Positions 1 through 41,662 of a stretch of 41,662 nt of DNA are shown here, in pieces; position 1 is the stretch's first letter; every line of letters starts with the position of its first letter. The DNA is taken from the NCBI GenBank assembly GCA_903919535.1, contig CAIXIP010000038.1, positions 1 to 41,662 on the forward strand, given 5' to 3'. The DNA is from an uncultured Bacteroidota bacterium. GTDB lineage: Bacteria > Bacteroidota > Bacteroidia > 2-12-FULL-35-15. Both the position numbers and the translations under genes were made by a program. The notes under the pieces are model-generated. The model was not told the origin of the DNA and made no database searches. It saw nothing but the letters and a program-made list of their open reading frames with translations.

Positions 1-1075
1 CTATGATAAAGACCAAGAAATAAATACAATAGCACGCAAGGCAGGATGTAAACAGGTGCTTCCTTATCACGGCAAACTGATCGGCAAAACCATCAGAAAA
101 AATATAAAATGTATCACCAGCATTTAATTTTTTTTCATGACATTCATAATCTGGGTTAAGATTGTTTGTAAAACGATAGCCTATTGCATTTTTTGTTCCC
201 AGAATTTCTTCAATTTCTGTTTCCCCTTTTCTAATTATCCATAATGGTCTGTTTGCACCTGAAAATTTAAGAATATTATTTTCTGTATCAATATTGCAAA
301 GTGCCACATCCATTCCTTCAGAACTTTCATGGTCAACAGTTGATAACGCTGTTCGCATTCTTTTGTTAAGTTTTTTTAATATGTCACAAGGGTCCTTAGT
401 CCTACGGAATAAATAATTTATTTTTTCAATTCCAATCATACTCATCATTGCTCCTGGCACTCCATGTCCTGTACAATCTGCAACTGCCAATAATGATGAT
501 TTTTCATCTTTTCTGAAAAAGTAAAAATCGCCACTCACTGTATCTTTTGGTTTAAATAAAATAAACGAATCAGGAGCTATTTTGCTCAATAAAGTTTTGT
601 CTGGCAGAATTGAATTTTGGATTCTTTTGGCGCAATCTATACTATCTTTAATTTCACGATGCGCTATTTCTAATTTTCTATGTAACAGTTCAATCTTTTT
701 TTTATTTAATAAATTGTCTATTGCCGATGGTAGACGAAGCAGATTATCTTTTAGTATATAATCGTCCAGGCCTTCTTTAGCATATTGTGTTAAAATATTT
801 TCCGGTACTGTCCCAGTAACTAAAATAAAAGGAATACCACTTTTTTGTTTCTTTGATTTTAATAATCGAAATGCATCCATTCCCGTGAATTGCGGTAACG
901 AATGATCTGCAATTATGATGTCATAGTTATTTAATTCTAATGCTTCTACAAATGAATCTTTTGTCCAAACGCGTAAATACGTGAAGTTAATTTTCTCTTT
1001 ACGAAGAAACAATACAAGTAAATCAGCATCTACTGCACTATCCTCCACCAACAATATATTCAACACATCAATCAT
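1..1075 (-). CDS. Response regulator with C-terminal SpoIIE/PP2C-type serine phosphatase (3' partial)
   Basis: The ATG is at 1075-1073 and the frame stays open to the left edge (358 codons seen). Residues 4-120 form a receiver domain with acidic residues E11/D12, phosphoacceptor D57 (IIIADHSLP) and K109. A short helical linker follows, then a SpoIIE/PP2C phosphatase domain from about residue 150 with the metal-binding segments SGDFY (D183) and ADCTGHG (D200) and a late SDGFADQF motif (327-334). Such proteins dephosphorylate Ser/Thr on a partner, often an anti-sigma-factor antagonist, when the receiver is phosphorylated; here the partner is unknown. It lies 53 bases downstream of a receiver gene and a histidine kinase on the same strand and is probably the output of that relay. 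Oddly, the family pattern stops after residue 334: the last 24 codons (bases 1-73) do not look like a SpoIIE C-terminus. Confidence 0.85.
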   Translation of the reverse strand, partial: MIDVLNILLVEDSAVDADLLVLFLRKEKINFTYLRVWTKDSFVEALELNNYDIIIADHSLPQFTGMDAFRLLKSKKQKSGIPFILVTGTVPENILTQYAKEGLDDYILKDNLLRLPSAIDNLLNKKKIELLHRKLEIAHREIKDSIDCAKRIQNSILPDKTLLSKIAPDSFILFKPKDTVSGDFYFFRKDEKSSLLAVADCTGHGVPGAMMSMIGIEKINYLFRRTKDPCDILKKLNKRMRTALSTVDHESSEGMDVALCNIDTENNILKFSGANRPLWIIRKGETEIEEILGTKNAIGYRFTNNLNPDYECHEKKLNAGDTFYIFSDGFADQFAVIRKHLFTSCLACYCIYFLVFII

Positions 1076-1128
1076 ACTTTTTGTTTTTCAAAATCAAAAT
1101 CTGCAAAATATTTAAAACGATGCGTTCT

Positions 1129-1575
1129 CTATAAATGATGTGGTGGCTGATTTGAAATCATCCAATAAAAACTTAAATCCTTTATTGCTTGAAAAAAATT
1201 ATCGCTATCAACCGGCTTAACAATATAGCTGTTTGCACCAAGTTCATAGCATCGTTTAATATCTGGGTCTTCTTTTGATGAGGTAAGTATTACTACCGGA
1301 ATGGATTTAAACAGGGGATCGCTTTTTACTTTTTCAAGTACTTCCATACCTGATACTTTTGGCATTTTTAAATCCAGTAAAATAACTTTTAAGTGGTCAT
1401 TTATACTGCGTCCAGTATAAACTCCTTTACAATATAAAAAATCAAGGGCTTCAGCTCCATCTTTCACATGATGGAGTTTATTGGCTAACCCTCCTTTTTT
1501 TAGAGCTCGGATGGTTAATGTTGCATCATCCATACTGTCCTCAACAAATAAAATTTCGATGTCGCTAAAGTTCAT
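1129..1575 (-). CDS. Single-domain response regulator (Rcp1/CheY-like)
   Basis: A 148-residue stand-alone receiver with no output domain. Visible residues are E12/D13 (FVEDS), phosphoacceptor D68 (VILLDLKMP), T98 (VVILTSS) and K120 (YIVKP), a complete set for phosphotransfer. The insertion between beta-2 and beta-3 (YCKGVYTGRSINDH) is typical of the Rcp1-like receivers that pair with kinases carrying the SHDLRAPLR phosphoacceptor motif. The gene starts two bases after the stop of the upstream histidine kinase, so the two are almost certainly cotranscribed and translated together. I infer that it carries phosphate from that kinase, perhaps onward to the receiver-phosphatase encoded next. It has no DNA-binding domain, so it does not regulate transcription directly. 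Confidence 0.92.
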   Translation of the reverse strand: MNFSDIEILFVEDSMDDATLTIRALKKGGLANKLHHVKDGAEALDFLYCKGVYTGRSINDHLKVILLDLKMPKVSGMEVLEKVKSDPLFKSIPVVILTSSKEDPDIKRCYELGANSYIVKPVDSDNFFQAIKDLSFYWMISNQPPHHL

Positions 1576-1577
1576 AG

Positions 1578-3296
1578 TTATTTAGTTTTAATTTTAATTT
1601 TCGGTAAGCTAAAGTAAAATGTAGAGCCTTCATTTATTTTTGATTCTGCCCATACTGTTCCATTGTGACGGCTAATTACCTTTTGCACAATTGCTAAGCC
1701 TATGCCTGTGCCTTCAAATTCTTCTTTGGAATGTAAACGCTGAAATACTCCAAATAATTTATTATAGTATTGCATATCAAATCCAACTCCGTTGTCTTTA
1801 ATAAAATAAACTGTTTGTCCATTTTTTTGGAAGGATGAAATTTCAATTTTTTGATTTGGTTTGTGTTGTGAATATTTTACAGCGTTTGAAATTAAATTGA
1901 CCCATACTTGTTTTATTAGTGTTGGTTGTCCTATTGCCGATGGGAGATTAAGAATTTGAATATCAATTTTTTCTGCATCATTTTTTAATTGTTCAAAAAC
2001 TACTGTTTTAACCAAGCTATTCATATCAATTTCGGAAACCACCATTTCTGACCTACCTAATCTTGAAAATGCGAGTAAATCATCAATTAGATTACCCATT
2101 GTTTTTGAACTTTGTAACATGGATTTTAAAAAACCGTTTCCGTCAGCATCTATTACATCTTTGTAATCTTCAATTAAAATAGTTGCATATCCACCTATTG
2201 CTCTCAAAGGAGCCCTTAAATCATGCGATACTGAATATGAAAATGCTTCTAATTCGCGATTTACTGCCAACAATTTTTCTTCAGACTTTTTAATTGCATT
2301 AATATCCATTGAAACAGAAACGACACATGGAATATTTTCTACCTCCATCATAATTATGGAAGCAGATGTCCATATTAACGTACCATTTTTGGTTCGTACC
2401 TGCATCTCATAATTTTTTACAATTTGATTTTCTTGAATTAGCTTCGCAATTGCTTCAACATCGCTAGTTTCAACAATCAAATTTAGGTCGTTTTCAGATT
2501 TGCCAATTATTTCATCAGCAGAAGAATAACCTAATAAGTCCACAAAGCTATTATTGACTTTTATAATTTTATGGTCACTAATACGAACTAGTGATATGCA
2601 GGCAGGGTTATGTTCAAATAAAGTGCTAAATAAGTTATTTGATTTTTTCAGTTCATCAGTAAGTTTATTTTTTTGCTGCTGAATTTTCAAAATTGCAAAA
2701 CCAACAAGGATAAGAAAAAGAATTACTAAAATAAGCACACCAACAATTAACTTTAAATTTGTATCACTGTCAATGTTATCGTGTTTTCTTTGTGCAAGCA
2801 AGGCCAGTTGACGTGAGTTTATTTCTTGAATTACATTTTTTATTTTGTCTGAAAGCTTTTTTCCCTCTAGCGTAATTTTTATTTTTTGTTCTATCGTTAA
2901 GTTATTTTGTTTGTGATTGATGATAGAATTTTTAGTGTCTGCAATTCTTAATATGATTAACCGTTGTAATTCATCGGCTTTCCCATCAGTATCCCTATCT
3001 TCAGTAACCATTTTAAGTAACAACAATTTACTCTCAATATTTTTTATACTATTTTCGTAAGGTTTTAAAAAAGAATCACTATCAACAAGTAGAAATCCTC
3101 TAATGCTCGATTCAATGCTTATTACATCTATTAAAACATCTTCGTTCAGATTTATGATTGTATAAGTTTCTTCCACTAAGTTTTTTGTTTCATCTAATGT
3201 TTTAATGTTACTCAACACTAAAAAAAATACAGCAATAAGAAATGCAGACAGCATAACAAACAAGAAGGGAATGAAATTTTCGAGTATACGTTTCAT
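1578..3296 (-). CDS. Membrane sensor histidine kinase, CHASE3-PAS-HisKA-HATPase
   Basis: 572 residues. A membrane segment at about 10-30 is followed by a mostly helical periplasmic region (about 31-178) that fits CHASE3, including IESSIRGFLL near 61-70, and a second membrane segment at about 181-204. A PAS domain spans about 221-336. The dimerisation/phosphoacceptor helix carries H358 in SVSHDLRAPLR. The ATP-binding domain has the N box around N467-N471, G1 DNGVGFD at 501-507 and G2 GTGIGLAIV at 529-537. It autophosphorylates on His and donates to a receiver; the natural acceptor is the Rcp1-like protein encoded two bases downstream. CHASE3 ligands are mostly unknown, so the signal cannot be named. 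The PAS domain shows no obvious heme or flavin signature. A tandem palindromic repeat lies about 165-205 bases upstream of the start. Confidence 0.93.
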   Translation of the reverse strand: MKRILENFIPFLFVMLSAFLIAVFFLVLSNIKTLDETKNLVEETYTIINLNEDVLIDVISIESSIRGFLLVDSDSFLKPYENSIKNIESKLLLLKMVTEDRDTDGKADELQRLIILRIADTKNSIINHKQNNLTIEQKIKITLEGKKLSDKIKNVIQEINSRQLALLAQRKHDNIDSDTNLKLIVGVLILVILFLILVGFAILKIQQQKNKLTDELKKSNNLFSTLFEHNPACISLVRISDHKIIKVNNSFVDLLGYSSADEIIGKSENDLNLIVETSDVEAIAKLIQENQIVKNYEMQVRTKNGTLIWTSASIIMMEVENIPCVVSVSMDINAIKKSEEKLLAVNRELEAFSYSVSHDLRAPLRAIGGYATILIEDYKDVIDADGNGFLKSMLQSSKTMGNLIDDLLAFSRLGRSEMVVSEIDMNSLVKTVVFEQLKNDAEKIDIQILNLPSAIGQPTLIKQVWVNLISNAVKYSQHKPNQKIEISSFQKNGQTVYFIKDNGVGFDMQYYNKLFGVFQRLHSKEEFEGTGIGLAIVQKVISRHNGTVWAESKINEGSTFYFSLPKIKIKTK

Positions 3297-3671
3297 GAAA
3301 AATAGCTAGAGTGAACAATTTTTATTTATTCGTATAGCCATTTTGGGTACGGATTTTTATCATTTACGGTCACTCGCGTGCGCGAAACGTGACATTTCGT
3401 ATACCAAAACTGATAAGCGCTGGTTTCTAAGCAGTTAGCGTTTGTTAAGAAAACCCTGTTTTCCATAAAATGGAATATATTTCCATAAAATGGAATATAT
3501 TTATGGGGTGCTATACAGGTTTTTTAGCTTGCAAATTAAATTGAAAGGGGCAAATTGAAAGCTCAATAATTTGTTAAAAAAATTGCAATAGAAATCAAAT
3601 CTGCTGTATTAACATATGATTATTTTCAAATTTTTTCGCGTAAAATACAATTACGTTATTATAACCGAATT
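3297..3671. other. Intergenic stretch of 375 bases
   Basis: The only gap above 300 bases. It lies between the start of the histidine kinase gene and the stop of the PPK2 gene, so it should hold the kinase promoter and the end of the PPK2 transcript. Besides the tandem palindromic repeat at 3461-3500, a short GC-richer patch (about 3371-3400) stands out in otherwise AT-rich sequence. No convincing TAnnTTTG promoter element for the kinase, no clear intrinsic terminator and no small ORF were seen. Confidence 0.6.
3461..3500. repeat. Perfect 20-bp tandem repeat of a palindromic operator-like unit
   Basis: The 20-base unit TTCCATAAAATGGAATATAT occurs twice back to back with no mismatch (3461-3480 and 3481-3500). 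Each copy starts with an inverted repeat, TTCCAT-AAA-ATGGAA. The 20-bp period is close to two helical turns, so both palindromes would face the same side of the DNA, the usual arrangement for cooperative binding of two dimers. It lies upstream of the histidine kinase gene. That it is an operator is inference; a recent local duplication with no function is the alternative. Confidence 0.7.
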
Positions 3672-4535
3672 TTAATATTTCTGAGGCACAATATTTTGTT
3701 CTTGCTTTGGAGGCCTTACATAATGCTCATCAGCTATTCTTGGAATAAGCTTAAATGATTTTGGAGTAAGGTCTTTATATGGTATAAGTGATAAAAGATG
3801 ACTAATACAATTTAATCTGGCTCTCCGTTTATCATCCGCTTCAACCACGTACCAGGGAGATTGTTTGGTATCCGTATATGCAAACATATTATCTTTTGCA
3901 TGAGAAAATTCAACCCATTTGCTTCTAGATTCTATATCCATCGGACTAATTTTCCAACGCTTCACAGGATTTTCAATTCGTTCCTGAAAACGCTTTTCCT
4001 GTTCTTTATTACTTACCGAAAACCAATATTTTATCAAAATAACTCCAGACCGAATGAGCATTTTTTCAAATTCAGGACAAGAGCGTAAAAACTCTTCATA
4101 CTCATCTTTATTACAAAAGCCCATTACATGCTCTACTCCCGCTCTATTGTACCAACTTCTATCGAACAGCATCATTTCTCCTCCTGACGGTAATTCAGAA
4201 ACATAACGTTGAAAATACCACTGCTGTTTCTCTTTTTCGGTAGGAACACCAAGAGCTACAACTTTACAAATACGAGGATTCATAAATTGTTCGATTGTTT
4301 TAATTACACCACCTTTACCTGCTGCATCTCGCCCTTCAAAAAGAACAACGACTTTTAATTTCTTCTGCTTCACCCACTCCTGTAGCTTAACCAGCTCTAT
4401 TCCCAACTTGTTAAGATGCTTTTCATAATCTGCATTTTTTAATTTTTCAGCATAACTAACTGTAATATCGCCTTGAGCTGACATTTTCCCAGTTTTTACA
4501 GGTTTATCTTTTGCAATTATTTTTGAATTCTTCAT
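3672..4535 (-). CDS. ppk2: Polyphosphate kinase 2 (PPK2 family)
   Basis: 287 residues, the usual size for a single-domain PPK2. The Walker A segment is FEGRDAAGKGG (66-76) and the lid/Walker B segment LFDRSWYNRAGVEHVMGF lies at about 123-140, both hallmarks of the family. PPK2 enzymes transfer phosphate between polyphosphate and nucleotides, mostly making GTP/GDP or ATP/ADP from polyphosphate. Which nucleotide is used, and whether this is the NDP- or NMP-phosphorylating class, cannot be settled by eye; the single-domain architecture and N-terminal extension suggest class I. It is the third gene of a same-strand run after the SulP transporter and the adenylate cyclase, with 64 bases between the cyclase stop and its ATG, so it is probably the distal gene of that operon. 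Confidence 0.93.
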   Translation of the reverse strand: MKNSKIIAKDKPVKTGKMSAQGDITVSYAEKLKNADYEKHLNKLGIELVKLQEWVKQKKLKVVVLFEGRDAAGKGGVIKTIEQFMNPRICKVVALGVPTEKEKQQWYFQRYVSELPSGGEMMLFDRSWYNRAGVEHVMGFCNKDEYEEFLRSCPEFEKMLIRSGVILIKYWFSVSNKEQEKRFQERIENPVKRWKISPMDIESRSKWVEFSHAKDNMFAYTDTKQSPWYVVEADDKRRARLNCISHLLSLIPYKDLTPKSFKLIPRIADEHYVRPPKQEQNIVPQKY

Positions 4536-4599
4536 GGTGATTTATTTATTATTGCTTTGAAAGTATCAGTATTTTTAAAACATTGAAATTCATCTGCTT

Positions 4600-6435
4600 C
4601 TAGTTTGTTAAAATAGATTCAGCCATTAATTTTTCCAACTGCTTTTGTTTTCCGGGTCCACGGAGTTCTCGTGATGTTTTAGTAAAATAGGTATGTTTCT
4701 TTAAAAAAGCTACCTGCAATTTGTTCCATTTATTTCGATCCAGTGATTTCCCATGGGCATTTAATTCATTAAATAATGTTTTCGCGATAAGAGAAAAATC
4801 AGCTCTTCCAAAATAATCGAGGTCGGCATCTGCTAGTATTTCTTCTAATTTATTTTTAGGCAATTGGGGTGTATGTGTAGCCATGATCATTCCACAAATT
4901 ATTTCAATTTCTTCTTTTGAATAATTAAATTCAGGAAGATGTTGTTTGGCTAATTTGCACCCTACAATTTCATTCTCATCGTATTTTTTTATAAACCCTG
5001 AATCATGAAATAAAGCTGCAACTTTTATCAACTCTGTATTAAGTTCATCTATATTTTCTTTTAATGCAATACCTGCAGCTACATCACAAACATCTTTTGT
5101 ATGATGTAAACCGTGATAATAAAGATCTTTAGGCAATTCACTTTTTAATTTTTTTATAATAAAATGTTTCACTTTTTTGAAACGTTCTGATTCTTTTTCT
5201 ACCTCCACTAAATACATTTTCATCTTCCCTTTCCCTTTTGCTTCTTTCTTTCCTCTATACTCACAATGAAAATATTCTTTTATTTTCTGAAATGTTTTTT
5301 CTGAAATATTGACTTTCCCCGTTATTCCGCTACTTTCCATCCGCGATGCAATATTCACTGTATCCCCCCAAACATCGTATGTAAATTTTTTTGTTCCAAG
5401 CACTCCGGCTACTAATGGTCCAGAATGAATTCCTACACGCATTTCCCAAGAAAACTCTGATTTCGCTTTTCGCTTTTCAAGAAAGTGAATCATATCCAAA
5501 GCCGCCCTTACACATTGTATCGCATGAAATCCTGATTCTTTTGGTAAACCACAAACAGCCATGTAAGAATCACCAATTGTTTTAATTTTTTCAATGCTAT
5601 GTTTTTCAGTAATAAAATCGAACGCTTGAAATATTTCGTTTAATTCATTTACTAATTTTTGCGCTGAAACTTTTGCAGACGTTAATGTAAACCCTTTAAA
5701 ATCAGTAAACAGCACAGTAGCCTCCTTATGGCGCATCGGTGTTATTGAACCCTTATGTTTTAATTCATCCGCCAACTCTTCAGGAAGAATATTATATAAT
5801 AATCGTTCTGATTCTTCTTTTTCTGCTCTTAATTCTTTGGTGCGTTCTCTTACAATTCCTTCCAGAATTTCATTTTGTTTCTCCATCATTTCTCTCCTCT
5901 CCTTTTCCTGCCTCAAAACATCTTGTGCTAATCGTTGCTTCTCTATCGCTGTTACTGCAATATTAGTAAGCAATTGCAAAAAATTAAGATGTTTGATCAA
6001 CTTACTTACTGTTCGCTCATCATTATTATTATCAGCCAGAAGCAAATATGCTAAAGGTTTTTTTTCCTGATAAACAGGTATCACAATATCAAAATTTGCT
6101 AAAACATTTTTTTGTTGCGTATTCACAGAAGTAATTTCCTTCATATGAATCAAATCCCTTTCCAAATTGATCTTACTCAAATCACTTTTACTAAATCCAT
6201 AATTAAGCAAACATTTCCATGTTGTGTGATAACTGTAAAGAGCCAGTTTTTCAATCTGTAATTGATCTTTTACAAAGTATTTAAATTTTTCAATTAAAGC
6301 AGTTGTTGAAAAATGGCTATTGATTGAATTTGAAATATCTAAAAGTGCTTCAAACTGCAATTCTTTGGTGTGAACCTTTGCTTGCAAGTGTTCAATTTTT
6401 TTAGTGGAAATGTTTTTAGTTTCAAGTTTTGCCAT
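4600..6435 (-). CDS. Class III adenylate cyclase with N-terminal GAF-like region and C-terminal HD domain
   Basis: 611 residues. An N-terminal GAF-like region (about 25-165) leads into a coiled coil (165-215) and the class III cyclase domain (about 232-412). Metal-binding aspartates are D245 (FTDFKGF) and D289 (TIGDSYM). The substrate-selecting pair is K285 and D354 (YDVWGD), which predicts ATP rather than GTP, and transition-state residues N361 and R365 are present, so the domain should be active. From about 420 a separate HD-type domain shows HHTKD (444-448), FHD (476-478), H521 and the DADLDYFGR segment (536-544), resembling metal-dependent phosphohydrolases. A cyclase fused to an HD domain could make and degrade a nucleotide, but the HD substrate is unknown. 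It lies 50 bases after a transporter gene encoding a cyclic-nucleotide-binding domain. There is no membrane segment, so it is probably cytosolic. Confidence 0.9.
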   Translation of the reverse strand: MAKLETKNISTKKIEHLQAKVHTKELQFEALLDISNSINSHFSTTALIEKFKYFVKDQLQIEKLALYSYHTTWKCLLNYGFSKSDLSKINLERDLIHMKEITSVNTQQKNVLANFDIVIPVYQEKKPLAYLLLADNNNDERTVSKLIKHLNFLQLLTNIAVTAIEKQRLAQDVLRQEKERREMMEKQNEILEGIVRERTKELRAEKEESERLLYNILPEELADELKHKGSITPMRHKEATVLFTDFKGFTLTSAKVSAQKLVNELNEIFQAFDFITEKHSIEKIKTIGDSYMAVCGLPKESGFHAIQCVRAALDMIHFLEKRKAKSEFSWEMRVGIHSGPLVAGVLGTKKFTYDVWGDTVNIASRMESSGITGKVNISEKTFQKIKEYFHCEYRGKKEAKGKGKMKMYLVEVEKESERFKKVKHFIIKKLKSELPKDLYYHGLHHTKDVCDVAAGIALKENIDELNTELIKVAALFHDSGFIKKYDENEIVGCKLAKQHLPEFNYSKEEIEIICGMIMATHTPQLPKNKLEEILADADLDYFGRADFSLIAKTLFNELNAHGKSLDRNKWNKLQVAFLKKHTYFTKTSRELRGPGKQKQLEKLMAESILTN

Positions 6436-6485
6436 AAAATATTATGTAATACGAATTAAAATTAAAAAGCACAAACTACAAAAGC

Positions 6486-8702
6486 CTAATTCTCCTGAAG
6501 AGCTTTCAATTCAATGTCACTCAGACGTAATCGGTTTGAAATAACAAAAGCTAGTTTTTCAAAAAACTGTCCGGCAATTTCAGGATGCTGTATAGTTACT
6601 TCATCAAATTTTTTGCGTGACAACACATACAAATCTACGTCATCACTAGCCAGCGCATTTGCCGACCTTTTACGTTTATCCAAAAATGCCATATCACCAA
6701 AAAAACTGCCTTTCGAAATTGTAACAAGATGATGAGACCCTCCACCAGAAAGAGGCAAAATGATTTTTACATTTCCTTTTCTAACAAAATATATTTCATC
6801 TCCTTCTTCATTAATATTAAAGATAGTATCGTTTTTTTTATATCTTTTTTCTGTTAAACAGGAAGCAATTGTATTTAGGGCTTTTTCAGGAATATCAAAA
6901 AAGAGTTCGATTTCTTTTAGATCAAGTATTCGATTATCATCATTTACCTTTTCATCAAGTAATATTTCGTCTTCTACCCATTCCAAAGCAAAATCGAGGT
7001 CATCGAAAAACTTCAAATGTTCTGTTTCAGTTAATCCAAGATGTTCAATGTATTCCTTTACATTTTGTCCGGAAGGTAAATTCATTGGAATAGAAGTAAA
7101 AATTAAATATCCTTTCTGTTCTTTTATTCTTCCTAGAATTTGTTTGATACGATTGGCTGCGGTATAATCAACTGATTGAACCCTTCTCATATCTAACAAC
7201 ACGTATTTGCAGTCAGCTAAAAACGGTTCGATTTCACTAAGCAATTGATCCGCTGTTCCAAAAAATAGTTGCCCTTGTAATTCTACAACAATTGTATGTT
7301 TTCCTTTTTCGTCAAGAATTTCACGTTCGGATATGACTCTGCTTTTTTTGGAAGATAGTTGATTGCCAAATACTTTTCTTCGAATAACAGAAGTGCGCAT
7401 TTGCTCCCTTAAAAAAAGAATGATAGCTAGAAGAATTCCAACTCCAGCAGCAGCAATTAAACTCATCGTCACTGCAGAAATAATTACACCAATCATAACA
7501 CAAAAATCAAATACTGTTGATTTGTGTTTCAATAATGAAACAGCATGGAAATCTATCATACGAATTGCTACAACAATTAATATTCCTGCTAAAGTTGAAA
7601 TAGGAATCCAAGCAACTAATTTTCCAAACAAAAGCAAAACAAGTATAGCCGTAAACCCAAAAACGAGTCCCGATTTTTTTGTTTTCCCACCGCTACTTAA
7701 ATTTACCAGAGTTGCACCCATTGTTCCCGCACCCGGAATTCCACAAAGCAAAGCCGAACCAATATTTCCCATTCCCTGACCAACTAACTCCTTGTTTGAA
7801 TTGTGTCTTGTATAAGTTATCGCGTCAAGTACCACACATGTTTTTAATGTATCGATAGAAAGCAAAACTGATAATGTTAAAACCGGAATAAGTATAATAC
7901 CAATATGCGAAAGATCGATTGATGAAGCCATTATCCATTGATGCGAAAAAACTGTTCCCAAGTCGGAAATTGAAGCTGAAATCGGACCAATAATAAATGG
8001 ATTGTTTTCCATGCTAAGTAACGCTGGATTTATAAAAGATATGGTAAAATAGCAGGCTACTCCCGCAATGAGTGCAATAATTGCAGCAGGAATTGATTTA
8101 ATTATTTTCGGAGATATAAACATAACAGTAATAGTGACTAAACCTACAGTAATGCTTTCCCATTTCCAGTCATTTACCATGTGCAAACCTTGCCATAGCT
8201 TTATATCTTTAGGAAGACCTAGTAATTTTGGAAGTTGCCCGGTAAAAATTAAAACTCCTACACCACTCAAATAACCTGCAACAACAGGGTAAGGAATATA
8301 TTTAATAAATGTTCCACCTCCAATTTTCCCAAGAATTATTTGAACAATCCCAACACAAAGGCCAACAAGCATTATATATACAGGAATAAGATCAATAGGT
8401 ATGGCTCCTTTACTTACTAATTCGGTTACAAAAACGGCTAAAACGGCTGCTGCAGGAGCGCATGGTGCTGATATTAATCGTTTGGTACCACCAAAAATCG
8501 AAGCCAACAGTCCGATAGCAATTGTTCCCATGATTCCGCCAACGGCTGCTCTTCCAGAAAATGCTGTTCCTAAGGGAGCATAAATAATTAAACCAAATGC
8601 AATAGCAGAAGGAAGAGCTACTAACATGGCAGCCGTGCCGCCAAAAAAATCACCAATAAGGTTTCCGTTTGATACTTTTTTTTCAGGTTTAGTAGTATTC
8701 AT
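6486..8702 (-). CDS. SulP-family anion transporter with STAS and cyclic-nucleotide-binding domains
   Basis: 738 residues. Residues about 15-420 form the SulP/SLC26 membrane domain with many hydrophobic helices and the signature region around IPYPVVAGYLSGVGVLIFTG. A STAS domain follows (about 470-575; VELQGQLFFGTADQL and LDMRRVQSVDYTA). The C-terminus (about 605-738) is a Crp-type cyclic-nucleotide-binding domain with the phosphate-binding cassette FFGDMAFLDKRKRSA at 667-681. The cassette Arg (R679) is kept, while the usual Glu after FG is Asp (D670). SulP proteins carry sulfate, bicarbonate or other anions; the substrate cannot be read from sequence. A fused cNMP domain implies gating by cAMP or cGMP, and the next gene encodes an adenylate cyclase. 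A Bacteroidota-type promoter lies about 105 bases upstream, making this the first gene of the unit. Confidence 0.93.
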   Translation of the reverse strand: MNTTKPEKKVSNGNLIGDFFGGTAAMLVALPSAIAFGLIIYAPLGTAFSGRAAVGGIMGTIAIGLLASIFGGTKRLISAPCAPAAAVLAVFVTELVSKGAIPIDLIPVYIMLVGLCVGIVQIILGKIGGGTFIKYIPYPVVAGYLSGVGVLIFTGQLPKLLGLPKDIKLWQGLHMVNDWKWESITVGLVTITVMFISPKIIKSIPAAIIALIAGVACYFTISFINPALLSMENNPFIIGPISASISDLGTVFSHQWIMASSIDLSHIGIILIPVLTLSVLLSIDTLKTCVVLDAITYTRHNSNKELVGQGMGNIGSALLCGIPGAGTMGATLVNLSSGGKTKKSGLVFGFTAILVLLLFGKLVAWIPISTLAGILIVVAIRMIDFHAVSLLKHKSTVFDFCVMIGVIISAVTMSLIAAAGVGILLAIILFLREQMRTSVIRRKVFGNQLSSKKSRVISEREILDEKGKHTIVVELQGQLFFGTADQLLSEIEPFLADCKYVLLDMRRVQSVDYTAANRIKQILGRIKEQKGYLIFTSIPMNLPSGQNVKEYIEHLGLTETEHLKFFDDLDFALEWVEDEILLDEKVNDDNRILDLKEIELFFDIPEKALNTIASCLTEKRYKKNDTIFNINEEGDEIYFVRKGNVKIILPLSGGGSHHLVTISKGSFFGDMAFLDKRKRSANALASDDVDLYVLSRKKFDEVTIQHPEIAGQFFEKLAFVISNRLRLSDIELKALQEN

Positions 8703-8806
8703 TTGTGATCAGTTTTAAGTTTTAAACTGAGAGGTAATAAACAAATACAAGCTATTGTGGTTTCCTGTATTTTATTTAGATGTTGACCTTATATTTTTCA
8801 ACATAC

Positions 8807-8835
8807 CAAAGATAGAATATGAATGTTAACTTCAA
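8807..8835 (-). promoter_or_regulatory. Bacteroidota-type promoter for the SulP-cyclase-PPK2 operon
   Basis: On the minus strand the -33 TTG (8835-8833) is separated by 18 bases from a full -7 match TATCTTTG (8814-8807; consensus TAnnTTTG). Transcription would start near 8802, giving a leader of about 100 bases before the SulP ATG at 8702. The same 18-base spacing occurs at the SDR promoter in this window. Confidence 0.7.
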
Positions 8836-8878
8836 AATAAAATTGAATTATTTTATTCCGAAAAATAAAAAATTATCC

Positions 8879-8886
8879 TACATTTG
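8879..8886 (+). promoter_or_regulatory. Probable -7 promoter element for the MbnP/MbnH operon
   Basis: TACATTTG matches the Bacteroidota -7 consensus TAnnTTTG. The -33 region is poor (TTC rather than TTG about 20 bases upstream). The start would lie about 90 bases before the ATG at 8982. It shares the intergenic space with the divergent SulP promoter. Confidence 0.45.
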
Positions 8887-8981
8887 AAGTAGTCATTAAA
8901 TGAATAAAGCTCTTTCTAGGTTTCAGCTAATACGCAAACCATTTTTTGTTTTCTATATTTTTCTAATAAGCATCCGACAAA

Positions 8982-9719
8982 ATGAAAACAGTTTTAAAAA
9001 CAAGTCTATTTCTGATTACCATCCTTTTGTTTAATGGTTGTAAAAGGGATACTGACCTTATACCCGAAAAAGCTGATAATGGGGTTACGTTGAACTTAAA
9101 AATAAACTACAAAGTTGATGGCGCAGCTTTAATTTTCGACTCCATTTTATACACCAATACAGCAGGGAATAATTATGAAGTGAGTCGTTTAGAATATTAT
9201 ATTTCGAATATTACATTCCATTCTACTTCAGGAAAAGATTTTTCTCCTAAAGACATATTTTATGTAAATGCTCAAATGCCCTTAACTAATAACATTTCAC
9301 TTGATAGCATTCCTAAAGGCTCCTATAATTATATAACATTTAATATAGGGATAGACACAGCACATAATATTTCTTTCAGTTTACCAAACACAAACGAAAA
9401 TATTAATATGGCTTGGCCTAATCCCTTAGGAGGCGGTTATCACTTTATGAAGTTCGAAGGATATTATTTGGATCTTGCTGCTAAAACAGGCTTTACCGTT
9501 CACATGGGTCAAAACTGCAGTTTGGTATACTGCATCATTAATACTCCATTTATTGTTTCTTCATCCACTTCTGAAATTAAACTTTCAATGAATTTAAATG
9601 AATGGTTTCGCTCACCAATCATCTATGATTTTAACATCGATGGAAATGCAACCATGTTTGACAAACAGGCTCGAGGTAAAATTGCAGCAAACGGAATAGA
9701 CGTTTTTTCAATGGAATAA
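8982..9719 (+). CDS. mbnP: MbnP-like copper-associated lipoprotein
   Basis: 245 residues with a lipoprotein signal peptide ending in FNGC (C20), so it is predicted to be a lipid-anchored envelope protein. The body fits the MbnP family: an opening beta-strand region with LNLKINYKVDGA, a middle segment RLEYYISNITF, and the diagnostic stretch NMAWPNPLGGGYHFMKFEG containing a conserved Trp. In characterised MbnP proteins a Trp is oxidised to kynurenine by the di-heme partner MbnH and the modified protein binds copper; that chemistry is known for the family and not shown here. The partner gene starts 44 bases downstream on the same strand. No methanobactin precursor or MbnB/MbnC-like gene is present, so the pair is likely a free-standing copper-related module. 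Confidence 0.82.
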   Translation: MKTVLKTSLFLITILLFNGCKRDTDLIPEKADNGVTLNLKINYKVDGAALIFDSILYTNTAGNNYEVSRLEYYISNITFHSTSGKDFSPKDIFYVNAQMPLTNNISLDSIPKGSYNYITFNIGIDTAHNISFSLPNTNENINMAWPNPLGGGYHFMKFEGYYLDLAAKTGFTVHMGQNCSLVYCIINTPFIVSSSTSEIKLSMNLNEWFRSPIIYDFNIDGNATMFDKQARGKIAANGIDVFSME

Positions 9720-9763
9720 TGTTTTGTTGAAATCTAATTGAATAAAAAATAAAAACATACAAA

Positions 9764-10783
9764 ATGAAATCATTAAAATATTCTATCATTTTTGGTTTTG
9801 CATTAATCATTGCATTAGTGGCATCTTGTAAGAAAAAAGAATCAGATGAAACTCCTGCACCTTCGCCAGAAGCATTAACTCCTTATAACTTATATTGTCC
9901 GCCATACTTTCCTCAATTAGTAATTCCTGCTGATAATCAATTATCAGTTGAAGGGGTTGAATTAGGAAGAAAATTATATTACGATTCTATTATTTCGAAT
10001 GACGGTCGTGCTTGCGCAAACTGCCATACCCAGCAATATGCTTTTACAAATCCAGTACCAAATTCATTAGCTCATATGAATTTAGCATGGAACAATAAAT
10101 TTTTATGGAATGGTCTTGTTGAAGGGAAATTGGAAGACATTATGGCTTTTGAAGTAAATGTATTTTTCATGACAAATACTACAAAGCTTAACAATAGTGC
10201 AACCTACCCAGCATTATTTAAAAAAGTTTTTAACTCTACACCTATTACAACAAAACAAGTAGCTTATGCATTAGCTCAATTCGTTAGGACGCAAGCAAGC
10301 ACTAATTCAAAATTTGATAAATATTTACGCTATGAGACTACACTGACTTCATCTGAAATGAATGGTTTTGTTTTGTACAATTCGGAAAAAGGAGATTGCT
10401 TTCATTGCCATAGCCTTGGACTATTTAATGACAATGCATATCACAACAATGGAATTGATTCGGCATTTGTAGGTGTTAATCGAGGAAGATATAATGTCAC
10501 AGGAAATGCTAATGATATGGGAAAATGGAAAACACCAACATTACGTAATGTTGAATTAACAGCTCCATACATGCATGATGGTCGTTTTGCAACATTGGAA
10601 GATGTTATCGAACATTATAACTCCGGGGTCAAACAATCTTCAACATTAGATCCAATTTTTTCTAAACCAACCCACCTGTTTGGATTGCAATTGACAACTC
10701 AGCAAAAAGCTGATTTGGTGGCATTCCTAAAAACATTAACTGACACAACTTTTATAAATAACCCAGCCTTATCTCATCCATAA
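9764..10783 (+). CDS. mbnH: Di-heme cytochrome c peroxidase/MauG superfamily protein, MbnH-like
   Basis: 339 residues with a lipobox LVASC (C22). Two c-type heme sites are visible, CANCH at 84-88 and CFHCH at 212-216, the spacing of di-heme peroxidases. The C-terminal TPTLRNVELTAPYMHDGRF segment is the usual region of the family. Members either reduce hydrogen peroxide or, like MauG and MbnH, use a bis-Fe(IV) state to oxidise residues of a partner protein. Because the gene follows an MbnP-like lipoprotein, the MbnH role (oxidising a Trp of MbnP) is the best guess; a plain cytochrome c peroxidase is the alternative. Both proteins are lipoproteins and would meet in the envelope. The operon has two genes; a weak hairpin near 10850-10866 may mark the end of the transcript. 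Confidence 0.83.
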   Translation: MKSLKYSIIFGFALIIALVASCKKKESDETPAPSPEALTPYNLYCPPYFPQLVIPADNQLSVEGVELGRKLYYDSIISNDGRACANCHTQQYAFTNPVPNSLAHMNLAWNNKFLWNGLVEGKLEDIMAFEVNVFFMTNTTKLNNSATYPALFKKVFNSTPITTKQVAYALAQFVRTQASTNSKFDKYLRYETTLTSSEMNGFVLYNSEKGDCFHCHSLGLFNDNAYHNNGIDSAFVGVNRGRYNVTGNANDMGKWKTPTLRNVELTAPYMHDGRFATLEDVIEHYNSGVKQSSTLDPIFSKPTHLFGLQLTTQQKADLVAFLKTLTDTTFINNPALSHP

Positions 10784-10876
10784 AGACAAAACGGAGTTCA
10801 TTTCTTTTATTATAAGAAATATTTTGCACCCATTTACCATTAACTGATGGGATTTTCCATCCTTTATTCAATCATA

Positions 10877-10890
10877 ATGACGATAGTCAT
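10877..10890. promoter_or_regulatory. Fnr-type operator (site 1) upstream of the Ric operon
   Basis: ATGAC-GATA-GTCAT is a perfect inverted repeat with the 5-4-5 layout of Fnr/Crp boxes. Its centre (10883.5) is 37.5 bases before the last base of the -7 element at 10914-10921, which puts it near -42 from the expected start, the class II activator position. The same arrangement occurs at 18197-18210. Confidence 0.72.
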
Positions 10891-10913
10891 ATTTCCAATT
10901 AAAAAATAAATCC

Positions 10914-10921
10914 TACCTTTG
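10914..10921 (+). promoter_or_regulatory. -7 promoter element of the Ric operon
   Basis: TACCTTTG is a full match to TAnnTTTG. There is no good -33 TTG at 17-20 bases upstream; instead the palindromic operator covers that region, as expected for a promoter that depends on a class II activator. The expected start is near 10926, about 100 bases before the ATG. Confidence 0.65.
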
Positions 10922-10926
10922 GAAAA

Positions 10927-10981
10927 AAAATAGGGGCGCCTTTTTTTTTACCCTATTTTAATTAAAGACCTTTTTGTCTTT
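10927..10981 (+). promoter_or_regulatory. Structured 5' leader of the Ric operon (two hairpins)
   Basis: Within the predicted leader, AAAATAGGG (10927-10935) pairs with CCCTATTTT (10951-10959), a 9-bp stem around a T-rich loop. A second stem pairs AAAGAC (10964-10969) with GTCTTT (10976-10981). No known riboswitch consensus was recognised. They may affect stability or translation, or be chance in AT-rich sequence. Confidence 0.4.
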
Positions 10982-11027
10982 TATTATTTATAAATAAAAA
11001 TACTAAAACAATTAAAATCATTAAAAC

Positions 11028-11978
11028 ATGGAAACGTTAACCATTCTAGATGTTACGATCATCGAACCCCGATTAAAACATCCAACAATTTTTGAAAACT
11101 TTGACAAACTTGCTCCAGGTGAAGCATTTGTTATTCACAACGACCACGATCCTAAACCACTTTATTATCAATTATTGGCCGAACGTGGGAATGTTTTTAC
11201 ATGGGAATATAAAGAAGAAGGTCCTGAATTTTGGAAAGTAAAAATTGCAAAATTAAATACTGGTGAAAAGGAACCTACAATCGGTGACTTAGTAACAAGC
11301 GACTTTCGTAAGGCGGAAGTATTTAAAAAATTCGGACTAGACTTTTGTTGTGGTGGAAAAAAAACATTGACTAAGGCATGTAAAGAAAAAGGCTTAGATG
11401 TGGTTCAGATAGAAAAAGAATTGCGTGAAATTGATAACATGTCCATTAATTCATCACATGATTACAACAATTGGGATATTGGATTTTTAGCTGAATATAT
11501 TTTAAACACTCACCATAAATATGTTAAACAAGCTATTCCAGTTATTTATGAATATACTCAGAAGGTAGCAAAAGTTCATGGAGCGAATCATCCGGAAGCA
11601 ATTCAAATTGCAGAAAGATTTTTAGTAATTGCGGATGAACTTAATCGTCACCTTTGCAAAGAAGAAGATCTTCTGTTCCCTTATATCAAACATTTGTTAG
11701 AGGCTAAAAATAATGGAATGAAAATAGAACCCGCTTCATTTGGGACTGTCGACAATCCAATCAATTTAATGGAAGAAGAACATGAAATTGTTGGCGAATT
11801 ATTTCATAACATAAGTGAATTAAGTTTTAATTATACTCCACCGGTTGATGCATGTACAACTTATAAATTGTCATATGCAAAATTGAAAGAATTTGAAGAT
11901 GATCTTCATCAGCACATTCACCTTGAAAACAATATACTTTTTCCTAAAGCTGTGAAATTAGAAAAAGAACTTTTATAA
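11028..11978 (+). CDS. ric: Iron-sulfur cluster repair di-iron protein (Ric/YtfE/ScdA) with N-terminal DUF2249
   Basis: 316 residues, longer than E. coli YtfE because a DUF2249 domain (about 4-75; DVTIIEPRLKHPTIFENFDKL) precedes the classic parts. Residues 84-135 are the ScdA_N domain with the FCCGG cysteine pair (C107, C108). Residues about 150-310 are a hemerythrin-like four-helix bundle whose di-iron ligands can be matched: H162/H163, H208 with E212, H252, and H296 with E300. Ric proteins help restore Fe-S clusters damaged by NO or oxidants and may release or scavenge NO. It is the first gene of a five-gene run (Ric, double DUF2249, oxidase-like membrane protein, DUF59, Rrf2) behind an Fnr-type operator, so NO/anaerobic control is likely. 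Confidence 0.93.
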   Translation: METLTILDVTIIEPRLKHPTIFENFDKLAPGEAFVIHNDHDPKPLYYQLLAERGNVFTWEYKEEGPEFWKVKIAKLNTGEKEPTIGDLVTSDFRKAEVFKKFGLDFCCGGKKTLTKACKEKGLDVVQIEKELREIDNMSINSSHDYNNWDIGFLAEYILNTHHKYVKQAIPVIYEYTQKVAKVHGANHPEAIQIAERFLVIADELNRHLCKEEDLLFPYIKHLLEAKNNGMKIEPASFGTVDNPINLMEEEHEIVGELFHNISELSFNYTPPVDACTTYKLSYAKLKEFEDDLHQHIHLENNILFPKAVKLEKELL

Positions 11979-11998
11979 AATAGTTAAACCCCGAAGTC

Positions 11999-12036
11999 GC
12001 GAAGACGAAAAGAATATTAAAATTATTCGTCTCCGC
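11999..12036 (+). repeat. Imperfect hairpin between ric and the double-DUF2249 gene
   Basis: GCGAAGACGAA (11999-12009) pairs with TTCGTCTCCGC (12026-12036): an 11-bp stem with one A-C mismatch and a 16-base AT-rich loop. No T-run follows, so it is not a standard terminator. It may be an mRNA processing or stability element within the operon. Confidence 0.5.
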
Positions 12037-12071
12037 ACTTAGATGGTAAAATCTTAGAATTTTTTAATAAA

Positions 12072-12650
12072 ATGGAAACAACACTACCAGAATTTTACTG
12101 CAATCTTACAAAAGATAAAACAGTTGAATTAGATGTAAGAAAAAATCTTTCAGAAGGGAACGATCCTTTTCATGTTATCATGGACGGAATTTCCAAATTA
12201 CCTGATGGATCAACGTTAAAGCTAATCACAACATTTGAACCTAAACCTCTTATTAGCATTCTTCGTCAAAAAGGATATGCTACACATGTTGTTTATGAAG
12301 AAGGAACAGAATTAGTATTCACCTTTTTCAAAAAAGAAAGCGCGGAAAATAACTCATTGAAAACGGACGTTAATGCAAATCCATCAAAAAAAGAACAAAT
12401 TGAAGAACTTTTAAAAAGTTATGGAAACAACATTAAAACTTTAGATGTTCGCGATCTCGAAATGCCATTGCCAATGGTAACAATTTTAAAAGAATTAGAA
12501 CATCTCGCAAAAGATGTTTTACTTTACGTGAATCACAAAAAAGTTCCTGAATTCCTTTTGCCTGAGCTTCAAGAACGAGGTTATAAATGGCTGATTGAAG
12601 AAATCGAAGAAGGAAATATTAAATTACTAATTTATAAATTAGTCAGATAA
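12072..12650 (+). CDS. Tandem DUF2249 domain protein
   Basis: 192 residues made of two DUF2249 units, about 17-88 (DVRKNLSEGNDPFHVIMDGI ... HVVYEEGTELVFTF) and 121-190 (LDVRDLEMPLPMVTILKEL ... WLIEEIEEGNIKLLIY), joined by a charged linker. DUF2249 has a small TusA/SirA-like fold and is found fused to hemerythrin and heme proteins in NO and oxygen stress settings; its biochemical role is not established. No Cys is present, so a TusA-like persulfide carrier role is unlikely. Together with the N-terminus of Ric, the operon has three copies of the domain. The ORF stops one base before the next start codon (TAAAATG), indicating tight cotranslation. It is probably cytosolic and may dock to or assist Ric. 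Confidence 0.8.
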   Translation: METTLPEFYCNLTKDKTVELDVRKNLSEGNDPFHVIMDGISKLPDGSTLKLITTFEPKPLISILRQKGYATHVVYEEGTELVFTFFKKESAENNSLKTDVNANPSKKEQIEELLKSYGNNIKTLDVRDLEMPLPMVTILKELEHLAKDVLLYVNHKKVPEFLLPELQERGYKWLIEEIEEGNIKLLIYKLVR

Positions 12651-12651
12651 A

Positions 12652-13947
12652 ATGCAATTAGCCACTAAAAAAGCCCCTCCAGCAAACATCGTGTTACCAC
12701 ACTATGCCTTTGCTTCAGTGGCATTTTTAGTATTGACAATCTTACTATTCTTTTCAGCTGATTCATTTGTTGGACATTATTTTAACCCGAAACTACTCAC
12801 ACTAACTCACATTGCAGTATTGGGCTGGGGTACAATGATAATTTTTGGTTCCTTATACCAATTATTACCTGTTATATTAAATAGCGAATTGTACAGTAAT
12901 CTTTTTGCAAGACTGACATTCTATTTTTGGGGACTTGGATTAATTATACTCGCATTTTCTTTTTGGACATTCTCCATTGGTTTCACAATTCAATTAGCAT
13001 CTATTTTATTATTTGTAGCTGCAACTTTGTTTTTAATTAATATTATCGTCACAGCACTAAAAGCGGAGAAACTAAATATCCAATCCGAATTTATTGTTAC
13101 GGCTGCACTTTGGTTTTGGATAACTGTCGCAATTGGAATACTGATGGCTTTTAATTTAACCTATGCATTTTTACCGAAAGAACATTTATTTTATTTGAAA
13201 TTACATGCACATGTCGGAGTTGCTGGTTGGTTTCTTCTTTTAATAATGGGTGCCGGTTCAAAATTATTGCCAATGTTTTTATTATCCACAAGCGTGAACG
13301 AAAAAAAACTAACCACTGCGTATTACTTATTGAATGCCGGAATCATTGGCTTTTTAGTCGATTCATTATTTTTTAATGGAATTTCAAGAGCAATAATTTA
13401 TTTAATAATTGTACTTGCCGGAATAATTTTCTTTATTTCATTTATTTACGAAGCATATAAAAATAGAGCACGTAAAGATTTAGACATCGGAATGAAACAA
13501 ACATTCTATGCTTTTATTATTATTTCAATTTGTATGATTAGCAGTGTTTTAAACAATGTAACTATTTTAAAATCTGAGGCATTTTCTCAACAGGTAACAT
13601 TAATATTTGGAGTTAGTATTTTTATTGGATTTATTAGTTTGTTGATCATGGGACAAACATTAAAAACACTTCCATTCATTGTTTGGCTAAACAAATATCA
13701 AAAAATTGCAGGGAAAGGAAAAACGCCATTACCTAAGGATTTGTACTCAGAAAAAATCGCAAATTGGCAATTACGTATTTTTATTGTCGGCTTTATTTTA
13801 CTTCTTGTTGGAATTTTAGTTTCAACTGTTATCTTTATTAAAATTGCTTCATTATTATTAATTGTAACAGCGTTATTATATAATTTTAATGTATTAAAAA
13901 TGCTTTTACACAAAACCTCTGTACAACCGTTTCCAAAAAACAATTAA
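12652..13947 (+). CDS. Multi-pass membrane protein resembling heme-copper oxidase subunit I / NnrS
   Basis: 431 residues with about 12 hydrophobic segments and no signal peptide. Two His-containing helices look like heme or metal ligand helices: H53 in LTLTHIAVLGWGTMIIFG and H185/H187 in LKLHAHVGVAGWFLLLIMG, each followed by a loop ending in LLP. These patterns resemble shortened cytochrome oxidase/NO reductase subunit I proteins and NnrS, a heme- and copper-containing membrane protein of NO stress. It starts one base after the stop of the double-DUF2249 gene and ends one base before the DUF59 gene. From context, a role in NO detoxification or tolerance is likely. The copper-site His set of a true oxidase was not confirmed by eye, so catalysis is uncertain. 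Confidence 0.65.
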   Translation: MQLATKKAPPANIVLPHYAFASVAFLVLTILLFFSADSFVGHYFNPKLLTLTHIAVLGWGTMIIFGSLYQLLPVILNSELYSNLFARLTFYFWGLGLIILAFSFWTFSIGFTIQLASILLFVAATLFLINIIVTALKAEKLNIQSEFIVTAALWFWITVAIGILMAFNLTYAFLPKEHLFYLKLHAHVGVAGWFLLLIMGAGSKLLPMFLLSTSVNEKKLTTAYYLLNAGIIGFLVDSLFFNGISRAIIYLIIVLAGIIFFISFIYEAYKNRARKDLDIGMKQTFYAFIIISICMISSVLNNVTILKSEAFSQQVTLIFGVSIFIGFISLLIMGQTLKTLPFIVWLNKYQKIAGKGKTPLPKDLYSEKIANWQLRIFIVGFILLLVGILVSTVIFIKIASLLLIVTALLYNFNVLKMLLHKTSVQPFPKNN

Positions 13948-13948
13948 C

Positions 13949-14275
13949 ATGCAAGTATATAACGAAGAAAACAAAATTGAAATAGCAGTATACGATTCAC
14001 TTAAACGTGTTATGGATCCTGAATTAGGAATAAACATTGTAGATCTTGGATTGATATACAAGATTAGCTATACGGATGAAAATGGAATTCATATTACGAT
14101 GACATTGTCAACAAAAGGTTGTCCGATGAGTGATGTAATAATGGACCAAATGGATAGTGTATTAAGCGAGCAATTTCCTGAAGTGAAACATCATCTTGAA
14201 TTAACCTGGGAGCCAGTTTGGAATACAAGTTTTGTTACCCCAGAAGGTAAAAAAGCATTAGGCTTAACTTTTTAA
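13949..14275 (+). CDS. DUF59/MIP18-family metal-sulfur cluster assembly factor
   Basis: 108 residues, matching the small DUF59 (SufT/PaaD/MIP18-like) family: VYDSLKRVMDPELGINIVDLG near 16-36 and the conserved Cys region TLSTKGCPMSDVIMDQM. Members help deliver or mature Fe-S clusters. It lies in the Ric operon, one base after the oxidase-like gene and 11 bases before the Rrf2 regulator, which fits a Fe-S repair role better than phenylacetate metabolism (PaaD). The visible residues do not say which client proteins it serves. Confidence 0.87.
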   Translation: MQVYNEENKIEIAVYDSLKRVMDPELGINIVDLGLIYKISYTDENGIHITMTLSTKGCPMSDVIMDQMDSVLSEQFPEVKHHLELTWEPVWNTSFVTPEGKKALGLTF

Positions 14276-14286
14276 TTTATAGAAAC

Positions 14287-14718
14287 ATGTTTTCAAAAGC
14301 CTGTGAATACGCCTTAAGAGCAATCCTTTATTTATCACTCAACAGTAGTGAAGATAGAAAATTGGGCATCAAGGAAATTTCTGAAGAGCTAAATTTGCCC
14401 AGTCCTTTTCTTGGAAAAATTTTGCAAAATCTTGTACGTCATAAAATATTAGATTCTACAAAAGGACCTAATGGTGGATTTTATTTCAAGAAAAATTCTA
14501 AAAAAGTACCTATTATAAAAATTGTAGAAATTATTGATGGATTAGAATTTTTCGAAAAATGCGGGATGGGACTAAAACATTGCTCTGGCGAAAAACCTTG
14601 TCCAATACACAATCAGTTGATGCCTTATCGACAGAAATTAAAACAATTGCTGGAAGAAAAAACAATTGCTGATCTTACAATTGTTCTTGAAAATGGGAAA
14701 GCGTTTTTGCAAAATTAA
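14287..14718 (+). CDS. Rrf2-family transcriptional regulator with three-Cys cluster motif (NsrR/IscR-like)
   Basis: 143 residues. An N-terminal winged helix (SKACEYALRAILYLS; LPSPFLGKILQNLVRHKIL) has the wing segment KGPNGGFYF. C92, C99 and C105 form a C-X6-C-X5-C cluster-binding pattern like those of NsrR and IscR, which sense NO or Fe-S status through a bound cluster. As last gene of the Ric operon it probably reports NO or cluster damage and may control the same operon. No separate operator for it was identified. A terminator that works in both directions follows 26 bases downstream. Confidence 0.9.
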   Translation: MFSKACEYALRAILYLSLNSSEDRKLGIKEISEELNLPSPFLGKILQNLVRHKILDSTKGPNGGFYFKKNSKKVPIIKIVEIIDGLEFFEKCGMGLKHCSGEKPCPIHNQLMPYRQKLKQLLEEKTIADLTIVLENGKAFLQN

Positions 14719-14743
14719 TATACAACCACGGTTCAAAACCAAT

Positions 14744-14786
14744 AAAAAAGGGAAACTCATAAAATAAATGATGTTCCCCTTTTTTT
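14744..14786. terminator. Bidirectional intrinsic terminator
   Basis: AAAAAAGGG (14744-14752) pairs with CCCTTTTTT (14778-14786), extended inward by AAC/GTT past one mismatch. The T-run on one strand and A-run on the other let it end both the Ric operon from the left and the proline dehydrogenase operon from the right. Confidence 0.75.
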
Positions 14787-14804
14787 AACTTAAAATAAAT
14801 TTTG

Positions 14805-16010
14805 CTACTTCAACAATTTTTGTTCTTCTCTTCTGTGCACTTCTTCTGTAATTAACTTAAGCTCTCTACTCATCTGACCTGAAATAGCAGTGTTTTCCTG
14901 CGCTCTCCTGATTAAATATGGAATAACAGATTTTACAGGACCATATGGCAAATACTTGGTAACATTATATCCGGCATCAGCTAAATTAAATGTGATATGA
15001 TCACTCATTCCATACAATTGTGAAAAATAAATGTTCTTTGTAGAATTCGGAATACTCAATCGCTTCATTTCATTAATGACAAACATACTACTTGCTTCAT
15101 TATGTGTTCCTGCACAAAAAGTAATGATATCAATGTTTTCTAAAATTATGGTAATTGCCTTATCATAATCCATATCAGTATTTTCTTTACTTGTTTGGAT
15201 TGGTGATTTGTATCCCATTTCTGCAGCACGTAAATTTTCTTTTTCAAGATATGCACCACGTACTAATTTAATTCCAATAAAAAAGTTTTCCTTTCTAGCC
15301 ATTACAATAAGCGACTTCAAATAATCTAAACGATCCCAACGATACATTTGTAAAGTAGTTAATACGATTGCCATTTCTTTGTTGTATTGGCGCATCATTT
15401 CTTCTGCCAAACGATCGATAGCTTCTTGAATCCATGAATGTTCCGCATCAATATAAATAGGCACTTTGCTCACGAATGAATTGTAACAAATATCATTTAA
15501 ACGTGATTTAACTTTTGTGAATTCTTCTTTTTCCACTTCAGTTAGTGTTGCTCCCGAATTTACCTTTTCCAATAGTGCAAATGGAGCAATCCCTGTTACT
15601 TTTAAACAAGTATAGGGTATAGCTGGATTGTTTTTTGCTATTTGAATAATACGAATGATCTCATCTTTTGTTTTTGTAAAATCTTCTTCAGACTCTTCTC
15701 CTTCAACAGAATAATCCAGAATAGAACCTATTTTTGATTTTTGTAATTGTTCTACTACTTTTTTACTTTCATCCAGATTTTCACCACCGCAAAATTGTTT
15801 AAAGATGGTTGCTTTAATAGCTGGGCCGATTGGAAGGCCGATTTTAATAGCAAAAAGCGTCAGTTTTGACCCCAAACTTACTAACCTTGGGTTTCCCATC
15901 AACTTAAAAAGCCAACTGGTTTTATTTAATTGCTTATCATCTTTTCCTGAAAATGCTTTTTTAGTATCATCAAAAGATACTACCTGAGCTTGTTCTAATA
16001 CATCTTTCAT
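14805..16010 (-). CDS. putA: Proline dehydrogenase
   Basis: About 401 residues from the ATG at 16010; a TTG three codons upstream (16019) would be an alternative start. The protein fits the monofunctional PRODH family: TIM-barrel strands with YIDAEHSWIQEAIDRLAEEM and IGIKLVRGAYLEKE, then FCAGTHNEAS and the C-terminal KYLPYGPVKSVIPYLIRRAQEN signature. It oxidises proline to pyrroline-5-carboxylate with FAD and passes electrons to quinone. There is no P5C dehydrogenase domain, so the second step must be encoded elsewhere. It follows hemN with only about ten bases between stop and ATG, so it is read from the Crp/Fnr-hemN promoter, an unusual partner for anaerobic heme synthesis. Confidence 0.93.
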   Translation of the reverse strand: MKDVLEQAQVVSFDDTKKAFSGKDDKQLNKTSWLFKLMGNPRLVSLGSKLTLFAIKIGLPIGPAIKATIFKQFCGGENLDESKKVVEQLQKSKIGSILDYSVEGEESEEDFTKTKDEIIRIIQIAKNNPAIPYTCLKVTGIAPFALLEKVNSGATLTEVEKEEFTKVKSRLNDICYNSFVSKVPIYIDAEHSWIQEAIDRLAEEMMRQYNKEMAIVLTTLQMYRWDRLDYLKSLIVMARKENFFIGIKLVRGAYLEKENLRAAEMGYKSPIQTSKENTDMDYDKAITIILENIDIITFCAGTHNEASSMFVINEMKRLSIPNSTKNIYFSQLYGMSDHITFNLADAGYNVTKYLPYGPVKSVIPYLIRRAQENTAISGQMSRELKLITEEVHRREEQKLLK

Positions 16011-16020
16011 AACATTCAAA

Positions 16021-17415
16021 TTATTTATTTTTATTATTTACTCCTAATAATACTTCATTATAAGAACTAGGAATTGTTGTGTTCTGTATCTTCCCTATTC
16101 TCGAATCAAATATGCTACAAATATTGCGAATATAATCGCGTCCTTCCTTTCTAATTTTTATAGAATTATCAGAAATTTTCAACCAATTGCATTTTTCGAA
16201 TTTTTTAATTCTGCTAATACTCTTTTGCAAAAGCTTATTTTCTCCTTCCGATTTGTCCCAACTGGTTTTAAATGTACATTGAAGATTTAAAATATGTTTT
16301 CGCAATATAAAATCTTCCTCACTTAAAAAATAACCATTTACAACAGGTAATTTATTTTTGTCGATAGAAAGATAATACGCTTTAACAGTTCTTTCATTTT
16401 GAACTGTTGCATATCCGGCATCACTAATTGCAGAAACGCCTAACCCAATTGTTATTGAAGTAGATTGAGATGAGTATCCCATCATATTTCGGTGTAACGA
16501 GTTTGTTTTATAGGCTGAATATAACATATCTGTTTTCTGAACAAACTGATTCATTCCAATATCGATATAGCCAGATTCAACCAGCATGTTCTTGTAAATT
16601 TTCAAAAACATTTTTTTTTCAGGTTCTAAAGGCAAATCCTTTTCATAACTCTGCTGTGCAGGATTTTTGGCCGGACTATGAATATATTCATTCAGACTAA
16701 TTCGTTCTGGCTTCAACTCCCTTATTTTATAGATCGTATCAATGATTGTTTTCCTGCTTTGATGAGGCAACCCAAATAACAAATCAAAACAAACAGATTG
16801 GTATCCGATGGATTTTGCAGATTTCATTATTGTTTTAACCTCTTCAAATGTTTGTATCTGATTGATTGACTTCTGTACCAAAGCATCAAAATCCTGAACG
16901 CCAATAGTAATTGATGTAAAACCTAATTTCCCTAATTCAATTAAATGTTCTGTAGTTGTGCTGTTAACTTGAACTTCAAATGTCAGTGTTGCATTAGGAT
17001 GAATCTCTGAATTTGAATATATTTCAAGCAACAGCCTTTTCAAATTTTCAGCACTAAAAAACGTTGGAGAACCACCACCCAAATGAAGTTGTTTTATTAA
17101 TGGCTTTTTCCCGAGCAATTGAACATAGAGCTTCCACTCTTTTATTACATGATTAATGTATGGTTCTTCAACACTGTGATTCTTGGTTATATATGCATTG
17201 AAGCAACAAAAAGCACATTTCCCTTCGCAAAAAGGAAGATGAATGTATAAACTAACGCTTTGGTTTGGCTCATTCTGATCATAATTTTTTTTCAAAAGTA
17301 ATTCCCAGTCTTTTTGGTTGCCAGCTTTATTGGTATTATTCCAATATGGTACAGAAGGGTAGCTGCAATATCCTGCATCAATATCGGATTCGATAGTATA
17401 AACACTACTCCTCAT
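16021..17415 (-). CDS. hemN: Oxygen-independent coproporphyrinogen III dehydrogenase (radical SAM HemN)
   Basis: 464 residues, full HemN length. The radical SAM cluster motif is C63-X3-C67-X2-C70 followed at once by C71, in YIHLPFCEGKCAFCCF, which is the HemN arrangement. GGGSPTF (113-119), the GVQDFDALVQKSINQIQ segment and FDLLFGLPHQ support HemN rather than the shorter HemW. It decarboxylates coproporphyrinogen III to protoporphyrinogen IX without oxygen. The gene starts 10 bases after the stop of the Crp/Fnr gene upstream, whose promoter carries an Fnr-type operator; this suits anaerobic induction of heme synthesis. Confidence 0.92.
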   Translation of the reverse strand: MRSSVYTIESDIDAGYCSYPSVPYWNNTNKAGNQKDWELLLKKNYDQNEPNQSVSLYIHLPFCEGKCAFCCFNAYITKNHSVEEPYINHVIKEWKLYVQLLGKKPLIKQLHLGGGSPTFFSAENLKRLLLEIYSNSEIHPNATLTFEVQVNSTTTEHLIELGKLGFTSITIGVQDFDALVQKSINQIQTFEEVKTIMKSAKSIGYQSVCFDLLFGLPHQSRKTIIDTIYKIRELKPERISLNEYIHSPAKNPAQQSYEKDLPLEPEKKMFLKIYKNMLVESGYIDIGMNQFVQKTDMLYSAYKTNSLHRNMMGYSSQSTSITIGLGVSAISDAGYATVQNERTVKAYYLSIDKNKLPVVNGYFLSEEDFILRKHILNLQCTFKTSWDKSEGENKLLQKSISRIKKFEKCNWLKISDNSIKIRKEGRDYIRNICSIFDSRIGKIQNTTIPSSYNEVLLGVNNKNK

Positions 17416-17425
17416 GTATCACAAA

Positions 17426-18124
17426 TTAATTTCCAACTGAAATTTTTGATAATTTTTTGACATCAATTATTTTTAACACACGTCTTTCCGTTGTAACAAT
17501 TTTATTTTGCGAAAACTCTGAAAGCAATTTATAAATATAATTTTGGGTGGTTCCGATGATATTTGCCAAATCTTTCACAGAATGACTTATTATGAAGCTA
17601 TTTGCATGGCTACTGCTTTTAAATGAAAGCAACAATAATACTTCTGCCAATTGTTGCTTTATTCCCTTTTGTGCAATGCTAACCATTCTCTTTTCAATAT
17701 AATCAATACGTTCACATAAAAGCTTTATCATCTCAATTGAGATTTCTGGTTTTATTTTCACGATGTTATCAATATCATTTTTGCTTATTAAACAAATTTT
17801 TGTTGACTCAACTGCCATCACAGAATATGAGTATACATCTTTATTAATAAAAGAATCAACTCCTAAAAGATCTCCTGGTTTGGCAAACCAAAAAATAAAA
17901 TCCTCTTTATCTTTTTTTGTTTGAAATACTTTAGCAACTCCTTCGCGAATGCAAACTATGCCATCAAAAACTTCTCCTTGCCTAATTATGATCTTATTTT
18001 TTGTAAAAAGCATTTGCTTTTTTTCAGAAAAATAATTATCTAAATCAGTATTAAGACAATTTTTAAAAATAGATGATTTTTTAAGAACACATTTACTGCA
18101 GGATATATCTATGCTGTCATTCAT
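17426..18124 (-). CDS. Crp/Fnr-family regulator with N-terminal cysteines (first of two)
   Basis: 232 residues. N-terminal Cys residues at C9, C12 and C23 (C-X2-C-X10-C) resemble the cluster-binding region of Fnr-like proteins, followed by a cupin-like sensor domain (about 30-140) and the long dimer helix (140-165). The C-terminal helix-turn-helix includes SVKDLANIIGTTQNYIYKLL. Its recognition helix (QNYIYK) lacks the Glu and Arg that Fnr and Crp use to read TGA, so it may have a different DNA target from the second Crp/Fnr protein. It is the first gene of an operon with hemN and proline dehydrogenase, and an Fnr-type operator lies about 75-85 bases upstream. Whether it binds a cluster, heme or a nucleotide is unknown. 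Confidence 0.88.
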   Translation of the reverse strand: MNDSIDISCSKCVLKKSSIFKNCLNTDLDNYFSEKKQMLFTKNKIIIRQGEVFDGIVCIREGVAKVFQTKKDKEDFIFWFAKPGDLLGVDSFINKDVYSYSVMAVESTKICLISKNDIDNIVKIKPEISIEMIKLLCERIDYIEKRMVSIAQKGIKQQLAEVLLLLSFKSSSHANSFIISHSVKDLANIIGTTQNYIYKLLSEFSQNKIVTTERRVLKIIDVKKLSKISVGN

Positions 18125-18165
18125 TATTACATTTATCCTTACAAAGTGGTAAAGATAAGGTGGTG

Positions 18166-18173
18166 TAAAGGTA
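18166..18173 (-). promoter_or_regulatory. -7 promoter element for the Crp/Fnr-hemN-putA operon
   Basis: On the minus strand TACCTTTA (7 of 8 to TAnnTTTG) lies with its last base 37.5 bases from the centre of the palindrome at 18197-18210, exactly as at the Ric operon. The expected start is near 18162, about 38 bases before the ATG. Confidence 0.55.
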
Positions 18174-18196
18174 GTTCAGGCTGATTTCTTAAAACA

Positions 18197-18210
18197 ATGA
18201 CATGAGTCAT
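18197..18210. promoter_or_regulatory. Fnr-type operator (site 2) upstream of the Crp/Fnr-hemN-putA operon
   Basis: ATGAC-ATGA-GTCAT has half-sites identical to those of site 1 at 10877-10890 with a different spacer, so the half-sites are what is conserved. It lies between the stop of the second Crp/Fnr gene and the start of the first, in position to activate the latter. Confidence 0.7.
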
Positions 18211-18246
18211 AAATGCATTATCAGCAAGCGGAATGCAATTGAAAAG

Positions 18247-18966
18247 TTATTCAGCAATATTTGCTATTTGCAACAACTTTGGCACACTCGCTACTTTAAT
18301 ACGCTTACCAATAAGCTTAATCACACGATCTCGGTTAAATTCAGATAGAATGCGAATACATGTTTCGGTAGAAGTCCCTGCGATGTTTGCAATTTCTTCA
18401 CGAGTCAAAGTAGTATTAATTGTACCCGTTATACTATCAGTACCATAATATTCTTTTAACATTAATAAAGCTTCAGCAATACGCTCTCTAACATGTTTTT
18501 GAGCCATATTTAGAATCATTTGCTCTGCTTTCCGCAAATCTTTAGAGAGTAATTTTATCGTTTGTAAAGCAAATTTTGAATTACTTTCAAGTAATTCATC
18601 AATAGTATTTTTAGGGAAAGAACAAACAACTGTTTCTTCTATTGCCGTGGCAGATGCGAAATAATTTTCTCCACTAAGTAAAGCTCTATATCCAATTATA
18701 TCGCTATTTTTTGCAAAACGAACAATTTGTTCTTTACCATCATCCCCTAATTTAAAAATTTTCACTTTGCCTGAAAAAATACAGAATAAGTTTTGTGGCA
18801 CGTGACCCTCGTAAAAAATAACTTGCCCCTTTTTATAAACGTTATGTGTTTTATTATCTGACACATTTTCTTCTTCAGAATTATTTAGTGAGCAAAACAT
18901 AGAAACATTAAATGCTTCGCACCCACTGCATCGAGGAACGTCTATTTTTTTTATTTTTTTTGCCAT
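18247..18966 (-). CDS. Crp/Fnr-family regulator with N-terminal cysteines (second of two); likely reader of the shared operator
   Basis: 239 residues from the ATG at 18966; a TTG two codons earlier is possible. N-terminal C13, C16 and C25 (PRCSGC ... FCSL, C-X2-C-X8-C) resemble a cluster-binding segment. The sensor domain (about 35-150) and dimer helix precede a helix-turn-helix TREEIANIAGTSTETCIRIL. The recognition helix keeps E and R in the ETCIR pattern, the pair that contacts the TGA core in Fnr (ETISR) and Crp; Ile replaces the Fnr Ser. This fits half-sites ATGAC/ATGAT. The gene shares a divergent promoter region with moeA holding a variant operator, so autoregulation is plausible. It may be an oxygen- or NO-responsive regulator of the Fe-S repair, heme and Moco genes here. 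Confidence 0.9.
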   Translation of the reverse strand: MAKKIKKIDVPRCSGCEAFNVSMFCSLNNSEEENVSDNKTHNVYKKGQVIFYEGHVPQNLFCIFSGKVKIFKLGDDGKEQIVRFAKNSDIIGYRALLSGENYFASATAIEETVVCSFPKNTIDELLESNSKFALQTIKLLSKDLRKAEQMILNMAQKHVRERIAEALLMLKEYYGTDSITGTINTTLTREEIANIAGTSTETCIRILSEFNRDRVIKLIGKRIKVASVPKLLQIANIAE

Positions 18967-18989
18967 TGCCAACTTTTTAAATTATAATA

Positions 18990-18997
18990 CAAAGTAA
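18990..18997 (-). promoter_or_regulatory. Possible -7 element for the second Crp/Fnr gene
   Basis: Minus strand TTACTTTG (7 of 8 to TAnnTTTG) ends 36.5 bases from the centre of the operator variant at 19020-19033. The expected start is about 20 bases before the ATG at 18966. Confidence 0.45.
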
Positions 18998-19019
18998 ATT
19001 AGAATCAACACTAAAAAAG

Positions 19020-19033
19020 ATGATATATCTCAT
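19020..19033. promoter_or_regulatory. Fnr-type operator variant (site 4) between the second Crp/Fnr gene and moeA
   Basis: ATGAT-ATAT-CTCAT has one mismatch to the ATGAY-N4-RTCAT pattern. It is centred 36.5 bases from candidate -7 elements on both sides (18990-18997 minus; 19056-19063 plus), so one dimer could serve both divergent genes. Confidence 0.5.
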
Positions 19034-19055
19034 ATATTTACATATTCTTAATATT

Positions 19056-19063
19056 GAACTTTA
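19056..19063 (+). promoter_or_regulatory. Possible -7 element of moeA implying a leaderless transcript
   Basis: GAACTTTA is a weak match to TAnnTTTG (A and TTT kept). It ends four bases before the moeA ATG at 19068, so transcription would start at or next to the start codon. Site 4 would then sit at about -41.5. Confidence 0.35.
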
Positions 19064-19067
19064 GAGC

Positions 19068-20255
19068 ATGATTTCAGTAATTGACGCAAAAAAAGCCATA
19101 ATTGATAACGTTACTATTTTATCAACCGAGAACATCATGATTGAAAAAGCTTACGGTTACGTTATTGCCGATGACATTTATTCACCTCTTGCACTCCCTC
19201 CATTCAACCAATCAGCAATGGATGGCTATGCGTTCATTTACGATGACCTCAAAAATAAATTACCAATAAAAGTTGTTGCGGAAGTCGCGGCCGGAGATCT
19301 TTATAATGAACCTTTAAAATCAGGTCAGGCAGTTCGAATTTTCACTGGAGCACCAGTTCCATTAAATGCTGACTGTATTGTTATGCAGGAAAAAGTTATT
19401 GTTGAAAATAACAATTTACATATCACAGATTCAGCTTTAATACTAAATTCCAACATTAGACCAAAAGGATCGCAAATAGAAAAAGGCGAATTGGCTTTAC
19501 CAAAAGGAACAAAAATGACCGCTGCTGCGATTGGTTTTATTGCAGGTATGGGAATTGCCGCTGTAAATGTAGTTCGCAAGCCAAAAGTGAGAGTTATAGT
19601 TACTGGTAATGAATTACAAAAGCCTGGTAATATTTTGAACGGAGCACAAATTTTTGAATCAAATTCATATAGTATCAGCGCTGCTCTATACAGCATGGAT
19701 CTTTCAACCGAAACTATACAATCCGTATCAGACAACGAAAATGAAGTATATGAAATCATTGCGCAATCAATTGAAACTTGCGATGTATTATTATTATCTG
19801 GTGGAATTTCAGTAGGAGACTATGATTTTGTTGAACGAGGATTAAAAAAGACAGATGTTCAAACTATTTTTTATAAAGTAAAACAAAAACCCGGGAAACC
19901 TTTATTTTTTGGGAAACATAAGAACACTTTTGTTTTTGCACTGCCTGGTAATCCTGCAGCTGTATTAAGCTGTTTTTATAATTATGTTTATCCTGCCTTA
20001 CGAAAAATGCAAGGCTTTCCAAATTGTTTTTTAAAATCAGTAAAACTTCCGATTGCAACCGATTATCAAAAAAAATCAGGATTAGCAAACTTTCTAAATG
20101 CAAAAATGAACAATACAAATATCTATCCTTTAGAAGGCCAGGCCTCTTTTCAATTAAGGTCATACGCCCTTGCGGATAGTATAATTTATTTGCCCGAAGA
20201 AAGTGAAATGATTAAAGCAGGCGACATTGTGGAAGCTTTTTTATTGCCAAAATAA
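19068..20255 (+). CDS. moeA: Molybdopterin molybdenumtransferase MoeA
   Basis: 395 residues, normal MoeA length. The N-terminus carries PLALPPFNQSAMDGYAF, followed by AGDLYNEPLKSGQAVRIFTGAPVP, the GGISVGDYDFV motif and PGKPLFFGK/ALPGNPAAVLSCF, all standard MoeA landmarks. The C-terminal beta-barrel domain IV is present. MoeA inserts molybdate into adenylylated molybdopterin. It is the first gene of the Moco cluster; mobA follows after about 120 bases that hold another Fnr-type operator, so moeA and the mobA group may form two transcripts. Confidence 0.95.
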   Translation: MISVIDAKKAIIDNVTILSTENIMIEKAYGYVIADDIYSPLALPPFNQSAMDGYAFIYDDLKNKLPIKVVAEVAAGDLYNEPLKSGQAVRIFTGAPVPLNADCIVMQEKVIVENNNLHITDSALILNSNIRPKGSQIEKGELALPKGTKMTAAAIGFIAGMGIAAVNVVRKPKVRVIVTGNELQKPGNILNGAQIFESNSYSISAALYSMDLSTETIQSVSDNENEVYEIIAQSIETCDVLLLSGGISVGDYDFVERGLKKTDVQTIFYKVKQKPGKPLFFGKHKNTFVFALPGNPAAVLSCFYNYVYPALRKMQGFPNCFLKSVKLPIATDYQKKSGLANFLNAKMNNTNIYPLEGQASFQLRSYALADSIIYLPEESEMIKAGDIVEAFLLPK

Positions 20256-20265
20256 TTTTTTTCGC

Positions 20266-20279
20266 ATGACTGATATCAT
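20266..20279. promoter_or_regulatory. Fnr-type operator (site 3) upstream of mobA
   Basis: ATGAC-TGAT-ATCAT matches ATGAY-N4-RTCAT. Its centre is 36.5 bases before the end of the CACCTTTG element at 20302-20309, close to the spacing at sites 1 and 2. Confidence 0.65.
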
Positions 20280-20301
20280 TTTTTTAGGCCCTAAACTACA
20301 C

Positions 20302-20309
20302 CACCTTTG
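20302..20309 (+). promoter_or_regulatory. Probable -7 element for the mobA-moaD-moeB-moaE-moaCB group
   Basis: CACCTTTG differs from TAnnTTTG by one base and shares ACCTTTG with the Ric promoter. The expected start is near 20314, about 60 bases before the mobA ATG. Confidence 0.5.
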
Positions 20310-20375
20310 TTTAGTTGATATACAGTTATACTTCGACTAATCTGTTTATTTTAAAGACAAGTAAAAAACCTTTTG

Positions 20376-20966
20376 ATGAGCTCAAAAAAAAACATAACAG
20401 GAGTAATCCTGGCAGGGGGAAAAAGCTCAAGAATGGGTACCGATAAAGGTGTATTGGAACTCAATGGAAAAAAAATAATTGAACATATCATTTTTTCGAT
20501 TCAACCTATTGTTGACGAAATAATTATTATTTCGAATACTAACAATTATGATTATCTGGGATTGAAAGTTTATAATGATATAATTAAAGATCGTGGACCC
20601 TTGGCAGGAATTCATACTGCATTAACATATACTTCAACTGAAAAGAATTTAATTGTAAGTTGTGATACGCCTTTTATAAATAGCGAACTCCTATCCTATC
20701 TTGTTGATAATGCAGGGCGTTGTGAAGTAGCGATTCCTATTCACAAAGGAAATACGGAGCCCCTTTGTGCAATTTATTCAAAAAAATGTGTTGATAGATT
20801 CGAAGAATTAATTTCTAAAAATGTACTGAAGATGCATAATGTCTTCCACCATTTTATTACGAAAGAAATTTTTATTTCAGAAAAACAATCATTTTATGAT
20901 CCAAAGTTATTTGTAAACATTAATACTCCGGAAGAACTGGATAAACAAAAGGAGGTAGCGTTATGA
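20376..20966 (+). CDS. mobA: Molybdenum cofactor guanylyltransferase MobA
   Basis: About 196 residues from the ATG at 20376; the codon just before it is TTG and the ATG is the simpler start. The nucleotidyltransferase signature GVILAGGKSSRMGTDKGVLE is at the N-terminus, followed by DRGPLAGIHTAL and the metal-binding SCDTPF. MobA adds GMP to Mo-molybdopterin to make the bis-MGD cofactor used by DMSO-reductase family enzymes such as nitrate or formate enzymes; none is encoded here. The last codons overlap the start of moaD by four bases (ATGA type), and a strong ribosome-binding site for moaD lies inside its coding end. Confidence 0.92.
   Translation: MSSKKNITGVILAGGKSSRMGTDKGVLELNGKKIIEHIIFSIQPIVDEIIIISNTNNYDYLGLKVYNDIIKDRGPLAGIHTALTYTSTEKNLIVSCDTPFINSELLSYLVDNAGRCEVAIPIHKGNTEPLCAIYSKKCVDRFEELISKNVLKMHNVFHHFITKEIFISEKQSFYDPKLFVNINTPEELDKQKEVAL
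20950..20955 (+). promoter_or_regulatory. Strong Shine-Dalgarno of moaD
   Basis: AGGAGG lies seven bases before the moaD ATG, inside the last codons of mobA. Most starts in this window have no such sequence, so it marks moaD for high expression. Confidence 0.7.
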
Positions 20967-21196
20967 ATATAAATGTACTATTCTTTGGTTCCTTGGCAGA
21001 TGCAACAGGAAAAAGCCGACTAGAAATAAATAATGTTTCAGATACAGAAACATTGAGATCAAAATTACTTAGAGATTTTCCAAAACTTGAGAAATATAAA
21101 TTTGTAATTGCGGTTTGCAAACATGTAGTAAAAGCTAACACCACACTTCATGAAGGCGATACCGTAGCCTTTCTACCACCATTTGCAGGAGGCTAA
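20963..21196 (+). CDS. moaD: Molybdopterin synthase sulfur-carrier subunit MoaD
   Basis: 77 residues with the ubiquitin-like pattern (INVLFFGSLADATG, then VAFLPPFAGG) and the essential C-terminal Gly-Gly. The C-terminus is adenylylated by MoeB, thiolated, and donates sulfur to precursor Z in the complex with MoaE. It overlaps mobA by four bases. The Gly-Gly codons also form the ribosome-binding site of the next gene. Confidence 0.95.
   Translation: MNINVLFFGSLADATGKSRLEINNVSDTETLRSKLLRDFPKLEKYKFVIAVCKHVVKANTTLHEGDTVAFLPPFAGG
21187..21192 (+). promoter_or_regulatory. Shine-Dalgarno of moeB formed by the Gly-Gly codons of moaD
   Basis: AGGAGG (21187-21192) spans the last Ala-Gly-Gly codons of moaD and sits six bases before the moeB ATG at 21199. 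The functional C-terminus of one protein and the start signal of its activating enzyme use the same bases. Confidence 0.75.
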
Positions 21197-21198
21197 AA

Positions 21199-22338
21199 AT
21201 GTTAAACCCAGAAGAACTTTTAAGATATAATCGCCAGATACGATTACCAGAAATTGGTGAAACAGGGCAGGAAAAACTTAAGTCGTCAAAAGTATTGGTG
21301 ATTGGAGCTGGTGGATTGGGATGTCCGGTTTTACAATACTTAACGGCTGTTGGAGTTGGCACAATTGGCATTGTAGACTTTGACAAAGTAGATGAATCAA
21401 ATTTGCAGCGCCAAATATTATACACAACAGATGATGTTGGGAAATTAAAAGTTGATTGTGCTGTTCGTAAACTTACACGTCAAAATCCTCATGTTCGCTT
21501 CATTACATATAACCTACAACTTACCAATCAAAATGCAATTGACATTATCAAAAACTATGATATAATTGTTGACGGCACAGACAATTACGCAACGCGTTAT
21601 CTTTTGAATGATGCTTGCGTACTACTAGATAAACCATGGATATACGGATCTATTCATCGATTTGAAGCTCAGGTATCTGTATTTAACTATTTTAATAAAA
21701 ACAAAATAAAAGGCCCAACTTATCGCTGTTTATTTCCTTCACCGCCACTACTTGAACTAGAAGACAACTGTTCGGAAATAGGCGTTTTAGGTGTACTTCC
21801 AGGAATTGTTGGTATGTTACAAGCTAATGAAACTATAAAAATAATTGTTGAAATAGGTGATGTATTATCAGGTGAGCTATTATTACTAAATGCACTTAAT
21901 TTACAATTTCATACAATCAGTATTGAGCGAAACGAAAGTTCAATACAAGCTACGCCTGCAACAGAATCGCAATTTAAAAAAACTGCTTATGGTCAATTTT
22001 GTAATACAGTTACAAAAGAATTAAAACTTGAAGTAAACATTGAAGAGTTGCATCGTTTAATGGCCGAAAACAGAGAAAATATTCAACTAGTTGATGTTCG
22101 AGAACAAAATGAATCTCCACAAATAGAAGAACTGAAAGAAATTAATATCCCCTTAGTTGAAATAATTGACAAAGCATATAACATCGACAGAAACAAAAAA
22201 GTTATTATTTTTTGTAAATCAGGTGTCCGCAGCGCCATTGCAATTCAATTATTACAGAAAAAATTCGGCATGAAAAATTTATTTACCCTCAAAGGTGGGG
22301 TTAATGAGTGGCTGAAAACCGCAAAATCGAACACCTAA
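21199..22338 (+). CDS. moeB: MoeB/ThiF-type adenylyltransferase with C-terminal rhodanese domain
   Basis: 379 residues. The N-terminal E1-like domain (about 1-245) starts with RYNRQIRLPEIG, has the ATP loop GAGGLG (36-41), DFDKVDESNLQRQ and DGTDNYATRY, and keeps a Cys in LEDNCSEIGVLGVLPGIVG. The rhodanese domain (about 280-375) has the active loop FCKSGVRSA with C339. MoeB adenylylates the C-terminus of MoaD; a fused rhodanese can supply the sulfur, as in MOCS3/Uba4. The paired zinc-binding Cys motifs of E. coli MoeB are not both apparent, which is common in fused forms. It starts two bases after the moaD stop. It could also serve a ThiS-like carrier, but context favours Moco. Confidence 0.9.
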   Translation: MLNPEELLRYNRQIRLPEIGETGQEKLKSSKVLVIGAGGLGCPVLQYLTAVGVGTIGIVDFDKVDESNLQRQILYTTDDVGKLKVDCAVRKLTRQNPHVRFITYNLQLTNQNAIDIIKNYDIIVDGTDNYATRYLLNDACVLLDKPWIYGSIHRFEAQVSVFNYFNKNKIKGPTYRCLFPSPPLLELEDNCSEIGVLGVLPGIVGMLQANETIKIIVEIGDVLSGELLLLNALNLQFHTISIERNESSIQATPATESQFKKTAYGQFCNTVTKELKLEVNIEELHRLMAENRENIQLVDVREQNESPQIEELKEINIPLVEIIDKAYNIDRNKKVIIFCKSGVRSAIAIQLLQKKFGMKNLFTLKGGVNEWLKTAKSNT

Positions 22339-22409
22339 AAATCGAAATTAAAACTACCAACTCAACGTAATTTTCCTTTTCTTTGGATACTTATTTTTTG
22401 AATTAAAAT

Positions 22410-22853
22410 ATGACAGAGAAAAAAAAGCACAACGTTTTCGTTAATGGAGCAATTACTCCAAATTTTATTGCTGACAGTATTGGAAAACATAGTGGAAAGA
22501 CAAACATCGGTGGGCATGATATTTTTTTAGGGCAAGTCCGGAACGATATTATTGATGACAAAACAGTTGTTGCAATTGAATATTCTGCCTATCAGGAAAT
22601 GGCTGAAGAGAAATTTCATGAAATCCGAGAATACGCTTTCTCAAAATATAATTTAGTTTGTATGCATATTTATCACAGCCTAGGAGTTGTGAAAGCTGGT
22701 GAAATATGTTTATTTGTTTTTGTTTCTTCAAAACATCGGAAGGATGCTTTTGATGCTTGCAGAGATATTGTTGAACAGATCAAATCAATGGTTCCAATTT
22801 GGGGAAAAGAAATTTTTGAAGATGAATCACACACGTGGAAACAAAACACTTAA
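22410..22853 (+). CDS. moaE: Molybdopterin synthase catalytic subunit MoaE
   Basis: 147 residues, typical MoaE length. Landmarks are GGHDIFLGQVRND near 34-46, IEYSAYQEMAEEKF, MHIYHSLGVVKAGE and the C-terminal VPIWGKEIFED with the active-site Lys. With thiocarboxylated MoaD it converts cyclic pyranopterin monophosphate to molybdopterin. It lies 71 bases after moeB and 23 bases before the moaC-mogA fusion, so it is part of the same operon. Confidence 0.95.
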   Translation: MTEKKKHNVFVNGAITPNFIADSIGKHSGKTNIGGHDIFLGQVRNDIIDDKTVVAIEYSAYQEMAEEKFHEIREYAFSKYNLVCMHIYHSLGVVKAGEICLFVFVSSKHRKDAFDACRDIVEQIKSMVPIWGKEIFEDESHTWKQNT

Positions 22854-22876
22854 TTTCCAATTAACAAAAATTTACT

Positions 22877-23788
22877 ATGGTAGACATAACATTCAAATCG
22901 AGTACACATCGCATTGCAAAAGCACAGGCAATTGTAAAAGTAAGTAAACAAGAAACCATTGATGCTATTGTAAACAAAAGTGTTCCAAAGGGCGATGTTT
23001 TTGAAATGGCAAAAACTGCCGGACTATTTGCTGTAAAACGCACCAGCGATATGATACCTGATTGCCATCCGATGCCTGTTGAATTTACTTCTGTTCATTA
23101 CGATATTAAAGGATTGGAAGTTACTATTGAAATTGAAGTTCATACTGTATATAAAACGGGAGTAGAAGTAGAAGCCATGCATGGAGCATCCGTTATTGCA
23201 CTTACGATGTATGACATGCTTAAACCTATAGATAAAGGAATAGAAATTCACTCAATAAAATTAATTGAAAAAAAAGGTGGAAAATCCGACTTCATTGATA
23301 AATTTAGAAGCGACCTTAAAGCCGCTGTAATTGTTTGTTCCGACAGCATTTCTGCAGGCAAAAAAACAGACAAAGCCGGAAAAGCAATTATTAAAAAATT
23401 AGAATCTTGTAAAGTTGCTATTGGTGATTACTCCATAATTCCCGATGACTTAAAAACAATTCAAGAAAAAGTATTGAGCTTGTATGCGGCAAAAAATGAT
23501 CTGATTATTTTAACCGGTGGTACAGGCCTTTCGCCTCGAGACAATACACCTGAGGCTATTAAACCATTATTAGACAGAGAAGTGCCTGGTATCATGGAAG
23601 CAGCGCGAAATTATGGCCAAAACAGAACTCCATTTTCCATGTTATCAAGAGGTATAGCAGGCATGAAAGGAAACACCCTGATAATTGCATTACCCGGCTC
23701 AACCAAAGGTGCGCAAGAATCAATGGATGCATTATTCCCTTATATATTGCACATTTTCCGTGTTGTGGAAGGTGCGCAACATTATTAA
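22877..23788 (+). CDS. moaCB: Fused MoaC (cyclic pyranopterin monophosphate synthase) and MogA/MoaB-type adenylyltransferase
   Basis: 303 residues made of two complete enzymes. The MoaC part (about 1-150) has [47 protein letters not shown] and the C-terminal KKGGKSDF with active-site Lys residues. The MogA/MoaB part (about 155-303) has [25 protein letters not shown] and [16 protein letters not shown]. MoaC acts at the first stage of Moco synthesis with MoaA; MogA adenylylates molybdopterin at the third. Fusing steps that are not consecutive suggests a shared supply of complexes rather than channelling. The usual partner of MoaC, moaA, is not in the window. Confidence 0.93.
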
Positions 23789-23930
23789 TAAATGTTTTTC
23801 CATTTTTAGAATGTCGCTTAATTGCTTTTGTAATGCTTATAAAAAAACGAGAAGTTGCGCTTTTGTTAAATGAACAGGCTTATACAAACAGAATAAAATT
23901 TTAATATATTTTAAATAATCAAACATAATC

Positions 23931-24998
23931 ATGAAAAAAACAATTTTATTATTGATGTTTCCTCTGATGAGTAGCATCTTATTTGCCCAAAATAAAGAAG
24001 AAGCTGACAACTTAGTAAATGAGGGAGTTGCTTATCACGACAAAGGTGATTATGATGGTGCGATTTCAAAATATAATAAAGCTTTAGAGCTTGATAAGGA
24101 TAATTTATTGGCTTTGACAGAAAAAGCTTTTTCATTATTATCGCAAGAAAAATATGATGAATCAATTATTTGTTGTCAAAAGGCAATTGAAAAACATCCT
24201 ACAGAAAAAGACCTGCAAACAGTTTATGTAACTTATGGAAATGCGCTTGACGCACAAAACAAAACTGACAGGTCAGTTGAAATATATGATGAAGGAATCA
24301 AACAATTTCCTGACTATTACCAATTACATTTCAACAAAGGAATAACTTTATCGAGTGTAAAAAAATATGATGAAGCGATTTTAAGTTTTCAAAAATCAAT
24401 TCTTCTTAACCCTAAACATGCTGGATCTCACAATGCCATTGCAAGGATTTTAAATATTAAGAACAAAAGAATCCCTTCCCTATTAGCGTATTGCCGATTT
24501 TTTGTTGTAGAACCAAAAGGGAATAGAGCGAAAGAAAATCTTGCTGCGATGCAAACACTTATGCAAGGCAATGTTGAAAAAACTGGCAAAAAATCAATTA
24601 CAATAAACATTAGTCCGGATATGCTCAGTGATACAACGGCAGATGGCAAGCCTAAAGAAAACAGCTTTACATCCACAGACTTAATTTTATTAATGGATGG
24701 TGCATTAGATTTTGACAAAAAGAACAAGAAAAAATCAGAAGTTGAGCAATTCATCAGAAAATTTGAAACTGTTTGCTCTTCATTAAAAGAGACAAAAAAG
24801 GATAACTACGGCTTCTATTGGGATTATTACGTCCCCTATTTTACAGAGATGAAAGACAAAAACCTTATTGAAACATTGGGGTACATCGTATTCGCATCAT
24901 CTGATGACGAAGATGTTGCAAAATGGTTGAAATCGCATCAAACCGAAATAGATACCTTTTATACTTGGTCAAAATCATTCGTCTGGAAATCAAAATAA
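23931..24998 (+). CDS. Exported TPR-repeat protein
   Basis: 355 residues. A signal peptide ends near SSILFAQ (about residue 20). About four or five TPR units cover 23-190, for example NEGVAYHDKGDYDGAISKYN and FNKGITLSSVKKYDEAILSF. The C-terminal half is charged and helical with no recognised domain. It is probably a periplasmic scaffold; no partner can be named. It opens a run of seven rightward genes, nearly all with signal peptides. The 142-base gap before it has no clear promoter match. Confidence 0.8.
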   Translation: MKKTILLLMFPLMSSILFAQNKEEADNLVNEGVAYHDKGDYDGAISKYNKALELDKDNLLALTEKAFSLLSQEKYDESIICCQKAIEKHPTEKDLQTVYVTYGNALDAQNKTDRSVEIYDEGIKQFPDYYQLHFNKGITLSSVKKYDEAILSFQKSILLNPKHAGSHNAIARILNIKNKRIPSLLAYCRFFVVEPKGNRAKENLAAMQTLMQGNVEKTGKKSITINISPDMLSDTTADGKPKENSFTSTDLILLMDGALDFDKKNKKKSEVEQFIRKFETVCSSLKETKKDNYGFYWDYYVPYFTEMKDKNLIETLGYIVFASSDDEDVAKWLKSHQTEIDTFYTWSKSFVWKSK

Positions 24999-25159
24999 CT
25001 CTTGTCAAAAATATAATTATACAATTATGAAATTGAGATTTTTTTTCATTTCTCTTTTATAAATATTTTGAGTTCAAAATGGCAAATCATTAAAATATTA
25101 TTACCAACAATTTAGAGTTTTATTTGGAAGGGATTTTTAAATCTCTCTCCTTTTAGATT

Positions 25160-25909
25160 ATGAAAAAACACAAATTAATACTCGTTCTCTTCATTCAAGT
25201 ATCAATACTTTGTAATGCACAAAAAACAGTTACGCATAATAATCAGCAATGGATACAATATTATAATCAATTAATTTTTTCGAAAAAAATAACCATATTC
25301 AGTGATGTAAGCATCCGTAGGATAAACAATTTCGACCAATGGTCTCAAATAACCTTAAGAGTGGGCACAGGTTATCAATTACTCGAAAACCTAAATGGTG
25401 TTACAGGGATTGCCATTTTTGAATCGTATAGCAATGACAAACCAAGTAAAATAGAATTTAGGCCATACCAGGAAATAAACACATCGCAAAAATTTAAAAG
25501 CGCTCTCCTTCAGCATAGATTTAGATTTGAAACACGATGGTTCAGAAAAATCAGTGCAGGAGAAATAACTTCAACAACTAATTTCAATTTTCGTTTTCGA
25601 TATAGATTATATTGTGGAATACCTATCCTGAAATTATCAGACAGTATTCCGGATAGAAAATTATTACTAAATATTGGAGATGAAATATTAATCAATTCAG
25701 GAAAAGAAATAAAATATAATATGTTAGATAATAATCGATTTTTGCTAGGCCTATCTCTTCAAGTAAACAGCAATTTAACATTCTCATTTACCTATAATTA
25801 TCAATATGGACAGCGAAACAGTCCGTCAACATACGAGCAATCTGATATTTTCTGGCTCGGCATAACACAAAAAATAAAATTAACAAAGCACACTCAAAAG
25901 CAAACCTGA
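25160..25909 (+). CDS. DUF2490 family exported protein
   Basis: 249 residues with a signal peptide (to about SILCNAQ, residue 21). The body fits DUF2490: WIQYYNQLIFSKKITIFSDV, then FRPYQEINTSQKF and LLQHRFRFETRWF, with alternating strands of an outer-membrane beta-barrel ending in YNYQYGQRN and FWLGITQKI. The function of the family is unknown; members are thought to be outer-membrane proteins. The gap on each side is short enough for cotranscription with its neighbours, but this is not proven. Confidence 0.78.
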   Translation: MKKHKLILVLFIQVSILCNAQKTVTHNNQQWIQYYNQLIFSKKITIFSDVSIRRINNFDQWSQITLRVGTGYQLLENLNGVTGIAIFESYSNDKPSKIEFRPYQEINTSQKFKSALLQHRFRFETRWFRKISAGEITSTTNFNFRFRYRLYCGIPILKLSDSIPDRKLLLNIGDEILINSGKEIKYNMLDNNRFLLGLSLQVNSNLTFSFTYNYQYGQRNSPSTYEQSDIFWLGITQKIKLTKHTQKQT

Positions 25910-25965
25910 GACTCTTTGATTTTCTCAACAAATAAAAAAGAAGAAACACCTTAAGAAATACTATT

Positions 25966-26598
25966 ATGAAAAAGACTTTGAAAATTATTACGCTTACAAT
26001 TCTGACGCTTTGCACAATTTCTGTCGCAGCACAAGAAACGCCAAAGGCAGAAAAAATAAAAGAATATTCACTTATGCTTACGAATATTTCACCAGTTAAT
26101 TTATCAATAAAATATAAGCGACAAATAAAAAACAAGACATATTTCAAATTAGGAGTAATTGACATATCTGGAAGTAGCAATACTAATTATCCAACACTAT
26201 CATCAAGTTATGCAAATCATAATTCAACGTTTTCTTTGGGTATGGAGTTGGGACTTGAATTCCGAAAACAAATAACTGACAAATTCACTTTTTTTCACGG
26301 ACCTAATGTAAGTTTCACTTATCAAACACAAATTACAAAAACAGATAATCCTGTGCTGACAGAAAGTCAAAGAAAATCTACTTCGAAAATATATAATAGC
26401 GGAATAACATACACATTAGGGCTTTTATTTAAACTTAACGATCATTTTCTACTTTCAGCTGAAATAAATCCAGGGATTTTTGATAACTACAGAACATTTG
26501 ATAACGGGCAATTCCCGCAATATAATTCCAAAAGCGATGGAGGCAATTTTAGCTTTTCAAACAAATTTGGCATTTTATCGATTGCTTATAGGATATAA
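25966..26598 (+). CDS. Exported protein, probable outer-membrane beta-barrel
   Basis: 210 residues with a clear signal peptide (TISVAAQ, cleavage near residue 23). The mature part is rich in amphipathic strands with alternating aromatic residues (LSIKYKRQI, TFSLGMELGLEF, ITYTLGLLFKLN, NKFGILSIAYRI) and ends in an aromatic-containing strand, as expected of a small outer-membrane barrel. No family was recognised with confidence. It lies 56 bases after the DUF2490 gene. Confidence 0.7.
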   Translation: MKKTLKIITLTILTLCTISVAAQETPKAEKIKEYSLMLTNISPVNLSIKYKRQIKNKTYFKLGVIDISGSSNTNYPTLSSSYANHNSTFSLGMELGLEFRKQITDKFTFFHGPNVSFTYQTQITKTDNPVLTESQRKSTSKIYNSGITYTLGLLFKLNDHFLLSAEINPGIFDNYRTFDNGQFPQYNSKSDGGNFSFSNKFGILSIAYRI

Positions 26599-26682
26599 AT
26601 ATTTGTTACACTTGAGCCTTTTTCGCATCTTGAAAACGCTGAAACTGTTTTTTTCCTCAAATAATAGTGTATTTTTGATGTG

Positions 26683-27084
26683 ATGAAAAAACTTTTTTTT
26701 CTTTTAATTCTTTCCGCTTTATCAAAACATTGTTTTTCCCAGGACAATGCATTTTACAACTTGTATTTCGAAGGCAACGCACTGCTAGCAAAAGGCCAGT
26801 TTGAACAAGCTATAGAAAAATACAATAAAGCAATAAAATTATTTGAAGCTCCCTATGCATATTACAATCGTGGAAATGCATATTACGGAAAAAAAGATCT
26901 TGCAAAAGCATTAGTTGATTATACTAAAACAATTACATTGAATCCAAGCTATGCCGAAGCTTATCTCCAACGAGGATTAGTAAAAACTTCTACTGGTGAT
27001 AAAACAGGTTGTGATGATTTAAAGAAAGCTGTTAAGTTAGACATGCCGGATGCTAAAGAAACCTTCAAAAAACTTTGCAAGTAA
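26683..27084 (+). CDS. Small exported TPR protein
   Basis: 133 residues from the ATG at 26683; a GTG codon directly before it is less likely as start. A short signal peptide ends near KHCFSQ. Two or three TPR units follow (YFEGNALLAKGQFEQAIEKY; YYNRGNAYYGKKDLAKAL; AYLQRGLVKTSTGDKTGC). The ending GCDDLKKAVKL ... LC is common in small secreted TPR proteins of this phylum. No partner is evident; it may act with the larger TPR protein at 23931-24998. Confidence 0.8.
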   Translation: MKKLFFLLILSALSKHCFSQDNAFYNLYFEGNALLAKGQFEQAIEKYNKAIKLFEAPYAYYNRGNAYYGKKDLAKALVDYTKTITLNPSYAEAYLQRGLVKTSTGDKTGCDDLKKAVKLDMPDAKETFKKLCK

Positions 27085-27221
27085 AATTTATTTCTCTTTT
27101 TTTCAGAAATAGCGAATGGCAGTTTTTACATTAGAATTATTGATACAACCCTATTGTAACTATTTTTAAGCAAAAACGTCCTAAAATAGTTTGTTAAATT
27201 TTTAAATAATTTAAACCCACA

Positions 27222-28031
27222 ATGCCAAGATTATTATTATTGTTACTATTTTTCTGTAATTATTCATTTGCACAAAATTATTCAGGAAAAATTTCCGACA
27301 AAAAAAACAATCTACCTATCGCGTATGTTAATTTTGGGATACCTGGCAAAAACATTGGGACTGTTTCTGATGAAGAGGGAAAATTTAACATTACAATAGA
27401 CAACCAATATAATAACGATACACTCTTATTCTCCTGCATCGGATATAATTCTTACTATACAACTGTTAAGGAGTTTAAGAAAAATACAGCAAATGTTATT
27501 TTCTTAACAGAAAAGATATCACAATTAAAGGAAGTTGTAGTAAGACCAAAGATATTCAAAGAAAAAACCTTGGGCGTAACTACACGAACAAAAATGGCCC
27601 AAGCCGGATTTGCAAAAAATAAATTGGGATATGAATTAGGAATATTAATGAATGTTAAGAAAACAGCAGAATTAGAAAAAGTCAACATTAATATTGCACA
27701 ATGTACTTATGACACCATATTTTATCGTTTAAATATTTATCGAATCAACCAGAAAAAAGAATTTGAAAATATTTTAACTCACCCTATTTTTATTAAACTT
27801 TCTAAGGAACAAGTCAATGATAAAATAAGTGTTGACCTTACAAGCGAAAATATAGTTGTTTCTGGAGACTTCTTAATTACTCTGGAACATATAAAAGATC
27901 TTGGAGAAGGTAATTTATATTTTTGTTCCAGCTTACTTGATAAAACATATTATAGAGAAACTAGTCAAGGGGTATGGCAAAACGCACCAATCGGTATTAG
28001 CATAAGTGTGGATGCAAAGGTTGAAAAATAA
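27222..28031 (+). CDS. Exported protein with CarboxypepD_reg-like domain
   Basis: 269 residues. A signal peptide ends at NYSFAQ (about 18). Residues 20-90 form a carboxypeptidase-regulatory-like beta-sandwich: GKISDKKNNLPIAYVNFGI and GTVSDEEGKFNI, then LLFSCIGYNSYY, the same domain that starts many TonB-dependent receptors of this phylum. The remaining residues (ISQLKEVVVRPKIFKEKTLG onward) do not form a receptor plug or barrel, so this is a short stand-alone member. Function unknown; periplasmic or outer-membrane location is likely. Confidence 0.78.
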   Translation: MPRLLLLLLFFCNYSFAQNYSGKISDKKNNLPIAYVNFGIPGKNIGTVSDEEGKFNITIDNQYNNDTLLFSCIGYNSYYTTVKEFKKNTANVIFLTEKISQLKEVVVRPKIFKEKTLGVTTRTKMAQAGFAKNKLGYELGILMNVKKTAELEKVNINIAQCTYDTIFYRLNIYRINQKKEFENILTHPIFIKLSKEQVNDKISVDLTSENIVVSGDFLITLEHIKDLGEGNLYFCSSLLDKTYYRETSQGVWQNAPIGISISVDAKVEK

Positions 28032-28049
28032 CATTAAACTATTTCAAAT

Positions 28050-28430
28050 ATGAACCTCGACTATATAGATAAAACAAATGAATACGGTGACAACATGGTG
28101 CGCCTTTATGATTTTGATAAAGCTGAAGCAATAAAATTTCGGGATGCAATTCAGCAAACAATCCTTATAAACAAAAAACTGCTCCCACTTACAACGCTTG
28201 ATTTTATTCAAGTACGCAACTGCTATTTAACACTTCGTCTTTCCTATGAAGATGAAGGAATCAGCACCACCGACAAAGTAAATTTCGTTTGTGATTTAAC
28301 GATAGAAGGATATGAACAAATGGTTTTATTTCTAGAACCTTTTTGTAAAAAAGAAACAAAAGGATATAAATTCCTATACGATATTGATTCACAAACAGAT
28401 TTTTTATTTTCCCCTGGCGGCACTTGGTAA
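28050..28430 (+). CDS. Hypothetical protein, no family recognised
   Basis: 126 residues, no signal peptide or membrane segment, so probably cytosolic, unlike its neighbours. It looks like a mixed alpha/beta protein: a helix near DFDKAEAIKFRDAIQQTI, strands DFIQVRNCYLTLRLSYED and VNFVCDLTIEGYEQMVLFLE, and an ending FLFSPGGTW. It starts 18 bases after the previous gene. Clean coding composition and tight spacing support it as real. I cannot assign a function. Confidence 0.65.
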   Translation: MNLDYIDKTNEYGDNMVRLYDFDKAEAIKFRDAIQQTILINKKLLPLTTLDFIQVRNCYLTLRLSYEDEGISTTDKVNFVCDLTIEGYEQMVLFLEPFCKKETKGYKFLYDIDSQTDFLFSPGGTW

Positions 28431-28504
28431 GTATAAATTCCTTTTTCCATAAGTACAAATCCTTTTTTGCTAAAACTTTTTTAGTGGTAACACATGAAAT
28501 AATT

Positions 28505-28512
28505 TATATTTG
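28505..28512 (+). promoter_or_regulatory. -7 promoter element giving a probable leaderless cyclophilin mRNA
   Basis: TATATTTG fully matches TAnnTTTG and ends four bases before the ATG at 28517. The -33 region is weak (GTG 18 bases upstream). Transcription would start at or next to the start codon. Confidence 0.5.
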
Positions 28513-28516
28513 ATAC

Positions 28517-29650
28517 ATGAAACGATACTTTTCCTCAGTGTTACTATTTTTATGCCTTAGTATTTTAACTACCGCATATTCACAATCCAGAACGTTCACC
28601 GGCAAACCAATTTATCAGATACTTACCAAGAGAGCAGGAACTTACCTTGGAGCTGCAACCGTGGAGTTATTTCCGAATATAGCACCATTACATGTACGAA
28701 ACTTTGATAGTCTTGTTAGTGTTAATTTTTTTGATAGCACAGCTTTTCATCGCGTAATTCCAGGGTTTATGATACAAGGCGGTGACCCAAATTCAAGAAG
28801 CGGCTCAATTTCTACATGGGGTAATGGCAACCCAAATCAGCCAAATGTTAACGCAGAGTTTAGTGCAGCAAAACATTTACGAGGAATACTTTCTGCAGCA
28901 AGAGATACTTCCATCAATAGCGCTAATTCACAATTTTTTATTTGTGTGGCTGCTGCTTCTTGGTTAAACGGACAGTATTCGGTATATGGACGCGTAACTA
29001 ATGGAATGAATATCGTTGACACTATCGTGAATTCACCTCGAGATGCGAATGACAACCCATTACAGAAAATTGAAATGTTCATTACTTACATCGGTTCAAA
29101 TGATACTGTGCCACAAATACCAGCACTAAACCTCCCGTTATCAGGATCAGCAAGTGCTTCAACAGTTAGAACACTTAAATGGTTAGCGCTTTATGATGCA
29201 ATTATTTATCATGTTGAAGTGTCAACTGATTCAATGTTTTCTACATTATTTAAATCAGTAGATGTCGGAACAAATCTTTGTACCGTAACCGGACTATCTT
29301 CTGGAACTAAATATTATTGGAGAGTAATGACTAACAATGGCGGCCACTTCAGCTCCTATTCAACTGTCTGGAATTTTTATGTGTCAGGACTTGGCATTGA
29401 ATCACAAAATGATTTAAACGCTAAAATTAATGTGTCGCCAAATCCAAGTATGGGACAATTTTTATTTTCTAATTTAGAAAAAGATGAAACAATTGAGATT
29501 TTTGATATCACAGGAAAGATGATATTTAAAACAATCACAAAAAACAATTCTCACTTAATTGACCTTACTGAAAAAGAAAAAGGCGTTTATTTTTATAGTA
29601 TTTACAATAAAAACAATAGAATTCAACAAGGGGAAATTATTGTTCAATAA
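28517..29650 (+). CDS. Secreted cyclophilin-type peptidyl-prolyl isomerase with T9SS sorting domain
   Basis: 377 residues. A signal peptide ends near TTAYSQ (23). The cyclophilin domain (about 30-195) has FFDSTAFHRVIPGFMIQGGD, the catalytic Arg in FHRV, and SQFFICVAAASWLNGQYSVYG. A fibronectin-III-like domain follows (about 205-295), then a type IX sorting domain (about 303-377) with VSPNPSMGQF, IEIFDITGKMI and GVYFYSI. It isomerises Xaa-Pro bonds and should be exported through the outer membrane by the T9SS, ending on the surface or outside. Most cyclophilins stay in the periplasm or cytosol, so this location is notable. Its 3' end overlaps the stop of the convergent gene by 14 bases. Confidence 0.92.
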   Translation: MKRYFSSVLLFLCLSILTTAYSQSRTFTGKPIYQILTKRAGTYLGAATVELFPNIAPLHVRNFDSLVSVNFFDSTAFHRVIPGFMIQGGDPNSRSGSISTWGNGNPNQPNVNAEFSAAKHLRGILSAARDTSINSANSQFFICVAAASWLNGQYSVYGRVTNGMNIVDTIVNSPRDANDNPLQKIEMFITYIGSNDTVPQIPALNLPLSGSASASTVRTLKWLALYDAIIYHVEVSTDSMFSTLFKSVDVGTNLCTVTGLSSGTKYYWRVMTNNGGHFSSYSTVWNFYVSGLGIESQNDLNAKINVSPNPSMGQFLFSNLEKDETIEIFDITGKMIFKTITKNNSHLIDLTEKEKGVYFYSIYNKNNRIQQGEIIVQ

Positions 29651-30332
29651 ATATTATTCCGCCACCATCATATAGAAAATTGTTGGAAAGAGAAATAATT
29701 TCAACCCCAAGATTTTCAATGTAATTTCTTAATTCAAGTCCTTCTGCGTGCAAATCAATATTCCCATTAAAAAATATTTTATTGTTGACTACACCATTCG
29801 CACCACCTATAAACCCGTGTTTATGGTCTATTATCGAAATTTGTTCAGGAGGAGAATAAAAACAATCTAATTTTTTTTCGAGCATTTTTTTTTGAATACC
29901 CTTATCAGAAGTAATAAACTTATTGTTACCCAAATGCGTTAAACTACAACGCGTATAAGCTTGAGGTAAATTAACAAATTCCTTTTTCCGATTAATTTCT
30001 ACAATTGAAGGATCCGCAAATCCTAATTTATGAAAAAAGCAAAACTCTGTACTGATGCAATTATATAAAACACTGCCAATTAAATTTTCTGCTACATTCT
30101 TTTTTCCGAAAGTATAGCTGACTTTATGGTCGTTTAAAAAATTTAACAATTTAAAAGGTGCATTGGGCGCTACAACAATATTAGATTTGTCCTGATAAAT
30201 AAAAATATCAGGATGGCCCGAAATAGAATTATATGTAAGTCCCTTAGACTCAAATTGAAACACATCATCAACATGACTTTTCAGGTTTTCAATTGATTCT
30301 TTAGGGGCTCTGGCATCAATTATAGCTAACAT
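29637..30332 (-). CDS. DUF6873-like protein of the GME (guanidino-modifying enzyme) fold
   Basis: About 231 residues from the ATG at 30332; a longer version from a TTG at 30365 is possible but overlaps the upstream gene more. The pattern IIDARAPKESIENLKS, then SISGHPDIFIY, VAPNAPFKLLNFL, CSLTHLGNNKFITSD, GFIGGANGVVNNKIFFNGNI and LYDGGGIIFIE suggests the five-blade GME fold, close to DUF6873. Catalytic members of the fold use a Cys near the C-terminus; no Cys is present in roughly the last 60 residues here, so it may be non-catalytic or use other chemistry. It overlaps the end of a radical SAM gene by 17 bases, implying a joint function that I cannot define. Confidence 0.6.
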   Translation of the reverse strand: MLAIIDARAPKESIENLKSHVDDVFQFESKGLTYNSISGHPDIFIYQDKSNIVVAPNAPFKLLNFLNDHKVSYTFGKKNVAENLIGSVLYNCISTEFCFFHKLGFADPSIVEINRKKEFVNLPQAYTRCSLTHLGNNKFITSDKGIQKKMLEKKLDCFYSPPEQISIIDHKHGFIGGANGVVNNKIFFNGNIDLHAEGLELRNYIENLGVEIISLSNNFLYDGGGIIFIEQ

Positions 30333-31326
30333 CAAATTGATATTTAGAAAGATTGTTATCAGCAATAAAACTTGTTTTTATTCCCTTCGCCTCTAATTCC
30401 TGTTTATTAACGCCATTAAATCCGACAGCAAAGTTCAATTGCTTTTCATTTATTCTTAAGGTGATTTTACTAGGATTTTGATTTTTAATTTCTTCAAAAA
30501 TTAATTCATTCCAGATTTTACTCATGACCATTTCTTTAAAAGAGGGATGAAAAGGACCGGCAATTAGAGATTTCCCATCAACTAATTCTTCAGAAGGATG
30601 TAAACCAATTCTTAATATTTTGATATTGCCTTTTTCAAATATTTTTACCAGATCCTTCGTCCACAAAACCGCATCTTCTATTGATAATGGTTTATACACA
30701 CCTTTATTATACAGTTGCTCTAACGCAGTGCCTTTGATGATAACAGTTGGGTAGATTCTTGTACAATCTGCACCTAAAGCAACAATATCTTTCGCTGTTT
30801 GAAGGGCTCGTTCATACGTATCATGAGGCAAGCCTATCATCATTTGAAGTCCGAGCTGAAATCCGTTTTTTTGAATTAAAGCGGCTGCATTTTTAATTGC
30901 ATCAAAATTATGTCCTCTTCCTGATTTATTTAACACTTCATTATTTGTAGACTGCGCTCCTAATTCAATCGTTGTTACTCCATATTTTTTAAGTAGATCC
31001 AGTTTTTCTTGTGTAATATAATCAGGACGAGTGGAAACCCGAATACCTGAAACAAGACCACTTTGTATAAATTTAAAGGCTTCTCTTAAATATTTTTCTT
31101 GAAGATCAATATCTATTCCAGTAAAACTGCCACCAAAAAAAGCGATGTCAACAATTCTTTTCTCCTTCATACTACCCAAATTCGTTTCCACTATGCTTTG
31201 AACGTCTTCTGGTTTCGGAACAGATAATGTTCCGCTAATCTTCACTTGATTGCAAAATACACATTGATGAGGACAAGCTAATTCAGGAAGAAAAATAGGG
31301 ATATTGGTGTGTCTTGTGATTTTCAT
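30316..31326 (-). CDS. Radical SAM protein, Elp3-like
   Basis: 336 residues. The cluster motif is C18-X3-C22-X2-C25 in LACPHQCVFCNQ, followed by FFGGSFTGI, the STRPDYIT segment and TIELGAQSTN, typical of the Elp3-like branch of radical SAM proteins. MMIGLPHDT and RIYPTVIIKGTALEQL support this. It lacks the acetyltransferase domain of true Elp3. Related stand-alone proteins are widespread, mostly without known substrate. The gene overlaps the DUF6873-like gene and is the first of the pair; the 216-base region before it is shared with the divergent SDR gene. Confidence 0.85.
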   Translation of the reverse strand: MKITRHTNIPIFLPELACPHQCVFCNQVKISGTLSVPKPEDVQSIVETNLGSMKEKRIVDIAFFGGSFTGIDIDLQEKYLREAFKFIQSGLVSGIRVSTRPDYITQEKLDLLKKYGVTTIELGAQSTNNEVLNKSGRGHNFDAIKNAAALIQKNGFQLGLQMMIGLPHDTYERALQTAKDIVALGADCTRIYPTVIIKGTALEQLYNKGVYKPLSIEDAVLWTKDLVKIFEKGNIKILRIGLHPSEELVDGKSLIAGPFHPSFKEMVMSKIWNELIFEEIKNQNPSKITLRINEKQLNFAVGFNGVNKQELEAKGIKTSFIADNNLSKYQFDVSYN

Positions 31327-31452
31327 TTGAGCATTATAGAATTAAAACAATAATTTTTTAAGAGATTTTAAATTATGCAAAATTAATGAATATAACGGGC
31401 ACTCAATTTATCTTAATCAGAATGTTATAATTACCATTTAACTTAATTTTTA

Positions 31453-31481
31453 TTGAAAGCGTTTTAAATACTTTACTTTTG
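31453..31481 (+). promoter_or_regulatory. Bacteroidota-type promoter of the SDR gene
   Basis: TTG (31453-31455), an 18-base spacer, then TACTTTTG (31474-31481), a full match to the -33/-7 consensus. The start would lie about 57 bases before the ATG at 31543. Spacing is identical to that of the SulP promoter. Confidence 0.72.
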
Positions 31482-31542
31482 TGAAATACGATTTGGTGCA
31501 AAAAAACGCATTAAAAGATTTAACATTATAGAACATTTAAAA

Positions 31543-32301
31543 ATGAAAATATTAATAACAGGATCAAGCGAGGGCATAGGTTTAGAAGTAGCGAAAATTT
31601 TGGCTAACGAAAATAAAAAAATAACACTTGTTTCTCGGAGTAAAGAAAAATTAGAGAAAGCCCGTGCTTCTTTGCATGGTAGTGGGCATCAAATTATTGT
31701 AGCAGACCTTAGCACAACCGAAGACATTGAAATGCTAAAAGAAATTATAGAAACCAACAAATATGATGTACTCATCAACAATGCCGGAGTTGGCATGTAC
31801 GGTAGGTTTACCGACATGTTACTTCCAGAACAAACAAAAATGATGAACCTGAACATTAATGCACTTACTACTTTATCGTATTATTATTTACGACAAGCAA
31901 AATCTGGAGACGCCTTAGTAAATATTTCCTCTATGGTTGGTATAACAGGTTATCCGGGAGCTTCAGTTTATGCCGGAACAAAAGGATATGTAACTAAGTT
32001 AAGTGAATCGCTTTGGTGGGAAAATAAAAATAAAGGAATTTATGTTTTAGGATTTTGTCCTGGCGCTACTTACACCAATTTTCACGATGTGGCTGGCACC
32101 GACAAAAATAGTTTTTCAAAATCCATTATGCAGACACCCGAGCAAGTTGCACTTGAACTAGTAAATGCATTAAAAAAAAGAAAGAAACCTATAATAGTTT
32201 CTGGTGGTACTAATCGCTTTTTACTTTTCGTCCTGAAAATGATGAGCAGAAAAATGGTTGTAAATATGATGGGAAAATTTGGTCCCTTAAAAGGAGAATA
32301 A
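31543..32301 (+). CDS. Short-chain dehydrogenase/reductase
   Basis: 252 residues, classic SDR size. Nucleotide-binding TGSSEGIG (6-13), NNAG (79-82), and the catalytic set S130, Y143 and K147 (YAGTK) are all present. The residues after the second strand (SRSKEKLEKA) suggest NADP(H) rather than NAD. The C-terminal part has a hydrophobic stretch (FLLFVLKMMSRKMVVNMMG), seen in SDRs acting on lipids or acyl chains. The substrate is unknown. It is alone behind a well-formed promoter. Confidence 0.9.
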   Translation: MKILITGSSEGIGLEVAKILANENKKITLVSRSKEKLEKARASLHGSGHQIIVADLSTTEDIEMLKEIIETNKYDVLINNAGVGMYGRFTDMLLPEQTKMMNLNINALTTLSYYYLRQAKSGDALVNISSMVGITGYPGASVYAGTKGYVTKLSESLWWENKNKGIYVLGFCPGATYTNFHDVAGTDKNSFSKSIMQTPEQVALELVNALKKRKKPIIVSGGTNRFLLFVLKMMSRKMVVNMMGKFGPLKGE

Positions 32302-32560
32302 AAACACCCCAATTTACTTTTTAATACGTATAATTAATTTTGTAGAAATTAAATTTTTGCCACTATTTTTTAACTATAAAACTCGAGTAAAACAATAGCC
32401 ATTTTATTGCTAAAAAACATTTTTAAAAACCCCGAATAACCTTATTTTACAACCTATCCAAAATAATACTCAATCACGATTTTCATCATATTTTGCTCAA
32501 ATTATTTTAATTTATTTTGCTCTCGAAATTTTTAGATCAATAAATTAAAATATAAATTTT

Positions 32561-33832
32561 ATGAAAATAGTTTCCGCTGCAGAAGCAGCAAAAGCAATCA
32601 AATCTAACGACAATCTTTATATACACTCTGCTGCTGCCACTCCAGAAACATTGGTAGATGCAATGGTAGAGCGACACTCAGAACTTGAAAATGTGAATTT
32701 GTATCACATGCATATAGAGGGTAAAGCGGCATTTTCAAATCCTATTTATGAAAATAGTTTTAAAGATCATGCATTATTCGTAAGTGCAAACACTCGAAAA
32801 TCAGTACAAAATGGGCTAGCTGATTACATACCAATTTTTTACAGTGAAATACCAAGAGTTTTTCGCAAAAGAATTATCCCACTTGATGTAGCATTGATGC
32901 AAGTTTCGCCTCCTGACAAACACGGTAATTGTTCATTAGGCGTTTCTGTTGAATCTAGTTATGCAGCAATGCAATCAGCTAAAACAGTAATTGCTCAAAT
33001 AAATCCGAATATGCCACGAACACATGGTGATGGCATTGTTCACGTTAGCAAAATTGATTTTGGAGTAGAGGTAAATGATCCAATCCATGAAATAATTTAT
33101 GGTGAACCATCAGAGTTAGAAATGCAAATCGGAAGAAATGTGGCTTCAATCATTGAAGATGGAGCAACCTTACAAATGGGTGTAGGAGCTATTCCTAACT
33201 GCGTTTTATCCTGTCTTACTAATCATATAAAATTAGGCGTACACACCGAAATGTTTTCGGATGGATTAATGGATCTTGTTAAAAAAGGGGTAATCACCGG
33301 TGAATTCAAAAAGAAACATCCTGGTAAAATTGTTTCAAGTTTAATTATGGGTTCAAAAAAACTGTATGAATTTGTTGATGACAACCAACAAATCGCCATG
33401 CTTGATATTGGTTATGTGAACGACACAGCTGTTATCCGACAAAATCCAAAAGTAACCGCAATTAATGGAGCTATCGAAGTAGATATGTTCGGACAAATTT
33501 GTGCTGATTCAATTGGATTACTTCAATATTCTGGGGTTGGCGGACAAATGGATTTTATGCGTGGAGCAATGCTTTCAGATGGAGGAAAACCTATTATTGC
33601 ATTACCATCTATTACCAATAAAGGAGAATCGAAAATAGTAAACTTCTTGAAACATGGCGCATCAGTTGTTACCACACGTGCTCATGCAAGATTTATTGTA
33701 ACCGAATATGGCGTTGCCGACTTGTATGCAAAAAACTTAAAAGAAAGAGCTAAAGCGCTTATTGCTATTGCTCATCCAATGCATCGTGAAAATTTAGTTA
33801 TTGAAGCCACGAAAGTTTTAGGAAAATTGTAG
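32561..33832 (+). CDS. Acetyl-CoA hydrolase/transferase family CoA-transferase
   Basis: 423 residues, normal for the family. Landmarks are MQVSPPDKHGNCSLGVSVE near 113-131, GATLQMGVGAIPN (201-213), the active-site Glu E230 in HTEMFSDG, and the C-terminal VVTTRAHARFIVTEYGVADL. These enzymes move CoA between acyl-CoA and an acid through a glutamyl-CoA intermediate; relatives use acetate, butyrate, 4-hydroxybutyrate or succinate. Which acid is used cannot be told. No other fermentation gene lies nearby. The 259-base region upstream has a TAATTTTG element (32335-32342) that could be its promoter, with a poor -33. Confidence 0.92.
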   Translation: MKIVSAAEAAKAIKSNDNLYIHSAAATPETLVDAMVERHSELENVNLYHMHIEGKAAFSNPIYENSFKDHALFVSANTRKSVQNGLADYIPIFYSEIPRVFRKRIIPLDVALMQVSPPDKHGNCSLGVSVESSYAAMQSAKTVIAQINPNMPRTHGDGIVHVSKIDFGVEVNDPIHEIIYGEPSELEMQIGRNVASIIEDGATLQMGVGAIPNCVLSCLTNHIKLGVHTEMFSDGLMDLVKKGVITGEFKKKHPGKIVSSLIMGSKKLYEFVDDNQQIAMLDIGYVNDTAVIRQNPKVTAINGAIEVDMFGQICADSIGLLQYSGVGGQMDFMRGAMLSDGGKPIIALPSITNKGESKIVNFLKHGASVVTTRAHARFIVTEYGVADLYAKNLKERAKALIAIAHPMHRENLVIEATKVLGKL

Positions 33833-33898
33833 GGAAGTAAAGTGCAGAATTTTTAATTGCATACCTATTTGAAATGGTTTACATTTATGCTTCACTAT

Positions 33899-33914
33899 TG
33901 TTATTACAATAACA
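33899..33914. promoter_or_regulatory. Palindrome upstream of the Mrr gene (possible operator)
   Basis: TGTTATT-AC-AATAACA is a perfect 7-bp inverted repeat with a 2-base spacer, 42 bases before the Mrr start. No T-run follows, so it is more like a protein-binding site than a terminator. No regulator gene is next to it. Confidence 0.4.
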
Positions 33915-33956
33915 CTAACAATTTAGGAATAGGTGAGACTAACAAAACTTTAAAAT

Positions 33957-34874
33957 ATGGCTATACCAGACTATCAATCAATAATGTTACCCTTATTAGA
34001 ATTCATCTCAGACAGTAAAGAGCACAAAATGCGAAATGTTACAGACGAACTAGCATTAAAACTCGGTGTTACCGAAGAGGAACAAAAGGAATTATTGCCT
34101 AGCGGAGTTGCTCCTGTTTTTTATAACAGAACCGCATGGGCAAAAACATATTTAAAAAAAGCGGGGTTAATAGATAGTCCAAAACAAGGAATAGTTATTA
34201 TTTCAAAACGAGGACTTGAAGTTCTTAAAAAAAAACCAAACTCAATCAATGTAAAGTTTTTAAAACAGTTTTCTGAATTTATAGAATTTCAAACATCCAA
34301 ACGTGAAGAAGGAGATGTTGAAATTGATTCTATTGAAGACCAATCTATAGAAACACCTGAAGAATTATTAGAAACTGCTTATCAGAAAATAAGAAAATCA
34401 TTAGCTTCTGAATTAATAAACAAAGTAGTTGAACTATCTCCTGCATTTTTTGAAAAACTAGTCGTTGAGCTTTTGGTCAAAATGGGGTATGGAGGTTCTA
34501 TTAAAGATGCAGGAAAAGCAATGGGCAAAAGTGGTGACGAAGGTATTGATGGAACAATAAAAGAAGACAAACTTGGGCTAGATATAATTTACATACAAGC
34601 AAAGCGCTGGAGACCTGGCAATGTTGTTGGAAGACCAGAACTCCAAAAATTTGTTGGCGCTTTAGCAGGACAAGGTGCTAAAAAAGGGATCTTCATTACG
34701 ACTTCAAACTTCACCAAGGAAGCAATTGAATACACTCCAAGAAATGAAACTAAAATAGTATTAATTAATGGTAGTCAATTGGCGCAATTAATGATTGACT
34801 ATAACCTTGGCTGTACAACACAACAGACATATGAGGTTAAAAAGATTGACAATGACTATTTTGGCGAAGAATAA
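33957..34874 (+). CDS. mrr: Mrr-type restriction endonuclease (type IV-like)
   Basis: 305 residues, about the size of E. coli Mrr. Residues 1-95 fit the Mrr N-terminal winged-helix domain (PDYQSIMLPLLEFISD; NRTAWAKTYLKKAGLI). The catalytic domain (about 160-280) has FFEKLVVELLVKMGYGG, D198 in GDEGIDG and the IYIQAK motif (Q214, K216), the PD-(D/E)XK variant of Mrr, followed by QKFVGALAGQGAKKGIFITTS. Such enzymes cut DNA carrying modified bases. No methyltransferase or other defence gene is adjacent, consistent with a stand-alone type IV system. The short gap before it holds a palindrome. Confidence 0.92.
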   Translation: MAIPDYQSIMLPLLEFISDSKEHKMRNVTDELALKLGVTEEEQKELLPSGVAPVFYNRTAWAKTYLKKAGLIDSPKQGIVIISKRGLEVLKKKPNSINVKFLKQFSEFIEFQTSKREEGDVEIDSIEDQSIETPEELLETAYQKIRKSLASELINKVVELSPAFFEKLVVELLVKMGYGGSIKDAGKAMGKSGDEGIDGTIKEDKLGLDIIYIQAKRWRPGNVVGRPELQKFVGALAGQGAKKGIFITTSNFTKEAIEYTPRNETKIVLINGSQLAQLMIDYNLGCTTQQTYEVKKIDNDYFGEE

Positions 34875-35098
34875 ACACAATTGCTGCATCAAATTTCACT
34901 TAATTTTTGCGTCACGGACGTATTTCTCTACTCATCCTCATTGTAGGATAAAGAGAATAAAAACTTAATTACTTATGATGCAAAATATTTTTCTCTGATC
35001 AGATTCTTAGTGAAAGGCTATTGTCTATTCGAGTTTTTTATTTTTTGAAAAAAGTATCGAGCATGTGCGTTGAAATTTGAATCGACAAATATTCCCCA

Positions 35099-35135
35099 AA
35101 AAAAAACTCTTTACGAAAAGTAAAGAGTTTTTTTT
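35099..35135. terminator. Strong intrinsic terminator after the nuo operon
   Basis: AAAAAAAACTCTTTAC pairs perfectly with GTAAAGAGTTTTTTTT around a GAAAA loop. It lies one base beyond the last stop codon of the leftward complex I operon. With T-runs on both strands it could also stop rightward transcription from the Mrr gene. Confidence 0.88.
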
Positions 35136-35136
35136 A

Positions 35137-35538
35137 TCATTTATTAGTTTGTCTTTTTTTCCAATACCACACATCATCATGTGATTCTTTGTCTATTTGT
35201 TTCCAATAATGCGGTGTAACAAATCGTCCGTCCTCAGTTTTTAACTGGCGGTTATATACTCCATTTACAGGGTTAAATGTTAGATCACTAACACCAACAG
35301 TAAATGTTGTAGATACAGGAGGTGTAGGTGCAGCTTCAACAGGAGCTTCTGTTCCTGCCGGAACGGGAGGTTTAGCTGCAGCTTTTGGTGGTGGACTATT
35401 TACAACAATAACAGTAAAGCCATTAAATTCCAATAGTTTTTTCAAAAAATCAACACGTTCAGCACTGCAATTTTTTTCAATAATGGAGCATTTTACTTCT
35501 CCAAGTTCTTCAAATGAATAATTTGCATTTAATGACAT
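35137..35538 (-). CDS. Hypothetical protein with Pro/Ala-rich linker at the end of the nuo operon
   Basis: 133 residues, no signal peptide or membrane segment. A small N-terminal alpha/beta part (about 1-48; DFLKKLLEFNGFTVIVVN) is joined by a Pro/Ala-rich linker (49-76) to a C-terminal part with aromatic residues (TFNPVNGVYNRQLK; HYWKQIDKESHDDVWYWKK). I do not recognise a family. It starts 13 bases after nuoN and ends at the operon terminator, so it is cotranscribed with complex I. An accessory or assembly role is a guess from position only. Confidence 0.7.
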   Translation of the reverse strand: MSLNANYSFEELGEVKCSIIEKNCSAERVDFLKKLLEFNGFTVIVVNSPPPKAAAKPPVPAGTEAPVEAAPTPPVSTTFTVGVSDLTFNPVNGVYNRQLKTEDGRFVTPHYWKQIDKESHDDVWYWKKRQTNK

Positions 35539-35551
35539 CTGCTATTTTTAA

Positions 35552-36958
35552 TTAAATGGTAAGACTATTAATATAATCGTAAATACAACTTGCAAAACCA
35601 ATAACAACAACACCTATCATACAAATTATCAAACCTAATTTTGCAGAAAAACTTGGATTCAATTTTTCTATTGGTGCATCATTCGGATCAACAAAAATTG
35701 CTTTTACAACACGTAAATAATAATACAATGAAACAATCATATTTAGGGAAGCAATAATCACTAAAATATAATTTCCATGACTTGCTCCTGCTGTTACTAA
35801 AAACATTTTTCCGAAAAACCCTGCTGTTGGAGGAATTCCAGCCAATGAAAACAATGATATTGTAATTACCCAACTTAACAGTTTATTGGTTTTATAAAAA
35901 CCTTTGTAATCACTAATATTTTCTTTGTTTGCAAGGGCAGAAACAATTCCGATAACACCAAACGCACCAAGATTTGAGAATATATATACCAATAAGAAAT
36001 AAATGGTTGCACTTGTGCCCATTTGATTACCTGCAGATAATCCTAATAAAATATAACCAGCCTGTGCGATAGATGAAAATGCAAGAAAACGTTTTATGTT
36101 ATCCTGACGGATAGCAAATAAATTACCGACAGTAATAGTAAGCACAATACTAAGGAATAACATATTGTACCACATGCCTTGAAAATTCAAGAACAACGGA
36201 CCCAATACCGAGATGAACACAAAAACAATTGCGGCTTTTGAAATTACAGAAAGATAAGATGTTACCGAAACCGGTGATCCTTCATACACATCGGCAGTCC
36301 ATAAATGGAAAGGAACAGATGAAAGTTTAAATGCAAATCCTACAAAAATAAATATCAATGATAGAATGTGTAAATTTTTAACAGCGAGAAGAGCAGGTAA
36401 TTCTGCAAAATTTAATGTGCCTGTACTTCCGTACAATAAAGAGATACCAAACAACATGATACATGAAGAGAAGGCTGATAACAAGATCATTTTTACAGCA
36501 GCTTCAGATGACTTTAATTTTTCAAGATCAAAATTAGCAAGCGCTGCCAATGGTATTGATGCAATTTCTAAACCCAAATAGAACATCAAGAAGTTACCAC
36601 TTGATATCATAAAGAACATACCAAGTAATGTGGTTAACAACAAGATGAAAAACTCAGGAACATGTTTGTGTGTTTTAAGCCAATCGAATGCTTGTAAGGA
36701 AATAATAAGTGTACCGAAATTCAGAATTGATTTTTCAAGAACAAGAATATTATTGGTATGGAACATACCATTGAAAAGCATTCCATCAACACTATAAATA
36801 AATCCTACTGCAAAATTAATAAGCAATAAAAAGTTAACAATGTGTAACCAGGTACTGTTATCTTTAATACCATCCCAAACTTTAAGGATAAGCAAAATAA
36901 AGATGATGAGCATTAAGCTCAATTCAGATTTCATTAATATAAAAAAGTCAGTGCTCAT
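35552..36958 (-). CDS. nuoN: NADH-quinone oxidoreductase subunit N
   Basis: 468 residues with about 14 membrane helices. The antiporter-like core shows MFYLGLEIASIPLAALA, FKLSSVPFHLWTADVYEGSPVSVTSY and FLAFSSIAQAGYILLG, typical of NuoN. One of three proton-pumping membrane-arm subunits of complex I. It starts three bases after nuoM. Confidence 0.95.
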   Translation of the reverse strand: MSTDFFILMKSELSLMLIIFILLILKVWDGIKDNSTWLHIVNFLLLINFAVGFIYSVDGMLFNGMFHTNNILVLEKSILNFGTLIISLQAFDWLKTHKHVPEFFILLLTTLLGMFFMISSGNFLMFYLGLEIASIPLAALANFDLEKLKSSEAAVKMILLSAFSSCIMLFGISLLYGSTGTLNFAELPALLAVKNLHILSLIFIFVGFAFKLSSVPFHLWTADVYEGSPVSVTSYLSVISKAAIVFVFISVLGPLFLNFQGMWYNMLFLSIVLTITVGNLFAIRQDNIKRFLAFSSIAQAGYILLGLSAGNQMGTSATIYFLLVYIFSNLGAFGVIGIVSALANKENISDYKGFYKTNKLLSWVITISLFSLAGIPPTAGFFGKMFLVTAGASHGNYILVIIASLNMIVSLYYYLRVVKAIFVDPNDAPIEKLNPSFSAKLGLIICMIGVVVIGFASCIYDYINSLTI

Positions 36959-36961
36959 ATT

Positions 36962-38470
36962 TTAATTTCCTGTTACGCCTCTTGCAATGTTTTCCATTAT
37001 TATTTGTGCATCGGGTGCAATTAAATTATATAACCAAAATGGTGCAATTCCAATTGCAAGAATAGCAACAATTAATAATACAGAAGCAAATTTTTCATTC
37101 CAAGTTGCATCTTTCAAATGCTGGAAATGTTCATTCACAATAGGACCCATTACTGCCTTGCCTGCAGCTCGTAAAATATATACAGCTGTTACTACAATTG
37201 ATGCAGCAGCAAGTATAGTAGCTATGCGATGAAATGCATCAGGGCGTTGCCACGATCCAACAAAAACTGTCATCTCAGCAACAAATCCACTTAAGCCAGG
37301 TAATCCTAATGAACATAAACCAGTGATCACATAAACAGTTCCGATGAAAGGAAGTGTTTTTAATAATCCACCTAATTCAGAAATTTGTCGTGTATGTGTA
37401 CGTTCGTATATCATGCCGATAGCACCGAAGAAAAGGGCTGTCATTACGCCATGAGAAACCATTTGCATTACTGCACCAATAATAGCAGTTTTGGTAAGCA
37501 TACCAATACCAAGTAAAATAAAACCACAGTGACTTACTGATGAATATGCGTTCATATATTTCAAATCCTTTTGCATCAATGTTGCAAACGAACCATAAAT
37601 AATTGCAATTGTTGCAAGCAAAACAATTAACCATGAATATTGTTGTGCTGCTTCAGGCATCAAGTAAACTGCTACACGCAATGCTCCGTAACCTCCCAAC
37701 TTCATAGATATACCAGCAAGGAACATCGAAGCTGCTGTTGGTGCAGATGAGTGACCGTCAGGCACCCAAGTATGAAAAGGAAACAAGGCTGTAAATACTC
37801 CGAACCCTACAAACAGGAATGGGAAAATATACATCTGCGTATGAAGTGAGATATGTGCATGTGCTATTTGCAATAGATCCCATGTATGCACTCCATTGCC
37901 GATATCAGTAGCAAAATAAGTTGCCAACAATCCGATCAAAACAAACACCGATCCGCCCATTAACATCAACGCAAGTTTCATTGCACTGTATTCTTTTTTA
38001 CCACTTCCCCATATTGCAATTAATAAGAATTTAGGAATAACCGCTACTTCTAGGAAGAAGAACATTGTGAATAAATCCAATGATATAAAGAAACCGTATG
38101 CACCAACACTTAATAATAATAGTAAGAAGAAAAATTCTTTTGTTAGTGTTTCTACTTTCCATGAAATTAAAATTCCGGCAACAACCACACATGCGGTAAG
38201 CATTATCATCACAACCGAAATACCATCAACACCAATAAAATATTGAATATTCAATGCGCTGTACCAACTGTAACGTTGCTGAAAAAGCATTTGAGAAGTA
38301 TTGCCGATTGCTCTTTCTGTAATGTAAGAAAACATCATTGCCGATGCCAGTCCAAGTTGAACAAGAGATCCAATAAATGACGTCCACTTAATTTGTGTTG
38401 TGTTACGGCAAAATAACACAGCAATTGCTGTAAGAAGCGGAACAAGTATTAGTATAGTTAAATTCGTCAT
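36962..38470 (-). CDS. nuoM: NADH-quinone oxidoreductase subunit M
   Basis: 502 residues, about 14 helices. Landmarks are FFLEVAVIPKFLLIAIWG (with the helix 5 Glu used in proton pumping), FPFHTWVPDGHSSAPTAA and YMNAYSSVSHCGFILLG. It is the middle antiporter-like subunit of complex I. Its ATG shares one base with the stop of the small HEPN-like gene upstream (TAATG), so translation is coupled to that gene rather than directly to nuoL. Confidence 0.95.
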   Translation of the reverse strand: MTNLTILILVPLLTAIAVLFCRNTTQIKWTSFIGSLVQLGLASAMMFSYITERAIGNTSQMLFQQRYSWYSALNIQYFIGVDGISVVMIMLTACVVVAGILISWKVETLTKEFFFLLLLLSVGAYGFFISLDLFTMFFFLEVAVIPKFLLIAIWGSGKKEYSAMKLALMLMGGSVFVLIGLLATYFATDIGNGVHTWDLLQIAHAHISLHTQMYIFPFLFVGFGVFTALFPFHTWVPDGHSSAPTAASMFLAGISMKLGGYGALRVAVYLMPEAAQQYSWLIVLLATIAIIYGSFATLMQKDLKYMNAYSSVSHCGFILLGIGMLTKTAIIGAVMQMVSHGVMTALFFGAIGMIYERTHTRQISELGGLLKTLPFIGTVYVITGLCSLGLPGLSGFVAEMTVFVGSWQRPDAFHRIATILAAASIVVTAVYILRAAGKAVMGPIVNEHFQHLKDATWNEKFASVLLIVAILAIGIAPFWLYNLIAPDAQIIMENIARGVTGN

Positions 38471-38874
38471 TAGTTCATTTCACTTTCGTTAATCTTCATT
38501 TTTTCAAGCACCAATGTTTTAAACTTATTGGTAACAGTAACACATTCATTTACTTTATCAACTGTCAAACAATATTTTCCGTCACAGGCTTCATGATCCA
38601 ATTCATTACAAAGAATTTCTGACAAACTGATTTTTGAAAACTGATCGTCAATAATGCAACATTGATTCAATAGGCTTTTTAAACTATTTCCTGGATTCTG
38701 ATCAACATTTTTACTCATCAGAAATAAACGCAACATTGTTACCAATGAATGTCGAGCACTATAACAAACGGACATTGTAACAACGTCTTCGTGCGGACGA
38801 TTCAATTCAAACTCAGCAATACGAAGCTCTGTTATAGCTTGTTTTAATGCGTTACGAATTTCATTTGTTACCAT
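38470..38874 (-). CDS. Small helical HEPN-like protein inserted between nuoL and nuoM
   Basis: 134 residues, no membrane segment. Predicted helical, with the opening pattern ALKQAITELRIAEFELN, then YSARHSLVTMLRLFLMSKN, which resembles helices 1 and 2 of HEPN domains. The catalytic R-X4-6-H motif of HEPN ribonucleases is absent. It has seven Cys, including CC and CDGKYC, which could bind metal. It starts 12 bases after nuoL and its stop overlaps the nuoM start by one base, so it is made together with the membrane arm of complex I. This placement suggests an assembly or regulatory role; the fold call is tentative. Confidence 0.6.
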   Translation of the reverse strand: MVTNEIRNALKQAITELRIAEFELNRPHEDVVTMSVCYSARHSLVTMLRLFLMSKNVDQNPGNSLKSLLNQCCIIDDQFSKISLSEILCNELDHEACDGKYCLTVDKVNECVTVTNKFKTLVLEKMKINESEMN

Positions 38875-38886
38875 GTTTCTAATTTT

Positions 38887-40830
38887 TTATGTCCATAAAT
38901 AAATGAACAATAAAACAAATCCTAATGTTCCTGCAAAAAAGTAAATTGCATAATCCTGAACTTTACCAGATTGTAATGACTTAATAGCTTCTGAAACAGA
39001 TTCAGTTACTGAAGCAATTAAATTCATAAAGCCATCAAAAATATTTTTATCAACCCATGCTGCAGGACGACCAATTAAATTGAAAACTATTTTTTTAGTT
39101 ACGAACAGATACATTTCATCAAAATAAAACTTATGATATGCTGCAGTATAAAAGCCTTTTAAGGTGTCTGCCACTTTTTGTGGAACCAAACTTTCTTTTA
39201 CATACATAAAATATGCAAGGAAAATTGCAGCAATAGCAAGCAAGACAGGACCGATTGCAAAACCAATATGAAATTCAGTTTCGAAACCAATTCCATCAGC
39301 AGTTACTAAGTGACTGAAAGGAACAAATCCTGCTACAACAGATAATATTGCAAGAATAATTAATGGAAGCAACATTGTTGCAGGTGCTTCGCCATGATGC
39401 GCATCGTGACTATCAGTATGAGACTTGTATTCTTTATTCCAGAATATATTGAAATATAATCGGAACATATAAAATGCTGTTAATCCAGCTGTAAGAACCG
39501 CTGCACCAAAAATTAGTTTATTTGAATTCCAGCACGCCAATAATATTTCTTCCTTACTGAAAAATCCAGCAAATGGAGGAATTCCGGCAATCGCTAAACA
39601 TGCTAATAAAAATGTGATGTGTGTGATTGGCATCAATTTGCGCAAACCGCCCATATCTTTCATATCATTGCTGTGAACATAATGAATCACCGCACCTGCA
39701 CCAAGGAATAATAATGCTTTGAATATAGAATGTGTAAATAAGTGAAACATAGAACCCATGAAACCAACTCCTGCTTCTGAATAATAACCGGAAACGCCCA
39801 AAGCAAACATCATGAAGCCAATTTGCGACATAGTAGAATAAGCGAGTACACGTTTAATATCTGTTTGCGTACATGCAATAATTGCTGCAAGCATTGAAGA
39901 GAAAATACCGATGTAAGCAACCACTTCTAAAGCTGCCGGACAAGAATTTGAGAAGATAGGGAATAAACGTGCAACTAAATAAACACCTGCAACAACCATG
40001 GTTGCAGCATGTATCAATGCAGAAACTGGTGTTGGACCTTCCATCGCATCCGGCAACCAAATGTGGAAAGGGAACATGGCAGACTTTCCTGCACCACCCG
40101 CAAACACTAGAACCAAGCCCCATGTTAATGCTGAAGCACCTAAAAAAGAAGCTGAAGCAATACTGGTTAAATAATTGCCTTCACTTGTTAATCGCTGAAT
40201 CAAGGTTTGAAAATCCAATGTTTCAGAATAATAAGAAAGAACAAGTATTCCAATTAAAAATCCAAGATCAGCAAAACGTGTAACAATAAATGCTTTTTTA
40301 GAAGCTGCCACTGCTGATGGTTTTTCATAATAAAACCCAATAAGTAAGAATGAAGACACACCCACTAATTCCCAAAAAATATAGATTTGAAAAATATTTG
40401 TGGAAAGTACCAATCCCAACATTGAGAATGTAAATAATGACAGGAATGCGTAATATGTTGCATAACGTGGTTCGCCATTCATATAACCCATACTATAAAT
40501 ATGAACCATTAATGAAATGAACGTAACAATCACAATCATCATCACCGAAATAGGATCTAATAATATTCCCATATCGATAGCTATGTTTGGTCCAAATTGT
40601 AACCATACATATTTTAATGCGATGATTTTTTGATAAACGCCATCAATTTTTCCTACTTCAAAGAAATATTGATATGCTACAAATGCTGATAAAAGAAAAG
40701 AAGCCAATAGCGAAAGTGTTCCCAACACACCTGAAAATTTCGGGAAATACCTACGACCTACTAATCCAATTATCAAGAAAGTTATGATTGGCAAAAGTGG
40801 AATTAACGCTATGTAAGTTGAATTCAACAT
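38887..40830 (-). CDS. nuoL: NADH-quinone oxidoreductase subunit L
   Basis: 647 residues. The antiporter-like core has FWELVGVSSFLLIGFYYEKP, FPFHIWLPDAMEGPTPVSAL and VLAYSTMSQIGFMMFALG. The C-terminus contains the long lateral helix region and a final membrane anchor (FFAGTLGFVLLFIYLW). It is the distal proton-pumping subunit of complex I. It starts two bases after nuoK. Confidence 0.96.
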   Translation of the reverse strand: MLNSTYIALIPLLPIITFLIIGLVGRRYFPKFSGVLGTLSLLASFLLSAFVAYQYFFEVGKIDGVYQKIIALKYVWLQFGPNIAIDMGILLDPISVMMIVIVTFISLMVHIYSMGYMNGEPRYATYYAFLSLFTFSMLGLVLSTNIFQIYIFWELVGVSSFLLIGFYYEKPSAVAASKKAFIVTRFADLGFLIGILVLSYYSETLDFQTLIQRLTSEGNYLTSIASASFLGASALTWGLVLVFAGGAGKSAMFPFHIWLPDAMEGPTPVSALIHAATMVVAGVYLVARLFPIFSNSCPAALEVVAYIGIFSSMLAAIIACTQTDIKRVLAYSTMSQIGFMMFALGVSGYYSEAGVGFMGSMFHLFTHSIFKALLFLGAGAVIHYVHSNDMKDMGGLRKLMPITHITFLLACLAIAGIPPFAGFFSKEEILLACWNSNKLIFGAAVLTAGLTAFYMFRLYFNIFWNKEYKSHTDSHDAHHGEAPATMLLPLIILAILSVVAGFVPFSHLVTADGIGFETEFHIGFAIGPVLLAIAAIFLAYFMYVKESLVPQKVADTLKGFYTAAYHKFYFDEMYLFVTKKIVFNLIGRPAAWVDKNIFDGFMNLIASVTESVSEAIKSLQSGKVQDYAIYFFAGTLGFVLLFIYLWT

Positions 40831-40832
40831 AT

Positions 40833-41147
40833 TTAAAATTTCATTAGATCTGCATCATCAACATCAATTGATTTCAAGCTGCGATACAGATGTATTATTA
40901 TTGCAATTGCCACAGCAGCTTCTGCAGCAGCAATGGTAATGATGAATATGGCAAAAAATAAACCATCCAGTTTATCAGCATATAAATATTTATTGAACGC
41001 CACAAAATTGATGTTGACGCTATTTAAAATTAATTCAATTGCCATCAGCATTGTGATAAGGTTCTTACGTGTAAGAAAACCATACACTCCAATGAAAAAC
41101 AAAGCTGTGCTGATAAATAAAATATGTGTTAATCCTATCTCGTTCAT
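40833..41147 (-). CDS. nuoK: NADH-quinone oxidoreductase subunit K
   Basis: 104 residues from the ATG at 41147, the usual NuoK length; an upstream in-frame ATG (41183) would add 12 hydrophilic residues and lie deep in nuoJ. The chosen start overlaps the nuoJ stop by four bases (ATGA). Three helices, with MAIELILNSVNINFV and the second buried Glu in AAAEAAVAIAI, both part of the proton path of complex I. Confidence 0.95.
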   Translation of the reverse strand: MNEIGLTHILFISTALFFIGVYGFLTRKNLITMLMAIELILNSVNINFVAFNKYLYADKLDGLFFAIFIITIAAAEAAVAIAIIIHLYRSLKSIDVDDADLMKF

Positions 41148-41662
41148 TCTTTTGTTTTTATCTTGATCGCAATTACAATACATCCGATAAGTGCTGCTAA
41201 TAAAAGCATACTCACTACTTCAAAAGGTAAAATATAACCGTGCTCTGTTGTACTTAACATTTGTAATCCTATATTTTTTACTGTTGGCGCAACCGGATGA
41301 TCAATAGCATAACCCGGCTTAACAAAACTGTGTTCAGTAATATATAAATAGGTAAGAGCTGCTGCAAAAAAGGCTGCAAGTCCCGAAAATACTGCTCGCC
41401 ACAAAACTGGTTTTTTCATTTCGTCACCAGAAGCATGTGTTAAGAAAATTGAAAAAATAATCAACACAACAATACCACCAACATAAACAACAATTTGAAC
41501 TGCTGCAATAAATTCATAATTCAAATAGAAATACAAGGCTGCTATTCCTAATAATGAAAATAACAAAAATACAGCTGCACGGAATATTTTACGGGAAGTT
41601 ACCGCAAGTAGTCCACCGCCTATGATTACAGCAGCGATAATATAAAATATGATTTGTGAAGC
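41144..41662 (-). CDS. nuoJ: NADH-quinone oxidoreductase subunit J (5' partial)
   Basis: The reading frame is open to the right edge and the start codon lies outside the window; 172 residues are seen. It opens with SQIIFYIIAAVIIGGGLL and has RAAVFLLFSLLGIAALYFYL and the VQIVVYVGGIVVLIIFSI helix with the conserved Tyr-Val-Gly-Gly of NuoJ. An internal TTG (41566) could be mistaken for a start, but the upstream residues continue the NuoJ family. Its stop overlaps the nuoK start. The operon continues to the right beyond the window. Confidence 0.94.
   Translation of the reverse strand, partial: ASQIIFYIIAAVIIGGGLLAVTSRKIFRAAVFLLFSLLGIAALYFYLNYEFIAAVQIVVYVGGIVVLIIFSIFLTHASGDEMKKPVLWRAVFSGLAAFFAAALTYLYITEHSFVKPGYAIDHPVAPTVKNIGLQMLSTTEHGYILPFEVVSMLLLAALIGCIVIAIKIKTKE

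Follow-up and report, generated by a model that had tools for sequence, protein, structure and literature searches.

A predicted HEPN-fold gene with four conserved cysteines lies between nuoL and nuoM in a Bacteroidota bacterium and is probably an accessory of PFOR/ferredoxin metabolism

The window analysed here, a contig of 41,662 nucleotides from an uncultured Bacteroidota bacterium, ends within a run of complex I genes encoded on the reverse strand (Table 1). Between nuoL and nuoM, 12 bases after the end of nuoL, lies a small open reading frame (ORF) joined to the gene that follows, the last A of its TAA stop codon being the first base of the nuoM ATG. The first-pass annotation had described at this place a seven-cysteine ORF with a TAATG overlap, and the ORF itself together with its neighbours identified by NCBIfam confirms the description. 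Among six copies from the same genus, the two closest and unsaturated pairs gave a dN/dS of about 0.1 for this gene (dN 0.07, dS 0.70-0.76), and the order nuoL-[HEPN]-nuoM is kept in 17 genomes from 7 families. Because of this low dN/dS and the recurrence of the gene order, we take the ORF to be a genuine gene under purifying selection and rule out a chance ORF. In one pair of genomes (G004/G034; L083, L084) the dS of nuoM is 0.16 against 0.70 for the adjacent HEPN gene, as if the histories of the two segments differ.

Table 1. Coordinates of the gene, its operon neighbours and five cysteine codons in the window. PFOR, pyruvate:ferredoxin oxidoreductase.
Feature	Coordinates	Strand	Remarks
Cys4 gene with predicted HEPN fold, probable accessory of PFOR/ferredoxin module	38470..38874	(-)	ATG start, 134 aa, seven Cys
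nuoM	36962..38470	(-)	NCBIfam/TIGR model; start codon overlaps HEPN-gene stop (TAATG)
nuoL of 11-subunit (type-2) complex I	38887..40830	(-)	TIGR/NCBIfam model
nuoK	40833..41183	(-)	TIGR/NCBIfam model; inner ATG is probably the true start
nuoJ, cut by contig end	41144..41662	(-)	position before nuoK as in relatives
nuoN	35552..36958	(-)	TIGR/NCBIfam model
Uncharacterised 133-aa protein, 3′ of nuoN	35137..35538	(-)	nearly all type-2 operons examined have it, whether they carry the HEPN gene or not
Codon of C37	38764..38766	(-)	invariant, 42/42; start of helix 2
Codon of C72	38659..38661	(-)	35/42; also in MNT-HEPN relatives (older feature)
Codon of C89	38608..38610	(-)	40/42; in the loop from helix 3 to helix 4
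Codon of C102	38569..38571	(-)	39/42; loop before helix 4
Codon of C111	38542..38544	(-)	40/42; start of helix 4

We predicted the structure of the protein with AlphaFold from a 33-member alignment (pLDDT 86, pTM 0.81), and found that the best-scoring solved structures were HEPN proteins (4nqf, Z 13.2; 2hsb, Z 13.0; sacsin 3o10, Z 12.9), the best 31 VIA matches being nearly all HEPN proteins or related nucleotidyltransferase domains. The four-helix fold is shared with the members of the HEPN superfamily PF05168, including the MNT-HEPN toxins, AF_0298 (2hsb), TM0613 (1o3u) and the sacsin HEPN domain (3o10), at Z 12-13 and an rmsd of 3.3-3.9 over 113-122 residues. Foldseek placed the same HEPN proteins at the top, but with an E value of 0.05. 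Furthermore, the PF05168 cut-off of 22 bits is passed by relatives of the protein (L062 with 29.8, L067 with 28.9 and L058 with 24.9), though the window protein alone fell short of it in a Pfam search, while an hhalign comparison of the family profile with a set of classical MNT-HEPN partners from the same class gave 98.8% (E 8e-17) over its length. Searches of Pfam, NCBIfam, PADLOC and PDB sequences with the protein or its profile returned no usable direct match, and a match to the YcgN cysteine cluster (E 0.0098) was rejected because it came from one member and fell far under the cut-off. Inspection of the 134 residues found no R-x4-6-H, the nuclease motif by which an active HEPN ribonuclease is recognised. 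Collectively, because of the predicted fold, the PF05168 scores of the relatives and the profile match to the MNT-HEPNs, we assign the protein, on these models and profiles, to the HEPN superfamily (PF05168 / CL0291), as a member that appears to have lost its nuclease motif. The initial reading of a cysteine-rich, HEPN-like protein without the motif is in agreement with this assignment, and the profile and structure searches that it had proposed both point to the same superfamily.

Four hallmark cysteines, namely C37, C89, C102 and C111, each recur in 39-42 of the 42 relatives, a group that we call the Cys4 family. C37 is also found in MNT-HEPNs, as is C72, which makes C89, C102 and C111 the special ones. 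In the model, helix 2 starts at residue 33 and helix 4 at residue 105, with a loop at 82-104, and from the order and topology of the helices the four cysteines would all sit at a single pole of the four-helix bundle. Their spacing matched no recognised cluster motif. C89, C102 and C111 are lost jointly in only two members, the proteins of G159 and G390. The genes for both of these adjoin a gene for a PFOR-like protein of 1637 aa (L069 5055-10349; L068 94-5578), which in G159 (L069) has a C-terminal Fer4_13 ferredoxin domain; in the two cases where the PFOR-like neighbour is shorter (1547 or 1557 aa), the HEPN proteins retain the cysteines.

The Cys4 family differs from the MNT-HEPNs in having neither Rx4-6H nor an MNT partner, and three of its four cysteines are absent from them. 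No MNT nucleotidyltransferase gene adjoins the gene in the window or its Cys4 relatives, and MNT neighbours were found only beside distant HEPNs outside the Cys4 set. Relative to the other proteins of the HEPN superfamily, the neighbourhood of the Cys4 family is metabolic.

The gene had been described as embedded in the complex I operon, and this is right as far as complex I is concerned, the operon being of a second, 11-subunit type and not the canonical one. The gene-bearing genomes of this genus have two types of NuoL, namely a canonical type that is about 43% identical to the window NuoL and has nuoF on the same contig, and the window type, which is 58-100% identical across families. The operon of this second type reads nuoABCD-HIJKLMN without nuoEFG in relatives such as G016 (NuoL 96% identical); the window itself displays only nuoJ-N before the contig end, and the 11-subunit layout is read from G016 and other relatives. 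We rejected the canonical 14-subunit complex I as the host, because the nuoF of this genome accompanies its other nuoL, on contig C101. The type-2 operon is often found beside genes for ferredoxin and a KorAB-type 2-oxoacid:ferredoxin oxidoreductase, and the host operon presumably encodes an 11-subunit complex I that is fed by ferredoxin. Type-2 nuo operons are also repeatedly broken by small unrelated ORFs between D/H, K/L or L/M (L094 7510-7932, L097 9891-10247, L098 11821-12009, L101 11741-12118 and L090 3878-4450), which we take to resemble four-helix-bundle, GxxExxY and IS200-like proteins.

We then compared the genomic contexts of the family, as a check on how broadly the nuoL-nuoM position is kept in Bacteroidota had been proposed. 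The position is occupied in the 17 genomes mentioned above, the contig ending after nuoL in two of them, and the family is also found in other places. It directly adjoins a PFOR or PFOR-like gene in 15 genomes (in family f54 the gene comes after PFOR), and in G071, G340, G379, G383 and G413 the PFOR neighbourhood runs on into ferredoxin, KorAB and an 11-subunit nuo operon. A third context was found in families f90 and f109 of another Bacteroidota class, where the gene follows nuoN of a different 11-subunit operon in the order nuoL-M-N-HEPN-Rrf2(-Rrf2)-PFOR, mostly with one or two Rrf2 genes and with a same-strand PFOR in three genomes. At L126, L129 and L131, one or two regulators of the Rrf2 family stand on the same strand between nuoN-HEPN and PFOR, which suggests that the HEPN-PFOR module may be under Fe-S- or redox-dependent control. 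The fourth context is a single case after rnfE-rnfA, preceded by a KorAB-like pair and by an RnfB-like gene; this rnf-linked copy is the second HEPN paralogue of G093 (L139 8776-9216, L151), and its cluster includes an 838-aa Fer4_13 protein. The tree of the family needs at least eight changes to account for these contexts, so that linkage of the gene to ferredoxin machinery is a recurring feature.

Across 395 genomes of the class, many of them drafts and searched with a first-look step that may miss very divergent copies, all 30 carriers of the gene (16 families) have PFOR, while none of the 331 genomes without PFOR has the gene (64 genomes being PFOR-positive; Fisher p value = 1.7e-27 for the co-occurrence, with relatedness not corrected for). 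Distant profile matches in G005, G013, G014, G081, G117, G120, G146 and others, which are MNT-HEPN pairs without the Cys4 set, were left out of these counts. A similar result was obtained for a sample of 58 relatives not picked for the gene, which is carried by 10 of 13 PFOR-positive and 0 of 45 PFOR-negative genomes. Furthermore, two genomes (G372 and G390) have the HEPN gene beside a PFOR-like gene with no NuoL homologue, in G159 the NuoL match is partial and below the cut-off only, and all three genomes that have an 11-subunit complex I without PFOR (G038, G053 and G056) lack the gene. KorAB can likewise be present without it (L088 of G053), and several 11-subunit operons with KorAB and ferredoxin have no HEPN gene. 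The gene does not need complex I, and the presence of complex I does not ensure that of the gene. Because the gene is carried without NuoL in the first two genomes and missing from the latter three, we conclude that its constant partner is PFOR and not complex I.

The HEPN gene is dispensable for PFOR, being missing from 34 of the 64 PFOR-positive genomes, among them some with closely related PFORs, such as G013, G292, G408 and G324. In the PFOR tree, which has two main clades, the HEPN gene occurs in only one of them, where it was lost (or gained) several times, and a search for overlooked HEPN genes beside PFOR, covering most of the genomes that lack the gene and have an oxidase, found none. 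A haem-copper oxidase is encoded by 30 of 30 carriers, and none of the 15 PFOR-positive genomes without the oxidase has the HEPN gene. The 13 PFORs sampled from oxidase-less genomes fall in one clade, along with two from oxidase-bearing genomes, which is close to a single phylogenetic event, so that the link between the HEPN gene and an oxygen lifestyle is weak. The PFORs of families f1 and f16 (L047/L048/L049 and L125) are about 90% identical, closer than expected between families, which hints that PFOR may have been transferred independently of the position of the HEPN gene.

We consider it probable, with good confidence as to the association, that the gene is an accessory of PFOR/ferredoxin metabolism. 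Under our preferred reading, a HEPN four-helix protein has lost Rx4-6H and would have gained a Cys4 site at the same pole, where helix 3 meets helix 4. This site may bind a metal or an Fe-S cluster, or work as a thiol switch, and the protein may bind PFOR or its ferredoxin, so that PFOR would be tuned or protected by it according to the redox or oxygen state and the supply of low-potential electrons thereby matched to the capacity of the ferredoxin-oxidising complex encoded alongside. In the lineage of the window, the HEPN protein would be co-translated with the complex that takes up electrons from the ferredoxin pool. A mechanism in which the Cys4 protein regulates or protects PFOR is plausible and put forward tentatively, and the statement as a whole, a HEPN-fold accessory of PFOR/ferredoxin with redox or metal tuning or protection by Cys4, is for us nearly an even call that leans to the side of doubt. 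A redox-responsive regulator had also been suggested by the first-pass annotation; that part may hold, with PFOR or the ferredoxin pool as a more likely target than the antiporter subunits NuoL and NuoM. The wider scenario, in which a HEPN domain was domesticated into a Cys4 redox or Fe-S protein coupling PFOR and ferredoxin to the proton-pumping 11-subunit complex I, Rnf and related sinks, is conceivable and on balance rather unlikely; such a protein would be a hitherto unknown part of ferredoxin-driven respiration.

The lack of EFG in the host complex I, together with the linkage of the gene to three different ferredoxin-coupled machines, would also fit a Cys4 Fe-S subunit for electron transfer or docking between PFOR or ferredoxin and the 11-subunit complex I (or Rnf), as the counterpart of the missing NuoEFG. 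The direct donor of the 11-subunit complex is stated as an open question in PMC11238625, and G159 and G390 lose three cysteines where the PFOR-like neighbour reaches 1637 aa, with Fer4_13 in the one of G159. However, the gene is absent from several 11-subunit operons with KorAB and ferredoxin, it occurs without complex I, and the cysteine spacing fits no recognised cluster motif, all of which make such a subunit unlikely. Still more doubtful is a maturation factor with a metal on Cys4, which would insert Fe-S clusters into PFOR or other ferredoxin oxidoreductases or help these enzymes to fold as a chaperone: the strict dependence of the gene on PFOR, the small single-domain protein and the Rrf2-type regulators adjoining the gene in one class, from a family that includes Fe-S sensors, agree with it, but many PFORs, close relatives included, do without the HEPN gene, as does KorAB in G053. 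Since PFOR can do without the gene, a regulator or protector needed under certain conditions is mildly favoured over a carrier or maturase that PFOR always needs.

An assembly factor coupled to the antiporter subunits, the other role proposed at first, would explain the TAATG coupling at the nuoL-nuoM position and its retention in 7 families. It is unlikely as an assembly role for NuoL/M, and as a factor or regulator specific to these subunits it is mostly refuted when the whole family is considered and we give it very little credence, given a soluble HEPN fold, the carriers without a NuoL homologue, the absence from 11-subunit complex I genomes without PFOR, and the copies that adjoin PFOR, follow nuoN or lie in an rnf operon. 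Just as improbable is a degenerate toxin or RNA-binding relic of an MNT-HEPN toxin-antitoxin pair, which would target the mRNA of the operon or have no target at all. The nearest superfamily relatives found are indeed MNT-HEPN pairs, but the purifying selection and strict metabolic linkage argue against a relic, as do the missing MNT neighbour and Rx4-6H and the loss of the RYPD and KxH motifs of MNT-HEPNs.

In other settings the HEPN domain is known chiefly from toxins and defence RNases, and the Cys4 family would be a case in which this toxin fold was recruited to central metabolism. The literature search brought up no functional connection between a HEPN domain and PFOR or complex I, the single co-mention (PMC4910263) being a strain-engineering paper. 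The closest description is that of HEPN-T (Cpin_6617), which is given in Table 1 of Anantharaman et al. 2013 (PMC3710099) as lacking Rx4-6H and as fused to ferredoxin dyads in Bacteroidetes and Nitrospirae. By this table description only, the Cys4 family resembles HEPN-T in the lack of Rx4-6H and the association with ferredoxin, and is possibly HEPN-T or its sister; the text of PMC3710099 gives no function, cysteines or link to PFOR or complex I for it. None of the 42 aligned members, drawn from a sample of Bacteroidota, has a ferredoxin fusion, and nothing turned up in a large genus presumed to include the species with the fusion, a result that the presumption makes weak.

In Campylobacter, Cj1574c/Cj1575c replace NuoE/NuoF (PMC4178425), and the likeness lies in extra proteins at a complex I that receives its electrons not from NADH but from a 2-oxoacid oxidoreductase by way of a small carrier. 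Compared by position, the two cases differ in that Cj1574c/Cj1575c occupy the nuoE/F position, whereas the HEPN gene stands by nuoL/M, nuoN, PFOR or rnf and tracks PFOR rather than complex I. An 11-subunit complex I, nuoABCDHIJKLMN, lacking nuoEFG like the host operon, has been described with PFOR and ferredoxin as the proposed electron source, its electron donor being called unresolved (PMC11238625); the available part of this paper describes no HEPN accessory gene. The family bears on this acknowledged question of how the 11-subunit complex I is fed with electrons, as a genetic marker that ties together PFOR, ferredoxin, KorAB, Rnf and the 11-subunit complex I in Bacteroidota that respire. 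It also points to a single small soluble protein as a handle on the use of low-potential electrons in oxygen-respiring cells.

Two further observations concern the neighbourhood in the window. The 133-aa protein encoded 3′ of nuoN has no Pfam family above the cut-off, its model reached a pLDDT of 71 and gave no convincing fold match (Z <6), and it is a candidate for a constant accessory subunit of the ferredoxin-fed complex I in Bacteroidia. Beyond it, on the forward strand at 33957-34874, a Mrr-type restriction endonuclease (Mrr_N + Mrr_cat) adjoins an acetyl-CoA hydrolase/transferase gene at 32561-33832.
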